Assembly (NCBI RefSeq): GCF_000759435.1
Contig: NZ_JRJG01000022.1
Coordinates: forward strand, 1-61,289
Length of the DNA: 61,289 bases
DNA from: Hoeflea sp. BAL378
GTDB lineage: Bacteria; Pseudomonadota; Alphaproteobacteria; Rhizobiales; Rhizobiaceae
Direction: 5' to 3'
Both the position numbers and the translations under genes were made by a program. Shown here one piece after another: positions 1 through 61,289 of the stretch; position 1 is the stretch's first letter; each line of letters starts with the position of its first letter. The notes beneath the pieces were generated by a model, which worked only from the letters and a program-made list of their open reading frames with translations, had not been told where the DNA came from and did no database searches.

Positions 1-538
1 GCACCGGCCAGACCACGACATGGACCGGGAAGCGGTCGTCGAGCCGGTGCAGGATGTCGCGGATGACGGCGCCGGTGGGCGAGGTCACCACGCCGATGAC
101 CCCCGGCATGAACGGCAGCAACTGCTTGCGCGCCTCGTCGAACAGGCCTTCGGCGGCGAGCCTTCGCCGCCGCTCCTCGATCAGCGCCATCAGCGCTCCG
201 GCGCCCGCGGGCTCGATCGACTCGATGACGATCTGGTATTTCGACGAGCCCGGATAGGTGGTGATCTTGCCGGTGGCGATCACCTCGAGCCCCTCCTCGG
301 GGCGGTGCGCGAGGCGCTGGAACACGCCCTTCCAGATCACCGCCTCGATGCGCGCCTTGTCGTCCTTCAGGGCGAAATAGGCGTGGCCCGAGGAATGCGG
401 GCCGCGATAGCCGGAAATCTCGCCGCGCACCCGCACATAGCCGAAGGCATCCTCCACCGTGCGGCGGATCGAGCCGGACAGCTCGCTGACGGTGAACTCG
501 GTGGCGTTGGAGGGCGAATCATCAATCCTGTCGGGCAT
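1..538 (-). CDS. xseA: Exodeoxyribonuclease VII large subunit, N-terminal part (cut by window edge)
   Basis: The reverse strand reads from an ATG at 538 into the left edge, giving about 179 residues of XseA. The N-terminal OB-fold begins [20 protein letters not shown] and carries [12 protein letters not shown] and [11 protein letters not shown], the single-strand DNA-binding part. It runs into the catalytic domain, where [20 protein letters not shown] is the family hallmark. With XseB this cytoplasmic nuclease degrades single-stranded DNA from both ends in mismatch repair and recombination. The remaining catalytic and coiled-coil C-terminal parts lie outside the window. The gene is divergent from the PilZ gene. 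Identity is very secure from the sequence; the start is the first ATG before the conserved segment. Confidence 0.95.
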
Positions 539-652
539 GCCCGATTGCGCACCATGGCGGTGCCCGCGTCAAGGGCGGGGAGCGGCGCGGCCGGGCCGGG
601 CGCGCGGCCTGCCGCATGCTTAACGATGTCTTTGCGGGACCCGTGGTTTTTC

Positions 653-680
653 ACGGGTGACTTTCCACCCATACACCCGT
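653..680 (+). promoter_or_regulatory. Hairpin in the xseA / PilZ divergent region
   Basis: ACGGGTG (653-659) can pair with CACCCGT (674-680) and is followed by a short T run and an AT-rich stretch at about 690-720. The region separates divergent starts, so it must hold both promoters. A T run after a stem resembles a terminator, but no gene ends here on the plus strand. A transcription-control role is only inferred. Confidence 0.25.
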
Positions 681-735
681 TTTTAACCCCTCAAAACTTA
701 TATTGATTAGCAGTCAATCATGTTCGGGGACCGGA

Positions 736-1104
736 ATGAGCGCACCGAAGAACTATCTGACGCGTCTGGCGGGAGAGGAGCAGCGCACCCACAAGCGCCG
801 GCTCACCAATGCCGCCGGAACGATCTACTATCTGCGCCGCGGCGTCCGCGGCTTCACCTCGCAGCCCTGCAGGATGGTCAACATTTCCGAAAGCGGCTGC
901 CTGGTTGCGGTTCCGCTGCCGGGCCAGGCGGCCGACCATCTCTATCTCGTGCTCGACGGCATGCCGATCAAGATCTCCTGCGCCGCGGTCGCCCGCTCGG
1001 ACACCGCCCTGCACCTGCGCTTCACCACCGACATGCCCACCGAACTGGTCAACAAGATCGCCCGCAGGAAATTCGCCCCCCGCCGCCACGCCAACGATCC
1101 GTGA
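736..1104 (+). CDS. PilZ domain protein (predicted c-di-GMP receptor)
   Basis: This 122-residue protein is essentially one PilZ domain. The two c-di-GMP-binding signatures are visible: R17-x3-R21 in the QRTHKRR segment and N49-x-S51-x2-G54 in NISESG, followed by beta-barrel strands. There is no signal peptide, membrane segment or output domain, so it would act in the cytosol by binding a partner. I chose the ATG at 736 rather than an upstream in-frame codon because the PilZ fold starts shortly after it and a purine-rich GGGGACCGGA precedes it. It sits between xseA (divergent) and an oxidoreductase 86 bases downstream. A link to the Tad pilus 40 kb away is possible but not shown. Confidence 0.85.
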   Translation: MSAPKNYLTRLAGEEQRTHKRRLTNAAGTIYYLRRGVRGFTSQPCRMVNISESGCLVAVPLPGQAADHLYLVLDGMPIKISCAAVARSDTALHLRFTTDMPTELVNKIARRKFAPRRHANDP

Positions 1105-1190
1105 GCGCGTGCGGCGGCTTGCCGCGCGTGCTTGCGCCGGCGCCGGGTCCCGGTGCAGGATGGCCCCCGCACTCAGCGGGGACGGACGAC

Positions 1191-2798
1191 ATGAAGCATG
1201 CGGTGGTGATCGGCGGCGGCCATAACGGGCTGGTCTGCGCCTGGTACCTGGCAAATGCCGGGCACAGGGTCACGGTTCTGGAAAAGCGTGACGTGGTCGG
1301 CGGCGCCGCGGTGACCGAGGAGTTCCATCCCGGATTCCGCAATTCGGTCGCCTCCTACACGGTGTCGCTGCTCAATCCCAAGGTGATCGCCGATCTCGGT
1401 CTCGCCCGCCACGGCCTTGAGATCGTCGAGCGGCGGATGGGAAATTTCCTGCCGCTGCCCGACGGGCGGGCGCTGGAAGCAGGGCCCGGTCGCACGCGCG
1501 CGTCGGTGGCGCAGTTCTCCGAACGAGACGCCGAGGCGCTCGAGGGCTATGGCGTGATGCTCGAGAACGCGGCCTCCGTGCTGCGCGACCTGCTGCTCAG
1601 GACCCCGCCCAACGTCACCGAAGGCAACTGGCTCTCGGCCGTGCCGGAGCTGCTCAAGACCGCCTCGCTCGGCCGGCGCATGGCGGAGCTGCCGCTCGAC
1701 GCGCGCCGCGACGTGCTCGATCTCTTCACCTGTTCGGCCTCCGAGATCCTCGACCGCTGGTTCGAGACCGACCCCGTGAAGGCGCTGTTCGGCTTCGACG
1801 GCATCGTCGGCGCCTGGGTCAGTCCCCATACCCCGGGGACCGGCTACGTTCTGCTGCACCACTGTTTCGGCGAGGTCAACGGCAAGCAGGGCGTCTGGGG
1901 CCACGCCATCGGCGGCATGGGCGCGATCACCCAGGCCATGCGCCGCGCCTGCGCGGAGAAGGGCGTGACGATCCGCACCGGCGCCGCGGTGGCGGCGATC
2001 GAGACGGAAGGCAGTCGGGTCCGCGCCGTGGTCACCGAGCAGGGCGAACGCCTCGCCGCCGATCTCGTTGCCTCCAACATCCACCCGCAGCTTCTCGTCG
2101 GCAATCTGCTCAAGGACGCGCCGCTGCCCGAGGACTTCCGCCGACGCATCGGCTATTGGCAGAGCGGCTCGGGCACGTTCCGGATGAACGTGGCGCTCGA
2201 CCGGCTGCCCGTCTTCACCGCGCGTCCCGAACCGGGCGATCACCTGACCGCCGGCATCATCATCGCCCCCTCGCTCGACTACATGGACCGGGCCTATCTC
2301 GATTCGCGCGCCCGCGGCTGGTCGCGCCAGCCGGTGGTCGAGATGCTGATCCCGTCGACGCTCGATCCGACGCTGGCGCCCGAGGGCAGGCATGTGGCGA
2401 GCCTGTTCTGCCAGCACGTGGCCCCGACCCTGCCCGCGGACTTCCCCGGCGGCTCGTCCTGGGACGATCACCGCGAGGCGGTGGCCGATCTGATGGCCGG
2501 CACGGTCGACCGCCATGCGCCGGGCTTCAAGGACAGCGTCATTGGCCGCCAGGTGCTCTCGCCGCTCGACCTCGAGCGCACGCTGTCGCTGGTGGGCGGC
2601 GACATCTTCCACGGCAAGCTGAGCCTCAACCAGTTGTTCTCGGCGCGGCCCGTGCTCGGCTACGGCGCCTATCGCGGACCGTTGAAGGGCCTCTACATGT
2701 GCGGCTCGTCGACCCATCCCGGCGGCGGCGTCACCGGCGTTCCCGGACACAATGCGGCGCGCGAAATTCTGAGCGACATCCGCGCCCGGCTTGTGTAA
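1191..2798 (+). CDS. FAD-dependent oxidoreductase, phytoene desaturase / PYROXD2-like
   Basis: The 535-residue protein opens with a Rossmann FAD-binding motif, VVIGGGHNGLVCAWYLANAG (about residues 5-24), followed by LEKRDVVGGAA, the amine-oxidase/CrtI pattern. The C-terminus has the second FAD contact near GGGVTGVPGHNAAREIL. Overall it resembles the COG1233 group with human PYROXD2 and bacterial carotenoid desaturases or isomerases. No other carotenoid gene is nearby, so a carotenoid substrate is unlikely. The downstream genes, a zinc hydrolase and a TRAP transporter, suggest catabolism of an imported acid. The ATG at 1191 directly precedes the nucleotide-binding strand, so much longer upstream extensions are not credible. 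Family sure, substrate unknown. Confidence 0.85.
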   Translation: MKHAVVIGGGHNGLVCAWYLANAGHRVTVLEKRDVVGGAAVTEEFHPGFRNSVASYTVSLLNPKVIADLGLARHGLEIVERRMGNFLPLPDGRALEAGPGRTRASVAQFSERDAEALEGYGVMLENAASVLRDLLLRTPPNVTEGNWLSAVPELLKTASLGRRMAELPLDARRDVLDLFTCSASEILDRWFETDPVKALFGFDGIVGAWVSPHTPGTGYVLLHHCFGEVNGKQGVWGHAIGGMGAITQAMRRACAEKGVTIRTGAAVAAIETEGSRVRAVVTEQGERLAADLVASNIHPQLLVGNLLKDAPLPEDFRRRIGYWQSGSGTFRMNVALDRLPVFTARPEPGDHLTAGIIIAPSLDYMDRAYLDSRARGWSRQPVVEMLIPSTLDPTLAPEGRHVASLFCQHVAPTLPADFPGGSSWDDHREAVADLMAGTVDRHAPGFKDSVIGRQVLSPLDLERTLSLVGGDIFHGKLSLNQLFSARPVLGYGAYRGPLKGLYMCGSSTHPGGGVTGVPGHNAAREILSDIRARLV

Positions 2799-2867
2799 TC
2801 GTCCGCTGGAGCGCGGGCGCCGTGCCGCCGCGCCCTCTTCCCCATCCGCATTATCAAGGTGAACGCA

Positions 2868-3929
2868 ATGAAGACCGAGACCGAGACCCTTGCCGGCGAA
2901 ACCCCCGGCATTGCCTATGAGCTGATCGTGCACCGGCTTGAGGGCAGCGACGCTACGGCGCCAAGGGTCTATATCCAGGCGGCGCTGCATGCCGACGAGC
3001 GGCCGGGACCGGCGGCGCTGCATTACCTGATCCCCGAGCTGGTCCGGGCCGAGGCCGAGGGCCGGCTCAAGGGCTCGCTGACGCTGGTGCCGCAAGCCAA
3101 TCCGATCGGCGCCGCGCAGCACATGTACAGCCAGCACATGGGCCGGTTCTCGAGCGGCAACCGGGTCAATTTCAACCGCGGCTTCCCGGTTCCCGACGCG
3201 CAGGGCGTGCGCCGGCTGGATGCGGCCTTCTCCGCCGTCTTCGCCGACCGGAGGCTCAAGAGCCGGCTGCTGGAGCTCGCCGACAACCACCCGATCGTTC
3301 TCGATCTCCATTGCGACGACGAGGGTGTGCAGTATCTCTATGTTCCCGACCGGCTGTGGCCGGGGATGGCGGATCTCGCCGCCTGCCTCGACGCCGAGGC
3401 TGCGGTGCTGTGGCACGCGGGCTCTGATGCCGCCTTCGAGGAGGCGGCGTTCGCGCAGATGCGCGCCAGGGCGGGCGAGGGCGGCGATCTCTCCGGGCTC
3501 TGCTGCACCACGGTGGAGCTGCGCGGCCAGCTCGATGTCGACCCGATGCTCGCCCGAAAGGACGCAGAAGGCCTCTACCGCTTCCTGGTGATGCGCGGCG
3601 TGATCGCAGACGACGGCGTGACGGCGGCAGAGCTCAAGGCGGATTTCGTCGCCGAGCCGATCGCCCATGTCGAAATGGTGCGGGCGCCGGTGGGCGGCAC
3701 CATCCTCTACCACGTCGCCCCCGGCGACCGCGTCGAGGCGGGCCACCTGCTGGCCGAGGTCGTCGCCCGCCCGGGCGAGCCCGGCGGCGCGGTGGCCGTG
3801 CATGCGCCGCAGGCGGGCTTCGTGCTGACCCGGCGGGCGCGCCGCTTCATCCGCATGGGCGACGATCTGGTCAAGCTCGTGGCCGGCGCGCCGTCGCCCT
3901 CGGCCCGTGCCGGCGCGCTCGAGGACTGA
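2868..3929 (+). CDS. Succinylglutamate desuccinylase/aspartoacylase-family zinc hydrolase
   Basis: The 353-residue protein carries the M14-like AstE/AspA zinc site: H41 and E44 in HADERPG and H148 in LDLHCDD. NFNR at 101-104 is the substrate-carboxylate segment and VELRG near residue 218 is likely to hold the catalytic Glu. The last 90 residues form the beta-rich, lipoyl-like C-terminal domain (VRAPVGGTILYHVAPGD). The family removes acyl groups from N-acyl amino acids or related amides in the cytosol. The ATG at 2868 has AAGG 8 bases upstream; a GTG 9 bases earlier is the alternative. It lies 69 bases after the FAD oxidoreductase and 162 before the TRAP receptor, so these may serve one pathway. 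Substrate not identifiable. Confidence 0.85.
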   Translation: MKTETETLAGETPGIAYELIVHRLEGSDATAPRVYIQAALHADERPGPAALHYLIPELVRAEAEGRLKGSLTLVPQANPIGAAQHMYSQHMGRFSSGNRVNFNRGFPVPDAQGVRRLDAAFSAVFADRRLKSRLLELADNHPIVLDLHCDDEGVQYLYVPDRLWPGMADLAACLDAEAAVLWHAGSDAAFEEAAFAQMRARAGEGGDLSGLCCTTVELRGQLDVDPMLARKDAEGLYRFLVMRGVIADDGVTAAELKADFVAEPIAHVEMVRAPVGGTILYHVAPGDRVEAGHLLAEVVARPGEPGGAVAVHAPQAGFVLTRRARRFIRMGDDLVKLVAGAPSPSARAGALED

Positions 3930-3968
3930 GGCCGCCGGGGCGCCCGATGCGCCGGGCGGGAGGCCTAA

Positions 3969-4001
3969 GGCTTTGACAAAGCCGTCATAAACCGCAACAT
4001 T
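3969..4001 (+). promoter_or_regulatory. Candidate promoter with embedded hairpin upstream of the TAXI receptor
   Basis: A perfect TTGACA (3973-3978) lies inside the small palindrome GGCTTT-GAC-AAAGCC (3969-3983). A weak -10-like AACATT starts 17 bases later at 3996. The receptor start codon follows about 90 bases downstream, with GGGAGA as its ribosome site at 4081. The -35 match is good and the -10 poor, so this is only a candidate. Confidence 0.35.
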
Positions 4002-4091
4002 AGCGTCACGTTGACGCGGCCGGCGGGACCGGCCAAGCCAATTCAGCACGCGGTCCGGGTCGATCCGGGCCGCCGGAACAGGGAGATACTT

Positions 4092-5114
4092 ATGCGACTT
4101 CTCACAGCAACACTGGCGCGCGCGGCGCAGGCGGCAGCGGTCGGCGCGGCGCTGATCGTCGGCGCATCCGGGCTGCAGGCCCAGGAAATGAACTTCTTCT
4201 CGATCGGCACCGGCGGCACCGGCGGCACCTATTTCCCGCTCGGCGGGGCGATCGCCAACGCCATTTCCAACCCGCCCGGCTCGCGCGCCTGCGACGAGGG
4301 CGGATCCTGCGGCGTGCCCGGCCTGGTCGCCATCGCCCAGTCCTCGCGCGGCTCGGTCGCCAATGTCAACGGCATCAAGTCGGGCATCCTGAGCTCGGGC
4401 TTCTCGCAGTCCGACGTCGCCTACTGGGCCTATTCCGGCACCGGCACCTTCGAGGGCCAGGAGCCGATGCAGGAGCTGCGCGCCATCGCAGCGCTCTATC
4501 CGGAACACATCCACCTGGTCGCCTCCAAGGAATCGGGCATCACCTCGGTGGCCGATCTCAAGGGCAAGCGCGTCTCGCTCGACGAGCCCGGCTCGGGCAC
4601 CTATGTCGATGCGCAGCTCATCCTCAAGGCCTTCGGCCTCACCGAAGAGGACATCACCGTCGAGAACCTCAAGCCCGGCCCGGCTTCCGACGCGATCCGC
4701 AACGGCCAGCTCGATGCGCTGTTCTTCGTCGGCGGCTATCCGACCGGCACGCTGGTTGAACTGGCCTCGAGCGCCGAAGTGGTGCTGGTGCCGATCTCCG
4801 GCCCCGAGGTCGACGCGATGATCGAGGAATACTCGTTCTTCTCCAAGGATCCGATCCCGGACGGCGTCTACCAGGGCGTCGCCGGCGCCGAGACCGTCGC
4901 CGTGGGCGCGCAGTGGCTCACCAGCGCCAACCAGAAGGACGACCTGATCTACGAGATCACCAAGGCGCTGTGGAACGACAGCACCCGCGCGCTGCTCGAC
5001 GCCGGCCATGCCAAGGGCAAGACCGTGACCAAGGAAACCGCGCTCGACGGCATCGGCATCCCGCTGCATCCGGGCGCCGAGAAGTTCTACCGCGAAGCCG
5101 GCCTGATCAAGTAG
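4092..5114 (+). CDS. TAXI-family TRAP transporter solute receptor
   Basis: The 340-residue periplasmic protein starts with a Sec signal peptide (basic MRLLTATLARAAQ, then an Ala-rich core, probable cleavage near LQAQ). FFSIGTGGTGGTYFPLGG follows, the classic start of TAXI receptors. Further family features are AIAQSSRGSVANVNGI, LKGKRVSLDEPGSGT and DALFFVGGYPTG. It binds a small carboxylate or amino-acid-like ligand and delivers it to the membrane TRAP unit encoded 111 bases downstream. The ATG at 4092 is preceded by GGGAGA and starts the signal peptide exactly; a longer in-frame start at 4011 would bury it. A terminator-like hairpin after the stop may keep receptor expression above permease expression. 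Confidence 0.93.
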   Translation: MRLLTATLARAAQAAAVGAALIVGASGLQAQEMNFFSIGTGGTGGTYFPLGGAIANAISNPPGSRACDEGGSCGVPGLVAIAQSSRGSVANVNGIKSGILSSGFSQSDVAYWAYSGTGTFEGQEPMQELRAIAALYPEHIHLVASKESGITSVADLKGKRVSLDEPGSGTYVDAQLILKAFGLTEEDITVENLKPGPASDAIRNGQLDALFFVGGYPTGTLVELASSAEVVLVPISGPEVDAMIEEYSFFSKDPIPDGVYQGVAGAETVAVGAQWLTSANQKDDLIYEITKALWNDSTRALLDAGHAKGKTVTKETALDGIGIPLHPGAEKFYREAGLIK

Positions 5115-5137
5115 GGTCCGGAAGAGGCAATGATCCA

Positions 5138-5170
5138 GGCCGTCCGGGAAACCGGGCGGCCGCATTTTTT
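5138..5170 (+). terminator. Strong Rho-independent terminator between receptor and TRAP permease
   Basis: A 10-pair stem (5138-5147 with 5152-5161, one G-U pair) closes a GAAA tetraloop and is followed by GCA and six T residues (5165-5170). This is the best intrinsic terminator in the window. It lies between two genes of one transporter, so it probably acts as a partial terminator setting receptor-to-permease ratio. Confidence 0.85.
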
Positions 5171-5225
5171 CTGCCGCCGGGCCGGGTGACCTTGCGGCAA
5201 GTTCCTGCAGCCGGAGGGTGGCACC

Positions 5226-7268
5226 ATGAGCGGATCCGACAATCGGACGAATGACGATCCCGTCATCGATCTCGCCGAGCTCGAGCGCAAATACGATCCG
5301 GAAATGGCCTTCCGGCCGACCGGCAGGGCGGTGGCGCTGCTGGTCACCGCGGCGCTGGTGGCGATGTCGGTCTACCATTACTACGCCGCCGGCTTCGGCC
5401 TGGTGCGCGAGCTCGTCCATCGCGGCATCCACATCTCCTTCGTGCTCGGCCTGATCTTCCTGGTGTTCGGCGCCACGAAGCGCGAGAACGACACGCTCTA
5501 CCCGTCGAGCCTGCTGCGCCCCGGCGGCATCGGCCTGTGGGACTGGGCCTTCGGCCTGCTCGCGGTGGCCGCGGCGCTCTATCTGCCGCTGCTGCCGGCG
5601 AGCGCCATCTCGGTGCGGGTCGGCAATCCCTCGGCGCTCGACGTGTTCATGGGCACGGCGCTGATCCTGCTCACGCTCGAGGCGGCGCGGCGCTCGATCG
5701 GCTGGACGCTGGCGGCGATCGCGGTCGCCTTCATGGCCTATGGCCTGTTCGGCCAGTACATGCCAGGCGTCTTTCGCCATCCCGGCGCCTCCTGGAGCTC
5801 GCTGGTCAACCATCTCTACATGACCGACCAGGGCATCTACGGCATCGCCGTGGGCGCGGTCGCCAAATACGTGTTCCTGTTCGTGCTGTTCGGCGTGCTC
5901 GCCACCCGCATCGGGCTCGGCAAGCTGTTCATCGACGTCGCCTCGTCGATCGCCGGCCGCTATGCCGGGGGACCCGCCAAGGTGGCGATCTTCTCCTCGG
6001 CGCTGCTCGGCACCATTTCCGGCTCCTCCATCGCCAACACCGTAACCACCGGATCGCTGACGATTCCGGCGATGAAGAAGGTCGGTTACCGGCCGCATTT
6101 CGCCGCCGCCGTCGAGGCCACTGCTTCCACCGGCGGGCAGATCACGCCGCCGATCATGGGCGCCGCGGCCTTCATCATGGTCGAGTTCCTCGAGATCCCC
6201 TATCGCGACATCGTCTATGCGGCGATGTTCCCGGCGCTGCTGCACTATGTTGGCATCTTCGCCATGGTGCATTTCGAGGCCAAGCGGCTCGGCCTGCGCG
6301 GCCTGCGCCCCGACGAGATGCCGCAGATCCTCAAGGTCTTCACCGAGAATTGGCTGGCGGTGATCCCGCTGCTGATCCTGATGGCGCTGATCCTGTCGGG
6401 CCGGACGCCGGACTATGCCGCGGTCTGGGGCATCACCGCCTGCATCGTGGTGGGCTTCATCACGCCGCACAACCGGCTTACATTCAAGGACCTGGTCGAT
6501 TCGCTCTCGCTCGGCGCCAAATACGCGCTCGCCGTGGGCGCGGCGGCGGCCGTGGTCGGCATCGTCGTCGGCGTCGTCACGCTGACCGGCACCGCCTTCC
6601 GGCTGTCCTTCATCATCACCCAGACGGCGGCGAGCCTCGGCGCGACGCTGACCGCGCTGCTGCCAGACGGGCTGGTGAGCATCAACGCGCTAGCGCTGTT
6701 CTTCACGCTGATCTTCACCGCCTTCGCCTGCATCCTGATGGGGGCCGGCATTCCCACCACGGCGACCTACATCATCCTGGTCTCGGTGGCGGCCCCCGCC
6801 CTGTCGCTGCTGGGCGTCGAGCCGCTGGTGTCGCATTTCTTCGTGTTCTATTACGGCGTCCTGGCCGACATCACCCCGCCGGTGGCGCTCGCGGCCTATG
6901 CGGCAGCCGGCATTGCCGGCTCGAACCCGTTCCAGACCGGCAACACCGCCTTCCGGCTGGGCATCGCCAAGGCGCTCGTCCCCTTCGTCTTCGTCTATTC
7001 GCCGGCTTTGCTGATCGTCACCCAGGGCTTCACCTGGGAGGCCTTTGTCGTCACGCTGACGGGCGCCACGCTCGGCATCGTGCTGCTCGCCGGCGCCTTC
7101 ACCGGCTTCATGGTGGCGCCGCTCGCGAGGCTCGAACGGATCTGGCTCGGCCTGGTGGCGCTGCTGGTGGTGGCGCCGGGCCTGACGACGATGCTGATCG
7201 GCGTGGGCCTCGCCTCGCCGGTGCTGCTGCGGCAGGTCATCGCCTGGCGCAAGAGCACCGCGGGCTGA
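5226..7268 (+). CDS. TRAP transporter permease, 4TM/12TM fusion
   Basis: This 680-residue membrane protein fuses the small DctQ-like and large DctM-like TRAP subunits, the arrangement typical of TAXI systems. After a polar N-terminus of about 35 residues come roughly 16 to 18 hydrophobic segments. Conserved DctM-type stretches include SGSSIANTVTTGSLTIPAMKK, ATASTGGQITPPIMGAAAF and MGAGIPTTATYIILV. It uses an ion gradient to import the ligand held by the receptor encoded just upstream. GGAGG 8 bases before the ATG gives a strong ribosome site. It converges on soeC with only 16 bases between stops. The transported compound is unknown; the adjacent acylase-type hydrolase hints at an acylated amino acid or similar acid. 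Confidence 0.95.
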   Translation: MSGSDNRTNDDPVIDLAELERKYDPEMAFRPTGRAVALLVTAALVAMSVYHYYAAGFGLVRELVHRGIHISFVLGLIFLVFGATKRENDTLYPSSLLRPGGIGLWDWAFGLLAVAAALYLPLLPASAISVRVGNPSALDVFMGTALILLTLEAARRSIGWTLAAIAVAFMAYGLFGQYMPGVFRHPGASWSSLVNHLYMTDQGIYGIAVGAVAKYVFLFVLFGVLATRIGLGKLFIDVASSIAGRYAGGPAKVAIFSSALLGTISGSSIANTVTTGSLTIPAMKKVGYRPHFAAAVEATASTGGQITPPIMGAAAFIMVEFLEIPYRDIVYAAMFPALLHYVGIFAMVHFEAKRLGLRGLRPDEMPQILKVFTENWLAVIPLLILMALILSGRTPDYAAVWGITACIVVGFITPHNRLTFKDLVDSLSLGAKYALAVGAAAAVVGIVVGVVTLTGTAFRLSFIITQTAASLGATLTALLPDGLVSINALALFFTLIFTAFACILMGAGIPTTATYIILVSVAAPALSLLGVEPLVSHFFVFYYGVLADITPPVALAAYAAAGIAGSNPFQTGNTAFRLGIAKALVPFVFVYSPALLIVTQGFTWEAFVVTLTGATLGIVLLAGAFTGFMVAPLARLERIWLGLVALLVVAPGLTTMLIGVGLASPVLLRQVIAWRKSTAG

Positions 7269-7284
7269 GCGGAGCCGGACTGTC

Positions 7285-8196
7285 TCAGCGGTTGCCGTAA
7301 TAGAGCGAGACGGCGTGCTCGGCTTCGGCGAAGAACAGCCAGCGCTCGGCCAGCAGGCCTAAGAGCATCGACAGGGCGGCCAGCAGATTGACCGGCGCCG
7401 GCGCGCCGGTGAGCGCCACGACGATCAGGATCGCGACCGGAACGGCCGCGCCCAGCAGCAGCGCCAGCCGGCGCAGGCTGCGCGCGTGCTTGCGGCCGAT
7501 CACATGCACCATCTCGCGGGTGAGATAGTTCTCGCCGGAATGCGGGCGTTCAAGCAGCCGCACCCGGCCGATGAAGCCGAGGCCGGTGGCGGTCTCGGGC
7601 GAGGAGCCCACGTCGGACAGGCGCGTGCGGCCGGCGCGGACCCACCAGGCCGCTTTCAGGGCCCAGGCAAGGAGGACGAGCGCGATGCCCCCCGTTTCCG
7701 CGCCGGCGCGATCGCCCAGCGCGGAGGCCAGCAGCCAGCCGGAGGCGAGCGCGAAGCTCAGATAGACCGCCGGCGTGAGCGGGGTCTTCCACTGCGGCAC
7801 GGTCTTGAGCTGGGCGTAGATCATCGCCGTGGTGAAGACGGTGACGAGGGCGCCCAACGACGCCAAGGCCCCAAGGAGGGCCGGCCGCGCGCCGGTCCAC
7901 ATCCAGACGAGCGCGTAGATCCCGAACAGGCAAAGGGTGAGGATCGCGGCGATGCCTTCGCGCGACAGCCAGCTCGAGCGCCACTGGCTCAAGGCCCGCC
8001 AGGCCCTTTCAGGATGGCCGAGATGGAAGGTGGAGGCGAGCAGCCCCGCCACCGCCAGGCCGCCGCCCGCCAGCGAGACCAGGAAGGCGCGGCCCGCGCC
8101 GCCGCCCACCGGAAAGCCGAGGCCCAGCAGGAAGATCAGCCCGAAGCCCGCGCCCGAGGAGACCGTGAAGAAGATGACGGAGACGGCAGGATGCAT
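7285..8196 (-). CDS. soeC: Membrane anchor of molybdo-oxidoreductase, DmsC family (probable sulfite dehydrogenase SoeC)
   Basis: The 303-residue polytopic protein has about eight hydrophobic helices and the DmsC-family start MHPAVSVIFFTVSSGAGFGL. FHLGHPERAWRALSQWRSSWLSREG is the conserved quinone-site region; the cited stretch lies around residues 57-81. It would anchor the SoeAB heterodimer at the cytoplasmic face of the membrane and pass electrons to quinone. It is the last gene of the soeA-soeB-soeC unit, starting 4 bases after the soeB stop. Membership of DmsC/YnfH is certain. The sulfite assignment rests on the catalytic subunit lacking a Tat signal and on the sulfur-sensing regulator upstream. 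Confidence 0.75.
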   Translation of the reverse strand: MHPAVSVIFFTVSSGAGFGLIFLLGLGFPVGGGAGRAFLVSLAGGGLAVAGLLASTFHLGHPERAWRALSQWRSSWLSREGIAAILTLCLFGIYALVWMWTGARPALLGALASLGALVTVFTTAMIYAQLKTVPQWKTPLTPAVYLSFALASGWLLASALGDRAGAETGGIALVLLAWALKAAWWVRAGRTRLSDVGSSPETATGLGFIGRVRLLERPHSGENYLTREMVHVIGRKHARSLRRLALLLGAAVPVAILIVVALTGAPAPVNLLAALSMLLGLLAERWLFFAEAEHAVSLYYGNR

Positions 8197-8200
8197 GGGA

Positions 8201-8959
8201 TTATCCGAGCCTGTCGAGCGCGGCGTCGAGCCAGCCGAGGAAGCCTTCGGCCTTTGGGGTGGCGGCGCAAGCGGATGCGGCGGGCCGCGCGGGGTCGGGG
8301 CGGGGCGCGGCCTTCGTCTTGGGCCGCGGCGGCAGATAGCGGTTGACCGGCTTCGTTCCCATTTCCGGCATCAGCTCGATTCCGCCGCGCGCGGCGACGA
8401 GAACCGAGACATTGGATTCGGGATCGTTGAAATCGCCGAAATGCCGCGCGCTCGACGGGCAGGTGCGCACGCAGGCGGGGATGCGGTCTTCTTGCGCCAG
8501 CGTCTCGCTGTAGATCCGGTCGACGCAGAGCGTGCATTTCTTCATCACGTTCTCGACCGGGTCCATCTCGCGCGCGCCATAGGGGCAGGCCCAGGCGCAG
8601 AGCCCGCAGCCGATGCACATGTCCTCGTTGACCAGCACGATGCCGTCTTCGCTGCGCTTGTGGCTGGCCCCGGTGGGGCAGACGGTGACGCAGGGCGCGT
8701 CGTCGCAATGGAGGCACGACTTGGGAAAGTGCACGATCTGCGCCGGGGCGTCGGCGGGCGTCACCTCGAAGGTGTGGATGCGGTTGAGCCAGGCGCCGGA
8801 GGGATCGGCGCCATAGGCGTCGACATCCGACAGCGGCGAGGCCTGCGCGCCGGAGTTCCACTCCTTGCAGTTGACCGCGCAGGCGTGGCAGCCGACGCAA
8901 GTATCGAGATCGATGACGAGGCCCAGGCGTTTCTCTGTCGTGGCCGGAAGACTGGTCAT
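8201..8959 (-). CDS. soeB: Four-cluster iron-sulfur subunit (probable sulfite dehydrogenase SoeB)
   Basis: The 252-residue ferredoxin-like electron-transfer subunit shows cysteine groups for four [4Fe-4S] clusters: CVGCHACAVNC near the N-terminus, CLHCDDAPCVTVCP, CIGCGLCAWACPYGA, and CTLCVDRI paired with CVRTCP. This is the DmsB/NrfC/PhsB pattern. No signal peptide is present, consistent with a cytoplasmic enzyme. It carries electrons from the molybdenum subunit to the membrane anchor. Its start codon overlaps the soeA stop by 4 bases, so the two are translationally coupled. The last 50 residues are Pro/Ala-rich and poorly conserved in appearance. A generic DMSO-reductase-like role cannot be excluded from this subunit alone. 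Confidence 0.78.
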   Translation of the reverse strand: MTSLPATTEKRLGLVIDLDTCVGCHACAVNCKEWNSGAQASPLSDVDAYGADPSGAWLNRIHTFEVTPADAPAQIVHFPKSCLHCDDAPCVTVCPTGASHKRSEDGIVLVNEDMCIGCGLCAWACPYGAREMDPVENVMKKCTLCVDRIYSETLAQEDRIPACVRTCPSSARHFGDFNDPESNVSVLVAARGGIELMPEMGTKPVNRYLPPRPKTKAAPRPDPARPAASACAATPKAEGFLGWLDAALDRLG

Positions 8960-11790
8960 TGTGCGCGCTCCCGTCCATGGCTGACGGTGGAGGGCGCCGC
9001 GCCGACCGGGTTCTTCTGCGGCTTCGCGCGCGGCAGGCTCTCGCCGCCCGACTGGTCGGGGTCCTTGCGGATCGACACGCGCAGGTCGAACCAGGCGGCC
9101 TGGCCGGTGATCGGATCTGAATTGGCCCAGCGGCGGCCGTCGCCCTTGGGGGGCAGCAGCTCGTCGATCAGGTGGTTGAGCAGGAAGCCGCGGGTCGCCT
9201 CCGGCGCGTCCGTGTCGAGCGCCCAGGCGCCCGACCGCTTGCCGATGGCGTTCCAGGTCCAGACCGTGGAACCGTTGACGGCGTCCATGCGGCGGACCGG
9301 CGCGCGGATCTCGCCGGAAGGCGAGGTGAGCAACGCCCAGTCGCCATCCTCAAGCCCGGCCCGGTCGCAGACTGCGCCCGGCACATAGAGCGCGTTCTCG
9401 CCGTGGATCTGCCTCAGCCAGGCATTCTGCGAGCCCCAGGAATGGTACATCGCCGCCGGCCGCTGGGTGATGGCGTGCAGCGGGAAGGCGTCCTCGTCGA
9501 GCCCGTCCTCGAGGAAGGGCGGGTACCAGCAGGGCAGCGGGTCGAAACAGGCGGCGATGCGGGACTGGTGGTGCTCGGGCGCCGCCGGCTTGATCTTGCC
9601 CCGGGCCGCCAATTGGAACTTGCGCAGGGGTTCGAGATAGAGCTGGAAGATGTTCTCGACCGGCCCGTCCTGCAGACCCTGGGCGATCGCCCAGTCGCTC
9701 CAGGCCCGGTTGGCGTGCTTGAAATAGAGCGCTTCGGCCGGCACATGCGCCTCCGAGAACCCGCCATTGTCGACATAGCGCTGGAGCTGGTCCGGATTGG
9801 GCTCGCCGCGCCCGGTCTTGGAGCCATCGGTGCCGCGCCAGCCCGACAGCGGGCCGATGCCCGGCTTGCGCTGGTGGTTGACCATGTAGTCGGCGTAATC
9901 GGCGTAGACCGGCTTGCCCTCGGCATCGGTCATGCCGGGGAGCTTCAGGCGCGCGCCGAGATCGAGCAGCACGCTCTGGAAGCCGCGCACGTCGCGGTCG
10001 GGCTCGACCACCGGCCAGCGGATCGAATCGCACATCGCCCCGGGCTCGCTGATGGGGCGGTCCAGAAGCGAGATGCAGTCGTGCCGCTCGAGATAGGTGG
10101 TGTCGGGCAGGATCAGGTCGGCGAAGGCCACCATTTCCGAGGAATAGGCGTCGGAATAGATGATCTTCGGGATCACGTAGTTCCCGCTCTCGTCCTTGTC
10201 GGTCAGCATCTGCATCACCGAGGTCGAGTTCATCGACGAGTTCCAGGCCATGTTGGCCATGTAGAGGAACAGCACGTCGATGCCGTAGGGGTCGCGCGCG
10301 TGGGCGTTGGAGATGACCATGTGCATGAGCCCGTGCGCCGACAGCGGCGCGTCCCAGGAAAATGCCTTGTCGATCCGCTGCGCGGTCTCGCCGTCGGCCT
10401 CGAGAAGCAGGTCCTCCGGCCCGCGCGGATAGCCCAGATGCGGCCCGGCGAGCGCGGTGTCGGCGCAGGCGCCGCCATGCGGCCGCGGCTGGCCGGCGAC
10501 GGGACGCGGATAGGGCGGCTTGAAACGGAACCCTCCGGGGCAGTCGATCGAGCCCACCAGGATCTGCAAAAGGTGCAGCGCGCGGGCTGTCTGGAAGCCG
10601 TTGGAATGGGCCGAGATGCCGCGCATGGCGTGAAACGCCACCGGCCGGCCGATCATCCGCGCGTGGCGCTCGCCCTTCATGTCGGTCCAGGGCTGCTCGA
10701 CGATCACCTCGCGCTCGAAGGCGGCCTCGGCGATCTCCGTGGCGATGCGGATGATGGTGTCCGCCGCAATCCCGGTGCGCTCGGCCACGGCGGCCGGGGC
10801 GTAGGCGGGATCGAGATATTTGCCGGCTAACAATTCGAACACCGGCGTCGCCTGGCGGCCGTCTGGTAGGCCGAAAGTGCCTTTGAGCGCCGGCTTGATG
10901 CCGGGCGTGGCCGAGGAGGCGATCTCGCCGGTGGCCCGGTGCGCCACCAGCGGGGTGCCGTCCTCGCCGCGGGCGAACAGGCCGTGGTCGGCGCCATCCG
11001 GATTGTCGATCACCAGCCAGGGCGCGTTGGTGTAGCGGATCAGATAGTCGACATCGATACGGCCGGTGCGCAGCAATTCATGCGCCAGCGCCAGAATCAG
11101 CAGCCCGTCGGTGCCCGGCGTGATGCCGAGCCATTCGTCGGCGATGGCGTTGTAGCCGGTGCGCACCGGATTGACGCCGATCACCTTGACGCCGCGGGCT
11201 TTGAGCTTGCCGAGGCCGATCTTGATCGGGTTGGAATCATGGTCCTCGGCGACGCCGAAGATCATGAACAGCTCTGTCCTGTCCCAGTCGGGCGCGCCGA
11301 ACTCCCAGAAGGCGCCGCCCATGGTGTAGATCCCGGCGGCGGCCATGTTGACCGAGCAGAAGCCGCCATGGGCGGCGTAGTTGGGGGTGCCATATTGCTG
11401 CGCCCACCAGCCGGTCATCGACTGGCTCTGGTCGCGGCCGGTGAAGAAGGCGAGCTTGCGCGGATCGGTGCGGCGCACCTCTCCGAGCCACGTCGTGGCA
11501 AGGCCGAGCGCCTCGTCCCATTCGATTTCCTTGAATTCGCCCGAGCCGCGCTCGCCGGTCCTGAGCAGCGGCTTCCGGAGCCGCGCCGGCGAATAATGCT
11601 GCATGATGCCGGCCGATCCCTTGGCGCAGAGCACGCCCTTGTTGATCGGATGGTCGCGGTTGCCTTCGATGTAATGGACCTTGCCGTCCTTCAAATGGAC
11701 ATCGATGCCGCAGCGGCAGGCGCACATGTAGCAGGTGGTCTTGCGGATGCCGCCGTCAGCCGTGCCCTGAGCCCCGCTGGTCTGGTTCAT
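8956..11790 (-). CDS. soeA: Molybdopterin oxidoreductase catalytic subunit (probable cytoplasmic sulfite dehydrogenase SoeA)
   Basis: The 944-residue protein belongs to the DMSO-reductase superfamily. The N-terminal [4Fe-4S] site is C20-x2-C23-x3-C27 with C55 in KGVLCAKG, and C145 in HGGFCSVN is the likely molybdenum ligand. The C-terminal molydopterin dinucleotide-binding domain follows PAAMYHSWGSQNAWLRQIHG. There is no twin-arginine signal, so the enzyme stays in the cytoplasm. That distinguishes SoeA, which oxidises sulfite to sulfate, from exported DMSO, thiosulfate or polysulfide reductases. It heads the soeABC unit with ATGA coupling to soeB. A SqrR/BigR-type sulfur sensor lies upstream in the same orientation. 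Reductase activity on another substrate is the main alternative. Confidence 0.75.
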   Translation of the reverse strand: MNQTSGAQGTADGGIRKTTCYMCACRCGIDVHLKDGKVHYIEGNRDHPINKGVLCAKGSAGIMQHYSPARLRKPLLRTGERGSGEFKEIEWDEALGLATTWLGEVRRTDPRKLAFFTGRDQSQSMTGWWAQQYGTPNYAAHGGFCSVNMAAAGIYTMGGAFWEFGAPDWDRTELFMIFGVAEDHDSNPIKIGLGKLKARGVKVIGVNPVRTGYNAIADEWLGITPGTDGLLILALAHELLRTGRIDVDYLIRYTNAPWLVIDNPDGADHGLFARGEDGTPLVAHRATGEIASSATPGIKPALKGTFGLPDGRQATPVFELLAGKYLDPAYAPAAVAERTGIAADTIIRIATEIAEAAFEREVIVEQPWTDMKGERHARMIGRPVAFHAMRGISAHSNGFQTARALHLLQILVGSIDCPGGFRFKPPYPRPVAGQPRPHGGACADTALAGPHLGYPRGPEDLLLEADGETAQRIDKAFSWDAPLSAHGLMHMVISNAHARDPYGIDVLFLYMANMAWNSSMNSTSVMQMLTDKDESGNYVIPKIIYSDAYSSEMVAFADLILPDTTYLERHDCISLLDRPISEPGAMCDSIRWPVVEPDRDVRGFQSVLLDLGARLKLPGMTDAEGKPVYADYADYMVNHQRKPGIGPLSGWRGTDGSKTGRGEPNPDQLQRYVDNGGFSEAHVPAEALYFKHANRAWSDWAIAQGLQDGPVENIFQLYLEPLRKFQLAARGKIKPAAPEHHQSRIAACFDPLPCWYPPFLEDGLDEDAFPLHAITQRPAAMYHSWGSQNAWLRQIHGENALYVPGAVCDRAGLEDGDWALLTSPSGEIRAPVRRMDAVNGSTVWTWNAIGKRSGAWALDTDAPEATRGFLLNHLIDELLPPKGDGRRWANSDPITGQAAWFDLRVSIRKDPDQSGGESLPRAKPQKNPVGAAPSTVSHGRERAQ

Positions 11791-11918
11791 TCATCCTCCC
11801 GAAGACGCGCAGCCCGTTTGTCGGGGTGCAACACGCCGCTTGAGCCGTGTGGGTCCGCAGCGAGCCTCCCCCGCAGCATGCCAAACGGACCCCCCGGCCG
11901 GCCAAATGTCAAGGCCGG

Positions 11919-11952
11919 CCTCTAGGTCCAGTTTGAGTACCTCTAGGTCCAG
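11919..11952. repeat. Two direct copies of CCTCTAGGTCCAG, 21 bp apart, upstream of soeA
   Basis: CCTCTAGGTCCAG occurs perfectly at 11919-11931 and again at 11940-11952. The 21-bp period is two DNA helical turns. Both lie in the 231-base gap between the regulator stop and the soeA start, about 130-160 bases upstream of soeA. The phasing suggests tandem binding of an activator on one DNA face, but I do not recognise the motif. Confidence 0.55.
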
Positions 11953-12021
11953 ATCGCGGTGCGGGGCGCCGGAAGGCGGGGGAGGGAGGCGGTTCGGCCG
12001 GGGTCCGCGGCGGCAGTCAGG

Positions 12022-12369
12022 TCAGCAGACGGTCTCACCCCTGGGGCTGCAGTAGAGCCCGTGCAGCACTTCCAGCACGGCCGCCACTTCCTTGCCCTTG
12101 AGCGAGTAATAGATGGTCTGGGCGTCGCGCCGGGTGGCGACCAGGTCGGCGTCGCGCAGCTTGCGCAGATGGTGCGACATCGCCGGTTGCGACAGGCCCG
12201 CCATGTCGGCGAGCTTGAGCACGCTGTATTCGCCGTCGAGCAGGATGCACAGGATCCTGAGCCGCACCGGCTGCGACAGCATTTCCATGAGCTTTGCCGC
12301 ATCGCTCATGCGCGGCTCCATTTCGAGCATGTCCTGGGCGTCAAGCATGGTGGTCCGTTCCGTGAACAT
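12022..12369 (-). CDS. ArsR-family repressor of the SqrR/BigR persulfide-sensing type
   Basis: The 115-residue winged-helix protein carries the ArsR/SmtB recognition region LADMAGLSQPAMSHHLRKLRD followed by the wing ATRRDAQTIYYSL. No metal-site CxC of ArsR type is seen. Instead C41 in RLRILCILL and C107 in VLHGLYC match the dithiol pair, 66 residues apart, by which SqrR and BigR sense sulfane sulfur; an extra C115 ends the protein. Such repressors release DNA when the cysteines are bridged by sulfur. The gene precedes soeABC in the same orientation and has a palindrome in its own promoter. The ATG at 12369 nearly coincides with the predicted transcript start, so the internal ATG at 12348 is a real alternative. 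Confidence 0.85.
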   Translation of the reverse strand: MFTERTTMLDAQDMLEMEPRMSDAAKLMEMLSQPVRLRILCILLDGEYSVLKLADMAGLSQPAMSHHLRKLRDADLVATRRDAQTIYYSLKGKEVAAVLEVLHGLYCSPRGETVC

Positions 12370-12378
12370 TTAACAGCT

Positions 12379-12409
12379 CTTATATAAGGAACTTCGATCC
12401 GGGATTCAA
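12379..12409 (-). promoter_or_regulatory. Promoter and palindromic operator of the SqrR/BigR-type regulator
   Basis: On the minus strand TTGAAT (12409-12404) and TATATA (12386-12381) form a -35/-10 pair with a 17-base spacer. The -10 lies inside the perfect palindrome CTTATATAAG (12379-12388). BigR-type repressors bind AT-rich palindromes in their own promoters, so autoregulation by occlusion is likely. The -35 overlaps the lacI stop codon. Confidence 0.6.
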
Positions 12410-13431
12410 CCGTCGACCGCCCGGGTGCTGTCGCGGGCGATCAGCTCGACCTCGAGGATCGTGGTTTCGATCGCCGGGCTGGAACCGGTCTGGATGTGGT
12501 TGATCAGCATGTGCGCGGCGGAGCGCCCGATCCGCTCGCGCGGCTGGCGCAGGGTGGTCAGCGCCGGGATGAAGCGGCGGGCGATGGCGATGTCGTCGAA
12601 GCCCACCACCGAGACATCGCCGGGGACCGAGACGCCGTGCCGCGCCAGCTCGGAAATGAAGCCGAAGGCCATCTGGTCGGACTGGCTGAACACTGCGCTC
12701 GGCCGCTGCGCGAGCCCGAGCCAGGCCTGGGCCGCGCCGGCGCCGGCGTTGAGGCTGAAATCGCCGGGGAAGACGTGGTCCGGGTCGAGCGCCAGGCCCC
12801 GCGCCGCGAGCTCCCGGAGCGCGCCACGGCTGCGCGCATGGGTGAGCACATTGTCCTGAGGCCCCGTGATCATGCCGATGCTGCGGTGGCCGAGCCCGGC
12901 CAGATGCGCGACCGCCAGCTCGCCGCCGCGGGCATTGTTGGCGCGCACCGACGGAAACTCGCCATGCGGCGTCCATTCGCAGGCGAAGACGATCGGCGGC
13001 GCGCCGTTGCCCGAACTTGCCACCGACAGGATCGCGTCGGGCAGCGAGCCGTCGAGCGCGATGATGCCGTCGGCGCGCGAGGCGTTGAGATATTCGAGGA
13101 TGAGCTGCGGCTTCACATGCGCCTGGCGCGTGTCGACCACCAGCATGTTGATATCGGCTTCCGACAGCGCCGCCTCGATGCCCGCCAGGATCTCCGAGAA
13201 AAACGGATTGCCGAGATTGGGCACCAGGATCATGATCGCCCCGGTGCGCTGGCGCCTGAGGTTCCGGGCCGAGAGATTGACCCTGTATCCGGTCTGCTCG
13301 GCCGCCGCGAGTACAAGGTTGCGCGTTGATTCCGCAACGGTTTCCGGCCGGCTCAGCGCCCGGCTCACGGTCGCGGTGGAAACGCCGGCAAGCTTTGCCA
13401 CATCGGTGATCTTCGGCGTTCTTGGTTCCAT
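12406..13431 (-). CDS. LacI-family transcriptional regulator of the sugar operon
   Basis: The 341-residue regulator has the LacI helix-turn-helix at the N-terminus (KITDVAKLAGVSTATVSRAL) and the hinge helix region NLSARNLRRQRTGAI. A periplasmic-binding-protein-like sensor domain follows, with NLGNPFFSEILAGIE, FSQSDQMAFGF and VSVVGFDDIAIARRF. It is divergent from the sugar ABC operon and shares a 222-base control region holding two TGnAAnCGnTTnCA-type sites, so it most likely represses both directions until a sugar or sugar derivative binds. I placed the start at the ATG at 13431, immediately before the DNA-binding helices. An in-frame ATG 51 bases upstream would add a tail without family resemblance. 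The inducer is unknown. Confidence 0.9.
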   Translation of the reverse strand: MEPRTPKITDVAKLAGVSTATVSRALSRPETVAESTRNLVLAAAEQTGYRVNLSARNLRRQRTGAIMILVPNLGNPFFSEILAGIEAALSEADINMLVVDTRQAHVKPQLILEYLNASRADGIIALDGSLPDAILSVASSGNGAPPIVFACEWTPHGEFPSVRANNARGGELAVAHLAGLGHRSIGMITGPQDNVLTHARSRGALRELAARGLALDPDHVFPGDFSLNAGAGAAQAWLGLAQRPSAVFSQSDQMAFGFISELARHGVSVPGDVSVVGFDDIAIARRFIPALTTLRQPRERIGRSAAHMLINHIQTGSSPAIETTILEVELIARDSTRAVDG

Positions 13432-13521
13432 GGTAAGCTGAATTCCCGCTTTTGCGAGACGGGTTTGAGGTACGTGTCGCAAATATCACTTGACTCCAAT
13501 TCTCATCGCGGTCAACCTTTA

Positions 13522-13535
13522 TGTAATCGATTGCA
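13522..13535. promoter_or_regulatory. LacI-type operator 1
   Basis: TGTAATCGATTGCA matches the general LacI/GalR-family operator pattern TGnAAnCGnTTnCA at all fixed positions, with the central CG at 13528-13529. It lies about 90 bases upstream of the lacI start and 120 bases upstream of the binding-protein gene. Confidence 0.8.
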
Positions 13536-13556
13536 GTGCAGCAATTCGGAGGGCGA

Positions 13557-13570
13557 TGTAATCGATTGAA
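13557..13570. promoter_or_regulatory. LacI-type operator 2
   Basis: TGTAATCGATTGAA differs from operator 1 at one base (the C of the final CA). Its centre is 35 bp from that of operator 1. The pair sits ahead of the sugar operon, suited to cooperative repression and possibly overlapping its promoter. Confidence 0.78.
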
Positions 13571-13572
13571 AA

Positions 13573-13588
13573 TGGTGTGAGGACACCA
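13573..13588 (+). promoter_or_regulatory. Small hairpin in the sugar-operon leader
   Basis: TGGTGT (13573-13578) and ACACCA (13583-13588) are perfect inverted arms around a GAGG loop, just after operator 2 and 65 bases before the binding-protein start. It could be a leader RNA hairpin or another protein site; its function is not evident. Confidence 0.35.
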
Positions 13589-13653
13589 GTGGCCCGGGAC
13601 GCTGCGGGAGTGCGGCGGGACCGGGAGGAGGAACTTTCCTGGGAGGGAAATCG

Positions 13654-14886
13654 ATGAACGCATTCAAGCATCTTCTGGCTGGCGCATCGCTGCTGGCACT
13701 TTCGACGTCCGCCAATGCGGCGGAGCTCGAAGTCACTCACTGGTGGACGTCCGGCGGCGAAGCCGCGGCTGTCGCCGAGTTCGCCAAGGCCTTCGAGGCC
13801 ACCGGCAATAAATGGATCGACGGCGCCATCGCCGGCGGCGGCTCGACCGCCCGCCCGGTCATGATCAGCCGCATCACCGGCGGCTCGCCGATGGCCGCCA
13901 CCCAGTTCAACACCGGCCGCCAGGCCGAGGAGTTGGTTGAAGCCGGCCTCCTGCGCGACTTCACGGAACTCGCCGAGAAGGAAAAATGGAAGGACGTGAT
14001 TCGTCCGGTCAGCCTGCTCGAAGGCTGCACGGTCGACGGCAAGGTCTACTGCGTGCCGGTCAACATCCACTCCTGGCAGTGGCTGTGGCTCTCCAACAAG
14101 GCCTTCGAGGACGCCGGCGTGCCGGTGCCCACCAACTGGGACGAGTTCGTGGCCGCCGGGCCTGCCCTCGAAAAGGCCGGCAAGATCCCGCTCGCCATCG
14201 GCGGCCAGGCCTGGCAGACGACCGGCGCGTTCAACGTGCTGATCCCGGCCATCGCCGGCAAGGACGTCTTCCTCAAGGTCTACCAGGACCATGACGCGGA
14301 AGCCGCCGCCGGTCCGGAAATCGCCAAGGTGTTCAAGGCCGCCGACGACGCGCGCCGGATGTCGGCGAAATCCAATGTGCAGGACTGGAACCAGGCGACC
14401 AATCTCGTCATCACCGGCCAGGCCGGCGGCCAGATCATGGGCGACTGGGCGCAGGGCGAGTTCCAGGTGGCCGGCCAGGTCGCCGGCGAGGATTACACCT
14501 GCCTGCCCGGCCTCGGCGTCAACGAGCTGATCTCGACGGGCGGCGATTCCTTCTACTTCCCCAAGCTCGACGATCCGGAAAAGACCGCGGCCCAGGAAGT
14601 CCTCGCCTCGACCATGCTCAACCCGGCCACCCAGGTCGCCTTCAACCTGAAGAAGGGATCCGTGCCGGTGCGCGGCGACGTCGACGTCTCCGCCGCCAAC
14701 GACTGCATGAAGAAGGGTCTGGAGATCCTCGCCAAGGGCGACATCATCCCCGACACCAACCAGCTCAACACCGAGGACACGAACAACCAGCTCAACGATC
14801 TGTTCGTGGAGTTCTTCAAGACTCCCTCGCTGACGCCGGAAGAAGCGCAGAAGCGCTACGCTGCGATCATCGCATCCGCCGACTGA
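13654..14886 (+). CDS. Sugar ABC transporter substrate-binding protein (family 1)
   Basis: The 410-residue periplasmic protein has a Sec signal peptide (MNAFKHLLAGASLLALSTSANA, cleavage before AELEV). A family-1 extracellular sugar-binding fold follows, with VTHWWTSGGEAAAVAEFAKAF and GGGSTARPVMISRI near its start. It captures an oligo- or monosaccharide for the permeases encoded downstream. It is first in an operon repressed by the divergent LacI protein. A GC-rich stem-loop after its stop may protect its mRNA and raise its level over the permeases, as is common for binding proteins. The downstream beta-xylosidase makes xylo-oligosaccharides the best guess for ligand; glucose/mannose-type ligands are possible, since several family members of this size bind those. 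Confidence 0.92.
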   Translation: MNAFKHLLAGASLLALSTSANAAELEVTHWWTSGGEAAAVAEFAKAFEATGNKWIDGAIAGGGSTARPVMISRITGGSPMAATQFNTGRQAEELVEAGLLRDFTELAEKEKWKDVIRPVSLLEGCTVDGKVYCVPVNIHSWQWLWLSNKAFEDAGVPVPTNWDEFVAAGPALEKAGKIPLAIGGQAWQTTGAFNVLIPAIAGKDVFLKVYQDHDAEAAAGPEIAKVFKAADDARRMSAKSNVQDWNQATNLVITGQAGGQIMGDWAQGEFQVAGQVAGEDYTCLPGLGVNELISTGGDSFYFPKLDDPEKTAAQEVLASTMLNPATQVAFNLKKGSVPVRGDVDVSAANDCMKKGLEILAKGDIIPDTNQLNTEDTNNQLNDLFVEFFKTPSLTPEEAQKRYAAIIASAD

Positions 14887-14900
14887 TCGTAACGTAAGGC

Positions 14901-14936
14901 GCGGACGGGCCGGCCTATCCGGCCGGGCCCGTCCGC
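14901..14936 (+). terminator. GC-rich stem-loop between binding-protein and permease genes
   Basis: GCGGACGGGCCGGCC (14901-14915) pairs with GGCCGGGCCCGTCCGC (14921-14936) across a TATCC loop, with one bulged base. No T run follows, so it is unlikely to terminate fully. It resembles the mRNA-stabilising hairpins found after binding-protein genes in sugar operons. Confidence 0.6.
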
Positions 14937-14954
14937 TCCCATCCGGAGTCCATC

Positions 14955-15860
14955 ATGAGCACCAGCGGCAATGCCCAGCGCCGGCCCAGCCAGCTATTCA
15001 GGAACCTGAACGCGAAGGTTGCATCGATTCCGATGATCCTGACCGCGCTGCTCGTCTTCCTGGGCGGCACGGTGTGGACGATCGTCTATTCGTTCACCAA
15101 TTCCAAGCTGCTGCCGCGGCTGAAATTCGTGGGCCTCGACCAGTATGAACGCCTGTGGTCGGCGCCCAGGTGGCTGACCTCGATCGAGAACCTCCTCGTC
15201 TACGGCGTTCTCTCGCTGATCTTCTCGCTGGTGATCGGCTTCGTGCTCGCAGCGCTGCTCGACCAGAAGATCCGCTTCGAAGGCGTCTTCCGCACCATCT
15301 TCCTCTATCCCTTCGCCCTCTCCTTCGTCGTCACCGGGCTGACCTGGCAGTGGATCCTCAATCCCGATTTCGGCGTGCAGAACATCGTGCGCGCCATGGG
15401 ATGGGAGAGCTTCACCTTCAATCCGCTCTACGACCAGGACATCGTCATCTACGGCATCCTGATCGCCGGCCTCTGGCAGGGCACCGGGCTGATCATGTGC
15501 CTGATGCTCGCGGGCCTGCGCGGCATCGACGAGGACATCTGGAAGGCGGCGCGCGTCGACGGCATTCCGATGTGGAAGACCTACCTGTTCATCGTCATCC
15601 CGATGATGCGCCCGGTCTTCATCACCACGCTGGTCATCATCGCCTCGGGCATCGTCCGGCTCTACGACCTGGTCGTGGCGCAGACCAGCGGCGGGCCGGG
15701 CGGCGCCTCCGAGGTGCCGGCGAAATATGTCTATGACTACATGTTCCTGGCCCAGAATCTCGGGCAGGGATTTGCCGCGTCGACCATGATGCTGCTGTCG
15801 GTCGCCATCATCGTCGTGCCCTGGGCCTATCTCGAATTCGGAGGGCACAAGCGTGGCTGA
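14955..15860 (+). CDS. Sugar ABC transporter permease 1 (MalF/UgpA type)
   Basis: The 301-residue inner-membrane protein has about six hydrophobic helices. The cytoplasmic EAA-type loop that docks on the ATPase is seen as DIWKAARVDGIPMWKTYLFI near residues 194-213. The N-terminus (to SQLFRNLNAKVASIP) is polar and cytoplasmic. It pairs with the second permease, whose start codon overlaps its 3' end by 8 bases. Together with the binding protein and the MsmK-like ATPase it forms a CUT1-type sugar importer. The ATG at 14955 follows CCGGAG. Substrate is inferred only from the operon. Confidence 0.92.
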   Translation: MSTSGNAQRRPSQLFRNLNAKVASIPMILTALLVFLGGTVWTIVYSFTNSKLLPRLKFVGLDQYERLWSAPRWLTSIENLLVYGVLSLIFSLVIGFVLAALLDQKIRFEGVFRTIFLYPFALSFVVTGLTWQWILNPDFGVQNIVRAMGWESFTFNPLYDQDIVIYGILIAGLWQGTGLIMCLMLAGLRGIDEDIWKAARVDGIPMWKTYLFIVIPMMRPVFITTLVIIASGIVRLYDLVVAQTSGGPGGASEVPAKYVYDYMFLAQNLGQGFAASTMMLLSVAIIVVPWAYLEFGGHKRG

Positions 15861-16794
15861 CATCCAGACGCTGAACACGGTCGCGGCCGGCATCGATCCC
15901 GTCGCCGACCGGATGTCGGGCCCCCAGGGCGCAAGGCCGCGCCGGGCGCTGTCGCGCCGCAACATCTTTCTCTACGGCACGCTCATCCTCGTCGCCGCCT
16001 ATTATCTGGTGCCGCTCTACGTGATGATCGTCACCTCGCTCAAGGGCATGCCGGAAATCCGTCTCGGCAACATCTTCTCGCCGCCGGTCGAGATCACCTT
16101 CGAACCCTGGGTCAAGGCCTGGGCCACGGCGTGCACCGGACTGAACTGCGACGGGCTGAGCCGGGGCTTCTGGAATTCGGTGCAGATCACCGTGCCGTCG
16201 GTGATCTTCTCGATCGCCGTCGCCTCGGTCAACGGCTATGCGCTCGCCAACTGGCGCTTCAAGGGCGCCGACACCTTCTTCACGATCCTGATCGTCGGCG
16301 CCTTCATCCCCTACCAGGTGATGATCTATCCGATCGTCATCCTGCTGCGCGAGATCGGTCTTTACGGCTCGCTGTGGGGCCTCGTCATCGTCCACTCGAT
16401 CTTCGGCATGCCGATCCTGACGCTGCTGTTCCGCAACTATTTCAGCTCGGTCCCCGAGGAGCTGTTCAAGGCGGCGCGCGTCGACGGAGCCGGCTTCTGG
16501 CGGATCTACTTCGTCATCATGCTGCCGATGGCGCTGCCGATTTTCGTGGTCGCCATTATCCTCCAGATCACCGGCATCTGGAACGACTTCCTCTTCGGCG
16601 TGATCTACACCAAGCCCGACACCTACCCGATGACCGTCCAGCTCAACAACATCGTCAATTCGGTCCAGGGCGTGAAGGAATACAACGTCAACATGGCGGC
16701 GACGATCCTGACCGGGCTGGTGCCGCTGGCGGTCTATTTCGTCTCCGGAAAACTGTTTGTGCGCGGCATCGCGGCCGGTGCGGTGAAGGGATAA
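15853..16794 (+). CDS. Sugar ABC transporter permease 2 (MalG/UgpE type)
   Basis: The 313-residue membrane protein overlaps the preceding permease by 8 bases and starts with GTG, preceded by GGAGGG. A polar N-terminus of about 40 residues leads to roughly six transmembrane helices. The ATPase-docking EAA loop reads ELFKAARVDGAGFWRIYFVI at about residues 206-225. It completes the heterodimeric channel of the CUT1-type importer. A small periplasmic insert with two cysteines (ACTGLNCDGLSRGF) lies between the first and second helices and could form a disulfide. The next gene begins 4 bases after its stop, so the two are co-translated. Confidence 0.92.
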   Translation: MADIQTLNTVAAGIDPVADRMSGPQGARPRRALSRRNIFLYGTLILVAAYYLVPLYVMIVTSLKGMPEIRLGNIFSPPVEITFEPWVKAWATACTGLNCDGLSRGFWNSVQITVPSVIFSIAVASVNGYALANWRFKGADTFFTILIVGAFIPYQVMIYPIVILLREIGLYGSLWGLVIVHSIFGMPILTLLFRNYFSSVPEELFKAARVDGAGFWRIYFVIMLPMALPIFVVAIILQITGIWNDFLFGVIYTKPDTYPMTVQLNNIVNSVQGVKEYNVNMAATILTGLVPLAVYFVSGKLFVRGIAAGAVKG

Positions 16795-16798
16795 CAAC

Positions 16799-17881
<1,083 letters not shown>

Positions 17882-17902
17882 GCCGCGGTCTCCTCTCGCC
17901 GC

Positions 17903-17920
17903 CGCGCCGGAGACGGCGCG
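17903..17920 (+). terminator. Hairpin after the sugar ATPase gene
   Basis: CGCGCCG (17903-17909) and CGGCGCG (17914-17920) form a perfect 7-pair stem with a GAGA tetraloop. No T run follows, so it more likely attenuates transcription or stabilises the mRNA 3' end, separating transport genes from catabolic genes in expression level. Confidence 0.5.
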
Positions 17921-17965
17921 TCCCATAAAACGCCCCGAGGCCGTGTCCGGCCGGGGGGCCAGACA

Positions 17966-17989
17966 GAACCAGAACCACCTGAACCAGAA
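17966..17989 (+). repeat. Short GAACCA repeats in the leader of the isomerase gene
   Basis: GAACCAGAA occurs at 17966-17974 and 17981-17989, with a third GAACCA at 17972. The repeats end 11 bases before the ATG at 18001 and include the purine-rich region that should act as ribosome site. Possible roles are RNA-protein binding or translational tuning, but chance cannot be excluded. Confidence 0.4.
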
Positions 17990-18000
17990 AGTCCAATCCG

Positions 18001-18753
18001 ATGAATTTCTCCTTCCAGCTCTACAGCGCCCGCAAGTTCCAACCCTGGCCGGATGTGCTCGCAATGCTCGCCGGCGCCGGATACAAGAATGTCGAGGGCT
18101 TCGGCGGCGTCTATGAGGACCCGGCGGGCTTCCGTGCTGTGATGGACCAGAACGGGCTGTCCATGCCGTCGGGACACTTTTCCATCGACGCGCTCGAGGG
18201 CGACATCGAGACGGTGTTCAACACCGCCACGACGCTCGGTATCAGGCAGATCTACTGCCCGCATGTGACGGTGGACAAGCGGCCCACGGATGCGGACGGC
18301 TGGCGCGCCTTCGGCCTGCGGCTCGCCGCGGTGGGCGAGAAGGTCCGCGCCGCAGGCTTCGGCTTCGGCTGGCACAATCACGATTTCGAATTCGTCGCGC
18401 TCGCCGATGGCGGCCTGCCGATGCAGATCCTGCTCGACGCGGCGCCGGAACTCGAATGGGAGGCCGACATCGCCTGGATCGTCCGCGGCGGCGGCGATCC
18501 CTTCGACTGGATCGCGCGCCATGGCAAGCGGATCACCGCGGTGCATGTCAAGGACATCGCGCCCGCGGGCGAATGCGCCGACGAGGACGGCTGGGCCGAT
18601 GTCGGCCACGGCACGCTCGACTGGACCCGATTGTTCAAGGACATCGCCGGCCAGACTCCGGCGAAGCTGATGATCATGGAGCATGACAATCCCTCGGACG
18701 CGAAGCGCTTCGCCTCGCGCTCCCTCGACTGGGCGCGCGGCGCGACGGAGTGA
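18001..18753 (+). CDS. Sugar phosphate isomerase/epimerase-like TIM-barrel protein
   Basis: The 250-residue protein starts MNFSFQLYSARKF and follows the xylose-isomerase-like TIM-barrel pattern. Likely metal ligands occur in GFGWHNHDFEF, VHVKDI and MIMEHDNP. Such proteins isomerise, epimerise or dehydrate sugars or keto-sugars. Next to a Gfo/Idh/MocA oxidoreductase the combination often handles 3-keto glycosides or inositol-like compounds, but here the exact step is unknown. It follows the transport genes by 119 bases and precedes the oxidoreductase by 5. The repeats GAACCA lie just ahead of its start. It is not a true xylose isomerase: that enzyme is much longer and uses different motifs. 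Confidence 0.8.
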   Translation: MNFSFQLYSARKFQPWPDVLAMLAGAGYKNVEGFGGVYEDPAGFRAVMDQNGLSMPSGHFSIDALEGDIETVFNTATTLGIRQIYCPHVTVDKRPTDADGWRAFGLRLAAVGEKVRAAGFGFGWHNHDFEFVALADGGLPMQILLDAAPELEWEADIAWIVRGGGDPFDWIARHGKRITAVHVKDIAPAGECADEDGWADVGHGTLDWTRLFKDIAGQTPAKLMIMEHDNPSDAKRFASRSLDWARGATE

Positions 18754-18758
18754 CCGGA

Positions 18759-19901
18759 ATGACAAAGATCCTTGGCGTTGGCATCATCGGCTGCGGCAAC
18801 ATTTCCGCCGCCTATCTCAAATTCGCGGCCCTGTTCCGGGGCATCGAGATCCGCGCCTGCGCGGACATCAATCCCGAGGCGGCGAAGGCCCGGGCCGAGG
18901 AATTCGGCGTCCGCGCCGAAAGCGTCGACGCGCTGCTTTCGGCCGCCGACATCGACATCATCGTCAACCTGACGGTGCCGGCGGTGCATTACCAGGTCTC
19001 GGCCCAGGCGCTCGACGCCGGCAAGCATGTCTATTCGGAAAAGCCCTTCGTGCTCTCGGTCGAGGAAGGCCGCGATCTGGCCCAACGGGCCGCGAAGAAG
19101 GGCCTGCGCGTCGGCTCCGCCCCCGACACGTTTCTGGGCGGCGCGCATCAGCTCGCCCGGCGGATCATCGATTCGGGGGCTGCCGGCCGCATCACCGGCG
19201 GCACCTGCCATGTGCTGAGCCCCGGCATGGAGCACTGGCACCCCAATCCGGACTTCTTCTTCAAGCCCGGCGGCGGCCCGATCCTCGACCTCGGCCCCTA
19301 TTACATCTCCAATTTGGTGCAACTGATCGGTCCCGTCACCCGCGTCGCCGCCATGACCTCGATCCCCACGCCCGAGCGCAGGATCACCTCGGAGCCGCGA
19401 CACGGCGAGATGATCACCGTGGAAACGCCGACCACGGTGCACGCCATCCTCGAATTCGCCAATGGCGCGATCGTCACGCTCGGCGCGAGCTGGGACGTCA
19501 AGACCCACGGCCACCGGCCGATGGAGCTCTACGGCACCGAGGCGAGCCTGATCGTTCCGGATCCGAACTTCTTCGGCGGCAAGGTCGAACTGGTGGGACC
19601 CGGCGGCGTGGCGATGGAGCTGCCGGAGTGGGAACATCCGCTCGGCATCCCCAACCAGGAGCACAAGCAGGGCATGATGGCCAATTACCGCACCGCGGGG
19701 CTGGCCGACATGGCGCTCGGCATTCTCGAGGGCCGGCCGCACCGCTGTTCGCTGGAATTTGCGCTGCATGTGGTGGACGTCATGACCGCGATCCTTCATT
19801 CTGGAGAGAAAGGCGCCTTCATCACGCTCGCCACCCAGGGCGAGCAACCGGCCGCGCTCGACATCGAAGACGCCGCGGCCCTTCTCAGACCGAAAGACTA
19901 G
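18759..19901 (+). CDS. Gfo/Idh/MocA-family NAD(P)-dependent oxidoreductase
   Basis: The 380-residue protein begins with the dinucleotide-binding motif VGIIGCGNISAAYLKFAALF. It continues through the family pattern YSEKPFVLSVEEG, where the Lys in EKP is the conserved catalytic residue. GGGPILDLGPYYISNLVQLIG follows, the C-terminal substrate-domain start. It oxidises or reduces a hydroxyl of a sugar or sugar-like polyol. I prefer the ATG at 18759, with GGAG 8 bases upstream, over the GTG at 18750 that overlaps the previous stop. The TIM-barrel isomerase upstream and aldo/keto reductase downstream are probably partners in the same catabolic route. Precise substrate not identifiable. Confidence 0.9.
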   Translation: MTKILGVGIIGCGNISAAYLKFAALFRGIEIRACADINPEAAKARAEEFGVRAESVDALLSAADIDIIVNLTVPAVHYQVSAQALDAGKHVYSEKPFVLSVEEGRDLAQRAAKKGLRVGSAPDTFLGGAHQLARRIIDSGAAGRITGGTCHVLSPGMEHWHPNPDFFFKPGGGPILDLGPYYISNLVQLIGPVTRVAAMTSIPTPERRITSEPRHGEMITVETPTTVHAILEFANGAIVTLGASWDVKTHGHRPMELYGTEASLIVPDPNFFGGKVELVGPGGVAMELPEWEHPLGIPNQEHKQGMMANYRTAGLADMALGILEGRPHRCSLEFALHVVDVMTAILHSGEKGAFITLATQGEQPAALDIEDAAALLRPKD

Positions 19902-19907
19902 CTCATC

Positions 19908-20951
19908 ATGTGGACACCCGCACCCGACCGATACGAGTCGATGGAGTACCGCCGTGTCGGTCGCTCCGGCCTCAAGCTGCCGGCGATCTCGCTCGGCCTG
20001 TGGCACAATTTCGGCGGCGACACGCCGCACGAACTCAAGCGCGACCTGTGCCGCACCGCCTTCGATCTCGGCATCACCCATTTCGACCTGGCCAACAATT
20101 ACGGCCCGCCCCCCGGCTCGGCGGAAACCGCCTTCGGCGAGATCCTGCGCACCGATTTCCACGGCCTGCGCGACGAGATGATCATCTCGTCCAAGGCCGG
20201 CTACGGCATGTGGCCCGGGCCCTACGGCGAATGGGGCAGCCGCAAATATCTGGTGGCGAGCTGCGACCAGAGCCTCAAGCGCATGGGCCTCGACTATGTC
20301 GACATCTTCTACTCGCATCGTTTCGATCCCGAAACGCCGCTCGAGGAGACGATGATGGCGCTCGACCACATCGTCCGCTCTGGCCGGGCGCTCTATGCCG
20401 GGATCTCGAGCTACAATTCCAGGCGCACGAGAGAGGCCACGGCCATCCTCAAGCAGCTGGGCACGCCCTGCCTGATCCACCAGCCGAGCTATTCGATGAT
20501 CAACCGCTGGGTCGAGGAGGACGGGCTGCTCGACACGCTCGACGAGCTGGGCCTCGGGTCGATCGTGTTCTCGCCCTTAGCCCAGGGCATGCTCACCGGC
20601 AAATATCTCAAGGGCATTCCCGAGGACAGCCGCGCCGCCCAGGCCAAGTCGCTCAACGCCAATTTCCTCAACGAGCGCAATCTCGGCAATATCCGCGCCC
20701 TGAACGCGATCGCCGAACGCCGCGGCCAGACGCTGGCGCAGATGGCGCTCGCCTGGGTGCTGCGCGGCGGACGGGTGACCTCGGCGCTGATCGGCGCGAG
20801 CCGCCCGCAGCAGATCGTCGACTGCGTCGGTGCGCTCGGCAACCAGGAGTTCAGCGAGGCCGAACTCACCGAGATCGACGGCCATGCCAGCGACGCCGAC
20901 ATCAATCTCTGGGCGGCCTCGGCCGAGCGCAAGGGACCGCCGCGGAAATGA
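19908..20951 (+). CDS. Aldo/keto reductase (YghZ/Gpr, AKR14-like)
   Basis: The 347-residue protein opens YRRVGRSGLKLPAISLGLWHNFGG. It contains the aldo/keto reductase catalytic set: Asp in FDLANNYGP (with the Tyr four to five residues on), Lys in ISSKAGYGMW and His in YSHRFDPETP. The C-terminal NADPH loop is ALIGASRPQQIVD. The closest-looking group is YghZ/Gpr, which reduces methylglyoxal or L-glyceraldehyde-3-phosphate; rhizobial relatives have been called MgrA. In this operon it may instead reduce a sugar aldehyde. It starts 6 bases after the oxidoreductase and its stop overlaps the GH43 start as ATGA. Confidence 0.87.
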   Translation: MWTPAPDRYESMEYRRVGRSGLKLPAISLGLWHNFGGDTPHELKRDLCRTAFDLGITHFDLANNYGPPPGSAETAFGEILRTDFHGLRDEMIISSKAGYGMWPGPYGEWGSRKYLVASCDQSLKRMGLDYVDIFYSHRFDPETPLEETMMALDHIVRSGRALYAGISSYNSRRTREATAILKQLGTPCLIHQPSYSMINRWVEEDGLLDTLDELGLGSIVFSPLAQGMLTGKYLKGIPEDSRAAQAKSLNANFLNERNLGNIRALNAIAERRGQTLAQMALAWVLRGGRVTSALIGASRPQQIVDCVGALGNQEFSEAELTEIDGHASDADINLWAASAERKGPPRK

Positions 20952-22558
20952 TCCTCAATCCGATCCTGCCCGGCTTCAATCCAGACCCGTCGATCTGCCG
21001 GGTGGGGCCGGACTATTTCATCGCCACCTCCACCTTCGAATGGTATCCGGGCGTGCAGATCCATCACTCGACGGATCTGGTCAATTGGCGGCTCGTCAGC
21101 CGGCCGCTCACGCGCGCGAGCCAGCTCGACATGCGCGGCAATCCCGATTCCTGCGGCATCTGGGCGCCCTGCCTGTCCCATGCCGACGGGCTGTTCTGGC
21201 TGGTCTACACCGACGTCAAGCGGCTCGACGGCAATTTCAAGGACGCCCACAACTACATCGTCACCGCGCCGGACATAGAAGGGCCCTGGTCCGATCCGGT
21301 CCATGTCAATTCCTCGGGCTTCGACCCGTCGCTGTTTCACGATCGGGACGGGCGCAAATGGTTCCTCAACATGGTCTGGAACCACCGCACCGATTCCATC
21401 GGCGGGCAGCCCAAGCATCCGGCCTTCGCCGGCATCCTGGCGCAGGAATATGACGCGCAAGCGGGTCGCCTGATCGGCGAGCCGGTCAACATCTTTGCCG
21501 GCAGCCCGCACGGGCTGGTCGAGGGCGCGCATCTGTTTTACCGCGACGGCTGGTACTATCTCACCGTCGCCGAAGGCGGCACCGGCTACGACCACGCCGT
21601 CACCATGGCCCGTTCGCGGGAGCTGAACGGCCCCTATGAGCTGCATCCCGACACTTTCCTGATGACCTCCAAGGACGCGCCCGATGCGCCCCTGCAGCGC
21701 GCCGGCCACGGCCAGGTCGTGGAGACGCCCGACGGCGCGGTCTACCACACCCATCTGTGCTCGCGGCCGCTGCCGGGAACCCGCCGCTCGCCGCTCGGCC
21801 GCGAGACCGGGCTGCAGAAATGCGTCTGGGGCGAGGACGGCTGGCTGCGGCTGGCCCAGGGCGGCCTGGTGCCGGCGGTGGAGGTCGAGGCGCCCGACTC
21901 CGGGAGCCGGAGGCTGCCGGCGGAGCCGGTGCATCGCGACTTCACCGGCGACAGCCTGCCCGAGGAGTTCCAGTGGCTGCGGACTCCCTTCCCCGAGCGG
22001 ATCTTCTCGCTCACCGGGTCTGGGCTGCGGCTCATCGCGCGTGAATCGATCGGCAGTTGGTTCGAGCAGGCGCTGGTGGCGCGACGCCAGGAGCAGTGGG
22101 CCTTCCGCGCCGAGACCCGGGTCACGTTTTCGCCGCGGACCTTCCAGCAGACCGCCGGGCTCACGCATTACTACAACCGCTCCAAATTCCATTATCTGGC
22201 GGTGACCTCGCATGAACAGGCGGGACGGTCACTGACGATCCTGAGCTGTCCCGGCGACTGGCCGCACGGCAAGCTCGTCTTTCCGCTCGACACCCCGGTG
22301 GCGCTGCCGGACGACGGCCCGGTTGAGCTTGCCGCCGATGTCGACGGCGCCAGGCTGCAATTCTTCTACCGGCTGCCGGGCGGCGACTGGCAGACCGTCG
22401 GGCCGGTGCTCGACGCCAGCGTCATTTCCGACGAGGGCGGGCGCGGCGAGCACGCCTCCTTCACCGGCGCCTTCATCGGCATGGCGGCCTTCGACACGTC
22501 GGGCAGCGCGATCACCGCGGATTTCGACCGCTTCTCCTATGTTCCCTTGGACGGGTGA
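20948..22558 (+). CDS. xynB: GH43 beta-xylosidase (intracellular)
   Basis: The 536-residue enzyme closely follows the Selenomonas SXA type of GH43 beta-xylosidase. The catalytic base D13 is in GFNPDPSI, the pKa-modulating D126 in SSGFDPSLF and the general acid E192 in HGLVEGAHLFYRDGW. The five-bladed propeller is followed by a C-terminal beta-sandwich (from about residue 330) with FSPRTFQQTAGLTHYYN, which closes the active site in this subfamily. No signal peptide is present, so it cleaves imported beta-1,4-xylo-oligosaccharides in the cytoplasm. It is ATGA-coupled to the aldo/keto reductase and gives the best clue to the operon substrate. Arabinofuranosidase side activity is common in the family. 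Confidence 0.9.
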   Translation: MILNPILPGFNPDPSICRVGPDYFIATSTFEWYPGVQIHHSTDLVNWRLVSRPLTRASQLDMRGNPDSCGIWAPCLSHADGLFWLVYTDVKRLDGNFKDAHNYIVTAPDIEGPWSDPVHVNSSGFDPSLFHDRDGRKWFLNMVWNHRTDSIGGQPKHPAFAGILAQEYDAQAGRLIGEPVNIFAGSPHGLVEGAHLFYRDGWYYLTVAEGGTGYDHAVTMARSRELNGPYELHPDTFLMTSKDAPDAPLQRAGHGQVVETPDGAVYHTHLCSRPLPGTRRSPLGRETGLQKCVWGEDGWLRLAQGGLVPAVEVEAPDSGSRRLPAEPVHRDFTGDSLPEEFQWLRTPFPERIFSLTGSGLRLIARESIGSWFEQALVARRQEQWAFRAETRVTFSPRTFQQTAGLTHYYNRSKFHYLAVTSHEQAGRSLTILSCPGDWPHGKLVFPLDTPVALPDDGPVELAADVDGARLQFFYRLPGGDWQTVGPVLDASVISDEGGRGEHASFTGAFIGMAAFDTSGSAITADFDRFSYVPLDG

Positions 22559-23391
22559 TGCTGAGCCGGCTGTGCATCCATGATCTCGCCACTGGCGCGA
22601 CGAATGAGCTGCTCGCGACCGACCGCCTGATCGAGGCGCCGAACTGGACGCCGGACGGCACTTCGCTGATCGTCAATGGCGACGGCCTTCTGTTCCGGGT
22701 GCCGCTCGCGGCGCCGGAGCTCAGGCCGATCGACACCGGCCCTGCGGTCCAATGCAACAACGACCATGGGATCTCGCCGGACGGACGTTGGCTGGTGATC
22801 AGCGATTCCACCGACACCGGCCAGTCCTGCATCTTCACGCTGTCGGCCGAAGGCGGCACACCGCGCCGGATCACCGCCGAGGTTCCCTCCTGGTGGCACG
22901 GCTGGTCGCCGGACGGGGCGACGCTCGCCTATGTCGGCCGCCGCGAGGGCGGCTTCGGCCTCTACACGATCGCCGCCGAGGGCGATGGCGCGGAGACGCA
23001 TCTGATCAGCGGCGGCGGCCATTATGACGGACCGGATTTCTCGCCCGACGGACGCTGGATCTGGTTCAATTCTGACCGCGGCGGCAGCATGGACCTGTGG
23101 CGGATCCCGGCGAAGGGCGGCGCGCCGGAGCAGATGACCCGGGACGAACGCGTCAACTGGTTCCCCCATCCCTCGCCCGATGGCCGCACGGTACTCTATC
23201 TGAGCTATGAACCGGAAACCCAAGGCCATCCGCGCGGCCGCGATGTCGAACTGCGGCTGCTGGATCCGGCGGATGGGAGGGTAGCCACGCTCATCGCGCT
23301 GTTCGGCGGCCAGGGCACGATCAACGTGCCGTGCTGGGCGCCCGGGGGCGGCCGCTTCGCCTTCGTCCGCTATGGGCGGGAGGCCGCGTAG
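22558..23391 (+). CDS. PD40/TolB-like beta-propeller protein, cytoplasmic
   Basis: The 277-residue protein consists of about six propeller repeats, each marked by a WxPDG or SPDG turn (WTPDGTSL, SPDGRWLV, SPDGATLAY, SPDGRWIW, SPDGRTVLY, APGGGRFAF). It lacks a signal peptide and any protease domain, so it is neither periplasmic TolB nor a prolyl oligopeptidase. Its ATG shares one base with the GH43 stop (TGATG), so it belongs to the xyloside operon. Relatives in sugar-acid pathways include oligogalacturonate-lyase-like propellers, but the metal-binding residues of those are not evident to me. The biochemical role is unknown; a carbohydrate-acting enzyme or binding partner is an inference from context. 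Confidence 0.75.
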   Translation: MLSRLCIHDLATGATNELLATDRLIEAPNWTPDGTSLIVNGDGLLFRVPLAAPELRPIDTGPAVQCNNDHGISPDGRWLVISDSTDTGQSCIFTLSAEGGTPRRITAEVPSWWHGWSPDGATLAYVGRREGGFGLYTIAAEGDGAETHLISGGGHYDGPDFSPDGRWIWFNSDRGGSMDLWRIPAKGGAPEQMTRDERVNWFPHPSPDGRTVLYLSYEPETQGHPRGRDVELRLLDPADGRVATLIALFGGQGTINVPCWAPGGGRFAFVRYGREAA

Positions 23392-23416
23392 GGCGGCCGC
23401 GAGACGACGCGTGATC

Positions 23417-23439
23417 CCCGCGCGCGCTCCAGGCGCGGG
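23417..23439. terminator. Possible bidirectional terminator between convergent genes
   Basis: CCCGCGC (23417-23423) pairs with GCGCGGG (23433-23439) in the 49-base gap between the converging PD40 and slyX genes. No T run is present in either direction, so this is a weak candidate placed mainly by position. Confidence 0.35.
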
Positions 23440-23440
23440 C

Positions 23441-23653
23441 CTACCAGTGCGGCGGCGGCTGGTTGGCGGGCGGGCCGCCGGTCGCGTCCTCGATGTCCTG
23501 GAACCGGTCGTTGAGGCGCGCCAGCTCGCGGCGCAGTTTGTCCGTCTCGCGCCAGCTCTCGGTGAGCTGCCGCGAGAGGTCCTCGATGGCGGCCTGCTGA
23601 TGCGCCAGCAGTTCCTCGAGCCGCACCAGCCGCGCTTCGTCCTGTTCGTTCAT
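23441..23653 (-). CDS. slyX: SlyX family protein
   Basis: This 70-residue protein has an N-terminal coiled coil (ARLVRLEELLAHQQAAIEDL continuing through a heptad-rich stretch to about residue 50) and ends NQPPPHW, the invariant-looking Pro-rich tail of SlyX. The function of SlyX is unknown; it is a small cytosolic, probably oligomeric protein. The ATG at 23653 overlaps the stop of the upstream thioesterase gene by 4 bases, so the pair is co-translated. Length equals that of other SlyX proteins. Confidence 0.9.
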   Translation of the reverse strand: MNEQDEARLVRLEELLAHQQAAIEDLSRQLTESWRETDKLRRELARLNDRFQDIEDATGGPPANQPPPHW

Positions 23654-24084
23654 TGCCGGATCTCCTCGAGCCTGGCGCGCCAATCCTGCGGAAGCGGCAC
23701 GGGCCGCCGCGTGCCGCGGTCGACATAGACATGCACGAACCTTCCGTCGGCAAAAGCCGTGTCCTCGTCGTTGCGGAACAGCCCGATCGCGTAGCTGACC
23801 GACGAACTGCCGAGCCGCGTCACGCAAAGCCCGGCGACGATCCTGTCCGGGAACATCGCCTCGGCGTGGTAGCGGCAGGAGGTCTCGACCACCAGGCCGA
23901 TGATGACGCCGTTCAGCGGATCGAGCAGGCCGCCCTCGATCAGCCATTCGTTGATGGCGGTGTCGAACAGTTGGTAATGCACCACATTGTTCATGTGGCC
24001 ATAGACGTCGTTGTCGGCCCAGCGGGTCTGCAGGGGCCGGAACGCCCTGAAGCCGGCGCGAAGGGGTGGTGGCGTGCGTGTCAT
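23650..24084 (-). CDS. Acyl-CoA thioesterase, 4HBT hot-dog family
   Basis: The 144-residue protein has the single hot-dog fold of 4-hydroxybenzoyl-CoA-type thioesterases. The signature RWADNDVYGHMNNVVHYQLFD near residues 21-41 contains the catalytic-region Asp (D24 or D26) and the conserved GHMNN turn. The C-terminal strand ADGRFVHVYVDR is also typical. Such enzymes hydrolyse acyl-CoA esters in the cytosol, often of aromatic, branched or short chains; substrate is not readable here. The start at 24084 is the last ATG before the fold. An earlier in-frame ATG at 24108 is possible, and neither has a strong ribosome site. It is coupled to slyX. Confidence 0.87.
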   Translation of the reverse strand: MTRTPPPLRAGFRAFRPLQTRWADNDVYGHMNNVVHYQLFDTAINEWLIEGGLLDPLNGVIIGLVVETSCRYHAEAMFPDRIVAGLCVTRLGSSSVSYAIGLFRNDEDTAFADGRFVHVYVDRGTRRPVPLPQDWRARLEEIRQ

Positions 24085-24300
24085 CCGGGCGGTTTCACCA
24101 CGCCGCATCGCGGTTGGCAAGTCCCCGGCGGGCGCCCCTGCGGCGGCCCCGGACCGGCTTCGCCGCCGCGGCACCGACAAAGGGCTGCATATCCGGCCTC
24201 CCAAATCAGTCTGGACTTTGCAGAAAGAACTGTCGAGACTAAGCCAAGGATCGCGCCCGCGGCAGGCGGTGACGGCGAACCGCGAAAAAGACGAGGGGAC

Positions 24301-25829
<1,529 letters not shown>

Positions 25830-25833
<4 letters not shown>

Positions 25834-26963
25834 GCGCGCCCTACGCCAAGCTGCCCGGCTGGGTGGATTACGGGCTGATCCCGCTCATCAATCTCGCGGT
25901 CGCCTTCCTGGTCGCGGGCCTTGTGGTGCTGGCGGTGGGCGAAAGCCCGCTGCGCGCCGCCAGCCTGATGATCGAGGGCGCCTTCGGCTATGGCGAGGGC
26001 ATCGGCTTCACGCTCTACTACGCCACCAATTTCATCTTCACCGGGCTCGCCGTGGCCGTCGCCTTCCACTGCGGCCTGTTCAACATCGGCGGCGAGGGCC
26101 AGGCCTATGTCGCGGGCCTGGGCGTGGCGCTGCCCTGCCTGTGGCTCGACCAGGTGATGCCCTGGTACGTGATCTTTCCGGTGGCCATTCTCGGCTCGGC
26201 GCTGGCCGGCGCCGCCTGGGCGCTGATCCCGGGCTGGCTGCAGGCCAAGCGCGGCAGCCATGTGGTGATCACCACCATCATGTTCAATTTCATCGCCTCG
26301 AGCCTGATGGTCTATGTGCTGGTCGACGTGCTGAAGCCCGCGGGATCGATGGCGCCGCAGACCCGCACCTTCGCCGAAAGCGGGCAGTTGCCGCGACTCG
26401 ACTGGCTGCTGTCCTGGGTCGGGCTCGACATCGGCGGCGCGCCGTTCAACCTGTCCTTCCTGCTGGCGCTGGTCATGGCGGTCGTGGTCTGGGTGCTGAT
26501 CTGGCGCACCAAGCTCGGCTACGAGATCCGCACCATGGGCCACAGTCCTAGCGCCGCGCGCTATGCCGGCATCGGCGAAAGCCGCATCATCATCATCACC
26601 ATGATGATCTCGGGCGGGCTCGCCGGCATGATGGCGCTCAACCCGATCATGGGCGACCAGCACTCGATGCAGCTCGATTTCGTCGGCGGCGCCGGCTTCG
26701 TCGGCATCGCCGTGGCGCTGATGGGCCGCTCGCACCCGGTGGGCATCGTCCCGGCGGCGATCCTGTTCGGCATGCTCTACCAGGGAGGCGCGGAGATTTC
26801 CTTTGAAATGCCGGAGATTTCGCGCGACATGATCACCATCATCCAGGGCCTGGTGATCCTGTTCGCCGGTGCGCTCGAAAACATGTTCCGCCCGGCCATC
26901 ACCACGTTTTTCGCAACCACGGGAACGGCGCGGGCGGGCAAGACCCTGCCGGCGGGGGAGTAG
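25830..26963 (+). CDS. nupB: Nucleoside ABC transporter permease 1 (YufP/NupB type)
   Basis: The 377-residue membrane protein is ATGA-coupled to the ATPase gene. It has about nine to ten hydrophobic helices and the branched-chain/ribose-type permease pattern FHCGLFNIGGEGQAYVAGLG (about residues 78-97) and GAGFVGIAVALMGRSHP. EVRT-like GYEIRTMGHSPSAARYAGI is the cytoplasmic coupling region. It forms half of the nucleoside channel. Length matches the YufP group, longer than its partner. Specificity is inferred from the following nucleoside-catabolic genes. Confidence 0.9.
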
Positions 26964-26967
26964 GATC

Positions 26968-27939
26968 ATGGAGTATTTCGACACGCTGATCGTCATCCTG
27001 CAATCCACCGTGCGCGTCTCGGTGCCGCTGATTCTCGCGGCGCTGGCGGGCCTCTATTCGGAGCGCTCGGGGATCTTCGACATCGGGCTCGAGGGCAAGA
27101 TGCTGGCCGCCGCCTTTGCCGGCGCCGCCGCCGCCGCGGTCACGGAATCGGCGCTGATCGGGCTCGGCGCGGCGATCTTCGTCTCGGTCTGCCTGGCGCT
27201 GGTGCACGGCTTTGCCTCCATCACCCAGCGCGGCAACCAGATCGTCTCCGGCGTGGCGATCAACTTCATCGCGCTCGGCGCCACAGTGATCCTCGGCCAG
27301 GCCTGGTTCCGGCAGGGCGGCAGGACGCCGCAGCTGAGCGGCGACGCCCGCTTCACCACGGTCGAACTGCCTTTCGCCGCCGAACTTGCCGATGTCCCGA
27401 TCCTCGGCCCGATCTATTCCAACCTGCTGTCGGGCCATTTCCTGCTCACCTACCTCGCCTTCGCGCTGGTGCCCTTCACCTGGTGGGTGCTCTACCGGAC
27501 CCGGTTCGGGCTGAGGCTGCGCGCCGTGGGGGAAAACCCGGGCGCGGTGGACACGGCGGGCATTTCGGTGACCTGGCTCCGCTACCGGGCGGTAATCTGC
27601 TGCGGCATCCTCACCGGCATCGCCGGCGCCTATCTGTCGATGGCCATGACCGCGGGCTTCGTCAAGGGCATGACCGCCGGCAAGGGCTTCATTGCGCTGG
27701 CGGCGCTGATCTTCGCCAAGTGGAAGCCGGTCAACGTCATGTTCGCCTGCCTGCTGTTCGGCTTCCTCGATGCCATGTCGATCCGCATGCAGGGCAATCC
27801 GCTGCCCTTCATCGGCGAGGTGCCGGTGCAGTTCATGCAGGCGCTGCCCTACATGCTCACGGTGATCCTGCTCGCCGGCTTCATCGGCAAGGCGATCCCG
27901 CCGCGCGCCGGCGGCGTGCCCTATGTCAAGGAGCGATGA
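26968..27939 (+). CDS. nupC: Nucleoside ABC transporter permease 2 (YufQ/NupC type)
   Basis: The 323-residue membrane protein starts MEYFDTLIVILQSTVRVSVP and carries SERSGIFDIGLEGKMLAAAFA, the hallmark of this permease family. GLRLRAVGENPGAVDTAGI is the coupling segment and GKGFIALAALIFAKWKP the C-terminal membrane part. About eight to nine helices are visible. The ATG at 26968 has TAGGA just upstream and lies 4 bases after the previous stop. With the longer permease and the tandem ATPase it completes the membrane part of the importer. The next gene, cytidine deaminase, starts after one spacer base. Confidence 0.9.
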   Translation: MEYFDTLIVILQSTVRVSVPLILAALAGLYSERSGIFDIGLEGKMLAAAFAGAAAAAVTESALIGLGAAIFVSVCLALVHGFASITQRGNQIVSGVAINFIALGATVILGQAWFRQGGRTPQLSGDARFTTVELPFAAELADVPILGPIYSNLLSGHFLLTYLAFALVPFTWWVLYRTRFGLRLRAVGENPGAVDTAGISVTWLRYRAVICCGILTGIAGAYLSMAMTAGFVKGMTAGKGFIALAALIFAKWKPVNVMFACLLFGFLDAMSIRMQGNPLPFIGEVPVQFMQALPYMLTVILLAGFIGKAIPPRAGGVPYVKER

Positions 27940-27940
27940 C

Positions 27941-28369
27941 ATGACCCGCGATGCTGCCCCAGATCAGGCACATGACCCCGCGCGCGAGCTTTTCGAAGCC
28001 GCCCGCGACGCCATGGCGAAATGCCATGCGCCCTATTCGAAATTTCCCGTCGGCGCAGCGCTCCGCGCCGAGGACGGCTCGGTTCACGCCGGCGCCAATA
28101 TCGAGGTGATTTCCTTCCCCGAAGGCTGGTGCGCCGAGACCACCGCCATCAGCCACATGGTGATGGCCGGCAGCACCAAGATCCGCGAAGTCGCGGTGTA
28201 TGCGGAAAAACTCGACCTGTGCAGCCCCTGCGGCGGCTGCCGGCAGCGGCTGGCGGAGTTCTCCGATCCCGGCACGCTGGTCCATCTGTGCGACGCCACC
28301 GGCGTGAGAAAGACGCTGCGGATGGACGAACTGCTGCCCTATGCCTTCGACACGGAGGTGATCGGATGA
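27941..28369 (+). CDS. cdd: Cytidine deaminase
   Basis: The 142-residue enzyme is the short, homotetrameric type. Zinc is held by C64, C97 and C100 in WCAETTAI and SPCGGCRQ, with E66 as proton shuttle; NIEV at 53-56 contributes substrate contacts. It converts cytidine and deoxycytidine to uridine and deoxyuridine in the cytosol, feeding the thymidine/uridine phosphorylase encoded downstream. The N-terminal 13 residues are Asp/Ala-rich and probably disordered. Its stop overlaps the next start as ATGA. Strong AAGGAG ribosome site upstream, inside the permease 3' end. Confidence 0.95.
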   Translation: MTRDAAPDQAHDPARELFEAARDAMAKCHAPYSKFPVGAALRAEDGSVHAGANIEVISFPEGWCAETTAISHMVMAGSTKIREVAVYAEKLDLCSPCGGCRQRLAEFSDPGTLVHLCDATGVRKTLRMDELLPYAFDTEVIG

Positions 28370-29163
28370 GCGGCGTCGTCGATGTGCTGATCGAACGATT
28401 GCATGGACGCATGCCGCGCCATGCGATCGTGCTGGGCTCGGGGTTGGGCGCGCTGGTCGAGACCGTCGCCGACCCCGTCCGCATCCCCTATTGCGACCTG
28501 CCCGGTTTTCCCGAAAGCGGCGTGTCGGGCCATGCCGGCGAGGTGGTGGCGGGCCATATCGGGGCAACCCCGGTGATCATGCTGTCGGGACGGGTGCATT
28601 ACTACGAGCACGGCCATGCCGACGCCATGCGCGTGCCGCTCGAGGCGCTCAAGGGCATCGGCGTGACCCATCTGATCCTGACCAATTCCGCGGGCTCGCT
28701 CAGGGACGACATGCCGCCCGGTTCGGTGATGCGGATCGCCGACCACATCAATTTCTCGGGCGCCAATCCGCTCATCGGCGAGGAGAGCGACCGCCGCTTC
28801 GTCGGCATGACCAGCGCCTATGATGCGGATCTCGCCAGCCGCCTGACGGCCGCGGCCGAAGCCGCCGGGACCCGGTTGCATGAGGGCGTCTACATGTGGT
28901 TCTCAGGCCCGAGTTTCGAAACGCCGGCGGAAATCCGCATGGCGCGCACGCTCGGCGCCGATGCGGTCGGCATGTCGACCGTCCCGGAGGTCATTCTCGC
29001 CCGCTTTCTCGGAATGAAGGTGGCGGCCGCCTCGGTGATCACCAATTTCGGCGCCGGCATGACCGGCGGCGAACTCAGCCATCAGGAGACCAAGGACATG
29101 GCGCCGATCGGAGGCAAGCGGCTCGCGGCCATTCTGACGCGCCTCATCGGAGATTTCGCATGA
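28366..29163 (+). CDS. punA: Purine nucleoside phosphorylase (trimeric type)
   Basis: The 265-residue enzyme carries the family-2 pattern: the phosphate loop IVLGSGLGAL (about residues 18-27), then SGRVHYYEHG with the phosphate-binding His/Tyr region. ILTNSAGSLRDDMPPGS and GPSFETPAEIRMARTLGADAVGMSTVPE are the purine-site signature. It phosphorolyses inosine, guanosine and their deoxy forms to base plus (deoxy)ribose-1-phosphate. ATGA overlaps tie it to cdd and deoC. Phosphopentomutase deoB, which handles its sugar product, is encoded 8 kb further on the other strand. Confidence 0.94.
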   Translation: MSGVVDVLIERLHGRMPRHAIVLGSGLGALVETVADPVRIPYCDLPGFPESGVSGHAGEVVAGHIGATPVIMLSGRVHYYEHGHADAMRVPLEALKGIGVTHLILTNSAGSLRDDMPPGSVMRIADHINFSGANPLIGEESDRRFVGMTSAYDADLASRLTAAAEAAGTRLHEGVYMWFSGPSFETPAEIRMARTLGADAVGMSTVPEVILARFLGMKVAAASVITNFGAGMTGGELSHQETKDMAPIGGKRLAAILTRLIGDFA

Positions 29164-30182
29164 GCACGAAAACCGCCCAGGCGGAGGGCGAACGCGCCGC
29201 CACGGGATCGGAGCTGGTGGCGCTCGCCCCCGTCCGAGACCGCAATGCCGGCACGGACTTCACGCCGGCCCTGTTCGAGACCATGTCGGTCAACCTGTCG
29301 GCCACCGAGCGGCGCGTGGCGACGCTCGGCGCGCGGCGGACGGTGAAGAAGGCCTGGCAGGCCGCCTGGCTCATCCGGGCCATCGAATGCATCGACCTGA
29401 CGACGCTCGCCGGCGACGACACGCCGGGCAAGGTCGAGCGGCTCTGCGCCAAGGCGCGCAACCCGCTCCGGGCCGACCTGGTCAAGGCGCTGGGGCTCGA
29501 GGACTACCGCCTGACCACCGGCGCCGTCTGCGTCTATCCGATGATGGTGGCGACCGCGGTCCGGGCGCTCGAGGGATCGGGGATTCCCGTGGCCTCGGTG
29601 GCGACCGGCTTTCCCGCCGGCCTGACGCCGATGCAGGACCGGCTGGCCGAGATCCGCTACGCCGTCGGCGAAGGCGCCCACGAGATCGACATCGTCATCT
29701 CCCGCCGCCACGTGCTGACCGGCAACTGGGCGGCGCTCTACGACGAGGTGCGGGCGATGCGCGAGGCCTGCGGCGAGGCCCACATGAAGGCGATCCTCGC
29801 CACCGGCGAGCTCAAGACCCTGTCCAATGTCTATCGCGCGTCGATGGTGTCGATGATGGCCGGGGCCGATTTCGTCAAGACCTCGACCGGCATGGAAGCG
29901 GTCAACGCGACGCTGCCGGTGAGTCTGACCATGGTCCGCTCGGTGCGTGACTATCTCGACCTCACCGGACAGGTCTGCGGCTTCAAGCCCGCCGGCGGCA
30001 TCCGCACCACCAAGGACGCAATCGCCTGGCTGATCCTGATGAAGGAGGAGCTCGGCAACGACTGGCTGAAGCCCGACCTGTTCCGGTTCGGCGCGAGCTC
30101 GCTTCTGGGCGACATCGAACGCCAGATCGAACACAATGTGACCGGCCGCTATTCGTCGGCCGACCGCCACGGCCTGGCGTGA
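29160..30182 (+). CDS. deoC: Deoxyribose-phosphate aldolase
   Basis: The 340-residue class I aldolase has the Schiff-base lysine K240 in DFVKTSTG. The other catalytic residues are near D177 in EIDIVIS and in KPAGGIRTTKDAI. It is the long form with about 70 extra N-terminal residues, like animal and many alphaproteobacterial DERAs. It splits 2-deoxyribose-5-phosphate into glyceraldehyde-3-phosphate and acetaldehyde. The gene is ATGA-coupled to the phosphorylase and followed after 10 bases by a tandem aldehyde dehydrogenase, a likely sink for the acetaldehyde. Confidence 0.96.
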   Translation: MSTKTAQAEGERAATGSELVALAPVRDRNAGTDFTPALFETMSVNLSATERRVATLGARRTVKKAWQAAWLIRAIECIDLTTLAGDDTPGKVERLCAKARNPLRADLVKALGLEDYRLTTGAVCVYPMMVATAVRALEGSGIPVASVATGFPAGLTPMQDRLAEIRYAVGEGAHEIDIVISRRHVLTGNWAALYDEVRAMREACGEAHMKAILATGELKTLSNVYRASMVSMMAGADFVKTSTGMEAVNATLPVSLTMVRSVRDYLDLTGQVCGFKPAGGIRTTKDAIAWLILMKEELGNDWLKPDLFRFGASSLLGDIERQIEHNVTGRYSSADRHGLA

Positions 30183-30192
30183 GGAGCGCTTC

Positions 30193-32586
30193 ATGAACAC
30201 GATCAGGGATATTCTCGACACCATGGATTACGGTCCCGCGCCCGAGGACGCCACCGATGTGCGGGCCTGGCTGGCGCGCCACGAGGCGGGGTTCGGCCAC
30301 TTCATCGGCGGCGCCTTCACCAAGGTGAAGGGCGAGACCTTCACGGTGTCCAACCCCGCCAATGGCCAGAAGCTCGCCCAAGTGGCCGTCGCCGATGCGG
30401 GCGATGTCGACCGGGCGGTGAATGCGGCGGCGAAGGCGCTCAAGACCTGGCGGGCGCTGTCGGGGAATGAGCGCGCGCGGCATCTCTATGCGCTGGCCCG
30501 CCACGTGCAGAAGCACACCCGCTTTCTCGCCGTGCTCGAAACCCTCGACAACGGCAAGACCATCCGCGAGACCCGCGACATCGACGTGCCGCTGGTGGCG
30601 CGGCATTTCTACCATCACGCCGGCTGGGCCGAGCTCCGCGACGACGTCTTCCCCGGCCAGGAGCCGGTCGGCGTCTGCGGCCAGATCATCCCCTGGAACT
30701 TTCCGCTGCTGATGCTCGCCTGGAAGGTGGCGCCGGCGCTGGCCGCGGGCTGCACGGTGGTGCTGAAATCCGCCGAACACACGCCCCTGACGGCGATTGC
30801 CTTCGCCGAGATCTGCGCTGAAGCTGGTCTTCCGGCGGGCGTGTTCAACCTCGTCAACGGCGCCGGCGAGACCGGCGCGCTGCTCGCCGGCCACGAGGGC
30901 GTGGCCAAGCTCGCCTTCACCGGCTCGACCGCCGTGGGACGGCTGCTGCGCCGCCAGACTGCCGGCTCCGGCAAGAAACTCTCGCTCGAACTCGGCGGCA
31001 AGTCGCCCTTCATCGTCTTCGAGAACGCCGATCTCGACGCCGCCATCGAAGGCGTCGTCGACGCCATCTGGTTCAACCAGGGCGAGGTCTGCTGCGCCGG
31101 CTCGCGCGCCATCGTCCAGGAAGGCATCGCCGACAGGTTCCACGACAAGTTGCGCGCCCGTATGGAGAAACTCAGGGTCGGCGATCCGCTCGACAAGTCG
31201 ATGGACATGGGCGCGGTGGTGGCCCCGGTGCAGATCGAGCAGATCACCGCGAAGGTGAAGGCCGGCATCGCCGAGGGCGGCCAGATGTGGCAGCCGAGCT
31301 GGGCGCACACGGTGGCGACCGGCGGCGGCTGCTTCTTCCCGCCGACGCTGTTCACCCATGTGGCGCCGTCCTCGACGCTGGCGCAGGAGGAGATCTTCGG
31401 GCCGGTGCTGGCCTCGATGACCTTCCGCACGCCCGCCGAAGCGGTGCAGCTCGCCAACAATTCGCGCTATGGCCTGGCCGCCTCGGTCTGGTCGCAGAAC
31501 CTCGACGAGGCCTTCGACGCGGCCCGCACACTCAAGTCGGGGATCGTCTGGATCAACTCCACCAACCTGTTCGACGCCTCCGCCGGCTTCGGCGGCTACA
31601 AGGAAAGCGGCTTCGGCCGCGAGGGCGGCCGCGAAGGCATGCGCGAATACCTGGTTCCCGCCTTCCAGGCGAAGGCCAAGGCGCTGCCCGAAAGTGCGCC
31701 GCTTGCCGCGCCGACGCCCGCACCGGGCCCCGCATCGGGCGGCGGGCTCGACCGCACGGTCAAGCTCTATGTCGGCGGCAAGCAGGCGCGGCCCGATTCG
31801 GGCTATTCCTATCCCGTCACCGGCCCCAAGGGCCGGCATCTGGCGGAAGTGGGCCTGGGCAACCGCAAGGACATCCGCAACGCGGTGGAGGCGGCGCACA
31901 AGGCCTCGGCCTGGAGCGGCATGACCGGCCACGCCCGGGCGCAGGTGCTCTATTTCCTGGCCGAGAACCTCGAGCTGCGCGCCGCCGAATTCGCCGCCCG
32001 GCTTGCCGACGCCGGCGCTTCGGCCTCGGCCGCCCGGCGCGAGGTCGAGGCCTCGGTGGCCCGCATCATGCATTACGCCGCCTGGGCCGACAAATATGAC
32101 GGCGCGGTGCGCGCTCCCGACAAGCGGATGCTGACGCTCGCGCTCAACGAGCCCTGGGAGGTGATGGGGATTTCCTGCCCCGACGAGGCACCGCTCTTGG
32201 GCTTCGTCTCGCTGGTCATGCCGGCGATCGCCATGGGCAACCGGGTCGTGGCTACCCCGTCGCAAAGCCAGCCGCTGGCGGCTTGCGATCTCTACCAGGT
32301 GCTCGACACCTCCGACGTGCCCGGCGGCGTCGTCAACATCGTCACCGGCGACCGCGACACGCTCGCCGACACGATGGCCAAGCATGACGACATCGCAGCA
32401 CTCTGGTATTTCGGCGGGACGAAGGGCACCGAGCTGGTCGAGCGCGAATCGGCCGGCAATCTCAAGGCGGTGTGGGCCAACAACGGCAAGGCCCGCGACT
32501 GGTTCGACGCTACTCAGGGCCAGGGCGAGGAATTCCTGTTCCACGCCGTGCGCATCAAGACCGTGTGGACGCCGTTCGGCGTGTGA
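30193..32586 (+). CDS. ALDH16-type tandem aldehyde dehydrogenase
   Basis: The 797-residue protein joins two aldehyde dehydrogenase domains. The first (about 35-490) is complete: N169 in IPWNFPLL, K192 in LKSAEHTP, E266 in LELGGKSP and catalytic C300 in NQGEVCCAGSR. A Pro/Ala linker (about 497-520) leads to a second, shortened domain (from VKLYVGGKQ, about 522-797) with no catalytic cysteine motif. This is the ALDH16 architecture; bacterial members keep the active-site cysteine that human ALDH16A1 lacks. Set between deoC and deoA with 10-base and 9-base gaps, it probably oxidises the acetaldehyde released by DeoC to acetate with NAD. Reaction inferred from context. Confidence 0.9.
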   Translation: MNTIRDILDTMDYGPAPEDATDVRAWLARHEAGFGHFIGGAFTKVKGETFTVSNPANGQKLAQVAVADAGDVDRAVNAAAKALKTWRALSGNERARHLYALARHVQKHTRFLAVLETLDNGKTIRETRDIDVPLVARHFYHHAGWAELRDDVFPGQEPVGVCGQIIPWNFPLLMLAWKVAPALAAGCTVVLKSAEHTPLTAIAFAEICAEAGLPAGVFNLVNGAGETGALLAGHEGVAKLAFTGSTAVGRLLRRQTAGSGKKLSLELGGKSPFIVFENADLDAAIEGVVDAIWFNQGEVCCAGSRAIVQEGIADRFHDKLRARMEKLRVGDPLDKSMDMGAVVAPVQIEQITAKVKAGIAEGGQMWQPSWAHTVATGGGCFFPPTLFTHVAPSSTLAQEEIFGPVLASMTFRTPAEAVQLANNSRYGLAASVWSQNLDEAFDAARTLKSGIVWINSTNLFDASAGFGGYKESGFGREGGREGMREYLVPAFQAKAKALPESAPLAAPTPAPGPASGGGLDRTVKLYVGGKQARPDSGYSYPVTGPKGRHLAEVGLGNRKDIRNAVEAAHKASAWSGMTGHARAQVLYFLAENLELRAAEFAARLADAGASASAARREVEASVARIMHYAAWADKYDGAVRAPDKRMLTLALNEPWEVMGISCPDEAPLLGFVSLVMPAIAMGNRVVATPSQSQPLAACDLYQVLDTSDVPGGVVNIVTGDRDTLADTMAKHDDIAALWYFGGTKGTELVERESAGNLKAVWANNGKARDWFDATQGQGEEFLFHAVRIKTVWTPFGV

Positions 32587-32595
32587 GGGTACATC

Positions 32596-33906
32596 ATGCT
32601 CACCCAGGAAATCATCCGAACCAAGCGCGATGGCGGCGAGCTCGGGGCAGCCGACATCTCGGCCTTCGTCCGCGGCCTGACCGACGAAAGCGTCACTGAA
32701 GGCCAGGTCGCGGCGCTGGCGATGGCGGTGTTCTTCCGGGGCATGAGCCGCGCCGAGGCGGTGGCGCTGACGCTGGCCATGCGCGATTCGGGCGAGGTGC
32801 TCGCCTGGCCGGAACTCGACCGGCCGGTGGTCGACAAGCATTCGACCGGCGGGGTGGGCGACAATGTCTCGCTGATGCTGGCGCCGATCGCCGCGGCCTG
32901 CGGCCTGGCGGTGCCGATGATCTCCGGCCGCGGCCTCGGCCACACCGGCGGCACGCTCGACAAGATGGAATCGATCCCCGGTTACCAGGCGATGCCGGAC
33001 AATGCGCTGTTCCGCAAGGTGGTGGGCTCGGTGGGCTGCGCCATCATCGGCCAGACCGGCAACCTCGCGCCGGCCGACAAGCGCTTCTACGGCATCCGCG
33101 ACGTGACGGCGACGGTCGAATCGGTGCCGCTGATCACCGCCTCGATCCTGTCCAAAAAGCTCGCCGCGGGCCTGGGCGCCCTGGTGCTCGACGTGAAAAG
33201 CGGCAACGGCGCCTTCATGGACACGCCCGAGCGCTCGCTCGAACTGGCCCGCTCGCTGGTCGAGGTGGCCGTCGGCGCCGGCATGCCGACCACGGCGCTG
33301 GTCACGGACATGAACCAGCCCCTGGCGAGCGCCGCCGGCAATGCTGTCGAAGTCAGGAACGCCGCCGATTTCCTCAAGGGTGCTGCGCGCGATCCGCGCC
33401 TCCGCGAGGTCACGCTGGCGCTCGCCGCCGAGATGCTGGTTTTGGGCGGCCTGGCCGCGACCGCGGAGGACGGGCTTGCCCGGGCGCGCGCCGCGCTGGA
33501 AGACGGTCGCGCCGCCGAGATCTTCAACCGGATGGTGCATGCGCTGGGCGGGCCGCCCGATTTCCTCGCCGCTCCCGACCTGCATCTCGGCGCGGCGCCG
33601 TTGAAGACGGCGCTCACCGCCGGCCGCGACGGCTATGTGACGGGCTACGACACCCGCGGCGTAGGCCTCTGCGTCGTGGCCCTTGGCGGCGGCCGCACCC
33701 GGCCGGGCGATCCGGTCGATCATGCGGTGGGACTGACGGGATTGTTGCCCGTCGGCGCGCGGGTCGAGCGCGACACGCCGATCGCCTTCGTCCACGCCCG
33801 CACCGAGGAGCAGGTCGCTCAAGCGCGCGCGCAGATGCGCAAGGCGGTGACGATCGGCGACGCCGCGCCGGAAGTCGCGCCGGCCATTCTGAGCCGCCAG
33901 GGCTAG
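32596..33906 (+). CDS. deoA: Thymidine phosphorylase
   Basis: The 436-residue enzyme has the phosphate-site motif VVDKHSTGGVGDN (residues 78-90, Lys81), the family signature SGRGLGHTGGTLDKMESIPG and the C-terminal barrel-sandwich domain. It phosphorolyses thymidine and deoxyuridine to the base and deoxyribose-1-phosphate, completing the pyrimidine branch with cdd. It is the last plus-strand gene of the importer-deo operon and converges with a retropepsin-like gene 88 bases later. Start at the ATG at 32596, 9 bases after the previous stop. Length and motifs match DeoA rather than the uridine-specific Pdp, though specificity is not certain. Confidence 0.95.
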   Translation: MLTQEIIRTKRDGGELGAADISAFVRGLTDESVTEGQVAALAMAVFFRGMSRAEAVALTLAMRDSGEVLAWPELDRPVVDKHSTGGVGDNVSLMLAPIAAACGLAVPMISGRGLGHTGGTLDKMESIPGYQAMPDNALFRKVVGSVGCAIIGQTGNLAPADKRFYGIRDVTATVESVPLITASILSKKLAAGLGALVLDVKSGNGAFMDTPERSLELARSLVEVAVGAGMPTTALVTDMNQPLASAAGNAVEVRNAADFLKGAARDPRLREVTLALAAEMLVLGGLAATAEDGLARARAALEDGRAAEIFNRMVHALGGPPDFLAAPDLHLGAAPLKTALTAGRDGYVTGYDTRGVGLCVVALGGGRTRPGDPVDHAVGLTGLLPVGARVERDTPIAFVHARTEEQVAQARAQMRKAVTIGDAAPEVAPAILSRQG

Positions 33907-33994
33907 GCTTTAGCACAGGGGAATGTCAGGCGTCCGTGCGCCGCATCCGGCAGGGCGCGCGGGACGGGCCGGCGACTCGGCGTGGCCGCGCGCG

Positions 33995-34549
33995 TCAGTT
34001 GACCAGTTCGAGCCGGTTGTTGGCGACGCGGTAGGAATGCAGCTTCGACATGAAGCTCATGCCGATCAGCGTCGCCGACAGCGCCTGGTCGTCGAGCACG
34101 AAGGCCTCGACGTCGTGGACGGTGACCGACCCCACCTCGATGCGGTCGATGCGGACCAGGGCGGCGTTGGCCAGGCCGTTGGCGGTGCGGACCTCATGCC
34201 GGAAATCGGAATTGGCCGGCGCCAGGCCGATCGTGCGCGCTGTGGACCGGTTGATGGCCACAAAGGTCGCCCCGGTGTCGACCAGCCCGCGGACGGCACG
34301 GCCGTTGATGTGGAAATCGGCGGTGAAATGGCCTTCCTTGCTCAGCGGGATGCTGGCGGCCCGGACCCCGGTCGCATAATGCGCCTGCGGCTTGGCGGCG
34401 GCGGGCTGAACCGAGGCGGCGACCCGCTGCGGCGCCGTTTCGGCCGTTCCGGCCTCCGTGGACAGGTAGGCCGAGATGTCCTGCGCATAATAGGGCAGGC
34501 CGGACACGGCCAGCACCGCACAGGAGATGAGGAAGAGATTCTTGAACAT
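33995..34549 (-). CDS. Membrane-anchored retropepsin-like aspartic protease (TIGR02281 type)
   Basis: The 184-residue protein has a single N-terminal hydrophobic segment (NLFLISCAVLAVSGLPYYAQ), an Ala/Pro-rich linker to about residue 65 and one clan-AA aspartic protease half. The catalytic motif is LVDTGATFVAI with the Asp at about residue 91, and the partner strand ends at LIGMSFMSKL. One DTGA per chain means it must dimerise, as retroviral proteases do. The domain probably faces the periplasm. Such proteins are common in alphaproteobacteria but their substrates are mostly unknown. The gene stands alone between deoA and upp. Confidence 0.85.
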   Translation of the reverse strand: MFKNLFLISCAVLAVSGLPYYAQDISAYLSTEAGTAETAPQRVAASVQPAAAKPQAHYATGVRAASIPLSKEGHFTADFHINGRAVRGLVDTGATFVAINRSTARTIGLAPANSDFRHEVRTANGLANAALVRIDRIEVGSVTVHDVEAFVLDDQALSATLIGMSFMSKLHSYRVANNRLELVN

Positions 34550-34717
34550 GCCGGGACTCCGAAACTACCGGCCCATTGAACAGCCATGACGCTAACGGCG
34601 CATGAAAATTCGGGCCGGCCGCGCCGGAAATCCGTTTGTTTGGTTAAGCGGGCGCAAACGCCGGTCCTTGCCGCCTTGCATCCTCGCGGGCCCGGCAGGG
34701 CCGCCTCGGCCGTGGCG

Positions 34718-35347
34718 CTACTTGGTGCCGTACATGCGGTCGCCGGCGTCGCCCAGGCCCGGTACGATATAGCCTTTCTCGTTGAGATGGCTGTCGATGG
34801 AGGCGGTGAAGATCGGCACGTCGGGATGCGCCTTCTGGAAGTTGCGGATGCCTTCGGGCGCCGCCAGCAGGCACAGGAAGCGGATGTTGCGCGCGCCGCG
34901 TTCCTTCAGCTTGTCGATCGAGGCGATCGAGGAATTGCCGGTGGCGAGCATCGGGTCGACGACGATCACCAGCCGGTTGCTGATGTCCTCGGGCGCCTTG
35001 AAGTAATATTCGATCGCCTCCAGCGTCTCGTGGTCGCGATAGACGCCGATATGGGCGACGCGAGCGGAGGGAACCAGATCGAGCATGCCTTCGAGCAGGC
35101 CGTTGCCAGCGCGCAGGATCGAGGCGAACACCAGCTTCTTGCCCTCGAGCACCGGCGATTCGATCTCGGTCAGCGGCGTTTCGATGCGCTCCATCGTCAG
35201 TTCGAGATCGCGGGTGATCTCGTAGCACATCAGCGTTGAAATCTCCCGCAGCAGCCGCCGGAACCCCGCCGTCGAGGTCTCCTTCTTGCGCATGAAGGTG
35301 AGTTTGTGCTGCACCAGCGGATGATCGATAATCGTGACGCCGTCCAT
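34718..35347 (-). CDS. upp: Uracil phosphoribosyltransferase
   Basis: The 209-residue enzyme shows the uracil-PRTase start [35 protein letters not shown] and the PRPP-binding loop [11 protein letters not shown] (131-140). It ends with the uracil-contacting [16 protein letters not shown]. It converts uracil released by DeoA/Cdd action to UMP. It lies downstream of deoB-add on the same strand, separated by 176 bases that hold no gene and presumably its own promoter. Length and motifs are normal. Confidence 0.96.
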
Positions 35348-35523
35348 CTTGTCCTGCCTCGAAACTGCGACCGGACACCGCGTCGATCACCACAATCGAT
35401 CCGCGGACGAGGTCCCGCCTGGAAAACCGCCTGCGCCAGCCTGGAAGAGCCTAGGCAGCGCACGGCAAGCCGATGCTGATTTAGACACCGATTGAGCGGT
35501 TCCGGCAACCACCCGGAGCCATT

Positions 35524-36492
35524 TCAGTCAAGCTGTCCCAAGAGAAATGCGCGGGTCGGCGCGTCGACGAAGGCCGCCTCGAGCGAGGTGCGCGTGATCG
35601 CGGTCAGTTGCGCGGCGTCGTAGCCCCAGGCTTCGGCCGCCATCTCGTACTCCCGGCCGATCGAGGAGCCGAAATGCGGTGGATCGTCGGAGCTCAGCGT
35701 CACCTTGACGCCGGCGCGGCGCATCCGGTCGAACGGATGCCGGGCCATGTCGGGATAGAGCCCGAGCGCCAGGTTGGAGCCGGGGCAGACTTCCAGCACC
35801 ACGCCCTCCTCGGCGATGCGCTTCACCAGCGCCTCGTCCTCGATGGCGCGGACGCCGTGGCCAATCCGGGACGGGCGGACATGGTCGAGCGCATCGCGCA
35901 CGCTGTCGGGCCCCGCCAGCTCGCCGGCATGGATGGTGATGCCAAGGCCGGCGTCGCGGGCGATGTCGAAGGCGCGGGCGAACTCGGCGACACGGCCGAA
36001 GCGCTCCTCGCCGGCCATGCCGAAACCGGTGATCAGAGGATGCGGCCGGCTCGCCGCCAGCCCCGCCGCCGCCTCGACCTTCTCGGCGCCGAAATGCCGG
36101 ATGCCGACGACGATCATCCGGCATTCGATGCCGGTCGAGGCTTTGGCCGCTTCGATGCCCTGGGCGAGGCCGTCGAAATAGCTTTCCGGCGTCAGCCCCG
36201 CGGCGCTCGCATGATCGGGGGAAACGAAGATCTCGGCATAGATGGCGTTCTCGGCGGCGATCCCCTCGAGATAGGTCTGGGCCAGCAGCGCGTAGTCCTG
36301 CGGCGTGCGGAACAGCGCCGCGGCGCCGTCATAGGCCGTCAGGAACTCGGTGAAGTCGGACCAGACATAGCGGTCGCCGGAGATGAAGCCGGAGACGTCG
36401 GCCCCGTATTTCTGCGCCTGCGCCATGACCAGCGCCGGCGAGGCGGCGCCTTCGATGTGGCAGTGCAGCTCTGCCTTCCTGACGCCGGTCAC
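35524..36492 (-). CDS. add: Adenosine (or adenine) deaminase
   Basis: The 322-residue metal-dependent deaminase has zinc ligands H10 and H12 in ELHCHIEG. The third His and catalytic Glu are in [12 protein letters not shown], the HGVRA His in [11 protein letters not shown], and the paired Asp in SSDDPPHFG. Most of the C-terminal half resembles adenosine deaminase. However, HxHxEG and SDDPxxFG recall the adenine-deaminase branch of the same family. Either activity fits the operon, since PNP liberates bases from nucleosides. The ATG overlaps the deoB stop by 4 bases. I keep add as the working name. Confidence 0.82.
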
Positions 36493-37709
36493 AGGAAGCT
36501 CGTTCCGCTGGCGAGCGCGGGCAGGCCCAGGTGCCGCGCCAGCGTTGCGCCGATGTCGGCATAGGTCGGGCGCACGCCGATGCTGCGTGCCGCCACGCCG
36601 GGTCCGAAGCCCAGGACCGGCACGCGCTCGCGGGTGTGGTCTGTCCCGCGCCAGGTGGGGTCGCAGCCATGGTCCGCGGTCATCAGCACCAGGTCGCCGG
36701 GCTTGAGCAGCTTGGCGAAGCGCGGCAGCAGCGTGTCGAGCGCCTCGAGCGCGGCGGCATAGCCGGCGACATCGCGGCGGTGGCCGAACAGCATGTCGAA
36801 ATCGACGAAATTGGTGAACACGAGATCGCCATCGGATGCCTCCCCGGCAGCTTTCAGCGTGGCCTCGAACAACGCCGCATTGCCGTTGGCCTTCCGCATG
36901 TCGGTGACGCCCTGGTGGGCGAAGATGTCGCTGATCTTGCCGACGCCGAAGACGCGGTGGCGGCTCTGCTTGACCTGGTCGAGCAGGGTCGGCCCGGGCG
37001 GCGGCACGGAGAAATCGCGGCGGTTGCCGGTACGGTCGAAGCCGGCTTCGGCGGAGCCCACGAAGGGGCGGGCGATCACCCGGCCGATATTGAGCGGATC
37101 GACCAGCTTGCGCACGACCTGGCAGAGCTCGATCAGCCGCTCAAGGCCGAAGCTTTCCTCGTGCGCGGCGATCTGGAACACCGAATCCGACGAGGTGTAG
37201 CAGATCGGCTTGCCGCTTCTCACATGCTCGGCGCCGAGCCGGGCGATGATCTCGGTGCCCGAGGCGTGGCAATTGCCGAGGATTCCCGGCACCTTGCCTT
37301 CCGCCATGATCGCCGCCACCAGCTCGTCGCTGAACGCAGGTCCTTCGTCGGGGAAATAGCCCCAGTCGAACATCACCGGCTGTCCGGCCATTTCCCAATG
37401 TCCCGAGGGCGTGTCCTTGCCGCGCGAGACCTCGCTCGCAGCGCCGTGGATGCCGCGCGGCCGGGCCGCCAGGCTCCAGCCGGCGGGCAGGTTGCCCGAG
37501 GCCGCCAGCGCCGCCTCGCCCAGCCCGAGCGACTGCATGTGCGGCAGCGACAGCGGCCCCTTGCGCAGGCCCGGCCGGTCGGCCAGCCCCGCGGCGCACT
37601 GCTCGGCGATGTGGCCGAGCGTGTTGGCCCCCAGGTCGCCATAGGACTCGGCGTCGGGCGCCCCGCCAATGCCAAAAGAATCAAGAACGAACAGGAATGC
37701 ACGCGCCAT
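36489..37709 (-). CDS. deoB: Phosphopentomutase
   Basis: The 406-residue manganese enzyme of the alkaline-phosphatase superfamily begins [20 protein letters not shown] with metal ligand Asp10. The catalytic-threonine region is [15 protein letters not shown] and the C-terminal metal site is [20 protein letters not shown]. It interconverts (deoxy)ribose-1-phosphate and -5-phosphate, linking the phosphorylases to DeoC. The ATG at 37709 has GGAGA 6 bases upstream; a longer in-frame opening beyond it is an artefact of GC-rich sequence. It is coupled to add and divergent from the PhnD-like gene. Confidence 0.95.
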
Positions 37710-37803
37710 GCCGATATCTCCGAGTGACCCGCAAACTAGCCGGATTCGGGCGGCACCGGAAGGGTGGGTATGGGGCCCGCCTGGTAACCTTGTTTTCACC
37801 ATG

Positions 37804-37818
37804 TCCGCAAATCGCGGA
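37804..37818. promoter_or_regulatory. Inverted repeat in the deoB / PhnD-like divergent region
   Basis: TCCGC-AAATC-GCGGA is a perfect 5-bp inverted repeat in the 131-base divergent gap, followed by a TATAAG -10-like element at about 37829 on the plus strand. It may be an operator or part of a promoter; no regulator family can be assigned. Confidence 0.3.
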
Positions 37819-37840
37819 TCGGCCGTGATATAAGGCGGCC

Positions 37841-38785
37841 ATGAGTTCGATTGCGCGGGTCGCCATGTCCAACGGATTTTTCCGCATGCTCTTCCTGGCC
37901 GGCTTCGCCGTGGCCGCCCTGACCGCGGTTCCGGCGCGGGCCGACTACCGCGACAGTGTTCCCGTGCTCCGCATCGGCGTTGTCGAGGCGCAGCTCGCCG
38001 CGGTCGATCCCGCCAAGCTCGCCGCGGTCGACGCCGCCTTCGCCGAAGCGCTGGGCGTGCCGGTCGAGATCGTCCGGATGGGCAGCTACGCGGCGCTGAT
38101 CGACGCCCACGCCAGCGGCCGCGTCGGCTACGCCATCCATTCGACCCGGTCGTTCGCCGCCACCGAGGCGGTGTGCGGCTGCATCCGGGCGTTCCGGACG
38201 CCCGTCGCAGCCGATGGATCGACCGGGTTCCGGTCGGTGCTCGTGGTCCGCGACAGCGTCGCAAAACCGGTCTCCGAACTCAAGGTCGCCTATTCGCGGG
38301 AAGACTCGGTGTCCGGCTGGCTCATTCCGCAGCAGGCGATCCGCACCGGCGGCCTCGACGCCCCGCAGCTCGTCCGCGCCGGCAGCGTCGCCGCGGTGAT
38401 CGCGCTCTACGCCGGCGGCGAGGTGGACGGGTTCTTTGCCTGGATCCCCGACAGTCCCGGAGATGCGGGCGCAGACGTGGCGCGGGTGTTCGGCGGCTGG
38501 AACATGCCGGCCATCGCCGGCGCCGAGCCGCTCAGGATGCTGTGGTCGTCGCAGCGCATCCCCTACGGGCCGCATGCGGTGCTGCGCTCGCTGCCCGACG
38601 ACCTGGTCGAGGCGCTGGGCGGCTTTCTCGACCGGATCCCGGCCTCGGCGCCGGGCTTGCTGGATATTTTTGAACCGGTCTATGGCGGCGGCTATGCCGC
38701 GCCGGATCCGGAGGACTACCGCAATGTCCGCGGCCTGGTCGAGGGACTGGCCGGCACCGACGCGGCGGCGCTGCCCGCGCGCTGA
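37841..38785 (+). CDS. Orphan PhnD-like phosphate/phosphonate-type substrate-binding protein
   Basis: The 314-residue periplasmic protein has a signal peptide (hydrophobic core [19 protein letters not shown], cleavage before DYRDS). Its PhnD-like type-2 binding fold includes [17 protein letters not shown], the [16 protein letters not shown] phosphoryl-ligand loop and [19 protein letters not shown]. Such proteins bind phosphonates, phosphite or phosphate, but many solitary ones have other roles. No ABC permease or ATPase accompanies it. It is divergent from deoB and converges on the minor-pilin gene with 12 bases between stops. A start at the in-frame ATG at 37865 is possible and would shorten the n-region. 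Confidence 0.8.
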
Positions 38786-38797
38786 GGCGGGCCCGGC

Positions 38798-39370
38798 TCA
38801 GCAGTCCGAGCAGGTCACGCTGTTTCCCACGCGCTGGCGCAGGTGGTAGGTCTTCTTCATGTGCAGCGTCCGCATGTCGATGTCCTGGATGCCGGGCATG
38901 ACCAGCAGCAGGTCGTGATCGACCTCGACTTCGGTGCGGACCAGAAACGTGTTGGGCATCGCCAGATCGGTGGGCAGCGCCTGCGTCGACCCGGCCGTGT
39001 AGGGTTTGGTGTTGTCCTGCTGCCAGGACCACGTCGCCTTGCCGACGCCCGAGGCGTCGATCGCGATTCCGGTGATCTTCACCTTGATGCCGTCGGAGTG
39101 GAACGGCGTCATCACGCTCTGCGCCACATTGACCATGGATGTGAGGAAGGTCTTGTTGACCGTTTCGTCCTGGGTGACGAGGTCGGCCACGGTGCTGGCG
39201 GCGCGCGCCAGCTTCTTGTTGACCGACATGGCGACGGAGACTTCCAGCGATCCCATGTAGAGGACGATCAGCACCGGCGCGATCAGCGCGAATTCCACCG
39301 CGCCCACGCCGGACCGGTCGCCGCGGAGCCTGCGCGCGGCTCGCTTCAGTTCGATCAGGACTCCCGTCAT
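38798..39370 (-). CDS. TadE/TadG-family minor pilin-like protein (second)
   Basis: The 190-residue protein has an N-terminal class IV prepilin-like segment: basic KRAARRLRGDRSG, then VGAVEFALIAPVLIVLYMGS with the conserved Glu after the cleavage-type Gly. A periplasmic domain of about 140 residues ends in CSDC. TadE/TadG proteins are pseudopilins that help assemble Flp pili. The ATG at 39370 has AGGGAG 8 bases upstream. The ATG at 39376 is too close to that site. It is last in a minus-strand group (secretin N-domain protein, two TadE-like genes) divergent from the flp-cpa operon. Confidence 0.87.
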   Translation of the reverse strand: MTGVLIELKRAARRLRGDRSGVGAVEFALIAPVLIVLYMGSLEVSVAMSVNKKLARAASTVADLVTQDETVNKTFLTSMVNVAQSVMTPFHSDGIKVKITGIAIDASGVGKATWSWQQDNTKPYTAGSTQALPTDLAMPNTFLVRTEVEVDHDLLLVMPGIQDIDMRTLHMKKTYHLRQRVGNSVTCSDC

Positions 39371-39414
39371 GGCCATGCTCCCTTGTGGTTTGCCGCGTCT
39401 GTCCCGCTGGCCGC

Positions 39415-40044
39415 TCACGGGTAGTTCTCGTTGCGGAACGCGGCGGTGGCCACCATCAGGTAGTCGCGCGGCATCTCGCCGTCCTTGCGGATATTGGTGA
39501 TGAACGGCCGCACCAGGTCGGTCATCACCTCCCAGCGGTAATAGGCGCGGACGATGTTGATGCTTTTGGGCCCGCCGGGGTCGTAGCCGAAATCGGAGGG
39601 GTCGAGGTCCGAGAACTGGTCGTTGTTGGTCTTGGGGATGTAGTTCGGGATGGCCGCGAAGCTCGCGAATTCGCGGACGTCGAGATAGAGCTTCTGGTCG
39701 TCCGGGTCTTCCTCGGCGACGCATTTGATCATCAGGCTGATCTCGCCGCAGAATTTGGCGCGGAACTGCGCTTCCGTGAGATCCGTGGCACGGCCCAGGC
39801 CGACGGTGATCTGGCCGGTGCGGATCTGCCGGCTCAGGGTGTCGACGGCGTTTTCCAGGAGCTGCTCGCCGGCGAAGGCGATGAAGGCCTCGATGGTGGC
39901 GAAAATCAGCAGGAAGAACGGAAACGCCAGCAGTCCGAATTCGATCGCCGCGGTGCCGTCCTTCGACCGGCGGAACCGGGAGGCAAGCCGCCGCATCCGC
40001 CGCGGCGGAACCGGCTCTTGATTTGCTTGATCGTCGAGATGCAT
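39415..40044 (-). CDS. TadE/TadG-family minor pilin-like protein (first)
   Basis: The 209-residue protein carries the pseudopilin signature GTAAIEFGLLAFPFFLLIFA at about residues 30-50 after a basic leader (RRMRRLASRFRRSKD). A periplasmic domain with two cysteines (KFCGEISLMIKC) follows. It probably matures by the CpaA prepilin peptidase encoded nearby and acts with the second TadE-like protein in Flp pilus assembly. I start it at the ATG at 40044, with GGGAG upstream; an in-frame GTG at 40062 would move into the ribosome site. It precedes the other TadE-like gene by 44 bases. Confidence 0.87.
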   Translation of the reverse strand: MHLDDQANQEPVPPRRMRRLASRFRRSKDGTAAIEFGLLAFPFFLLIFATIEAFIAFAGEQLLENAVDTLSRQIRTGQITVGLGRATDLTEAQFRAKFCGEISLMIKCVAEEDPDDQKLYLDVREFASFAAIPNYIPKTNNDQFSDLDPSDFGYDPGGPKSINIVRAYYRWEVMTDLVRPFITNIRKDGEMPRDYLMVATAAFRNENYP

Positions 40045-40185
40045 CTTCGGACTCCCTGACACAGGTTTGCCAGCGGCCGAAACTAGAACAAACTAGTTGA
40101 ATATTCGTAACGTCAATCCCCACAAGACGTCGGGCGTGGTTAACCGATCGTCAACCCGGAGACGCCGCCGGGGCCGGGATCAGGG

Positions 40186-40602
40186 TCAGGGATTGGCCGG
40201 GGCCGCCGTGATCGCGTGCTCCTCGCAGGACGGCGAGCAGGAGTAGACCGAGCGCGAGGTCTGCTTGAACACCCGGAGCGTGTTGGCCTCGTCGACCGAC
40301 ACCAGGATGCGCTCGTCGACGATCGCGTCGCCGGCCTGGTCGAGGATGACCAGGTTGGTGGTGCCGTAGGACTTGCCGGTCAGCACGATGGTCTGCGGGT
40401 CCGAGACGGTGACGTCGGCGACATTGGCGTTGCCGATGATGACCTTGGAAACCATGCGGTCGAGCTTGAGGATGCGGGCATGGTCCATGAACACCCGGAT
40501 CACGTCCTCGGCGGCCTGCGCCGGAACCGACGACAGCAGGGCCAGGGCCAGGCCGCCTGCGACATGCATGAACCGGCGTCGGACAGGGATGGAATGGGTC
40601 AT
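40186..40602 (-). CDS. Stand-alone secretin N-terminal (pilus assembly) domain protein
   Basis: The 138-residue exported protein has a signal peptide (RRRFMHVAGGLALALLSSVPAQA, cleavage before AEDVI). One domain follows that matches the N-terminal region of CpaC secretins: ILKLDRMVSKVIIGNANVADVTVSDPQ and LTGKSYGTTNLVILD. A C-terminal CSPSC pair could form a disulfide. It lacks the secretin pore domain. It resembles the same domain in the CpaC encoded 3 kb away and probably modulates or extends the outer-membrane gate of the Flp pilus. It is divergent from flp1 across the 347-base control region. Confidence 0.82.
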   Translation of the reverse strand: MTHSIPVRRRFMHVAGGLALALLSSVPAQAAEDVIRVFMDHARILKLDRMVSKVIIGNANVADVTVSDPQTIVLTGKSYGTTNLVILDQAGDAIVDERILVSVDEANTLRVFKQTSRSVYSCSPSCEEHAITAAPANP

Positions 40603-40949
40603 GCCGTTTCCTCGGGTTTGGACATATGGCCTCTAAAATCGCCGGGATTGGTGAATGAAGCTTTAAGAAGACCCGGCCCGCGGCAAAATCACCGCGGCGG
40701 CGCCCAGGTGGACCAGCCCCGGCAGCCGGGCGGAGCGGCGGCCGCCATTATAAAGTGGCGTCGCGAAGCGCCGCTTGCCTGCCGGACGCTCCGGTTTCGT
40801 TAACCAGTCGGGCGGTCATCGCGGTGGAAGACTTTGCTAACCACCTTCCTTAAGCAGATTGCAAAGTCCCCGGTGTAGCTTGCGATCATCTGATCAACGG
40901 TAACGGTTGACGGAGTGCTGAAACCACAGTGTGGATCAAGGAGTATCCC
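40603..40949. promoter_or_regulatory. Divergent pilus control region (347 bases, no gene)
   Basis: No coding signal is seen here. The region must hold promoters for the leftward minor-pilin group and rightward flp1. It contains TTAACC at 40800-40805. Further on is the block TTTGCTAACC (40833-40842) followed by TTAAG at 40850, a pattern repeated upstream of flp2 and cpaB at identical spacing. The stretch GAGTGCTGAAACCAC before the flp1 ribosome site also recurs before flp2. Much of the rest is GC-rich with no clear structure. Confidence 0.6.
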
Positions 40950-41135
40950 ATGAAGAACATCATCGTACGCTTCGTCAACGACGAATCCGGCGCCACCGCC
41001 ATTGAATACGGTCTCATCGCAGCCCTGATTTCGGTTGCGCTGATCACCGGCGCCACCACGCTCGGCAACACGCTGAGCAACCAGTTCAACAGCCTGTCGA
41101 CCAAGATGACCACCGCAAACGGCATTCATCCGTAA
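40950..41135 (+). CDS. flp1: Flp-family type IVb pilin (copy 1)
   Basis: The 61-residue prepilin has a 14-residue leader ending ESG and the Flp motif ATAIEYGLIAALISVALI with Glu and Tyr at mature positions 5 and 6. Cleavage by CpaA after G14 would give a 47-residue mature pilin, the major subunit of the Tad pilus. It uses ATG with AAGGAG 7 bases upstream. An intrinsic terminator follows at 41164. The mature part differs from copy 2 at only two residues (Gly58 and Ile59 here). Very short GC-poor surroundings mark its promoter. Confidence 0.95.
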   Translation: MKNIIVRFVNDESGATAIEYGLIAALISVALITGATTLGNTLSNQFNSLSTKMTTANGIHP

Positions 41136-41163
41136 TCGCCGGCAGGGTCTTGACCGGAACCTG

Positions 41164-41187
41164 AAAGCCGCCCCTCGGGGCGGCTTT
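41164..41187 (+). terminator. Rho-independent terminator after flp1
   Basis: AAAGCCGCCCC (41164-41174) and GGGGCGGCTTT (41177-41187) form a nearly uninterrupted hairpin with a short CTCG loop and T-rich right arm. It ends the flp1 transcript, so flp2 needs its own promoter. Confidence 0.85.
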
Positions 41188-41224
41188 GTCATGTCTTCTT
41201 GCGCCCGGCGCGCCCGGATTCTGG

Positions 41225-41243
41225 TTCACGCTCCGTTAACCAT
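41225..41243 (+). promoter_or_regulatory. CtrA-like box upstream of flp2
   Basis: TTCA (41225-41228), seven bases, then TTAACCAT (41236-41243) matches the alphaproteobacterial CtrA pattern TTAA-N7-TTAACC with one mismatch. It lies about 140 bases before the flp2 start. CtrA controls pilin genes in Caulobacter, so cell-cycle control is plausible here. Confidence 0.5.
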
Positions 41244-41384
41244 GCCGCTGCCAGACGCCCTGCAAGATTTTGCTAACCGTGTTTGTTAAGCGGTTTGAAA
41301 ACGCCTTCTCTTACCATCTGCGCATCCGACCGGCCGAAGCCGCCGGAGGAGTGCTGAAACCACATTGGATTGAAGGAGCAACCC

Positions 41385-41570
41385 GTGAAGACCCTTTTTG
41401 AACGTTTCGTCAAGGACGAATCCGGCGCGACCGCCATCGAGTACGGCCTCATCGCAGCCCTCATTTCGGTCGCGCTCATCACCGGCGCCACCACGCTGGG
41501 CAACACCTTGAGCAACCAGTTCAACAGCCTGTCGACCAAGATGACCACTGCAAACAGCATGCATCCGTAA
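41385..41570 (+). CDS. flp2: Flp-family type IVb pilin (copy 2)
   Basis: Like copy 1 this is a 61-residue prepilin with leader ending ESG at residue 14 and the ATAIEYGLIAALISVALI segment. The mature 47 residues are identical to copy 1 except Ser58 and Met59. The leader differs at five positions, and the start codon is GTG with AAGGAG 7 bases upstream, so translation is probably weaker. Sequences before (GAGTGCTGAAACCAC) and after (CGTAATCGCCGGCAGG) the gene also match copy 1, showing a tandem duplication. Its own terminator follows. Confidence 0.94.
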   Translation: MKTLFERFVKDESGATAIEYGLIAALISVALITGATTLGNTLSNQFNSLSTKMTTANSMHP

Positions 41571-41599
41571 TCGCCGGCAGGAACTTGAACGAAGTCGAG

Positions 41600-41623
41600 A
41601 GCCGCCTCCCGGGGCGGCTTTTC
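41600..41623 (+). terminator. Rho-independent terminator after flp2
   Basis: AGCCGCC (41600-41606) pairs with GGCGGCT (41613-41619) and is followed by TTTCTC. It mirrors the flp1 terminator and isolates flp2 from cpaA. Confidence 0.78.
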
Positions 41624-41689
41624 TCGTGGGGTCGTTGCCTTTCCTTAAGGACTGCCGGGTAGAATCGGACCAAATCCAGGAGCAAGCCG

Positions 41690-42205
41690 ATGGTCGAGGC
41701 CGCAATCTTTGTCATTCTTCCGCTGTGCATGGCGATGGCGGCGTTCTGCGACATCATCTCCATGAAGATCCCCAACCGCGTCTCGCTCATCCTGGCGGCG
41801 TCCTTCTTCGTGGTCGCCCCGTTCAGCGGCATGGACCTCGCCACCTTCGGCTGGTCGCTGATCGCCGCGCTGAGCGTGTTTGCCGGCTGTTTCGCGCTGT
41901 TCGCGCTGAACGTGATGGGCGGCGGTGACGCCAAGATGCTGAGCGCCGCAGCGCTGTGGTTCGGCTTCAACATCGATCTCGTCGCATTTCTCGGCATCAC
42001 CGGGATCTATGGCGGCTTCCTGGCGCTGATCGTGCTGATGATCCGCGCCAACCAGAATGTGCTTCTGGCCTCGCCGTTTCCGATCCCGATGCATTTCTTC
42101 AAGGCGCGCGCCGGAATTCCCTATGGCGTGGCCATCGGCGCGGCGGCGTTCTCCACCTATCCGGACACCGAGATCTTCAAGCAGGCGCTGAGCCAGCTCT
42201 ACTGA
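41690..42205 (+). CDS. cpaA: Prepilin peptidase CpaA/TadV
   Basis: The 171-residue membrane protease has about six hydrophobic helices. The two catalytic aspartates of type IV prepilin peptidases are D21 in AFCDIISMKIPN and the Asp of the GGGDAK motif near residue 83. It lacks the N-methylase domain, as expected for Tad systems. It processes the Flp pilins and probably the TadE-like pseudopilins. The gene follows the flp2 terminator with AGGAG 8 bases before its ATG, so it has its own or read-through transcription. The next gene is 277 bases away. Confidence 0.93.
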   Translation: MVEAAIFVILPLCMAMAAFCDIISMKIPNRVSLILAASFFVVAPFSGMDLATFGWSLIAALSVFAGCFALFALNVMGGGDAKMLSAAALWFGFNIDLVAFLGITGIYGGFLALIVLMIRANQNVLLASPFPIPMHFFKARAGIPYGVAIGAAAFSTYPDTEIFKQALSQLY

Positions 42206-42300
42206 CGGCCCCGCCGCCCGCGCCCCGTTCCTCCCGTTCCTCCGCAGAGTCGGTTCCCGCCGGGTCGCTGTCCATGCCCGGGCCGCGTCCGGTCCGGCAC

Positions 42301-42317
42301 GCCGGCCATCGGCCGGC
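42301..42317 (+). terminator. GC hairpin after cpaA
   Basis: GCCGGCC (42301-42307) and GGCCGGC (42311-42317) pair across ATC, with a third GCCGGCC copy close by at 42322. It lies about 100 bases after cpaA without a T run. A transcript end or RNA-stability element is possible but not certain. Confidence 0.4.
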
Positions 42318-42382
42318 ATAAGCCGGCCGCCTCTCGTCGAGCGCCGATTCCGGCAGATGCCCGCCGCCCGCGCCCTGGCAAT

Positions 42383-42420
42383 TTTGCGTTAACCCTGTTT
42401 GCTAGCGGGTCATTAACCAT
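42383..42420 (+). promoter_or_regulatory. Promoter block and CtrA-like box upstream of cpaB
   Basis: TTTGCGTTAACC (42383-42394) resembles the TTTGCTAACC block ahead of both flp genes. CTAG (42402-42405), seven bases, then TTAACCAT (42413-42420) fits TTAA-N7-TTAACC with two mismatches in the first half. It lies 63 bases before cpaB and probably drives the cpaB-tadC operon. Confidence 0.5.
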
Positions 42421-42482
42421 AATTACACGATTGCACATGCATTCTGCGGCGAGCCGATCCAATACTCGCTTGAGGAAACAGC

Positions 42483-43286
42483 ATGAAACCCGCCCGCGTC
42501 GTCATCATGGCAGTGGCAGTCCTCGCCGCAGGACTAGCCGGGTATCTGGCCATGAACCTGACCTCCCCCACGGTCCAGGAAACCTCCTCCGAGCCGATCA
42601 TCGAGAAGATGCCGACCATCGACGTGCTGGTGACCTCCGCCAGCCTGCCGGTGGGCTCGCGCCTGAACGAGGAAACGATGCAGTGGAAGGGCTGGCCCGA
42701 GGACGGCCTGGTCGAAGGCCTGATCCGACGCGACGTCCGTCCCGAAGCGATCACCGAGCTCACCGGCGCGGTCGTCCGCCTGCCGGTCTTCGCCGGCGAG
42801 CCGCTCCGGCCCGAAAAGATCGTCGATTCGTCGTCGCGGATCATGTCGTCTCTGCTGCCGGCCGGCAAGCGCGCCGTCGCCACGGAGATCTCGGTCGCCA
42901 CCAGCGCCGGCGGCTTCATCCTCCCCAACGACCGGGTGGACGTGATCATGGTGCGCCGGAAGACCGGGGCGGAAGGATTTCTTACCGAAGTCATCCTCTC
43001 CAATATCCGGGTCCTGGCGATCGACCAGCGCATCGAGGAAGACGCCGAAGGCAACCGCACCGCGGTCGGAACCACGGCCACCCTCGAGCTCGATCCCGAT
43101 CAATCGAAAATCATCACCGTTGCACAGCAGATGGCCGACCGGTTGACCCTTGTCCTGCGCAGCATCGCCGACGTTCAGGAGGCTGACGGCGGCGGTGCGG
43201 AATATCTCTTGAGCGGCGAAGACGGCTCGACAGCCATCCAGCTGATCCGCTCCGGCACCATAACCCAAGTTGGCGCCACCAACTGA
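42483..43286 (+). CDS. cpaB: Flp pilus assembly protein CpaB/RcpC
   Basis: The 267-residue exported protein has an N-terminal membrane anchor or signal (MKPARVVIMAVAVLAAGLAG). A SAF domain follows from about residue 45 (TIDVLVTSASLPVGSRLNE), then the CpaB C-terminal domain with VATSAGGFILPNDRVDVIMV. CpaB works in the periplasm with the CpaC secretin and may hold it to the cell wall. GAGGAAAC upstream is the ribosome site. It opens an operon of eight pilus genes running to tadC with gaps under 45 bases. Confidence 0.93.
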   Translation: MKPARVVIMAVAVLAAGLAGYLAMNLTSPTVQETSSEPIIEKMPTIDVLVTSASLPVGSRLNEETMQWKGWPEDGLVEGLIRRDVRPEAITELTGAVVRLPVFAGEPLRPEKIVDSSSRIMSSLLPAGKRAVATEISVATSAGGFILPNDRVDVIMVRRKTGAEGFLTEVILSNIRVLAIDQRIEEDAEGNRTAVGTTATLELDPDQSKIITVAQQMADRLTLVLRSIADVQEADGGGAEYLLSGEDGSTAIQLIRSGTITQVGATN

Positions 43287-43294
43287 AGCGGAGA

Positions 43295-44779
43295 ATGAAC
43301 GTGCGTCACATTGCAAAATCGCTCCTGTCATCCATCACCGGCTTTGCGCTGGTGGGCACCGCCGTGTTCGCGGGCGTCGCGCTCGAGCCGTCCGGCGGCC
43401 GTCTCGTGGCCGCGGCCGGGGCTGCGGAAAGCGTCATCCGGATCAGCCAGACCGGCCCCGGCGCCACCAAGCGGATCAAGCTGGGCCTCAACAAGGCCAT
43501 CGTCATCGACCTGCCCACGGACGCCCACGACATCCTCGTGGCCGATCCGAGCCTTGCCGATGCGGTGACCCGCACCTCGCGCCGGCTCTATCTGTTCGGC
43601 AAGACGGTGGGACAGACCAACATCTTCATCTTCGGCCCGAGCGGCGAGGAGATCGTCGCCATCGATCTCGAGATCGAACGCGATGTCTCCGGGCTTCAGG
43701 CGCATCTGGCCCGCTTCCTGCCCGATTCAGACATCAAGGTGGAGATCATCTCCGACAACATCGTCCTAACCGGCTCGGTGCGCACCCCCCAGGACGCGGC
43801 CCAGGCCGCCAATCTCGCCCAGATCTTCCTGACCGGCGGCGAGGCGACGACCCGCGAGATCACTGCCGCCGGCACCGAAGGCGGCACCTCGGCGATCTTC
43901 GCCGAAGGCCGGCAGAAGTCGCAGATCGTCAACCTGCTCAAGATCGACGGCGAGGATCAGGTGACCTTGAAGATCACCGTCGCGGAAGTCAGCCGCGAGG
44001 TGCTCAAGCAGCTCGGGTTCAACAATTCCGTCTCCAACAGTTCAGGCGTCGACGTGCTCACGCTCAACAACGCCGCCAATATCGCCAGCGGCGGAATCAG
44101 CGGCACCATCACCGGCTCGCTCGGAAAATACGGCATCGAAAGCGTTCTGAACGCGATGGAGCAGGCCAAGGTGATCCGCACCCTGGCCGAGCCGAGCCTG
44201 ACGGCGATTTCCGGCGAAAGCGCCACCTTCACCTCCGGCGGCGAGATCCTGCGCAACGTCTTCCAGCCCAACGGCTCGGTCGCCACGCAGAGCTATGAAT
44301 ACGGCATCAAGCTCAACTTCACCCCGGTCGTGCTGTCGGCCGGCCGCATCAGCCTCAAGATCTCCACCGAGGTCTCCGAGCCGCTGGCCGAGGGAGCCAC
44401 CACCGAATTCCGCAAACGGCAGATCGAGACCTCGGTCGAGCTTCCCTCCGGCGGCTCGATCGCGCTCGCAGGCCTGGTCCGCGACAATGTCCAGCAGGAC
44501 ACCAGGGGAGTGCCCGGCGCCAACAAGATCCCGGTCTTCGGCACCATGTTCCGCAACAAGTCCTTCTCGCGCGTCGAGACCGAACTGGTGGTGATCGCCA
44601 CGCCCTATCTGGTCAAGCCGGTGGCGCGCAACGCGCTGGCGCGTCCCGACGACAATTTCAATCCGCCCAGCGACGGCGCGGGTTTCTTCCTCGGTCGGGT
44701 CAACCGCGTCTACGGGCACATGGAAACCGATCTTCAGCCCGGCCGCTACCACGGCGCCGTCGGCTTCATCTACAAGTGA
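43295..44779 (+). CDS. cpaC: Flp pilus outer-membrane secretin CpaC/RcpA
   Basis: The 494-residue secretin has a signal peptide with cleavage in the Ala-rich region before residue 48. A pilus N-domain (KRIKLGLNKAIVIDLPTDAHDILVADP) and a BON-like region (VEIISDNIVLTGSVRTPQDA) follow. The C-terminal secretin pore domain includes LAEPSLTAISGESATFTSGGEI and GSIALAGLVRDNVQQDTRGVPG. It multimerises in the outer membrane as the gate through which the Flp pilus leaves. Its N-domain is related to the stand-alone protein at 40186-40602. The gene starts 8 bases after cpaB. Confidence 0.95.
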   Translation: MNVRHIAKSLLSSITGFALVGTAVFAGVALEPSGGRLVAAAGAAESVIRISQTGPGATKRIKLGLNKAIVIDLPTDAHDILVADPSLADAVTRTSRRLYLFGKTVGQTNIFIFGPSGEEIVAIDLEIERDVSGLQAHLARFLPDSDIKVEIISDNIVLTGSVRTPQDAAQAANLAQIFLTGGEATTREITAAGTEGGTSAIFAEGRQKSQIVNLLKIDGEDQVTLKITVAEVSREVLKQLGFNNSVSNSSGVDVLTLNNAANIASGGISGTITGSLGKYGIESVLNAMEQAKVIRTLAEPSLTAISGESATFTSGGEILRNVFQPNGSVATQSYEYGIKLNFTPVVLSAGRISLKISTEVSEPLAEGATTEFRKRQIETSVELPSGGSIALAGLVRDNVQQDTRGVPGANKIPVFGTMFRNKSFSRVETELVVIATPYLVKPVARNALARPDDNFNPPSDGAGFFLGRVNRVYGHMETDLQPGRYHGAVGFIYK

Positions 44780-44793
44780 TCAGGGGACATCCG

Positions 44794-45495
44794 ATGCAAA
44801 CCAATACCTTTGCCCTTTCGGGCCCCGACACTGCACAGCGGACCGGTCGCTCCGCGTCGATCGCCCTGTCGCTCGGCCTGGCCGCCCTCCTGCTTTCCGG
44901 ATGCGCCGGGCGCGGCACCAGCGTCACCGTCGGCGCCATTCCCGACGACTACCGCACTAACCACCCGATCATCGTGTCGGAAAAGGAGCGCGTCTTCGAT
45001 CTGCCGGTCGCGTCCGGGGACCGCAAACTGACAATCTCCATGCGCGAATCCATCCGCGGCGTGGCCAATGAATACCGCGGCAGCGCCTCGGGCGCGGTGC
45101 GGATCATGGCGCCCTCCGGCTCGGTCAATTCCGCCGCCGCATCACTTTTGGTGCGCGAGGTGGCCGACGTGCTGCGCAGCCAGGGCATTCCCGGCGACCG
45201 CATCATCTCCTCGCTCTACCAGGCCGGCTCCGCCAATGACGCGGCCCCGATCCGCATCAGCTTCATGGCGATCGCCGCCTCGACCAATGAATGCGGCCGC
45301 TGGCCGGAGGACATGCTCGCCAACGGCTCGGACAACAAGCATTACGCCAATTTCGGCTGCGCCACGCAGAACAACATGGCTGCCCAGATCGCCAATCCCG
45401 GCGATCTGCTGACGCCGCGCGGGGCCACGCCGATCGATGCCGCGCGCCGCGCAAACGTGATCGACTCCTATCGTACAAACGGCGCTGCGCTGTGA
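44794..45495 (+). CDS. cpaD: Flp pilus lipoprotein CpaD
   Basis: The 233-residue protein has a lipoprotein signal with lipobox LLSGC at about residue 36. The CpaD domain follows, with DDYRTNHPIIVSEKERVFDLPV and CGRWPEDMLANGSDNKHYANFGCATQNNMAAQIANP, the best conserved stretch of the family. It is an outer-membrane lipoprotein thought to help the CpaC secretin. I start at the ATG at 44794 (CAGGGGA upstream); an in-frame ATG at 44776 overlaps the cpaC stop. Two cysteines in the conserved segment may form a disulfide. Confidence 0.92.
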   Translation: MQTNTFALSGPDTAQRTGRSASIALSLGLAALLLSGCAGRGTSVTVGAIPDDYRTNHPIIVSEKERVFDLPVASGDRKLTISMRESIRGVANEYRGSASGAVRIMAPSGSVNSAAASLLVREVADVLRSQGIPGDRIISSLYQAGSANDAAPIRISFMAIAASTNECGRWPEDMLANGSDNKHYANFGCATQNNMAAQIANPGDLLTPRGATPIDAARRANVIDSYRTNGAAL

Positions 45496-45535
45496 TGCGC
45501 GCCGCCACGCCGAGTATTGAAAGCAGGACAGGCAG

Positions 45536-46819
45536 ATGACCAACCTTGACTACGAGCTCGAGCCGGCAAAGCAGCCGGAGGCAGAACCCGCTCCGGAGCG
45601 GGGCGATTTCGACCGGATCCGCCCGCTGCCCCGGATCTCGGTGCATGCCTTCGTCGAATCCGAAGGCCTGGCCAAGACCATGGAGCGCTGTTCCCAGGAC
45701 CGGCGCATGGCCAAGGTCAACCTGCGCATCACCTCGGGCGGCGTCTCGGCCGCCGCCAACATGTTCGCGGGTTCGCCGACGCCGAACCTGCTGATCCTCG
45801 AAACTCGCGCCGACGCGCACACGCTGCTCGAGGAGCTCGGCGACCTGGCTTCCGTGTGCGATCCCGACACCCGCGTGGTGGTGGTGGGCCACGTCAACGA
45901 CGTGTCGCTGTACCGCGAACTGGTCCGCAACGGCGTTTCCGAATACATCGTCGCCCCGGTGTCGATGGCCGATGTGATCGGCGTCATCTCCTCCATCTTC
46001 ATCGATCCGGACGCGGCCCCGCTCGGCCGCTCGATCGCCTTTGTCGGCGCCAAGGGCGGCGTCGGCTCCTCCACCATCGCCCACAACTGCGCCTGGAGCA
46101 TCTCCAACCTGTTCTCGAGCGAAGTCATCCTGGCCGATCTCGACCTCGCCTTCGGCACGGCCAATCTGAATTTCGACAACGATCCGACGCAGGGGATCGC
46201 CGAGGCGGTGTATTCGCCCGACCGGCTCGACGAGGTGTTCCTCGACCGCCTGCTCGCCAAGTGTTCGGAGCATCTGTCGATGCTCGCGGCGCCCTCGATG
46301 CTGGACCGGACCTATGATTTCTCCGGCGACGTGTTCCTGCCGATCCTCGACATCATCCAGCGCAACGCGCCGGTGTCGGTGCTCGACGTGCCGCACATCT
46401 GGACGGACTGGACCCGCAAGGTCCTGTGTGCCGCCGACGAGATCGTCATCACCGCGACGCCCGATCTCGCCAATCTGCGCAATACCAAGAACCTGTTCGA
46501 CACGCTGCGCAAACTGCGGCCCAACGACAGGCAGCCGCTCTTGATCCTCAACCAGGTGGGCATGGCCAAGCGGCCGGAAATCGCCCCCGACGTGTTCTGC
46601 GATCCGCTGGAAATCGAACCGCTCGCCATCATTCCCTTCGACGCGATGCTGTTCGGCGAAGCCGCCAATTCCGGCCTGATGATCGGCGAATCCGCCGCCA
46701 AGTCCGCGGTCGCCGAGGCGCTGTCGCAGATCGCCCATGTCGTCACCGGCAGGGCGGAAGCCAAGAAGCGCAAGAAGGCCGGGTTGTCGTCGCTGATGGG
46801 CCTGCTCGGCCGCAAGTAA
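45536..46819 (+). CDS. cpaE: Pilus localisation ATPase CpaE/TadZ
   Basis: The 427-residue cytoplasmic protein combines an N-terminal receiver-like region (about 35-145, LLILETRADAHTLLEELGDLA) with a ParA/MinD-type ATPase domain. The deviant Walker A is FVGAKGGVGSSTIAHN, without the signature lysine pair of true MinD. CpaE/TadZ marks the cell pole and recruits the pilus machinery. A basic tail (KKRKKAGLSSLMGLLGRK) could form an amphipathic membrane-binding helix. It lies 40 bases after cpaD and 27 before cpaF. Confidence 0.93.
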   Translation: MTNLDYELEPAKQPEAEPAPERGDFDRIRPLPRISVHAFVESEGLAKTMERCSQDRRMAKVNLRITSGGVSAAANMFAGSPTPNLLILETRADAHTLLEELGDLASVCDPDTRVVVVGHVNDVSLYRELVRNGVSEYIVAPVSMADVIGVISSIFIDPDAAPLGRSIAFVGAKGGVGSSTIAHNCAWSISNLFSSEVILADLDLAFGTANLNFDNDPTQGIAEAVYSPDRLDEVFLDRLLAKCSEHLSMLAAPSMLDRTYDFSGDVFLPILDIIQRNAPVSVLDVPHIWTDWTRKVLCAADEIVITATPDLANLRNTKNLFDTLRKLRPNDRQPLLILNQVGMAKRPEIAPDVFCDPLEIEPLAIIPFDAMLFGEAANSGLMIGESAAKSAVAEALSQIAHVVTGRAEAKKRKKAGLSSLMGLLGRK

Positions 46820-46846
46820 AACCGAAAGTCTGGAGTGGAACGCAAC

Positions 46847-48352
46847 ATGTTCGGCAAACGCAGCAATGATGGATCAGGCAAGCCGCCAGCCGCACCGGTG
46901 GCGCGGCCCATGGTCCATGCCGAAACGCAGGTGACGTCCGTGCCCGAGGCGAAGCCGTCGGCGCCGGCCGTGGCGTCCATGGCGCCGGCTGCGGCCCAGT
47001 CCGCCGCTAAGCCACAGCAGCCCGCGGCCCGCCGCGACGAGCCGCCGGTCAAGCGCAAGCAGGCCCGCAACGAAGCCTATTACGACACCAAGAGCCAGGT
47101 CTTCTCGGCGCTGATCGACACCATCGACCTGTCGCAACTGGCCAAGCTCGACGCCGAAAGCGCCCGCGAGGAAATTCGCGACATCGTCAACGACATCATC
47201 ACGATCAAGAATTTCGCGCTGTCGATCGCCGAGCAGGAGGAACTGCTCGACGACATCTGCAACGACGTGCTGGGCTACGGCCCGCTGGAGCCGCTACTGG
47301 CGCGCGACGACATCGCCGACATCATGGTCAATGGCGCGGGCATGACCTACATCGAAGTCGCTGGCAAGGTGCAGGAAACCGATGTGCGGTTCCGCGACAA
47401 CAGCCAGCTTCTGTCGATCTGCCAGCGCATCGTCAGCCAGGTCGGCCGGCGCGTCGATGAATCGAGCCCGATCTGCGACGCCCGTCTTCCCGACGGTTCC
47501 CGCGTCAACGTGATCGCCCCGCCGCTCGCCATCGACGGCACCGCGCTCACCATCCGCAAGTTCAAGAAGGACAAGCTGACGCTCGACCAGTTGGTCAAAT
47601 TCGGCGCCATCACGCCCGAGGGCGCCGTGATCCTGCAGATCATCGGCCGCGTCCGCTGCAACGTGGTGATCTCCGGCGGCACCGGCTCCGGCAAGACCAC
47701 GCTGCTCAACTGCCTCACGGCCTATATCGACGCCGACGAGCGGGTGATCACCTGCGAGGACTCCGCCGAGCTCCAGCTCCAGCAGCCGCATGTGGTGCGC
47801 CTCGAAACCCGGCCCCCCAACATCGAGGGCGAAGGCGAGATCACCATGCGCGACCTGGTCAAGAACTGCCTGCGCATGCGTCCCGAGCGCATCATCGTCG
47901 GCGAGGTCCGCGGCCCCGAGGTGTTCGACCTTCTGCAGGCGATGAACACCGGCCATGACGGATCGATGGGCACGATCCACGCCAACACGCCGCGCGAATG
48001 CCTGAGCCGCATGGAATCGATGATCGCCATGGGCGGGTTCGCGCTGCCGGCCAAGACCGTACGCGAAATCATCTCGGGCTCGATCGACGTGATCATCCAG
48101 GCCGCGCGGCTCCGCGACGGCTCGCGCCGCATCACCCACATCACCGAAGTGATCGGCATGGAAGGCGACGTGATCATCACCCAGGACCTGATGAAATACG
48201 ACATGATGGGCGAAGACGCCAACGGCAACATCATCGGCGAGCACCGCTCCACCGGCATCGGCCGGCCGCATTTCTGGGATCGCGCCCGCTACTACGGGGA
48301 AGACAAGCGGCTCGCCGCCGCGCTCGACGCCATGGAAAAAATCACCTCGTAA
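46847..48352 (+). CDS. cpaF: Pilus assembly/secretion ATPase CpaF/TadA
   Basis: The 501-residue hexameric ATPase has a Pro/Ala-rich N-terminus (about 75 residues) and the TadA N-domain. The motor domain carries Walker A SGGTGSGKTTLLN, the Asp box region ITCEDSAELQLQQPHVVRLE, Walker B RIIVGEVRGPEVFDLL and the His box GSMGTIHANTPRE. It powers extension, and in some species retraction, of Flp pili with TadB/TadC in the inner membrane. The ATG at 46847 is chosen; the GTG 12 bases earlier overlaps the ribosome site. Normal length for the family. Confidence 0.96.
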   Translation: MFGKRSNDGSGKPPAAPVARPMVHAETQVTSVPEAKPSAPAVASMAPAAAQSAAKPQQPAARRDEPPVKRKQARNEAYYDTKSQVFSALIDTIDLSQLAKLDAESAREEIRDIVNDIITIKNFALSIAEQEELLDDICNDVLGYGPLEPLLARDDIADIMVNGAGMTYIEVAGKVQETDVRFRDNSQLLSICQRIVSQVGRRVDESSPICDARLPDGSRVNVIAPPLAIDGTALTIRKFKKDKLTLDQLVKFGAITPEGAVILQIIGRVRCNVVISGGTGSGKTTLLNCLTAYIDADERVITCEDSAELQLQQPHVVRLETRPPNIEGEGEITMRDLVKNCLRMRPERIIVGEVRGPEVFDLLQAMNTGHDGSMGTIHANTPRECLSRMESMIAMGGFALPAKTVREIISGSIDVIIQAARLRDGSRRITHITEVIGMEGDVIITQDLMKYDMMGEDANGNIIGEHRSTGIGRPHFWDRARYYGEDKRLAAALDAMEKITS

Positions 48353-48365
48353 GGAGACGCCCCTC

Positions 48366-49376
48366 GTGTTTGGTCTGGATACAGTGGTACTCGCCATCAT
48401 CGGCCTCGCCGCGCTCTCCGCGGGCGCGCTGGGCTATGGCGTGCTTTACACGAGGATCGAGGGCGAGCGCAAAGCGGCGGGTCGCGTCAACCGGGTCAAG
48501 GCGGCCGAGACCGACCGCTCCAAGGCGCTGGCGGCGCGCGACCGGCTGAACGAGGTCAACAAGCGGCGCAAATCCGTCCAGGATTCGCTCAAGACGCTCG
48601 AGGAGAAGAACAAGGAGAATGACCGCCGCCGGTCCCCGGCGCTCAAGGAGCGCATCGCCCAGGCGGGCCTCGGCATTTCCGTCCGGCAGTTCTACCTGTT
48701 CTCGCTGGTGTTGGGACTGCTGTTCGGCTTCCTGGCCTTCGTCGCCTATGGCAGCCTGCCGGTCGCTGGCGGCGTGGTGGTCATCTTCGGCGCCGGCCTG
48801 CCGCGCTGGATCATCGGCTTCCTGCGCGGCCGCCGGATGAAGGCGTTCCTCAACGAATTTCCCAATGCGCTCGACATCATGGTGCGGTCGATCAAGTCCG
48901 GCCTGCCGCTCAACGACGCCATCCGGATGATCGCCTCCGAGGGCCAGGAGCCGGTGCGCACGGAGTTCAAGCGCGTCGTCGAGGCCCAGCAGATGGGCCT
49001 GAGCGTGCCCGAGGCCTGCACCCGGCTCTACACCCGCATTCCCTTGGCTGAGGCGAATTTCTTCGCCATCGTCATCGCCATCCAGGCCCAGGCCGGCGGC
49101 AATCTGTCGGAGGCGCTCGGCAACCTGTCCAAGGTGCTGCGCGAACGCAAGAAGATGAAGGGCAAGATCAACGCGATGTCGATGGAGGCCAAGGCGTCGG
49201 CGGCGATCATCGGCGCGCTGCCCTTCATCGTGGCGACGCTGGTCTATCTCACCTCACCCGAATACATCACGATCCTGTTCACCGACAGCCGCGGCCACCT
49301 CATTCTCGGCGCCTCGGCGATCTGGATGTCGATCGGCATCATGGTGATGCGCAACATGATCAACTTCGACATCTAG
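48366..49376 (+). CDS. tadB: Flp pilus inner-membrane platform protein TadB
   Basis: The 336-residue protein has an N-terminal membrane helix (VVLAIIGLAALSAGALGYGV), a long charged helical region and a T2SS-F domain. The latter includes FLNEFPNALDIMVRSIKSGLPLNDAIRMI and IAIQAQAGGNLSEALGNLSKVLRERKKMKGK, with three more membrane segments. With TadC it forms the platform coupled to the CpaF ATPase. The start is GTG with AAGGAG 9 bases upstream, 13 bases after cpaF. Confidence 0.93.
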   Translation: MFGLDTVVLAIIGLAALSAGALGYGVLYTRIEGERKAAGRVNRVKAAETDRSKALAARDRLNEVNKRRKSVQDSLKTLEEKNKENDRRRSPALKERIAQAGLGISVRQFYLFSLVLGLLFGFLAFVAYGSLPVAGGVVVIFGAGLPRWIIGFLRGRRMKAFLNEFPNALDIMVRSIKSGLPLNDAIRMIASEGQEPVRTEFKRVVEAQQMGLSVPEACTRLYTRIPLAEANFFAIVIAIQAQAGGNLSEALGNLSKVLRERKKMKGKINAMSMEAKASAAIIGALPFIVATLVYLTSPEYITILFTDSRGHLILGASAIWMSIGIMVMRNMINFDI

Positions 49377-49389
49377 GGGCGGGCGAACC

Positions 49390-50403
49390 ATGCTCTCAGC
49401 CATTCTCTCTTCCCTCACCGACCCGGCCTATCTGGTCCCGATCCTCGTCTCGGTGGCGGTGTTCGCGACGCTGTTCACCATCATGGCGCCCTATTTCGAG
49501 CGCGGCGACCTCGACGCGCGGATGAAATCGGCGGCGCTCGAGCGCGACGAGATCCGCGCCCGCGAACGCGCCCGCCTCAACGCCGAACAGGCCCGCGCCG
49601 GGGAACGGAGCGCCGGCCTGCGCTCGCACAACAATGCCTCCGTGCGCGGACTCGTCGAGCGGCTCAACCTGAAGACCGCGCTCGCCGACGACGCCACGGT
49701 CGCCAAGCTGCGCGCCGCCGGCTACCGCACCCAGAACGCGCTCAACATGTTCCTGCTGGCCCGGTTCGTGCTGCCCTTCGTCTTCCTGTCCGGTTCGATC
49801 GTCTATGTCTTCGTGCTGGAGAACCTGGCCGACAAGCCGTTCACCGTGCGCATGCTGGCCTGCATCGTCGCCGCCTATGCCGGCTTCTACGCGCCCAACC
49901 TGTTCGTCTCCAACCAGGCCAAGAAGCGCCAGACCTCGATCAAGCTGGCCTGGCCCGATGCGCTCGACCTGATGCTGATCTGCGTCGAATCGGGCGTCTC
50001 CATCGAAGCCGCGATGAAGCGCGTGGCCGAGGAAATCGCCGTGCAATCGCCGCCGCTCGCCGAGGAATTCGTGCTGACCACGGCGGAACTGTCCTATCTC
50101 CAGGACCGCCGCGTGGCGTTCGAGAACCTGGGCAGCCGCACCGGGCTCGACGCGGTCAAGTCGGTGACCCAGGCTCTGATCCAGTCCGAGCGCTACGGCA
50201 CGCCGATCGCCCAGGCCCTGCGCGTGTTGGCCCAGGAAAGCCGCGACCAGCGCATGACCGAGGCCGAGAAGAAGGCCGCCGCGCTGCCGCCGAAGCTCAC
50301 CGTGCCGATGATCCTGTTCTTCCTGCCGGTGCTGATCGGCGTCATCCTCGGCCCCGCCGCGATCCAGGTCATGGACAATTTCTCGGGCGGCGTGCCGCAA
50401 TAG
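49390..50403 (+). CDS. tadC: Flp pilus inner-membrane platform protein TadC
   Basis: The 337-residue paralogue of TadB has an N-terminal helix (LVPILVSVAVFATLFTIMAP), a charged stretch and the T2SS-F domain with WPDALDLMLICVESGVSIEAAMKRVAEEI. ALIQSERYGTPIAQALRVLAQESRDQRMTEAEKKAA follows, with a final membrane pair. It partners TadB in the inner-membrane platform. It is last in the cpaB-tadC operon, 13 bases after tadB. The 237 bases after it, before the convergent tadD-like gene, hold only a small CCGGCG/CGCCGG hairpin at 50499-50512. Confidence 0.93.
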   Translation: MLSAILSSLTDPAYLVPILVSVAVFATLFTIMAPYFERGDLDARMKSAALERDEIRARERARLNAEQARAGERSAGLRSHNNASVRGLVERLNLKTALADDATVAKLRAAGYRTQNALNMFLLARFVLPFVFLSGSIVYVFVLENLADKPFTVRMLACIVAAYAGFYAPNLFVSNQAKKRQTSIKLAWPDALDLMLICVESGVSIEAAMKRVAEEIAVQSPPLAEEFVLTTAELSYLQDRRVAFENLGSRTGLDAVKSVTQALIQSERYGTPIAQALRVLAQESRDQRMTEAEKKAAALPPKLTVPMILFFLPVLIGVILGPAAIQVMDNFSGGVPQ

Positions 50404-50640
50404 AGGGAAGCGCTCCGGCGCGGCGGCTCGCCGCGGCCGGATTTTGGCGCACGGGGCCGGATGGGCGACGCAAAGGTCACTTAACGGGAAGACGTTGGCC
50501 GGCGCTCGCCGGCGGTCGGGCGCATGCCGAAGCAGGCGCGAAGATCTTTCAAGGAGGATGCTTTCGCCGCGGCTTCGGGCGCGGCAATGCCGCCCCTCGA
50601 CGGCAAGGTGCCGCGCGGACCGCCGGCCGTGACGGCGAGA

Positions 50641-51456
50641 TCAGTTGGTGGCGTTCTTGTCCGTGTCCTTGAGCTTGTTCCAGGCGTTCTGCTGGGACAG
50701 CATGGCGCGCAGATAGGTCACGTTGGCGGCGGCCTGTTCGGCGGAGAGTTCGGCGCTGGCGATCTTCTCGGCTTCGGCGAAGCGGCCCTGCAGGCCCACC
50801 ACCAGGGCCAGGTTCTGGCGCACCCGGCTGTCGGCGCCCGGCTGCCGCACGGCGGTGGCGAGATAGGTTTCGGCGGTTCTCAGGTCCCCCTGCAGCACAT
50901 AGGACATGCCGAGATTGGACAGAATCGTCGGTTCGTTGGGCTGAAGGTCGAGCGCCTTGCGGTAGCGCCCCCGCGCGGTGGCGGGATCGCCGAGCTGGTC
51001 GTGGATCGCCCCTTCCGCCGACAGGAGCTGCCAGTCGGGACGGTCGGGGGTCTGGGCCCGCTGGATCGCGTCGAGCGCCTTCTCGAACTGCCCGGCGCCG
51101 GCCAGCGCCTTGCCATAGGCGGCGAGCACGGTGCGGTCGGTGGGATTGTGGATGGCGATCTGCTGCATCACCGCGAGCGCCTGTTCGGCGCGGCCGCCCA
51201 TGGTCAGCACGGAGGCGTATTGCATGCCCACCGCCGCGTCCTTGGGGTTCCGGTCATAGGCCCTGCCGATGCTGTCGGCGGCGGAGTGCAGCTCGGTCGC
51301 GTTCATCGTCGCCAGCGGCTTGTTGAGCGAGGGGACCGACCCGGTGGTCAGCCGGCCCTGCGAGGCGCAGCCCGAAAGCGAGAGCCCGAGCGCGGCGATG
51401 CAGACCGCGCCGAGCAGCCGGTGCGCGAGGAGGGAGCGTGAAAGGGTCACTGACAT
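50641..51456 (-). CDS. tadD: TadD-type TPR lipoprotein
   Basis: The 271-residue protein has a lipoprotein signal with lipobox LSLSGCAS at about residue 30. Five or so tetratricopeptide repeats follow, for example SRGRYRKALDLQPNEPTILSNLGMSYVLQGD-type units in the middle (GRYRKALDLQPNEP). TadD-like lipoproteins assist pilus assembly, perhaps by chaperoning the secretin as PilF/PilW do. The ATG at 51456 starts the signal; an upstream in-frame codon would mask it. It is on the strand opposite to tadC and converges on it. Confidence 0.87.
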   Translation of the reverse strand: MSVTLSRSLLAHRLLGAVCIAALGLSLSGCASQGRLTTGSVPSLNKPLATMNATELHSAADSIGRAYDRNPKDAAVGMQYASVLTMGGRAEQALAVMQQIAIHNPTDRTVLAAYGKALAGAGQFEKALDAIQRAQTPDRPDWQLLSAEGAIHDQLGDPATARGRYRKALDLQPNEPTILSNLGMSYVLQGDLRTAETYLATAVRQPGADSRVRQNLALVVGLQGRFAEAEKIASAELSAEQAAANVTYLRAMLSQQNAWNKLKDTDKNATN

Positions 51457-51597
51457 GGGGCTGATCCCGGTTACGAGTGCGAGGCGATCCGGCGCGGATG
51501 GCGCCACAGTCTTCGCTCAAGCAATAATCTGTTAACCCTAATCAAGAGTTAACGACTGATTCCCGGCTCGCCGCCGCGAAGGACCCAAGGAGAACCC

Positions 51598-52992
51598 ATG
51601 CCGCCTTTTTCCCATATCGATCGCCCATCCCCCTTCGCGGCCATGTCCGGCGAGACCCTGCCCGTCTGGGCCGTGTCCCGGGCCGACATCGACCGCGGCC
51701 ATTTCGACAAGACGGCGCTGGCCTGGGCGAAGACGGCGGGGTTCAAGGCCGCCGAAGGCGCGGTGCTGCTCGTCCCCAACCGCCACGGCAAGCTCGCCGG
51801 CGCGCTGTTCGGGCTCGGCGAGGAGGGCGAATGCCATCCCTTCATCGGCGGCACGCTGGCCCGCGCCCTGCCCAAGGGCGACTGGCACATCGAGACCTCG
51901 CCGATATCGGGCCCGGTGATGGCGCTGGCCTTCGGCATGGGCGCCTACCGGTTCGAGGCCTACCGCAAGCCGGCGCCGGAAGGTCCGCGCCTGGTGCTTC
52001 CGGCCGATGCCGACGCCGACGCCATCCGACGCACCGTGGCGGCCGTCGGCCTTGCCCGCGACCTGGTCAACACGCCGGCCAACGACATGGGACCCGACGC
52101 GCTGGAGGCGGCGTTCCGCGGGCTTGCCAGACACTACAAGGCCAAGGTCGCCGTCGTCGCCGGCAACGACCTCCTGTCGAAGGGCTTCCCGATGATCCAC
52201 GCCGTCGGCCGGGCGGCGGCCCAGGCGCCGCGCCTGCTCGAACTGCGCTGGGGAAAGAAGGGCGCGCCGAAACTGACCCTGGTGGGCAAGGGCGTCTGCT
52301 TCGACACCGGCGGCCTCGACATCAAGCCCTCGGCCTCGATGCTGACGATGAAGAAGGACATGGGCGGGGCCGCCAATGTCCTGGCGCTGGCGCTGATGAT
52401 CATGGACGCGCGGCTGCCGGTCGATCTGCGGGTGCTGGTCCCGGCGGTCGAGAACTCGATCTCGGCCTCGGCCTTCCGGCCCGGCGACGTGCTCACCAGC
52501 CGCAAGGGGCTGACGGTGCAGATCGACAACACCGACGCCGAAGGCCGCCTGGTGCTGGCCGACGCGCTCGCTTACGCCTGCGAGGAGGCGCCCGGGCTGC
52601 TCATCGACATGGCGACGCTGACGGGCGCGGCGCGGGTGGCGCTCGGGCCTGACCTGCCGCCGTACTATACCGACGACGAGGACCTGGCGGGCGAACTCGC
52701 GACGGCGTCGGGGTCGGTGGTCGACCCGCTCTGGCGCATGCCGCTCTACCGGCCCTACGAGGCCGACATCAAGGCCAAGATCGCCGACCTCACCAATGCG
52801 CCCGCGGGCGGCTTCGCCGGCTCGATCACCGCTGCGCTGTTCCTCAAGCGCTTCGTGGCGCCGGGGACGAGCTGGGCCCATTTCGACATCTTCGCCTGGT
52901 CGCCCAAGGACAAGCCGCACGCGCCCCAGGGCGGCGAGGCGCAAGGCATCCGCGCCCTGTTCGAGGTGATCGCGCGCCGCCATCCGGCGTGA
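51598..52992 (+). CDS. M17 leucyl aminopeptidase family protein
   Basis: The 464-residue peptidase contains the dimetal site in VGKGVCFDTGGLDIKPSASM and KKDMGGAANV. The M17 signature NTDAEGRLVLADAL lies at about residue 311, with catalytic Arg in EGR. It releases N-terminal residues from short peptides in the cytosol. It is slightly shorter and more divergent at the N-terminus than PepA, like the alphaproteobacterial PepA-like branch. AAGGAG 7 bases before the ATG is a strong ribosome site. It precedes a MarR gene by 74 bases and a YkfC-like peptidase gene, suggesting breakdown of murein-derived peptides. Confidence 0.92.
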   Translation: MPPFSHIDRPSPFAAMSGETLPVWAVSRADIDRGHFDKTALAWAKTAGFKAAEGAVLLVPNRHGKLAGALFGLGEEGECHPFIGGTLARALPKGDWHIETSPISGPVMALAFGMGAYRFEAYRKPAPEGPRLVLPADADADAIRRTVAAVGLARDLVNTPANDMGPDALEAAFRGLARHYKAKVAVVAGNDLLSKGFPMIHAVGRAAAQAPRLLELRWGKKGAPKLTLVGKGVCFDTGGLDIKPSASMLTMKKDMGGAANVLALALMIMDARLPVDLRVLVPAVENSISASAFRPGDVLTSRKGLTVQIDNTDAEGRLVLADALAYACEEAPGLLIDMATLTGAARVALGPDLPPYYTDDEDLAGELATASGSVVDPLWRMPLYRPYEADIKAKIADLTNAPAGGFAGSITAALFLKRFVAPGTSWAHFDIFAWSPKDKPHAPQGGEAQGIRALFEVIARRHPA

Positions 52993-53020
52993 GAGAGGGC
53001 AGGCGGCTTGCGCGCGCGGA

Positions 53021-53054
53021 TCGTTTCGGTCAGTATAAAACGGAACCGAAACGA
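53021..53054. promoter_or_regulatory. Inverted-repeat operator of the MarR gene
   Basis: TCGTTTCGGT (53021-53030) and ACCGAAACGA (53045-53054) are perfect 10-bp inverted arms, 14 bases apart, ending 12 bases before the MarR start. The spacer contains TATAAA, a possible -10. MarR proteins typically bind such palindromes to repress themselves and their neighbours. Confidence 0.75.
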
Positions 53055-53066
53055 AAGGCGTGAGCA

Positions 53067-53435
53067 ATGGCGATTGATCTCCGGCCTTCCGACGCGCTCG
53101 GGTTGTGGCACGCGGTCACGCTCGAGCATGTCCGGGCAACGGGGCCGGACCTGACCATCCGGCAACTGGCGATCCTCTTGCACATCTACCTCGCGCCGCC
53201 GCCGCACACCGTGCGCGGCCTCGCCGCCACGCTCAAGGTGACGAAGCCGGTGATCACAAGGGCGCTGGACACGATGGGCCACATGGGGCTGGTCCGCCGG
53301 GTGCGCGACGAGCGTGACCGGCGCAACGTCATCATCAAGCGCACGGTCGACGGCGCACTTTTCGTCGAAAAGATCGGCGACATCATCATCGACGAAGGGC
53401 GGAAGCTGTCATCCGCCGAAGGAGTGCATGCATGA
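53067..53435 (+). CDS. MarR-family transcriptional regulator
   Basis: The 122-residue protein has a winged helix with TIRQLAILLHIYLAPPPHTVRGLAATL and the recognition helix KVTKPVITRALDTMGHMGLV. The wing is RRVRDERDRRNVIIKRT with the conserved D-x-R pair. It is shorter than most MarR proteins at both ends, so the dimerisation helices are reduced. Its stop overlaps the start of the NlpC/P60 gene, and a 10-bp inverted repeat precedes it, so it likely controls both genes. The ligand may be a peptide or murein fragment, which is inference from context. Confidence 0.83.
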   Translation: MAIDLRPSDALGLWHAVTLEHVRATGPDLTIRQLAILLHIYLAPPPHTVRGLAATLKVTKPVITRALDTMGHMGLVRRVRDERDRRNVIIKRTVDGALFVEKIGDIIIDEGRKLSSAEGVHA

Positions 53436-54292
53436 ACGAGACCCTGGACCGCCGGTCCCACGCCTACCGGCCGGACCTGGCCGACCTGCGGCTCAAGGAC
53501 AGGGTCACGGCCGCCGCCTATGCCGAGGGCGCCGCCGCCCATGTCGCCGTGCCGGTGGCCGATATCCGTCCCAGGCCCGACCCGGAATGCGGCATCGACA
53601 CGCAGGCGCTTTATGGCGAGGCGCTGACGGTCTTCGATACCGCGGAGGGATGGGCCTGGGTGCAGCTTCAGGCCGATGGCTATGTGGGCTACGTGCCGCA
53701 GGACGCCATCCGTGAAGGCGCCTCCGGCGCCACCCATGTGGTCGCCGTCCCCCGCACCATCCTCTATCCCGGCGCGGATCTGCGCTTTCCCCATCGCGCC
53801 GCGCTGTCGATGGGCAGCCGCGTGCGGGTGACCGGAGCGGCCGAGACCCGGGGCACGCCCTATGCGCTTCTCGACGACGGCGCGGCGATGATCGCGGCGC
53901 ATCTGCGGCCGATCGGCGAGAATGCGCCGGAGGACGCGGTGGCGGTGGCGGCGCGGTTCCTGCACACGCCCTATCTCTGGGGCGGGCGCTCTGGCTTCGG
54001 CATCGATTGCTCGGGCCTGGTGCAGATGGCGCTGGCCATGACCGGCACGCCGGCGCCGCGCGATTCCGACCAGCAGGGCGCGGCCCTGGGGACGGTGATC
54101 GATCCCGCCCAAGACGGTCTCCGGCGCGGCGACCTAGTGTTCTGGAAGGGGCATGTCGGGATCCTGGAAGACCCCGAAACCCTGCTGCACGCCTCGGGCG
54201 GGACCATGTCGGTGACGCGCGAGCCGCTGCAGGCGGCCATCGACCGCATCGCCAGGCTCTACGGCGCGCCCACCCGGTACCGCCGGCCCTGA
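53432..54292 (+). CDS. YkfC-like SH3b-NlpC/P60 cysteine peptidase, cytoplasmic
   Basis: The 286-residue protein has two SH3b-like regions (about 35-95 and 100-165) and a C-terminal C40 peptidase domain. The catalytic residues are C193 in GIDCSGLVQMA, H241 in KGHVGILED and H253 in LLHASGGTMS. There is no signal peptide, unlike wall-cutting hydrolases, so it probably acts on imported muropeptides in the cytosol. This matches YkfC, which cuts the gamma-D-Glu to diamino-acid bond in murein peptides after the N-terminal L-Ala. It is ATGA-coupled to the MarR gene and follows an M17 aminopeptidase. Confidence 0.88.
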   Translation: MNETLDRRSHAYRPDLADLRLKDRVTAAAYAEGAAAHVAVPVADIRPRPDPECGIDTQALYGEALTVFDTAEGWAWVQLQADGYVGYVPQDAIREGASGATHVVAVPRTILYPGADLRFPHRAALSMGSRVRVTGAAETRGTPYALLDDGAAMIAAHLRPIGENAPEDAVAVAARFLHTPYLWGGRSGFGIDCSGLVQMALAMTGTPAPRDSDQQGAALGTVIDPAQDGLRRGDLVFWKGHVGILEDPETLLHASGGTMSVTREPLQAAIDRIARLYGAPTRYRRP

Positions 54293-54331
54293 ACCGGCGA
54301 CGCCGCCGGCTTATACCCACGGGTCACCGGG

Positions 54332-55297
54332 TCAGTACCCGGCTTTGCGATCGACCAGGTTGATAAGCTTCCCGCCCCTATCGTGGGCGTCCATCTGCGC
54401 GACGATCGGCTTGATCAGCGACGACGGCACCGAGGCTGCGGCCGCGTGCGGGGTGATGGTGACGTTCGGATGGCTCCAGAACGGGCTGTCGGGGCCGAGC
54501 GGCTCCTGCTGGAACACATCCAGCGTCACCGCCGACAGCAGTCCCTCGTCCAGCGCCGCGAGAATGTCGGCCTCGTTCTGCAGCCCGCCGCGGCCGGCAT
54601 TGATCAGCACCGGCGCGCCCAGCGGCCCGCGCTTCGTCATCCGCGAGAACAGGGAGCGATCGAGGATGTTGCGCGTGTCGGGCGTGAGCGGCAGCAGCAC
54701 CACGAAAATGTCCGCCGAGGCAAGGAAGGGCAAGAGCCCCTCGGCGCCCGCGTAGCAGGTGACGCCCTCGAGCTGCTTTTGGGTCCTGGCCCATCCCGAC
54801 ACCTGAAACCCCAGCACGCGCAGCTTGGCGGCGGCGTCGCGTCCGAGCTCGCCCAGTCCCATAATGCCGACGGTGATGTCGGCGGCGGCCTTCTGGCTAC
54901 GGTCCTCGTGCCAGATCCGCGCGGCCTGCTGCGCCCGGTAGCGCGGGCCGAGGCGGTGATGGTCGAGCACCTGCCAGGCGACATATTCGCTCATCCGTGT
55001 GGTGAGGTCGGGCGAGACGACGCGGACGATCGGCACCTGCGGCAGGTCCGGATCGTTAAAGACATGGTCGACGCCGGCGCCGAGCGAGAAGATCGCCTTG
55101 AGATTGGGCAGTTTCGACAGGAGCGCCGGACGCTGCTTCCACACCACGGCGTAATGGATGCTGGGGTCGGCCGCGCCGTCGGGCTCGAGCGTCACCGGCC
55201 GGTCGGGCGCGGCCCGGCCGAGCTCGTCGAGCCACACGTCGGGCGACCAGCCGGTCAGCGCCAGCAGGATGCGTCCCTTTTGGGTTGTGTCTGTCAT
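54332..55297 (-). CDS. ghrA: D-isomer 2-hydroxyacid dehydrogenase (GhrA-like glyoxylate/hydroxypyruvate reductase)
   Basis: The 321-residue enzyme has the NAD(P) motif GIMGLGELGRDAAAKL. The catalytic Arg is in INAGRGGLQNEADIL, Glu in DVFQQEPLG and the His region in NVTITPHAAAAS, as in the GhrA branch, which reduces glyoxylate and hydroxypyruvate. It starts 7 bases after the yejF stop and so is the last gene of the yej operon, an unusual companion for a peptide importer. The ATG at 55297 directly precedes the catalytic domain. Reaction direction and natural substrate are inferred from family only. Confidence 0.87.
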   Translation of the reverse strand: MTDTTQKGRILLALTGWSPDVWLDELGRAAPDRPVTLEPDGAADPSIHYAVVWKQRPALLSKLPNLKAIFSLGAGVDHVFNDPDLPQVPIVRVVSPDLTTRMSEYVAWQVLDHHRLGPRYRAQQAARIWHEDRSQKAAADITVGIMGLGELGRDAAAKLRVLGFQVSGWARTQKQLEGVTCYAGAEGLLPFLASADIFVVLLPLTPDTRNILDRSLFSRMTKRGPLGAPVLINAGRGGLQNEADILAALDEGLLSAVTLDVFQQEPLGPDSPFWSHPNVTITPHAAAASVPSSLIKPIVAQMDAHDRGGKLINLVDRKAGY

Positions 55298-55304
55298 GGG
55301 GGGC

Positions 55305-56950
<1,646 letters not shown>

Positions 56951-56954
<4 letters not shown>

Positions 56955-58102
56955 CGGAATGTCTTCCGCGGATCGAAGGCGTCGCGGGTGGCTTCGCCGA
57001 TGAAGATCAGGAGCGACAGCATGATCGAGATGGTAAAGAAGGCGGTGAGCCCCAGCCACGGCGCCTGCAGGTTGCGCTTTCCCTGGGCGATCAGTTCGCC
57101 GAGCGAGGCCGAGCCCGGCGGCAGGCCGAAGCCCAGGAAATCGAGCGAGGTGAGCGTGGTGATCGAGCCCGACAGGATGAAGGGCAGGAAGGTGAGCGTC
57201 GCCACCATGGCGTTGGGAAGCAGATGCCGGAACATGATGGTGGCGTTGCCGACGCCGAGCGCGCGGGCCGCGTTGACATATTCGAAATTGCGCGCGCGCA
57301 GGAACTCGGCCCGGACGATGCCCACGAACGACACCCAGGAGAACAGGAGCATGATGCCGAGCAGGATCCAGAACCCCGGCGGCAGCACCGCGGCGATGAT
57401 CAGGAGGATGTAGAGCACCGGCATCGACGACCAGATCTCGATGAAGCGCTGCATCAGAAGGTCGGTCCAGCCGCCGAAATAGCCCTGCACCGCGCCCGCG
57501 GCGATGCCGATCAGCGCCGAGAAGATCGTCAGCGTCAGGCCGAACAGCACCGAGATGCGGAAGCCGTAGATCATCCGCGCGGTGACGTCGCGGGCCTGGT
57601 CGTCGGTGCCGAGCCAGTTCATGTTGCCCAGCGTGCAGCCCGGATCCTCGTCCTTGAGCGGATAGGCCTGGCAGCGGGTCTCCTTGTCCATCAGCCAGAA
57701 CGGCGCGGTCGGCGCCGAATGCGGAATGTAGGAATTGGCGGTGGTGTAGGAATAGCGGATCGGCGGCCAGATCACCCAGCCATTGGCCTCGATTTCGTCC
57801 TGGATGAAGGGATCGCGGTAGTCGGTGCGCGCCAGGAATCCGCCGAACTTCTCCTCCGGATAGTCGACAAGCACCGGATAGAGGATCTCGCCCTTGTAGG
57901 AGGCGAGGATCGGCCGGTCATTGGCGATGAACTCGGCCAGCAGGCTGGCGATGAACAGCACCAGGAAGATCCACAGCGACCAGTAGCCGCGCCGGTTGGC
58001 CTTGAAATTGGCCCAGCGCCGCCGGTTGGTGGGCGACAGCCAGCCTTTCGGCCGGCCCTCTGCGTCGAATGCCTGGCTGTTGGAGGAAACGGTCGCGCTC
58101 AT
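56951..58102 (-). CDS. yejE: Peptide ABC transporter permease YejE
   Basis: The 383-residue membrane protein starts with a polar tail containing GWLSPTNRRRWANFKANRRGYWS, the YejE family mark, then a first helix, a large periplasmic loop (about 60-160) and five further helices. The coupling loop is RAEFLRARNFEYVNAARALGVGNATIMFRHLLPNAMV-type, of which NAARALGVG is the core. With YejB it makes the oligopeptide channel. It is ATGA-coupled to both yejB and yejF. Length agrees with the family. Confidence 0.94.
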
Positions 58103-59199
58103 CCGACATCCCGCTTTTCAAAGTCGATGCGCGGATCGACCCAGGTGTAGACCAGGTCCGAGATCAGCCCGACCACCAGACCCATCAGCGAGAAGATGAA
58201 AAGCGTCGCGAACACCACCGGATAGTCGCGCCGGATCACCGATTCGAAGCCGAGCCGGCCGAGCCCGTCGAGCGAGAAGATCGTCTCGATCAGCAGCGAG
58301 CCGGAGAAGAAGGCGGATATGAACGCGCCGGGAAAGCCGGCGATGATGATCAGCATGGCGTTGCGGAACACGTGCCGGTAGAGCACCTGGCTCTCGGTCA
58401 GTCCCTTGGCCCGCGCGGTGGTGACATACTGCTTGCGGATCTCGTCGATGAAGGAGTTCTTGGTCAGCAGCGTCGTGGTGGCGAAGGCGGCGAGCGACAG
58501 CGAGATCAGCGGCAGCGCCAGGTGCCAGAAATAGTCGACGATCTTGCCGAACAGGCTGAGCTCCGCGAAATTGTCCGAGGTGAGGCCGCGCAGCGGAAAC
58601 CAGTCGAAGAAGGATCCGCCGGCGAACATCACGATCAGCAGGATGCCGACCAGGAAGCCGGGCACCGCATAGGCGACGATGATCAGGCCCGAGGTCCAGA
58701 CATCGAAGCGCGAGCCGTCCGTCACCGCCTTCTTGATCCCTAAGGGAATCGAGATGATGTAGGACAGGAGCAGGATCCAGACGCCGAGCGAGATCGACAC
58801 CGGCAGCTTCTCGATGATCAGGTCGAGGACGGAGACGCTGCGGAAATAGCTCTCGCCGAAATCGAAGCGGATATAGTCCCACATCATCGAAAGGAACCGC
58901 TCGAGCGGCGGCTTGTCGAAGCCGAACTGGGCCTCGAGCTTCTTGATGAATTCCGGGTCGAGGCCCTGGGCGCCGCGGTACTGCGAGGAGGACGAATCGC
59001 CGAATTCCTGGGCGCTGCCCACCGTGTCGCCGCCGCCGGCGATGCGGTCGATGGCCGAATCCCCCTGGCCGGTGAGCTGGGCGATGACCTGTTCGACGGG
59101 ACCGCCCGGTGCGAACTGGATCACGGCGAACGAGATCGCCATGATGCCGATGATGGTCGGGATCATCAAGAGCAGACGGCGGAGGATATAGCCGCCCAT
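58099..59199 (-). CDS. yejB: Peptide ABC transporter permease YejB
   Basis: The 366-residue membrane protein begins MGGYILRRLLLMIPTIIGIM. It has a periplasmic loop with SSSSQYRGAQGLDPEFIKKL and FGFDKPPLERFLSMMWDYIR, typical of YejB, and the coupling segment YVTTARAKGLTESQVLYRHVF. I count about six helices. I reject the 37-residue upstream extension because the membrane-anchor start at 59199 matches family length. The start lacks a strong ribosome site. It follows yejA after 159 bases holding a small AGCCC/GGGCT-type hairpin. Confidence 0.93.
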   Translation of the reverse strand: MGGYILRRLLLMIPTIIGIMAISFAVIQFAPGGPVEQVIAQLTGQGDSAIDRIAGGGDTVGSAQEFGDSSSSQYRGAQGLDPEFIKKLEAQFGFDKPPLERFLSMMWDYIRFDFGESYFRSVSVLDLIIEKLPVSISLGVWILLLSYIISIPLGIKKAVTDGSRFDVWTSGLIIVAYAVPGFLVGILLIVMFAGGSFFDWFPLRGLTSDNFAELSLFGKIVDYFWHLALPLISLSLAAFATTTLLTKNSFIDEIRKQYVTTARAKGLTESQVLYRHVFRNAMLIIIAGFPGAFISAFFSGSLLIETIFSLDGLGRLGFESVIRRDYPVVFATLFIFSLMGLVVGLISDLVYTWVDPRIDFEKRDVG

Positions 59200-59358
59200 C
59201 AGGCTGCGGTCCGCTTGCTCGGGGCGGTCCGGCGGCCCCTGGCCTGTGATGATGTGCTCACTCTCAAATCCTTCAAGCCGGAAAGCCCAGCCCGGGGCTG
59301 ATTCGTCCACGAGTCATACAGAATCGAATGTCGGAGACGGCGCAAGGCCGAAAGCGCG

Positions 59359-61188
59359 TCATTCGGCCGACTTCATCCACCATATCTCGGGAAATCCGAG
59401 GCCGTAATAGGGCAGCTCCTCGGGATGGGTGAGCGTCCTGCGGTGGGCGATCTTGAAGGCCTTGCTGTAGAACAGCGGCACGACGTAGTGATGGGCGAGC
59501 AGCACCCGGTCGAGCGCCTTCGTCGCCGCCACCTGCTCCTCGCGGGTCTCGGCGAAGATCACCATCCGCACCAGCTCGTCGATCGCCGGATCGGAGATGC
59601 CGGCGTAATTGCGCGATCCCTCGCGGTCCACCGAGGACGACCCCCAGTAGCCGGCCTGTTCGTTGCCGGGGTTGAGGGTCTGCGCCCAGACCGACCAGAT
59701 CATGTCGTAGTCGAAGCTCCTGACCCGGTTGGTGTATTGCGAGGCGTCGACGGTGCGGATCCTGGCGTCGACGCCGATCTTCTTGAGATTGGCGACATAG
59801 GGCAGCACCGAGCGTTCGAAGGACGGGCTCGACAGAAGGATCTCGAGCTCGAACGGCTCGCCGGTCTGCGCGTTCACAAGCTGCGTTCCCCGGAGCTCGT
59901 AGCCCGCCTCCTCGAACAGCGTCAGCGCCTGCCGGAGGTTGGCGCGCGCCTTCTGCGCGTCGCCGCTGACCGGATTGGTGTAGGGCGTGGTGAAGACTTC
60001 CGGCGGGACCCTGTCCTTCATCCCTTCGAGGATTTCCTTTTCCCGGCCTTCGGGCAGGCCGGAGGAGGCAAGCTCCGTGCCCCAGAAATAACTGTCGATG
60101 CGCTCGAACGCGTCGAAGGCCAGGTTGCGGTTGAGATCCTCGAAATCAAAGGCGTAGTTGAGCGCCTTGCGCACCCTGATGTCCTTGAACTTGTCGCGCC
60201 GCAGATTGGGCACCATGGCCTGCATGATGCCGACCGCGCGCAGCGGGTTCTCGATCTCCTCAAGCACGACCTCGCCGCTCTCGACGGCAGGAAAATCGTA
60301 GGCTGTGGCCCATTTGCTGGCCGAGTTCTCCTGCCGGTAATCCACCCGGCCGGCGCGGAAGGCCTCGAATTCGACGCTGGCGTCGGTGAAATAGGCGTAG
60401 TCGATGGCGCCGAAATTGTGGTGCCCCACATTGACGTTGAGATCGCGGGCCCAATAGTCCTCGCGCAGCTCGTAGCGGATGCTGGAACCCGGGGTGAAGG
60501 AGGCGATCCTATAGGGGCCCGAGCCCATCACCGGCTCGAGCGTCGTGCGGCTGATGTCGCGCGCCTTGCCGTCCTTGCTGGTGCCCTCCCACCAGTGCTT
60601 GGGAAGCACCAGGATCTGGCCGAGGATCTGCGGCAGTTCGCGGTTGTTGACCTCATCGAAGCGGAAGGTCACCTCGCGCTCGCCGCTCTTCTCGGCGGAG
60701 ACGACGTGGGCGTAGTAATTGGCCTGCAGCGGATTGTGCTCCTTGGCCATGGTGAAGCTGAACACCACGTCCTCCGGCGTCACAGGCTCGCCATCGGCCC
60801 ACTTCGCCTCCGGGTGCAGGCGGAAGGTGGCCTGCGAATAGTCCGCGGGATACCTCACGCTCTCGGCAATCAGCCCGTAGGACGTGGACACTTCGTCCTC
60901 GGAGGACTTCATCAGCGTGTCGAAGACCAGCGACAGCCCGACCGCCAGCTCGCCCTTGGCCAGGATCGGGTTCAGGCTGTCGAAGGTCCCTTCCTCCGCA
61001 AGCCGGAGCGTGCCGCCCTTGGGCGCGTCGGGATTGGCATAGTCGAAATGGGCGAACCCCTCGGGATATTTGATCTCGCCGGTCATCGACATCGCGTGCC
61101 GCCAGTCCGCGTCTTGCGCCAGGGATGCCGGCGCACAGATCAGAAGCGCGGCCAGGGCCAGCATGAAGGGGGCAGGGCGGATGATCAT
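59359..61188 (-). CDS. yejA: Peptide ABC transporter substrate-binding protein (YejA-like)
   Basis: The 609-residue family-5 binding protein has a Sec signal (MIIRPAPFMLALAALLICAPASLAQ with cleavage near SLA-QDADW). The YejA-type start HAMSMTGEIKYPEGFAHFDYANPDAPKGGT follows. It binds peptides in the periplasm; rhizobial relatives associated with YejBEF have been implicated in muropeptide import. GGAGG 9 bases before the ATG at 61188 fixes the start; a longer frame to 61236 would bury the signal. It heads the yejA-B-E-F-ghrA operon. The 101 bases upstream to the window edge contain A-rich stretches and no gene. Confidence 0.92.
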   Translation of the reverse strand: MIIRPAPFMLALAALLICAPASLAQDADWRHAMSMTGEIKYPEGFAHFDYANPDAPKGGTLRLAEEGTFDSLNPILAKGELAVGLSLVFDTLMKSSEDEVSTSYGLIAESVRYPADYSQATFRLHPEAKWADGEPVTPEDVVFSFTMAKEHNPLQANYYAHVVSAEKSGEREVTFRFDEVNNRELPQILGQILVLPKHWWEGTSKDGKARDISRTTLEPVMGSGPYRIASFTPGSSIRYELREDYWARDLNVNVGHHNFGAIDYAYFTDASVEFEAFRAGRVDYRQENSASKWATAYDFPAVESGEVVLEEIENPLRAVGIMQAMVPNLRRDKFKDIRVRKALNYAFDFEDLNRNLAFDAFERIDSYFWGTELASSGLPEGREKEILEGMKDRVPPEVFTTPYTNPVSGDAQKARANLRQALTLFEEAGYELRGTQLVNAQTGEPFELEILLSSPSFERSVLPYVANLKKIGVDARIRTVDASQYTNRVRSFDYDMIWSVWAQTLNPGNEQAGYWGSSSVDREGSRNYAGISDPAIDELVRMVIFAETREEQVAATKALDRVLLAHHYVVPLFYSKAFKIAHRRTLTHPEELPYYGLGFPEIWWMKSAE

Positions 61189-61289
61189 GACGGCGGGTCC
61201 TCCTGGGGATAAATCACTCGGGAGACAATAGGTCACTTCTGCGTCACGTGCAGGGCCTGATCGAAAAAACCGCGCGAAATCGAAAAAAA

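Follow-up and report, generated by a model that had tools for sequence, protein, structure and literature searches.

ALDH16 as the probable dedicated partner of one deoxyribose-phosphate aldolase subtype

The two-domain aldehyde dehydrogenase ALDH16 is probably the dedicated partner of one subtype of deoxyribose-phosphate aldolase (DeoC), with which it would form a two-enzyme module that breaks down deoxyribose 5-phosphate and oxidises acetaldehyde. The products that DeoC makes from deoxyribose 5-phosphate are acetaldehyde and glyceraldehyde 3-phosphate. The survey evidence for a bacteria-wide tie between ALDH16 and deoC is strongly positive, and the links to deoA and to purine genes are incidental.

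Results

In the window (the whole stretch analysed here, 61,289 nucleotides from Hoeflea sp. BAL378), we found deoC (29160..30182), the ALDH16 gene (30193..32586) and the thymidine phosphorylase gene deoA (32596..33906) in this order on the + strand, with intergenic gaps of 10 nt and then 9 nt, in agreement with the spacing given by the initial annotation. Upstream on the same strand lie genes for an ABC transporter ATPase with two ABC domains (24301..25833; Pfam ABC_tran), two BPD_transp_2 permeases (25830..26963 and 26968..27939; Pfam PF02653), cytidine deaminase (cdd, 27923..28369; over the cut-offs of NF004064 and TIGR01354) and purine-nucleoside phosphorylase (pnp/punA, 28366..29163; over that of TIGR01698); the pnp stop is overlapped by the deoC start in an ATGA at 29160. 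On the − strand are upp (uracil phosphoribosyltransferase, 34718..35347; over the TIGR01091 cut-off), add (adenosine deaminase, 35524..36492; over those of NF006848 and TIGR01430) and deoB (phosphopentomutase, 36489..37709; over that of TIGR01696). Start codons were inspected for the ATPase, the second permease and deoB. The curated models TIGR00126 (DeoC, 158.6 bits, cut-off 117.3), TIGR02643 (DeoA, 687 bits, cut-off 570.7), TIGR01696 and TIGR01698 together identify a deo gene cluster, with deoB on the opposite strand. The window shares DeoC, DeoA, DeoB and purine-nucleoside phosphorylase chemistry with the E. coli-type deo operon (deoCABD), which is not known to include an ALDH.

The ALDH16 gene is intact and encodes 797 aa with two Aldedh stretches: a complete catalytic N-terminal ALDH domain (about residues 1-495), then a truncated, non-catalytic ALDH-like domain (d2, about residues 518-797; 31744..32583, + strand) that is without the entire catalytic half. 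This protein matches PDB 6mvr and its kin, a solved bacterial ALDH16, at 944 bits over residues 3-796, and the next PDB protein reaches 383 bits over the first domain only. Hence, the ALDH16 layout proposed in the initial annotation is confirmed. The catalytic residues it named (N169, E266 and C300) are all at those positions in the first domain; its description of the second domain as cysteine-less fails, as C662 and C698 are present there. In aligned ALDH16 rows, N169, K192 and C300 are kept in 137 of 138 and E266 in 136 of 138. Since Cys, Glu and Asn are intact, the first domain is of the hydrolytic kind. Against the model of the acetaldehyde dehydrogenase ExaC (NF050026), a member of the same superfamily, the window protein scored 484.1 bits (cut-off 900) over residues 30-483; unlike the two-domain ALDH16, this model spans one ALDH domain only (503 positions). 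The d2 domain can be aligned over its own length with 37 relatives, and in its free-standing relatives the match to Pfam Aldedh (461 positions) covers only about positions 4-237.

We take PDB 6mvr-6mvu to be the Loktanella ALDH16 (LsALDH16), whose structures were reportedly determined by Liu and Tanner in 2019. In the available part of PMC8160307, LsALDH16, a full-length homologue of the window protein with the same two-domain layout, is described as having a large non-functional C-terminal cofactor-binding domain and as dimeric, its C-terminal domain mimicking the partner protomer; that part of the account mentions no pathway, DeoC link or split form.

As the initial annotation had suggested, bacterial ALDH16 genes were surveyed for linkage to deoC and deoA, and only the deoC half of its expectation held. 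In a pool of 138 full-length, distinct ALDH16 genes that span six phyla or more and were picked regardless of deoC, we found a same-strand upstream deoC for 136, with a median gap of 11 nt. The linkage was present at 21/21 loci of the class (Alphaproteobacteria), at 40/40 fetched phylum loci and at 74/80 named genome loci, where contig ends cut five of the six misses. Sinorhizobium meliloti (locus L255) is one of the species that carry the pair. At one locus (L160, a Roseilinea MAG), ALDH16 and DeoC are both present but not adjacent; at another (L010), the listed gap of 1040 nt is a frame-finder fault, the match edges being 36 nt apart.

Gene surroundings were counted at 110 of 120 loci, those that span 10 kb or more and in which both genes were detected. 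The deoA gene lay within 8 kb at only 28 of these 110 loci and pnp at only 20; sugar-type uptake or kinase genes were present at 33 (the ABC query may also catch nucleoside-type transporters), and 55 held neither the nucleoside nor the sugar set. DeoC alone is common to nucleoside and sugar contexts. We therefore rejected deoA as a core member on the first count and purine/HPRT as the main link on the second. The purine/HPRT connection that the initial annotation had noted for human ALDH16A1 gains no support. A human partner, if one is suggested at all, would be DERA, the DeoC homologue.

Acetaldehyde oxidation would most likely be the ALDH16 reaction. It is improbable that the substrate is instead free deoxyribose, deoxyribose 5-phosphate or glyceraldehyde 3-phosphate: sugar and glyceraldehyde dehydrogenases do belong to the ALDH superfamily, and some loci carry sugar transport, PfkB kinase and RbsD/FucU genes, yet DeoC, the strict partner, would be bypassed if deoxyribose or its phosphate were oxidised, and acetaldehyde appears to be the DeoC product that no recognised neighbour uses.

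We found that the partnership follows the DeoC subtype. Among 240 Alphaproteobacteria, long-type DeoC is present in 22 genomes and ALDH16 in exactly those 22. Beside short-type deoC, an ALDH match above 40 bits was found at 0 of 33 loci (a very divergent acylating enzyme could escape this search, and some stretches were short), and 26 of these 33 loci carry deoA. Hence, not every DeoC needs this reaction beside it, and the idea of a general acetaldehyde sink in all deo operons was rejected on this count. The initial annotation had cast ALDH16 as an acetaldehyde sink for deoxynucleoside breakdown; the tie to deoC survives, acetaldehyde stays the likeliest substrate, and the generic sink falls.

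The window DeoC is of the long subtype, with a conserved N-terminal extension, and is distinct from those of the 33 short-type loci: its identity is 54-69% to the other 21 long forms and 31-45% to the 33 short forms. In a DeoC tree, made without L010 (too few columns), the fused-partnered, split-partnered and unpartnered groups separate, and the window DeoC falls in a clade of 29 fused-partnered rows (support 100/99), apart from the unpaired short DeoCs. An N-terminal element was found in 164 of 195 paired DeoCs and in 0 of 32 unpaired ones (the short set comprised 32 of its 33 loci, and two long DeoC rows below 200 aa were dropped); these counts are descriptive, because this second motif was picked after reading those sequences, which are also related. 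A stricter first motif occurred in 1/136, 24/37 and 0/23 paired DeoCs and in 0/27 unpaired DeoCs. TIGR00126 (NCBIfam) was the sole family reported for a fused-partnered DeoC and also for a split-partnered one. These results show that some DeoC subtypes have a dedicated ALDH and others do not.

In Bacteroidota, in Chloroflexota and in one actinomycete (the single Actinomycetota locus examined, whose record is labelled a plasmid), d2 is a gene of its own, neighboured by a sister ALDH and by a DeoC of the matching subtype. In Bacteroidota, the free-standing d2 and a mid-type DeoC co-occur in 53/53 genomes. In Chloroflexota, DeoC lies inside the fetched stretch in only 46 of 73 genomes; 25 of the other 27 carry the matching subtype elsewhere or farther along the contig, so that it is present in 71 of 73 and was not found in two. 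Catalytic residues are present in 13/13 split ALDHs examined. The free d2 matches residues 500-766 of the ALDH16 structure 6mvr at 224 bits, versus 102 bits for the next protein. In trees, the first ALDH16 domain groups with the split ALDH in a clade that excludes 16 other ALDHs, and the fused and free d2 likewise form one clade, the fused and split forms each being a single group. Because d2 stands separately beside the sister ALDH and the matching DeoC in these phyla, ALDH16 is, as far as sequence can tell, a two-protein system in a single chain.

The linkage is very unlikely to be mere operon convenience or shared transfer of functionally unrelated genes. Gene clusters do transfer jointly, and by the queries used half of the 110 loci show neither gene set; against this, the genes co-occur even when not adjacent (the 25 of 27 Chloroflexota genomes, and L160) and do so across Pseudomonadota, Bacteroidota, Chloroflexota and one actinomycete.

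In one genus, the catalytic Cys is lost in 6 of 16 ALDH16 genes, at least twice, and Asn169 is missing in 8 of 16. The affected genes keep full-length open frames and follow, at a distance of 7 nt, a deoC whose catalytic motifs are intact. We found dN/dS values of 0.24 and 0.21 in two Cys-less pairs and 0.06-0.09 in three catalytic pairs (one pair compared has Gln in place of Asn169). Hence, the Cys-less genes are still under purifying selection and, since catalytic residues were lost and the gene was kept, oxidation is not the sole selected function in that genus.

Human ALDH16A1 shares the ALDH16 family name and two-domain layout, and the Cys-less bacterial proteins resemble it in that a catalytic residue is gone and the gene retained. 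A 2023 review of human ALDHs (PMC10650815), in the part available, describes ALDH16A1 as a catalytically dead pseudoenzyme that is without the entire catalytic triad and of unknown substrate, whereas the window protein has the full triad; reviews, this one among them, link ALDH16A1 to gout and HPRT in their available parts.

There is some chance, short of an even one, that ALDH16 is primarily a structural or regulatory partner of DeoC (a scaffold, allosteric activator or channel), with aldehyde oxidation secondary and dispensable. The losses of Cys and Asn169 behind an intact deoC, the selection on the Cys-less genes and the dead human enzyme all fit such a role, as do the choice of partner by DeoC subtype and not by pathway and the N-terminal element of paired DeoCs (with its post hoc motif and related sequences). 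Weighing against it, 136 or 137 of the 138 surveyed ALDH16 genes, depending on the residue, retain the catalytic residues, and the Cys-less pairs show looser dN/dS values than the three catalytic ones.

Discussion

In the preferred oxidative module, DeoC would split deoxyribose 5-phosphate and release acetaldehyde, which the first ALDH16 domain would convert to acetate with NAD+. Such oxidation would clear a toxic product and may pull the reversible aldolase forward. The second domain would act as a non-catalytic ALDH-like subunit replacing the partner protomer, as the description of LsALDH16 suggests. The module would draw on a nucleoside operon, as in the window, or on the transport and phosphorylation of a sugar. 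Weighing against it are the score far below the ExaC cut-off, the short-type deoC loci with no ALDH match beside them, the loss of catalytic residues in one genus, the separated genes of L160, and the Chloroflexota genomes in which DeoC lies outside the fetched stretch or, in two, was not found.

A comparable pairing has been proposed for SPU microcompartment loci, whose DeoC-type aldolase, like that of the window, is accompanied by an aldehyde dehydrogenase (AldDH) suggested to consume the acetaldehyde it releases; in the available part of PMC4207490 that AldDH is proposed to form acetyl-CoA inside the microcompartment, whereas the window enzyme is an ALDH16 with the hydrolytic Glu. The available parts of Price 2019 (PMC6365646) and Price 2022 (PMC9007349) name no ALDH for DeoC-derived acetaldehyde, and those of PMC8346489 and PMC12636525 contain nothing on ALDH16. 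Among the open-access matches listed, no title or abstract beginning states the deoC-ALDH16 link; at least four of the papers name both ALDH16A1 and DERA.

More speculatively, and with rather doubtful prospects, ALDH16 may at root be a DeoC partner in which a catalytic ALDH and a pseudo-ALDH subunit, in one chain or two, bind the paired DeoC subtype, channelling acetaldehyde or controlling DeoC; catalysis could then be lost and the partnership kept, repeatedly in one genus and likewise in animals, and the partner of human ALDH16A1 would be DERA, not HPRT.

The near-invariant bacterial partner DeoC gives the ALDH16 family a concrete pathway and a testable role. The free-standing d2 suggests that the enigmatic C-terminal domain of ALDH16 is a fused subunit, and the naturally Cys-less bacterial ALDH16s may serve as models for the human pseudoenzyme ALDH16A1.

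ALDH16 lies in a nucleoside catabolism cluster

A nucleoside catabolism cluster lies on the plus strand of the window. It comprises ABC transporter genes for one ATPase and two permeases (24301-27939) beside cdd, then pnp, deoC (29160-30182), whose start overlaps the pnp stop, a 797-residue ALDH16 (30193-32586) and deoA (32596-33906). After deoA, upp, add and deoB occupy the opposite strand, and a gene for a retropepsin-like aspartyl protease domain protein (PF13975/PF13650; 33995-34549, minus strand) lies just past deoA. Five BMP-family binding-protein genes are present in this genome, all on other contigs and none in the window.

We confirmed by measurement the gaps given in the initial annotation (10 nt between deoC and the ALDH gene, 9 nt between the ALDH gene and deoA), and N169, E266 and C300 were found where it had placed the catalytic residues. 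Its description of the second domain as cysteine-less was incorrect, as C662 and C698 are present in this truncated ALDH-like domain, which lacks the catalytic half. The solved bacterial ALDH16 (PDB 6mvr) matched the window protein over its whole length (944 bits); the second-ranked PDB protein matched the first domain only (383 bits). Among named genomes in the scan, Hoeflea olei gave the best match, with a 91% identical second domain.

Fused ALDH16 genes follow deoC

Using the entire window ALDH16 protein as query against 240 genomes of the class, we found 21 full-length loci (855-1813 bits) and one broken across two contigs (G220), separated by a clean gap from single-domain ALDHs (391 bits and below). 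A deoC gene lay upstream on the same strand at 21/21 full-length loci and also in G220; none was found within the 1.5-kb flanks of eight fetched single-domain ALDH loci (L031-L038). Across 398 genomes of the phylum, the second domain retrieved 46 ALDH16 matches in 45 genomes. Same-strand upstream deoC was found at 40/40 newly fetched loci, including those of all four genomes outside the class, at 10-825 nt measured between match edges; five of the other six matches also had deoC, and the sixth (G286) runs into a contig end.

We then took the best 80 loci from a scan of named genomes with a second-domain alignment: 59 from Pseudomonadota, 13 from Bacteroidota, two each from Gemmatimonadota and Chloroflexota, one each from Myxococcota, Acidobacteriota and Bdellovibrionota, and one without a recorded phylum. 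deoC was present in 74/80, and five of the six misses were contig ends. The sixth, L160 (a Roseilinea MAG), carries its long-type deoC on a different contig, and the 1.5 kb after that gene contain no ALDH. At this sole uncut named locus without deoC, ALDH16 (L160:7120-10843) directly follows an FMO-like monooxygenase gene.

The deoC linkage proposed initially was borne out when the surveys were pooled: 136 of 138 full-length genes (distinct sequences) had same-strand upstream deoC, with gap quartiles of 8, 11 and 26 nt. The two without it were L160 and L253, a contig end. The named full-length genes span six phyla and SAR324. In Gaetbulibacter (L177), a gene for a DeoD-like phosphorylase, assigned by eye, lies 28 nt past ALDH16, and a second, weakly matching deoC occurs about 5 kb from the first.

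The proposed tie to deoA did not extend beyond a minority of loci. We examined 110 loci that span 10 kb or more and contain both deoC and ALDH16. Within 8 kb, 28 had deoA, 20 pnp, 18 deoB and 17 cdd, and 30/110 had a nucleoside gene of some kind. Sugar-type ABC transporter, PfkB kinase or RbsD/FucU genes, assigned by similarity, were found in 33/110; both sets occurred in eight loci and neither in 55. For example, a Phyllobacterium locus contains a sugar-binding-domain protein gene (probably a SorC-type regulator), deoC and ALDH16, and a kinase, RbsD/FucU and a sugar-binding protein are encoded near another ALDH16 locus, L078. The reaction common to the nucleoside and sugar contexts is that of DeoC.

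ALDH16 accompanies one DeoC subtype

Used as query against the 240 class genomes surveyed above, the window DeoC matched 55 sequences in 54 genomes. They fell into two non-overlapping groups: 22 long-type (54-100% identity, at least 337 bits) and 33 short-type (31-45% identity, at most 151 bits). Long-type DeoC and ALDH16 occurred in one and the same set of 22 genomes (Fisher p 1e-31, for related and hence non-independent genomes). G051 carries both types, and ALDH16 adjoins only the long one. No ALDH above 40 bits was found around the 33 short-type genes (about 6 kb each side where contigs allowed), although 26/33 had deoA nearby. Hence, the pathway does not generally require the ALDH, which is tied to one aldolase subtype.

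Long-type DeoCs share a conserved N-terminal extension and a C-terminal tail. In the DeoC tree, fused-partnered, split-partnered and unpartnered sequences formed three groups with the fewest possible changes, the split-partnered group having modest support (94/84). Two Bacteroidota DeoCs (L276 and L277; 44% and 37% identity) have other N-terminal extensions and possibly form a further subtype; their fetched stretches held no ALDH match.

A split form pairs with mid-type DeoC

We searched 296 Bacteroidota genomes for DeoC and the ALDH16 second domain. Long-type DeoC (58-67%) and fused ALDH16 occurred in the same five genomes. Another 53 had mid-type DeoC (46-52% identity), and the identical 53 had a free-standing second domain, about 290 residues long in those examined, which aligns with that of ALDH16 at 33-42%. 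The order deoC, single-domain ALDH, free second domain on one strand was found in 12/14 fetched neighbourhoods. The exceptions are L262, whose free domain lies at a distance of about 10 kb, and L273, whose stretch lacks both ALDH and free domain, the latter being on another contig. All 13 split ALDHs found retain Asn, Lys, Glu and Cys.

The best solved match of the free domain was 6mvr residues 500-766 (224 bits; next protein, 102 bits). In a tree with 16 other ALDHs, ALDH16 first domains and split ALDHs were sister groups and stood separate from the rest (100/99), and the result was the same with Chloroflexota and actinomycete sequences and seven other ALDHs. Second domains grouped together, separately from the N-terminal halves of catalytic ALDHs, and thirty columns were invariant over 20 fused and split sequences.

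In Chloroflexota, the second domain matched at 254 bits or more in 74/251 genomes (next match, 161), and DeoC co-occurrence was counted among these. Besides G617 itself, we fetched 73 neighbourhoods, and DeoC lay inside the stretch in 46; the best match was long DeoC in 23/23 fused-type and the mid-type query in 23/23 split-type cases. Among the other 27 genomes, long DeoC (62-69%) was present in 18/18 of the fused type, either farther down that contig or at another place in the genome, and mid-type DeoC (48-52%) in 7/9 of the split type; no paired-type DeoC was found in G1093 and G1129. Hence, adjacency is looser in Chloroflexota and co-occurrence holds. One actinomycete, Nonomuraea, has deoC, ALDH and second domain in order.

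In two Chloroflexota loci (L340 and L341), mid-type deoC has the opposite orientation and lies past the free-domain match, by 52 and 18 nt respectively. The two domains of the fused-type L322 (G1059, Chloroflexota) are not readable as one frame, reflecting either a recent split or an assembly error.

Catalytic residues are lost beside intact deoC

One of the 138 genes, L107, is an open frame of 730 codons (third-position GC 0.91) that encodes none of the catalytic Asn, Glu and Cys. ALDH16 was found in 16/18 genomes of its genus (that of G600); the catalytic Cys is missing in six (L386-L390 and L397) and Asn169 in eight of these 16, the Cys having been lost at least twice. In all 16, ALDH16 lies 7-9 nt past deoC, and the DeoC motifs FIKTSTG and GFKPAGG are intact.

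By a simple counting method, dN/dS was 0.24 and 0.21 for two Cys-less ALDH16 pairs (0.08 and 0.08 for their deoC) and 0.09, 0.06 and 0.08 for three catalytic pairs. Hence, purifying selection still acts on the dead copies, though less strongly. A pair without Asn169 had 0.36, and its deoC was also relaxed (0.26). In L150, Val replaces the catalytic Glu266 with Asn and Cys kept, which is either a real change or a sequence error.

Proposed role of ALDH16

On this evidence, ALDH16 is a partner dedicated to a single DeoC subtype. The known products of DeoC and the intact hydrolytic catalytic set point to oxidation of acetaldehyde, which ALDH16 would convert to acetate, as the most likely reaction. 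Three features suggest a role beyond catalysis, perhaps in a complex: the correspondence with DeoC subtypes, a second domain that can exist as a separate protein, and the persistence of dead copies.

A DeoC-ALDH16 link or the split form is unstated in the open-access titles and abstract beginnings among the matches listed; most subscription papers fall outside this scope, so absence is unproven. SPU microcompartments, as described in PMC4207490, are a precedent for DeoC sharing a locus with an ALDH; the product proposed there is acetyl-CoA, in contrast to the acetate proposed here.

The human DeoC homologue, DERA, presumably resembles the paired type. The Cys-less bacterial ALDH16 genes beside intact deoC are possible laboratory models of human ALDH16A1, in which the whole catalytic triad is absent according to a review (PMC10650815).
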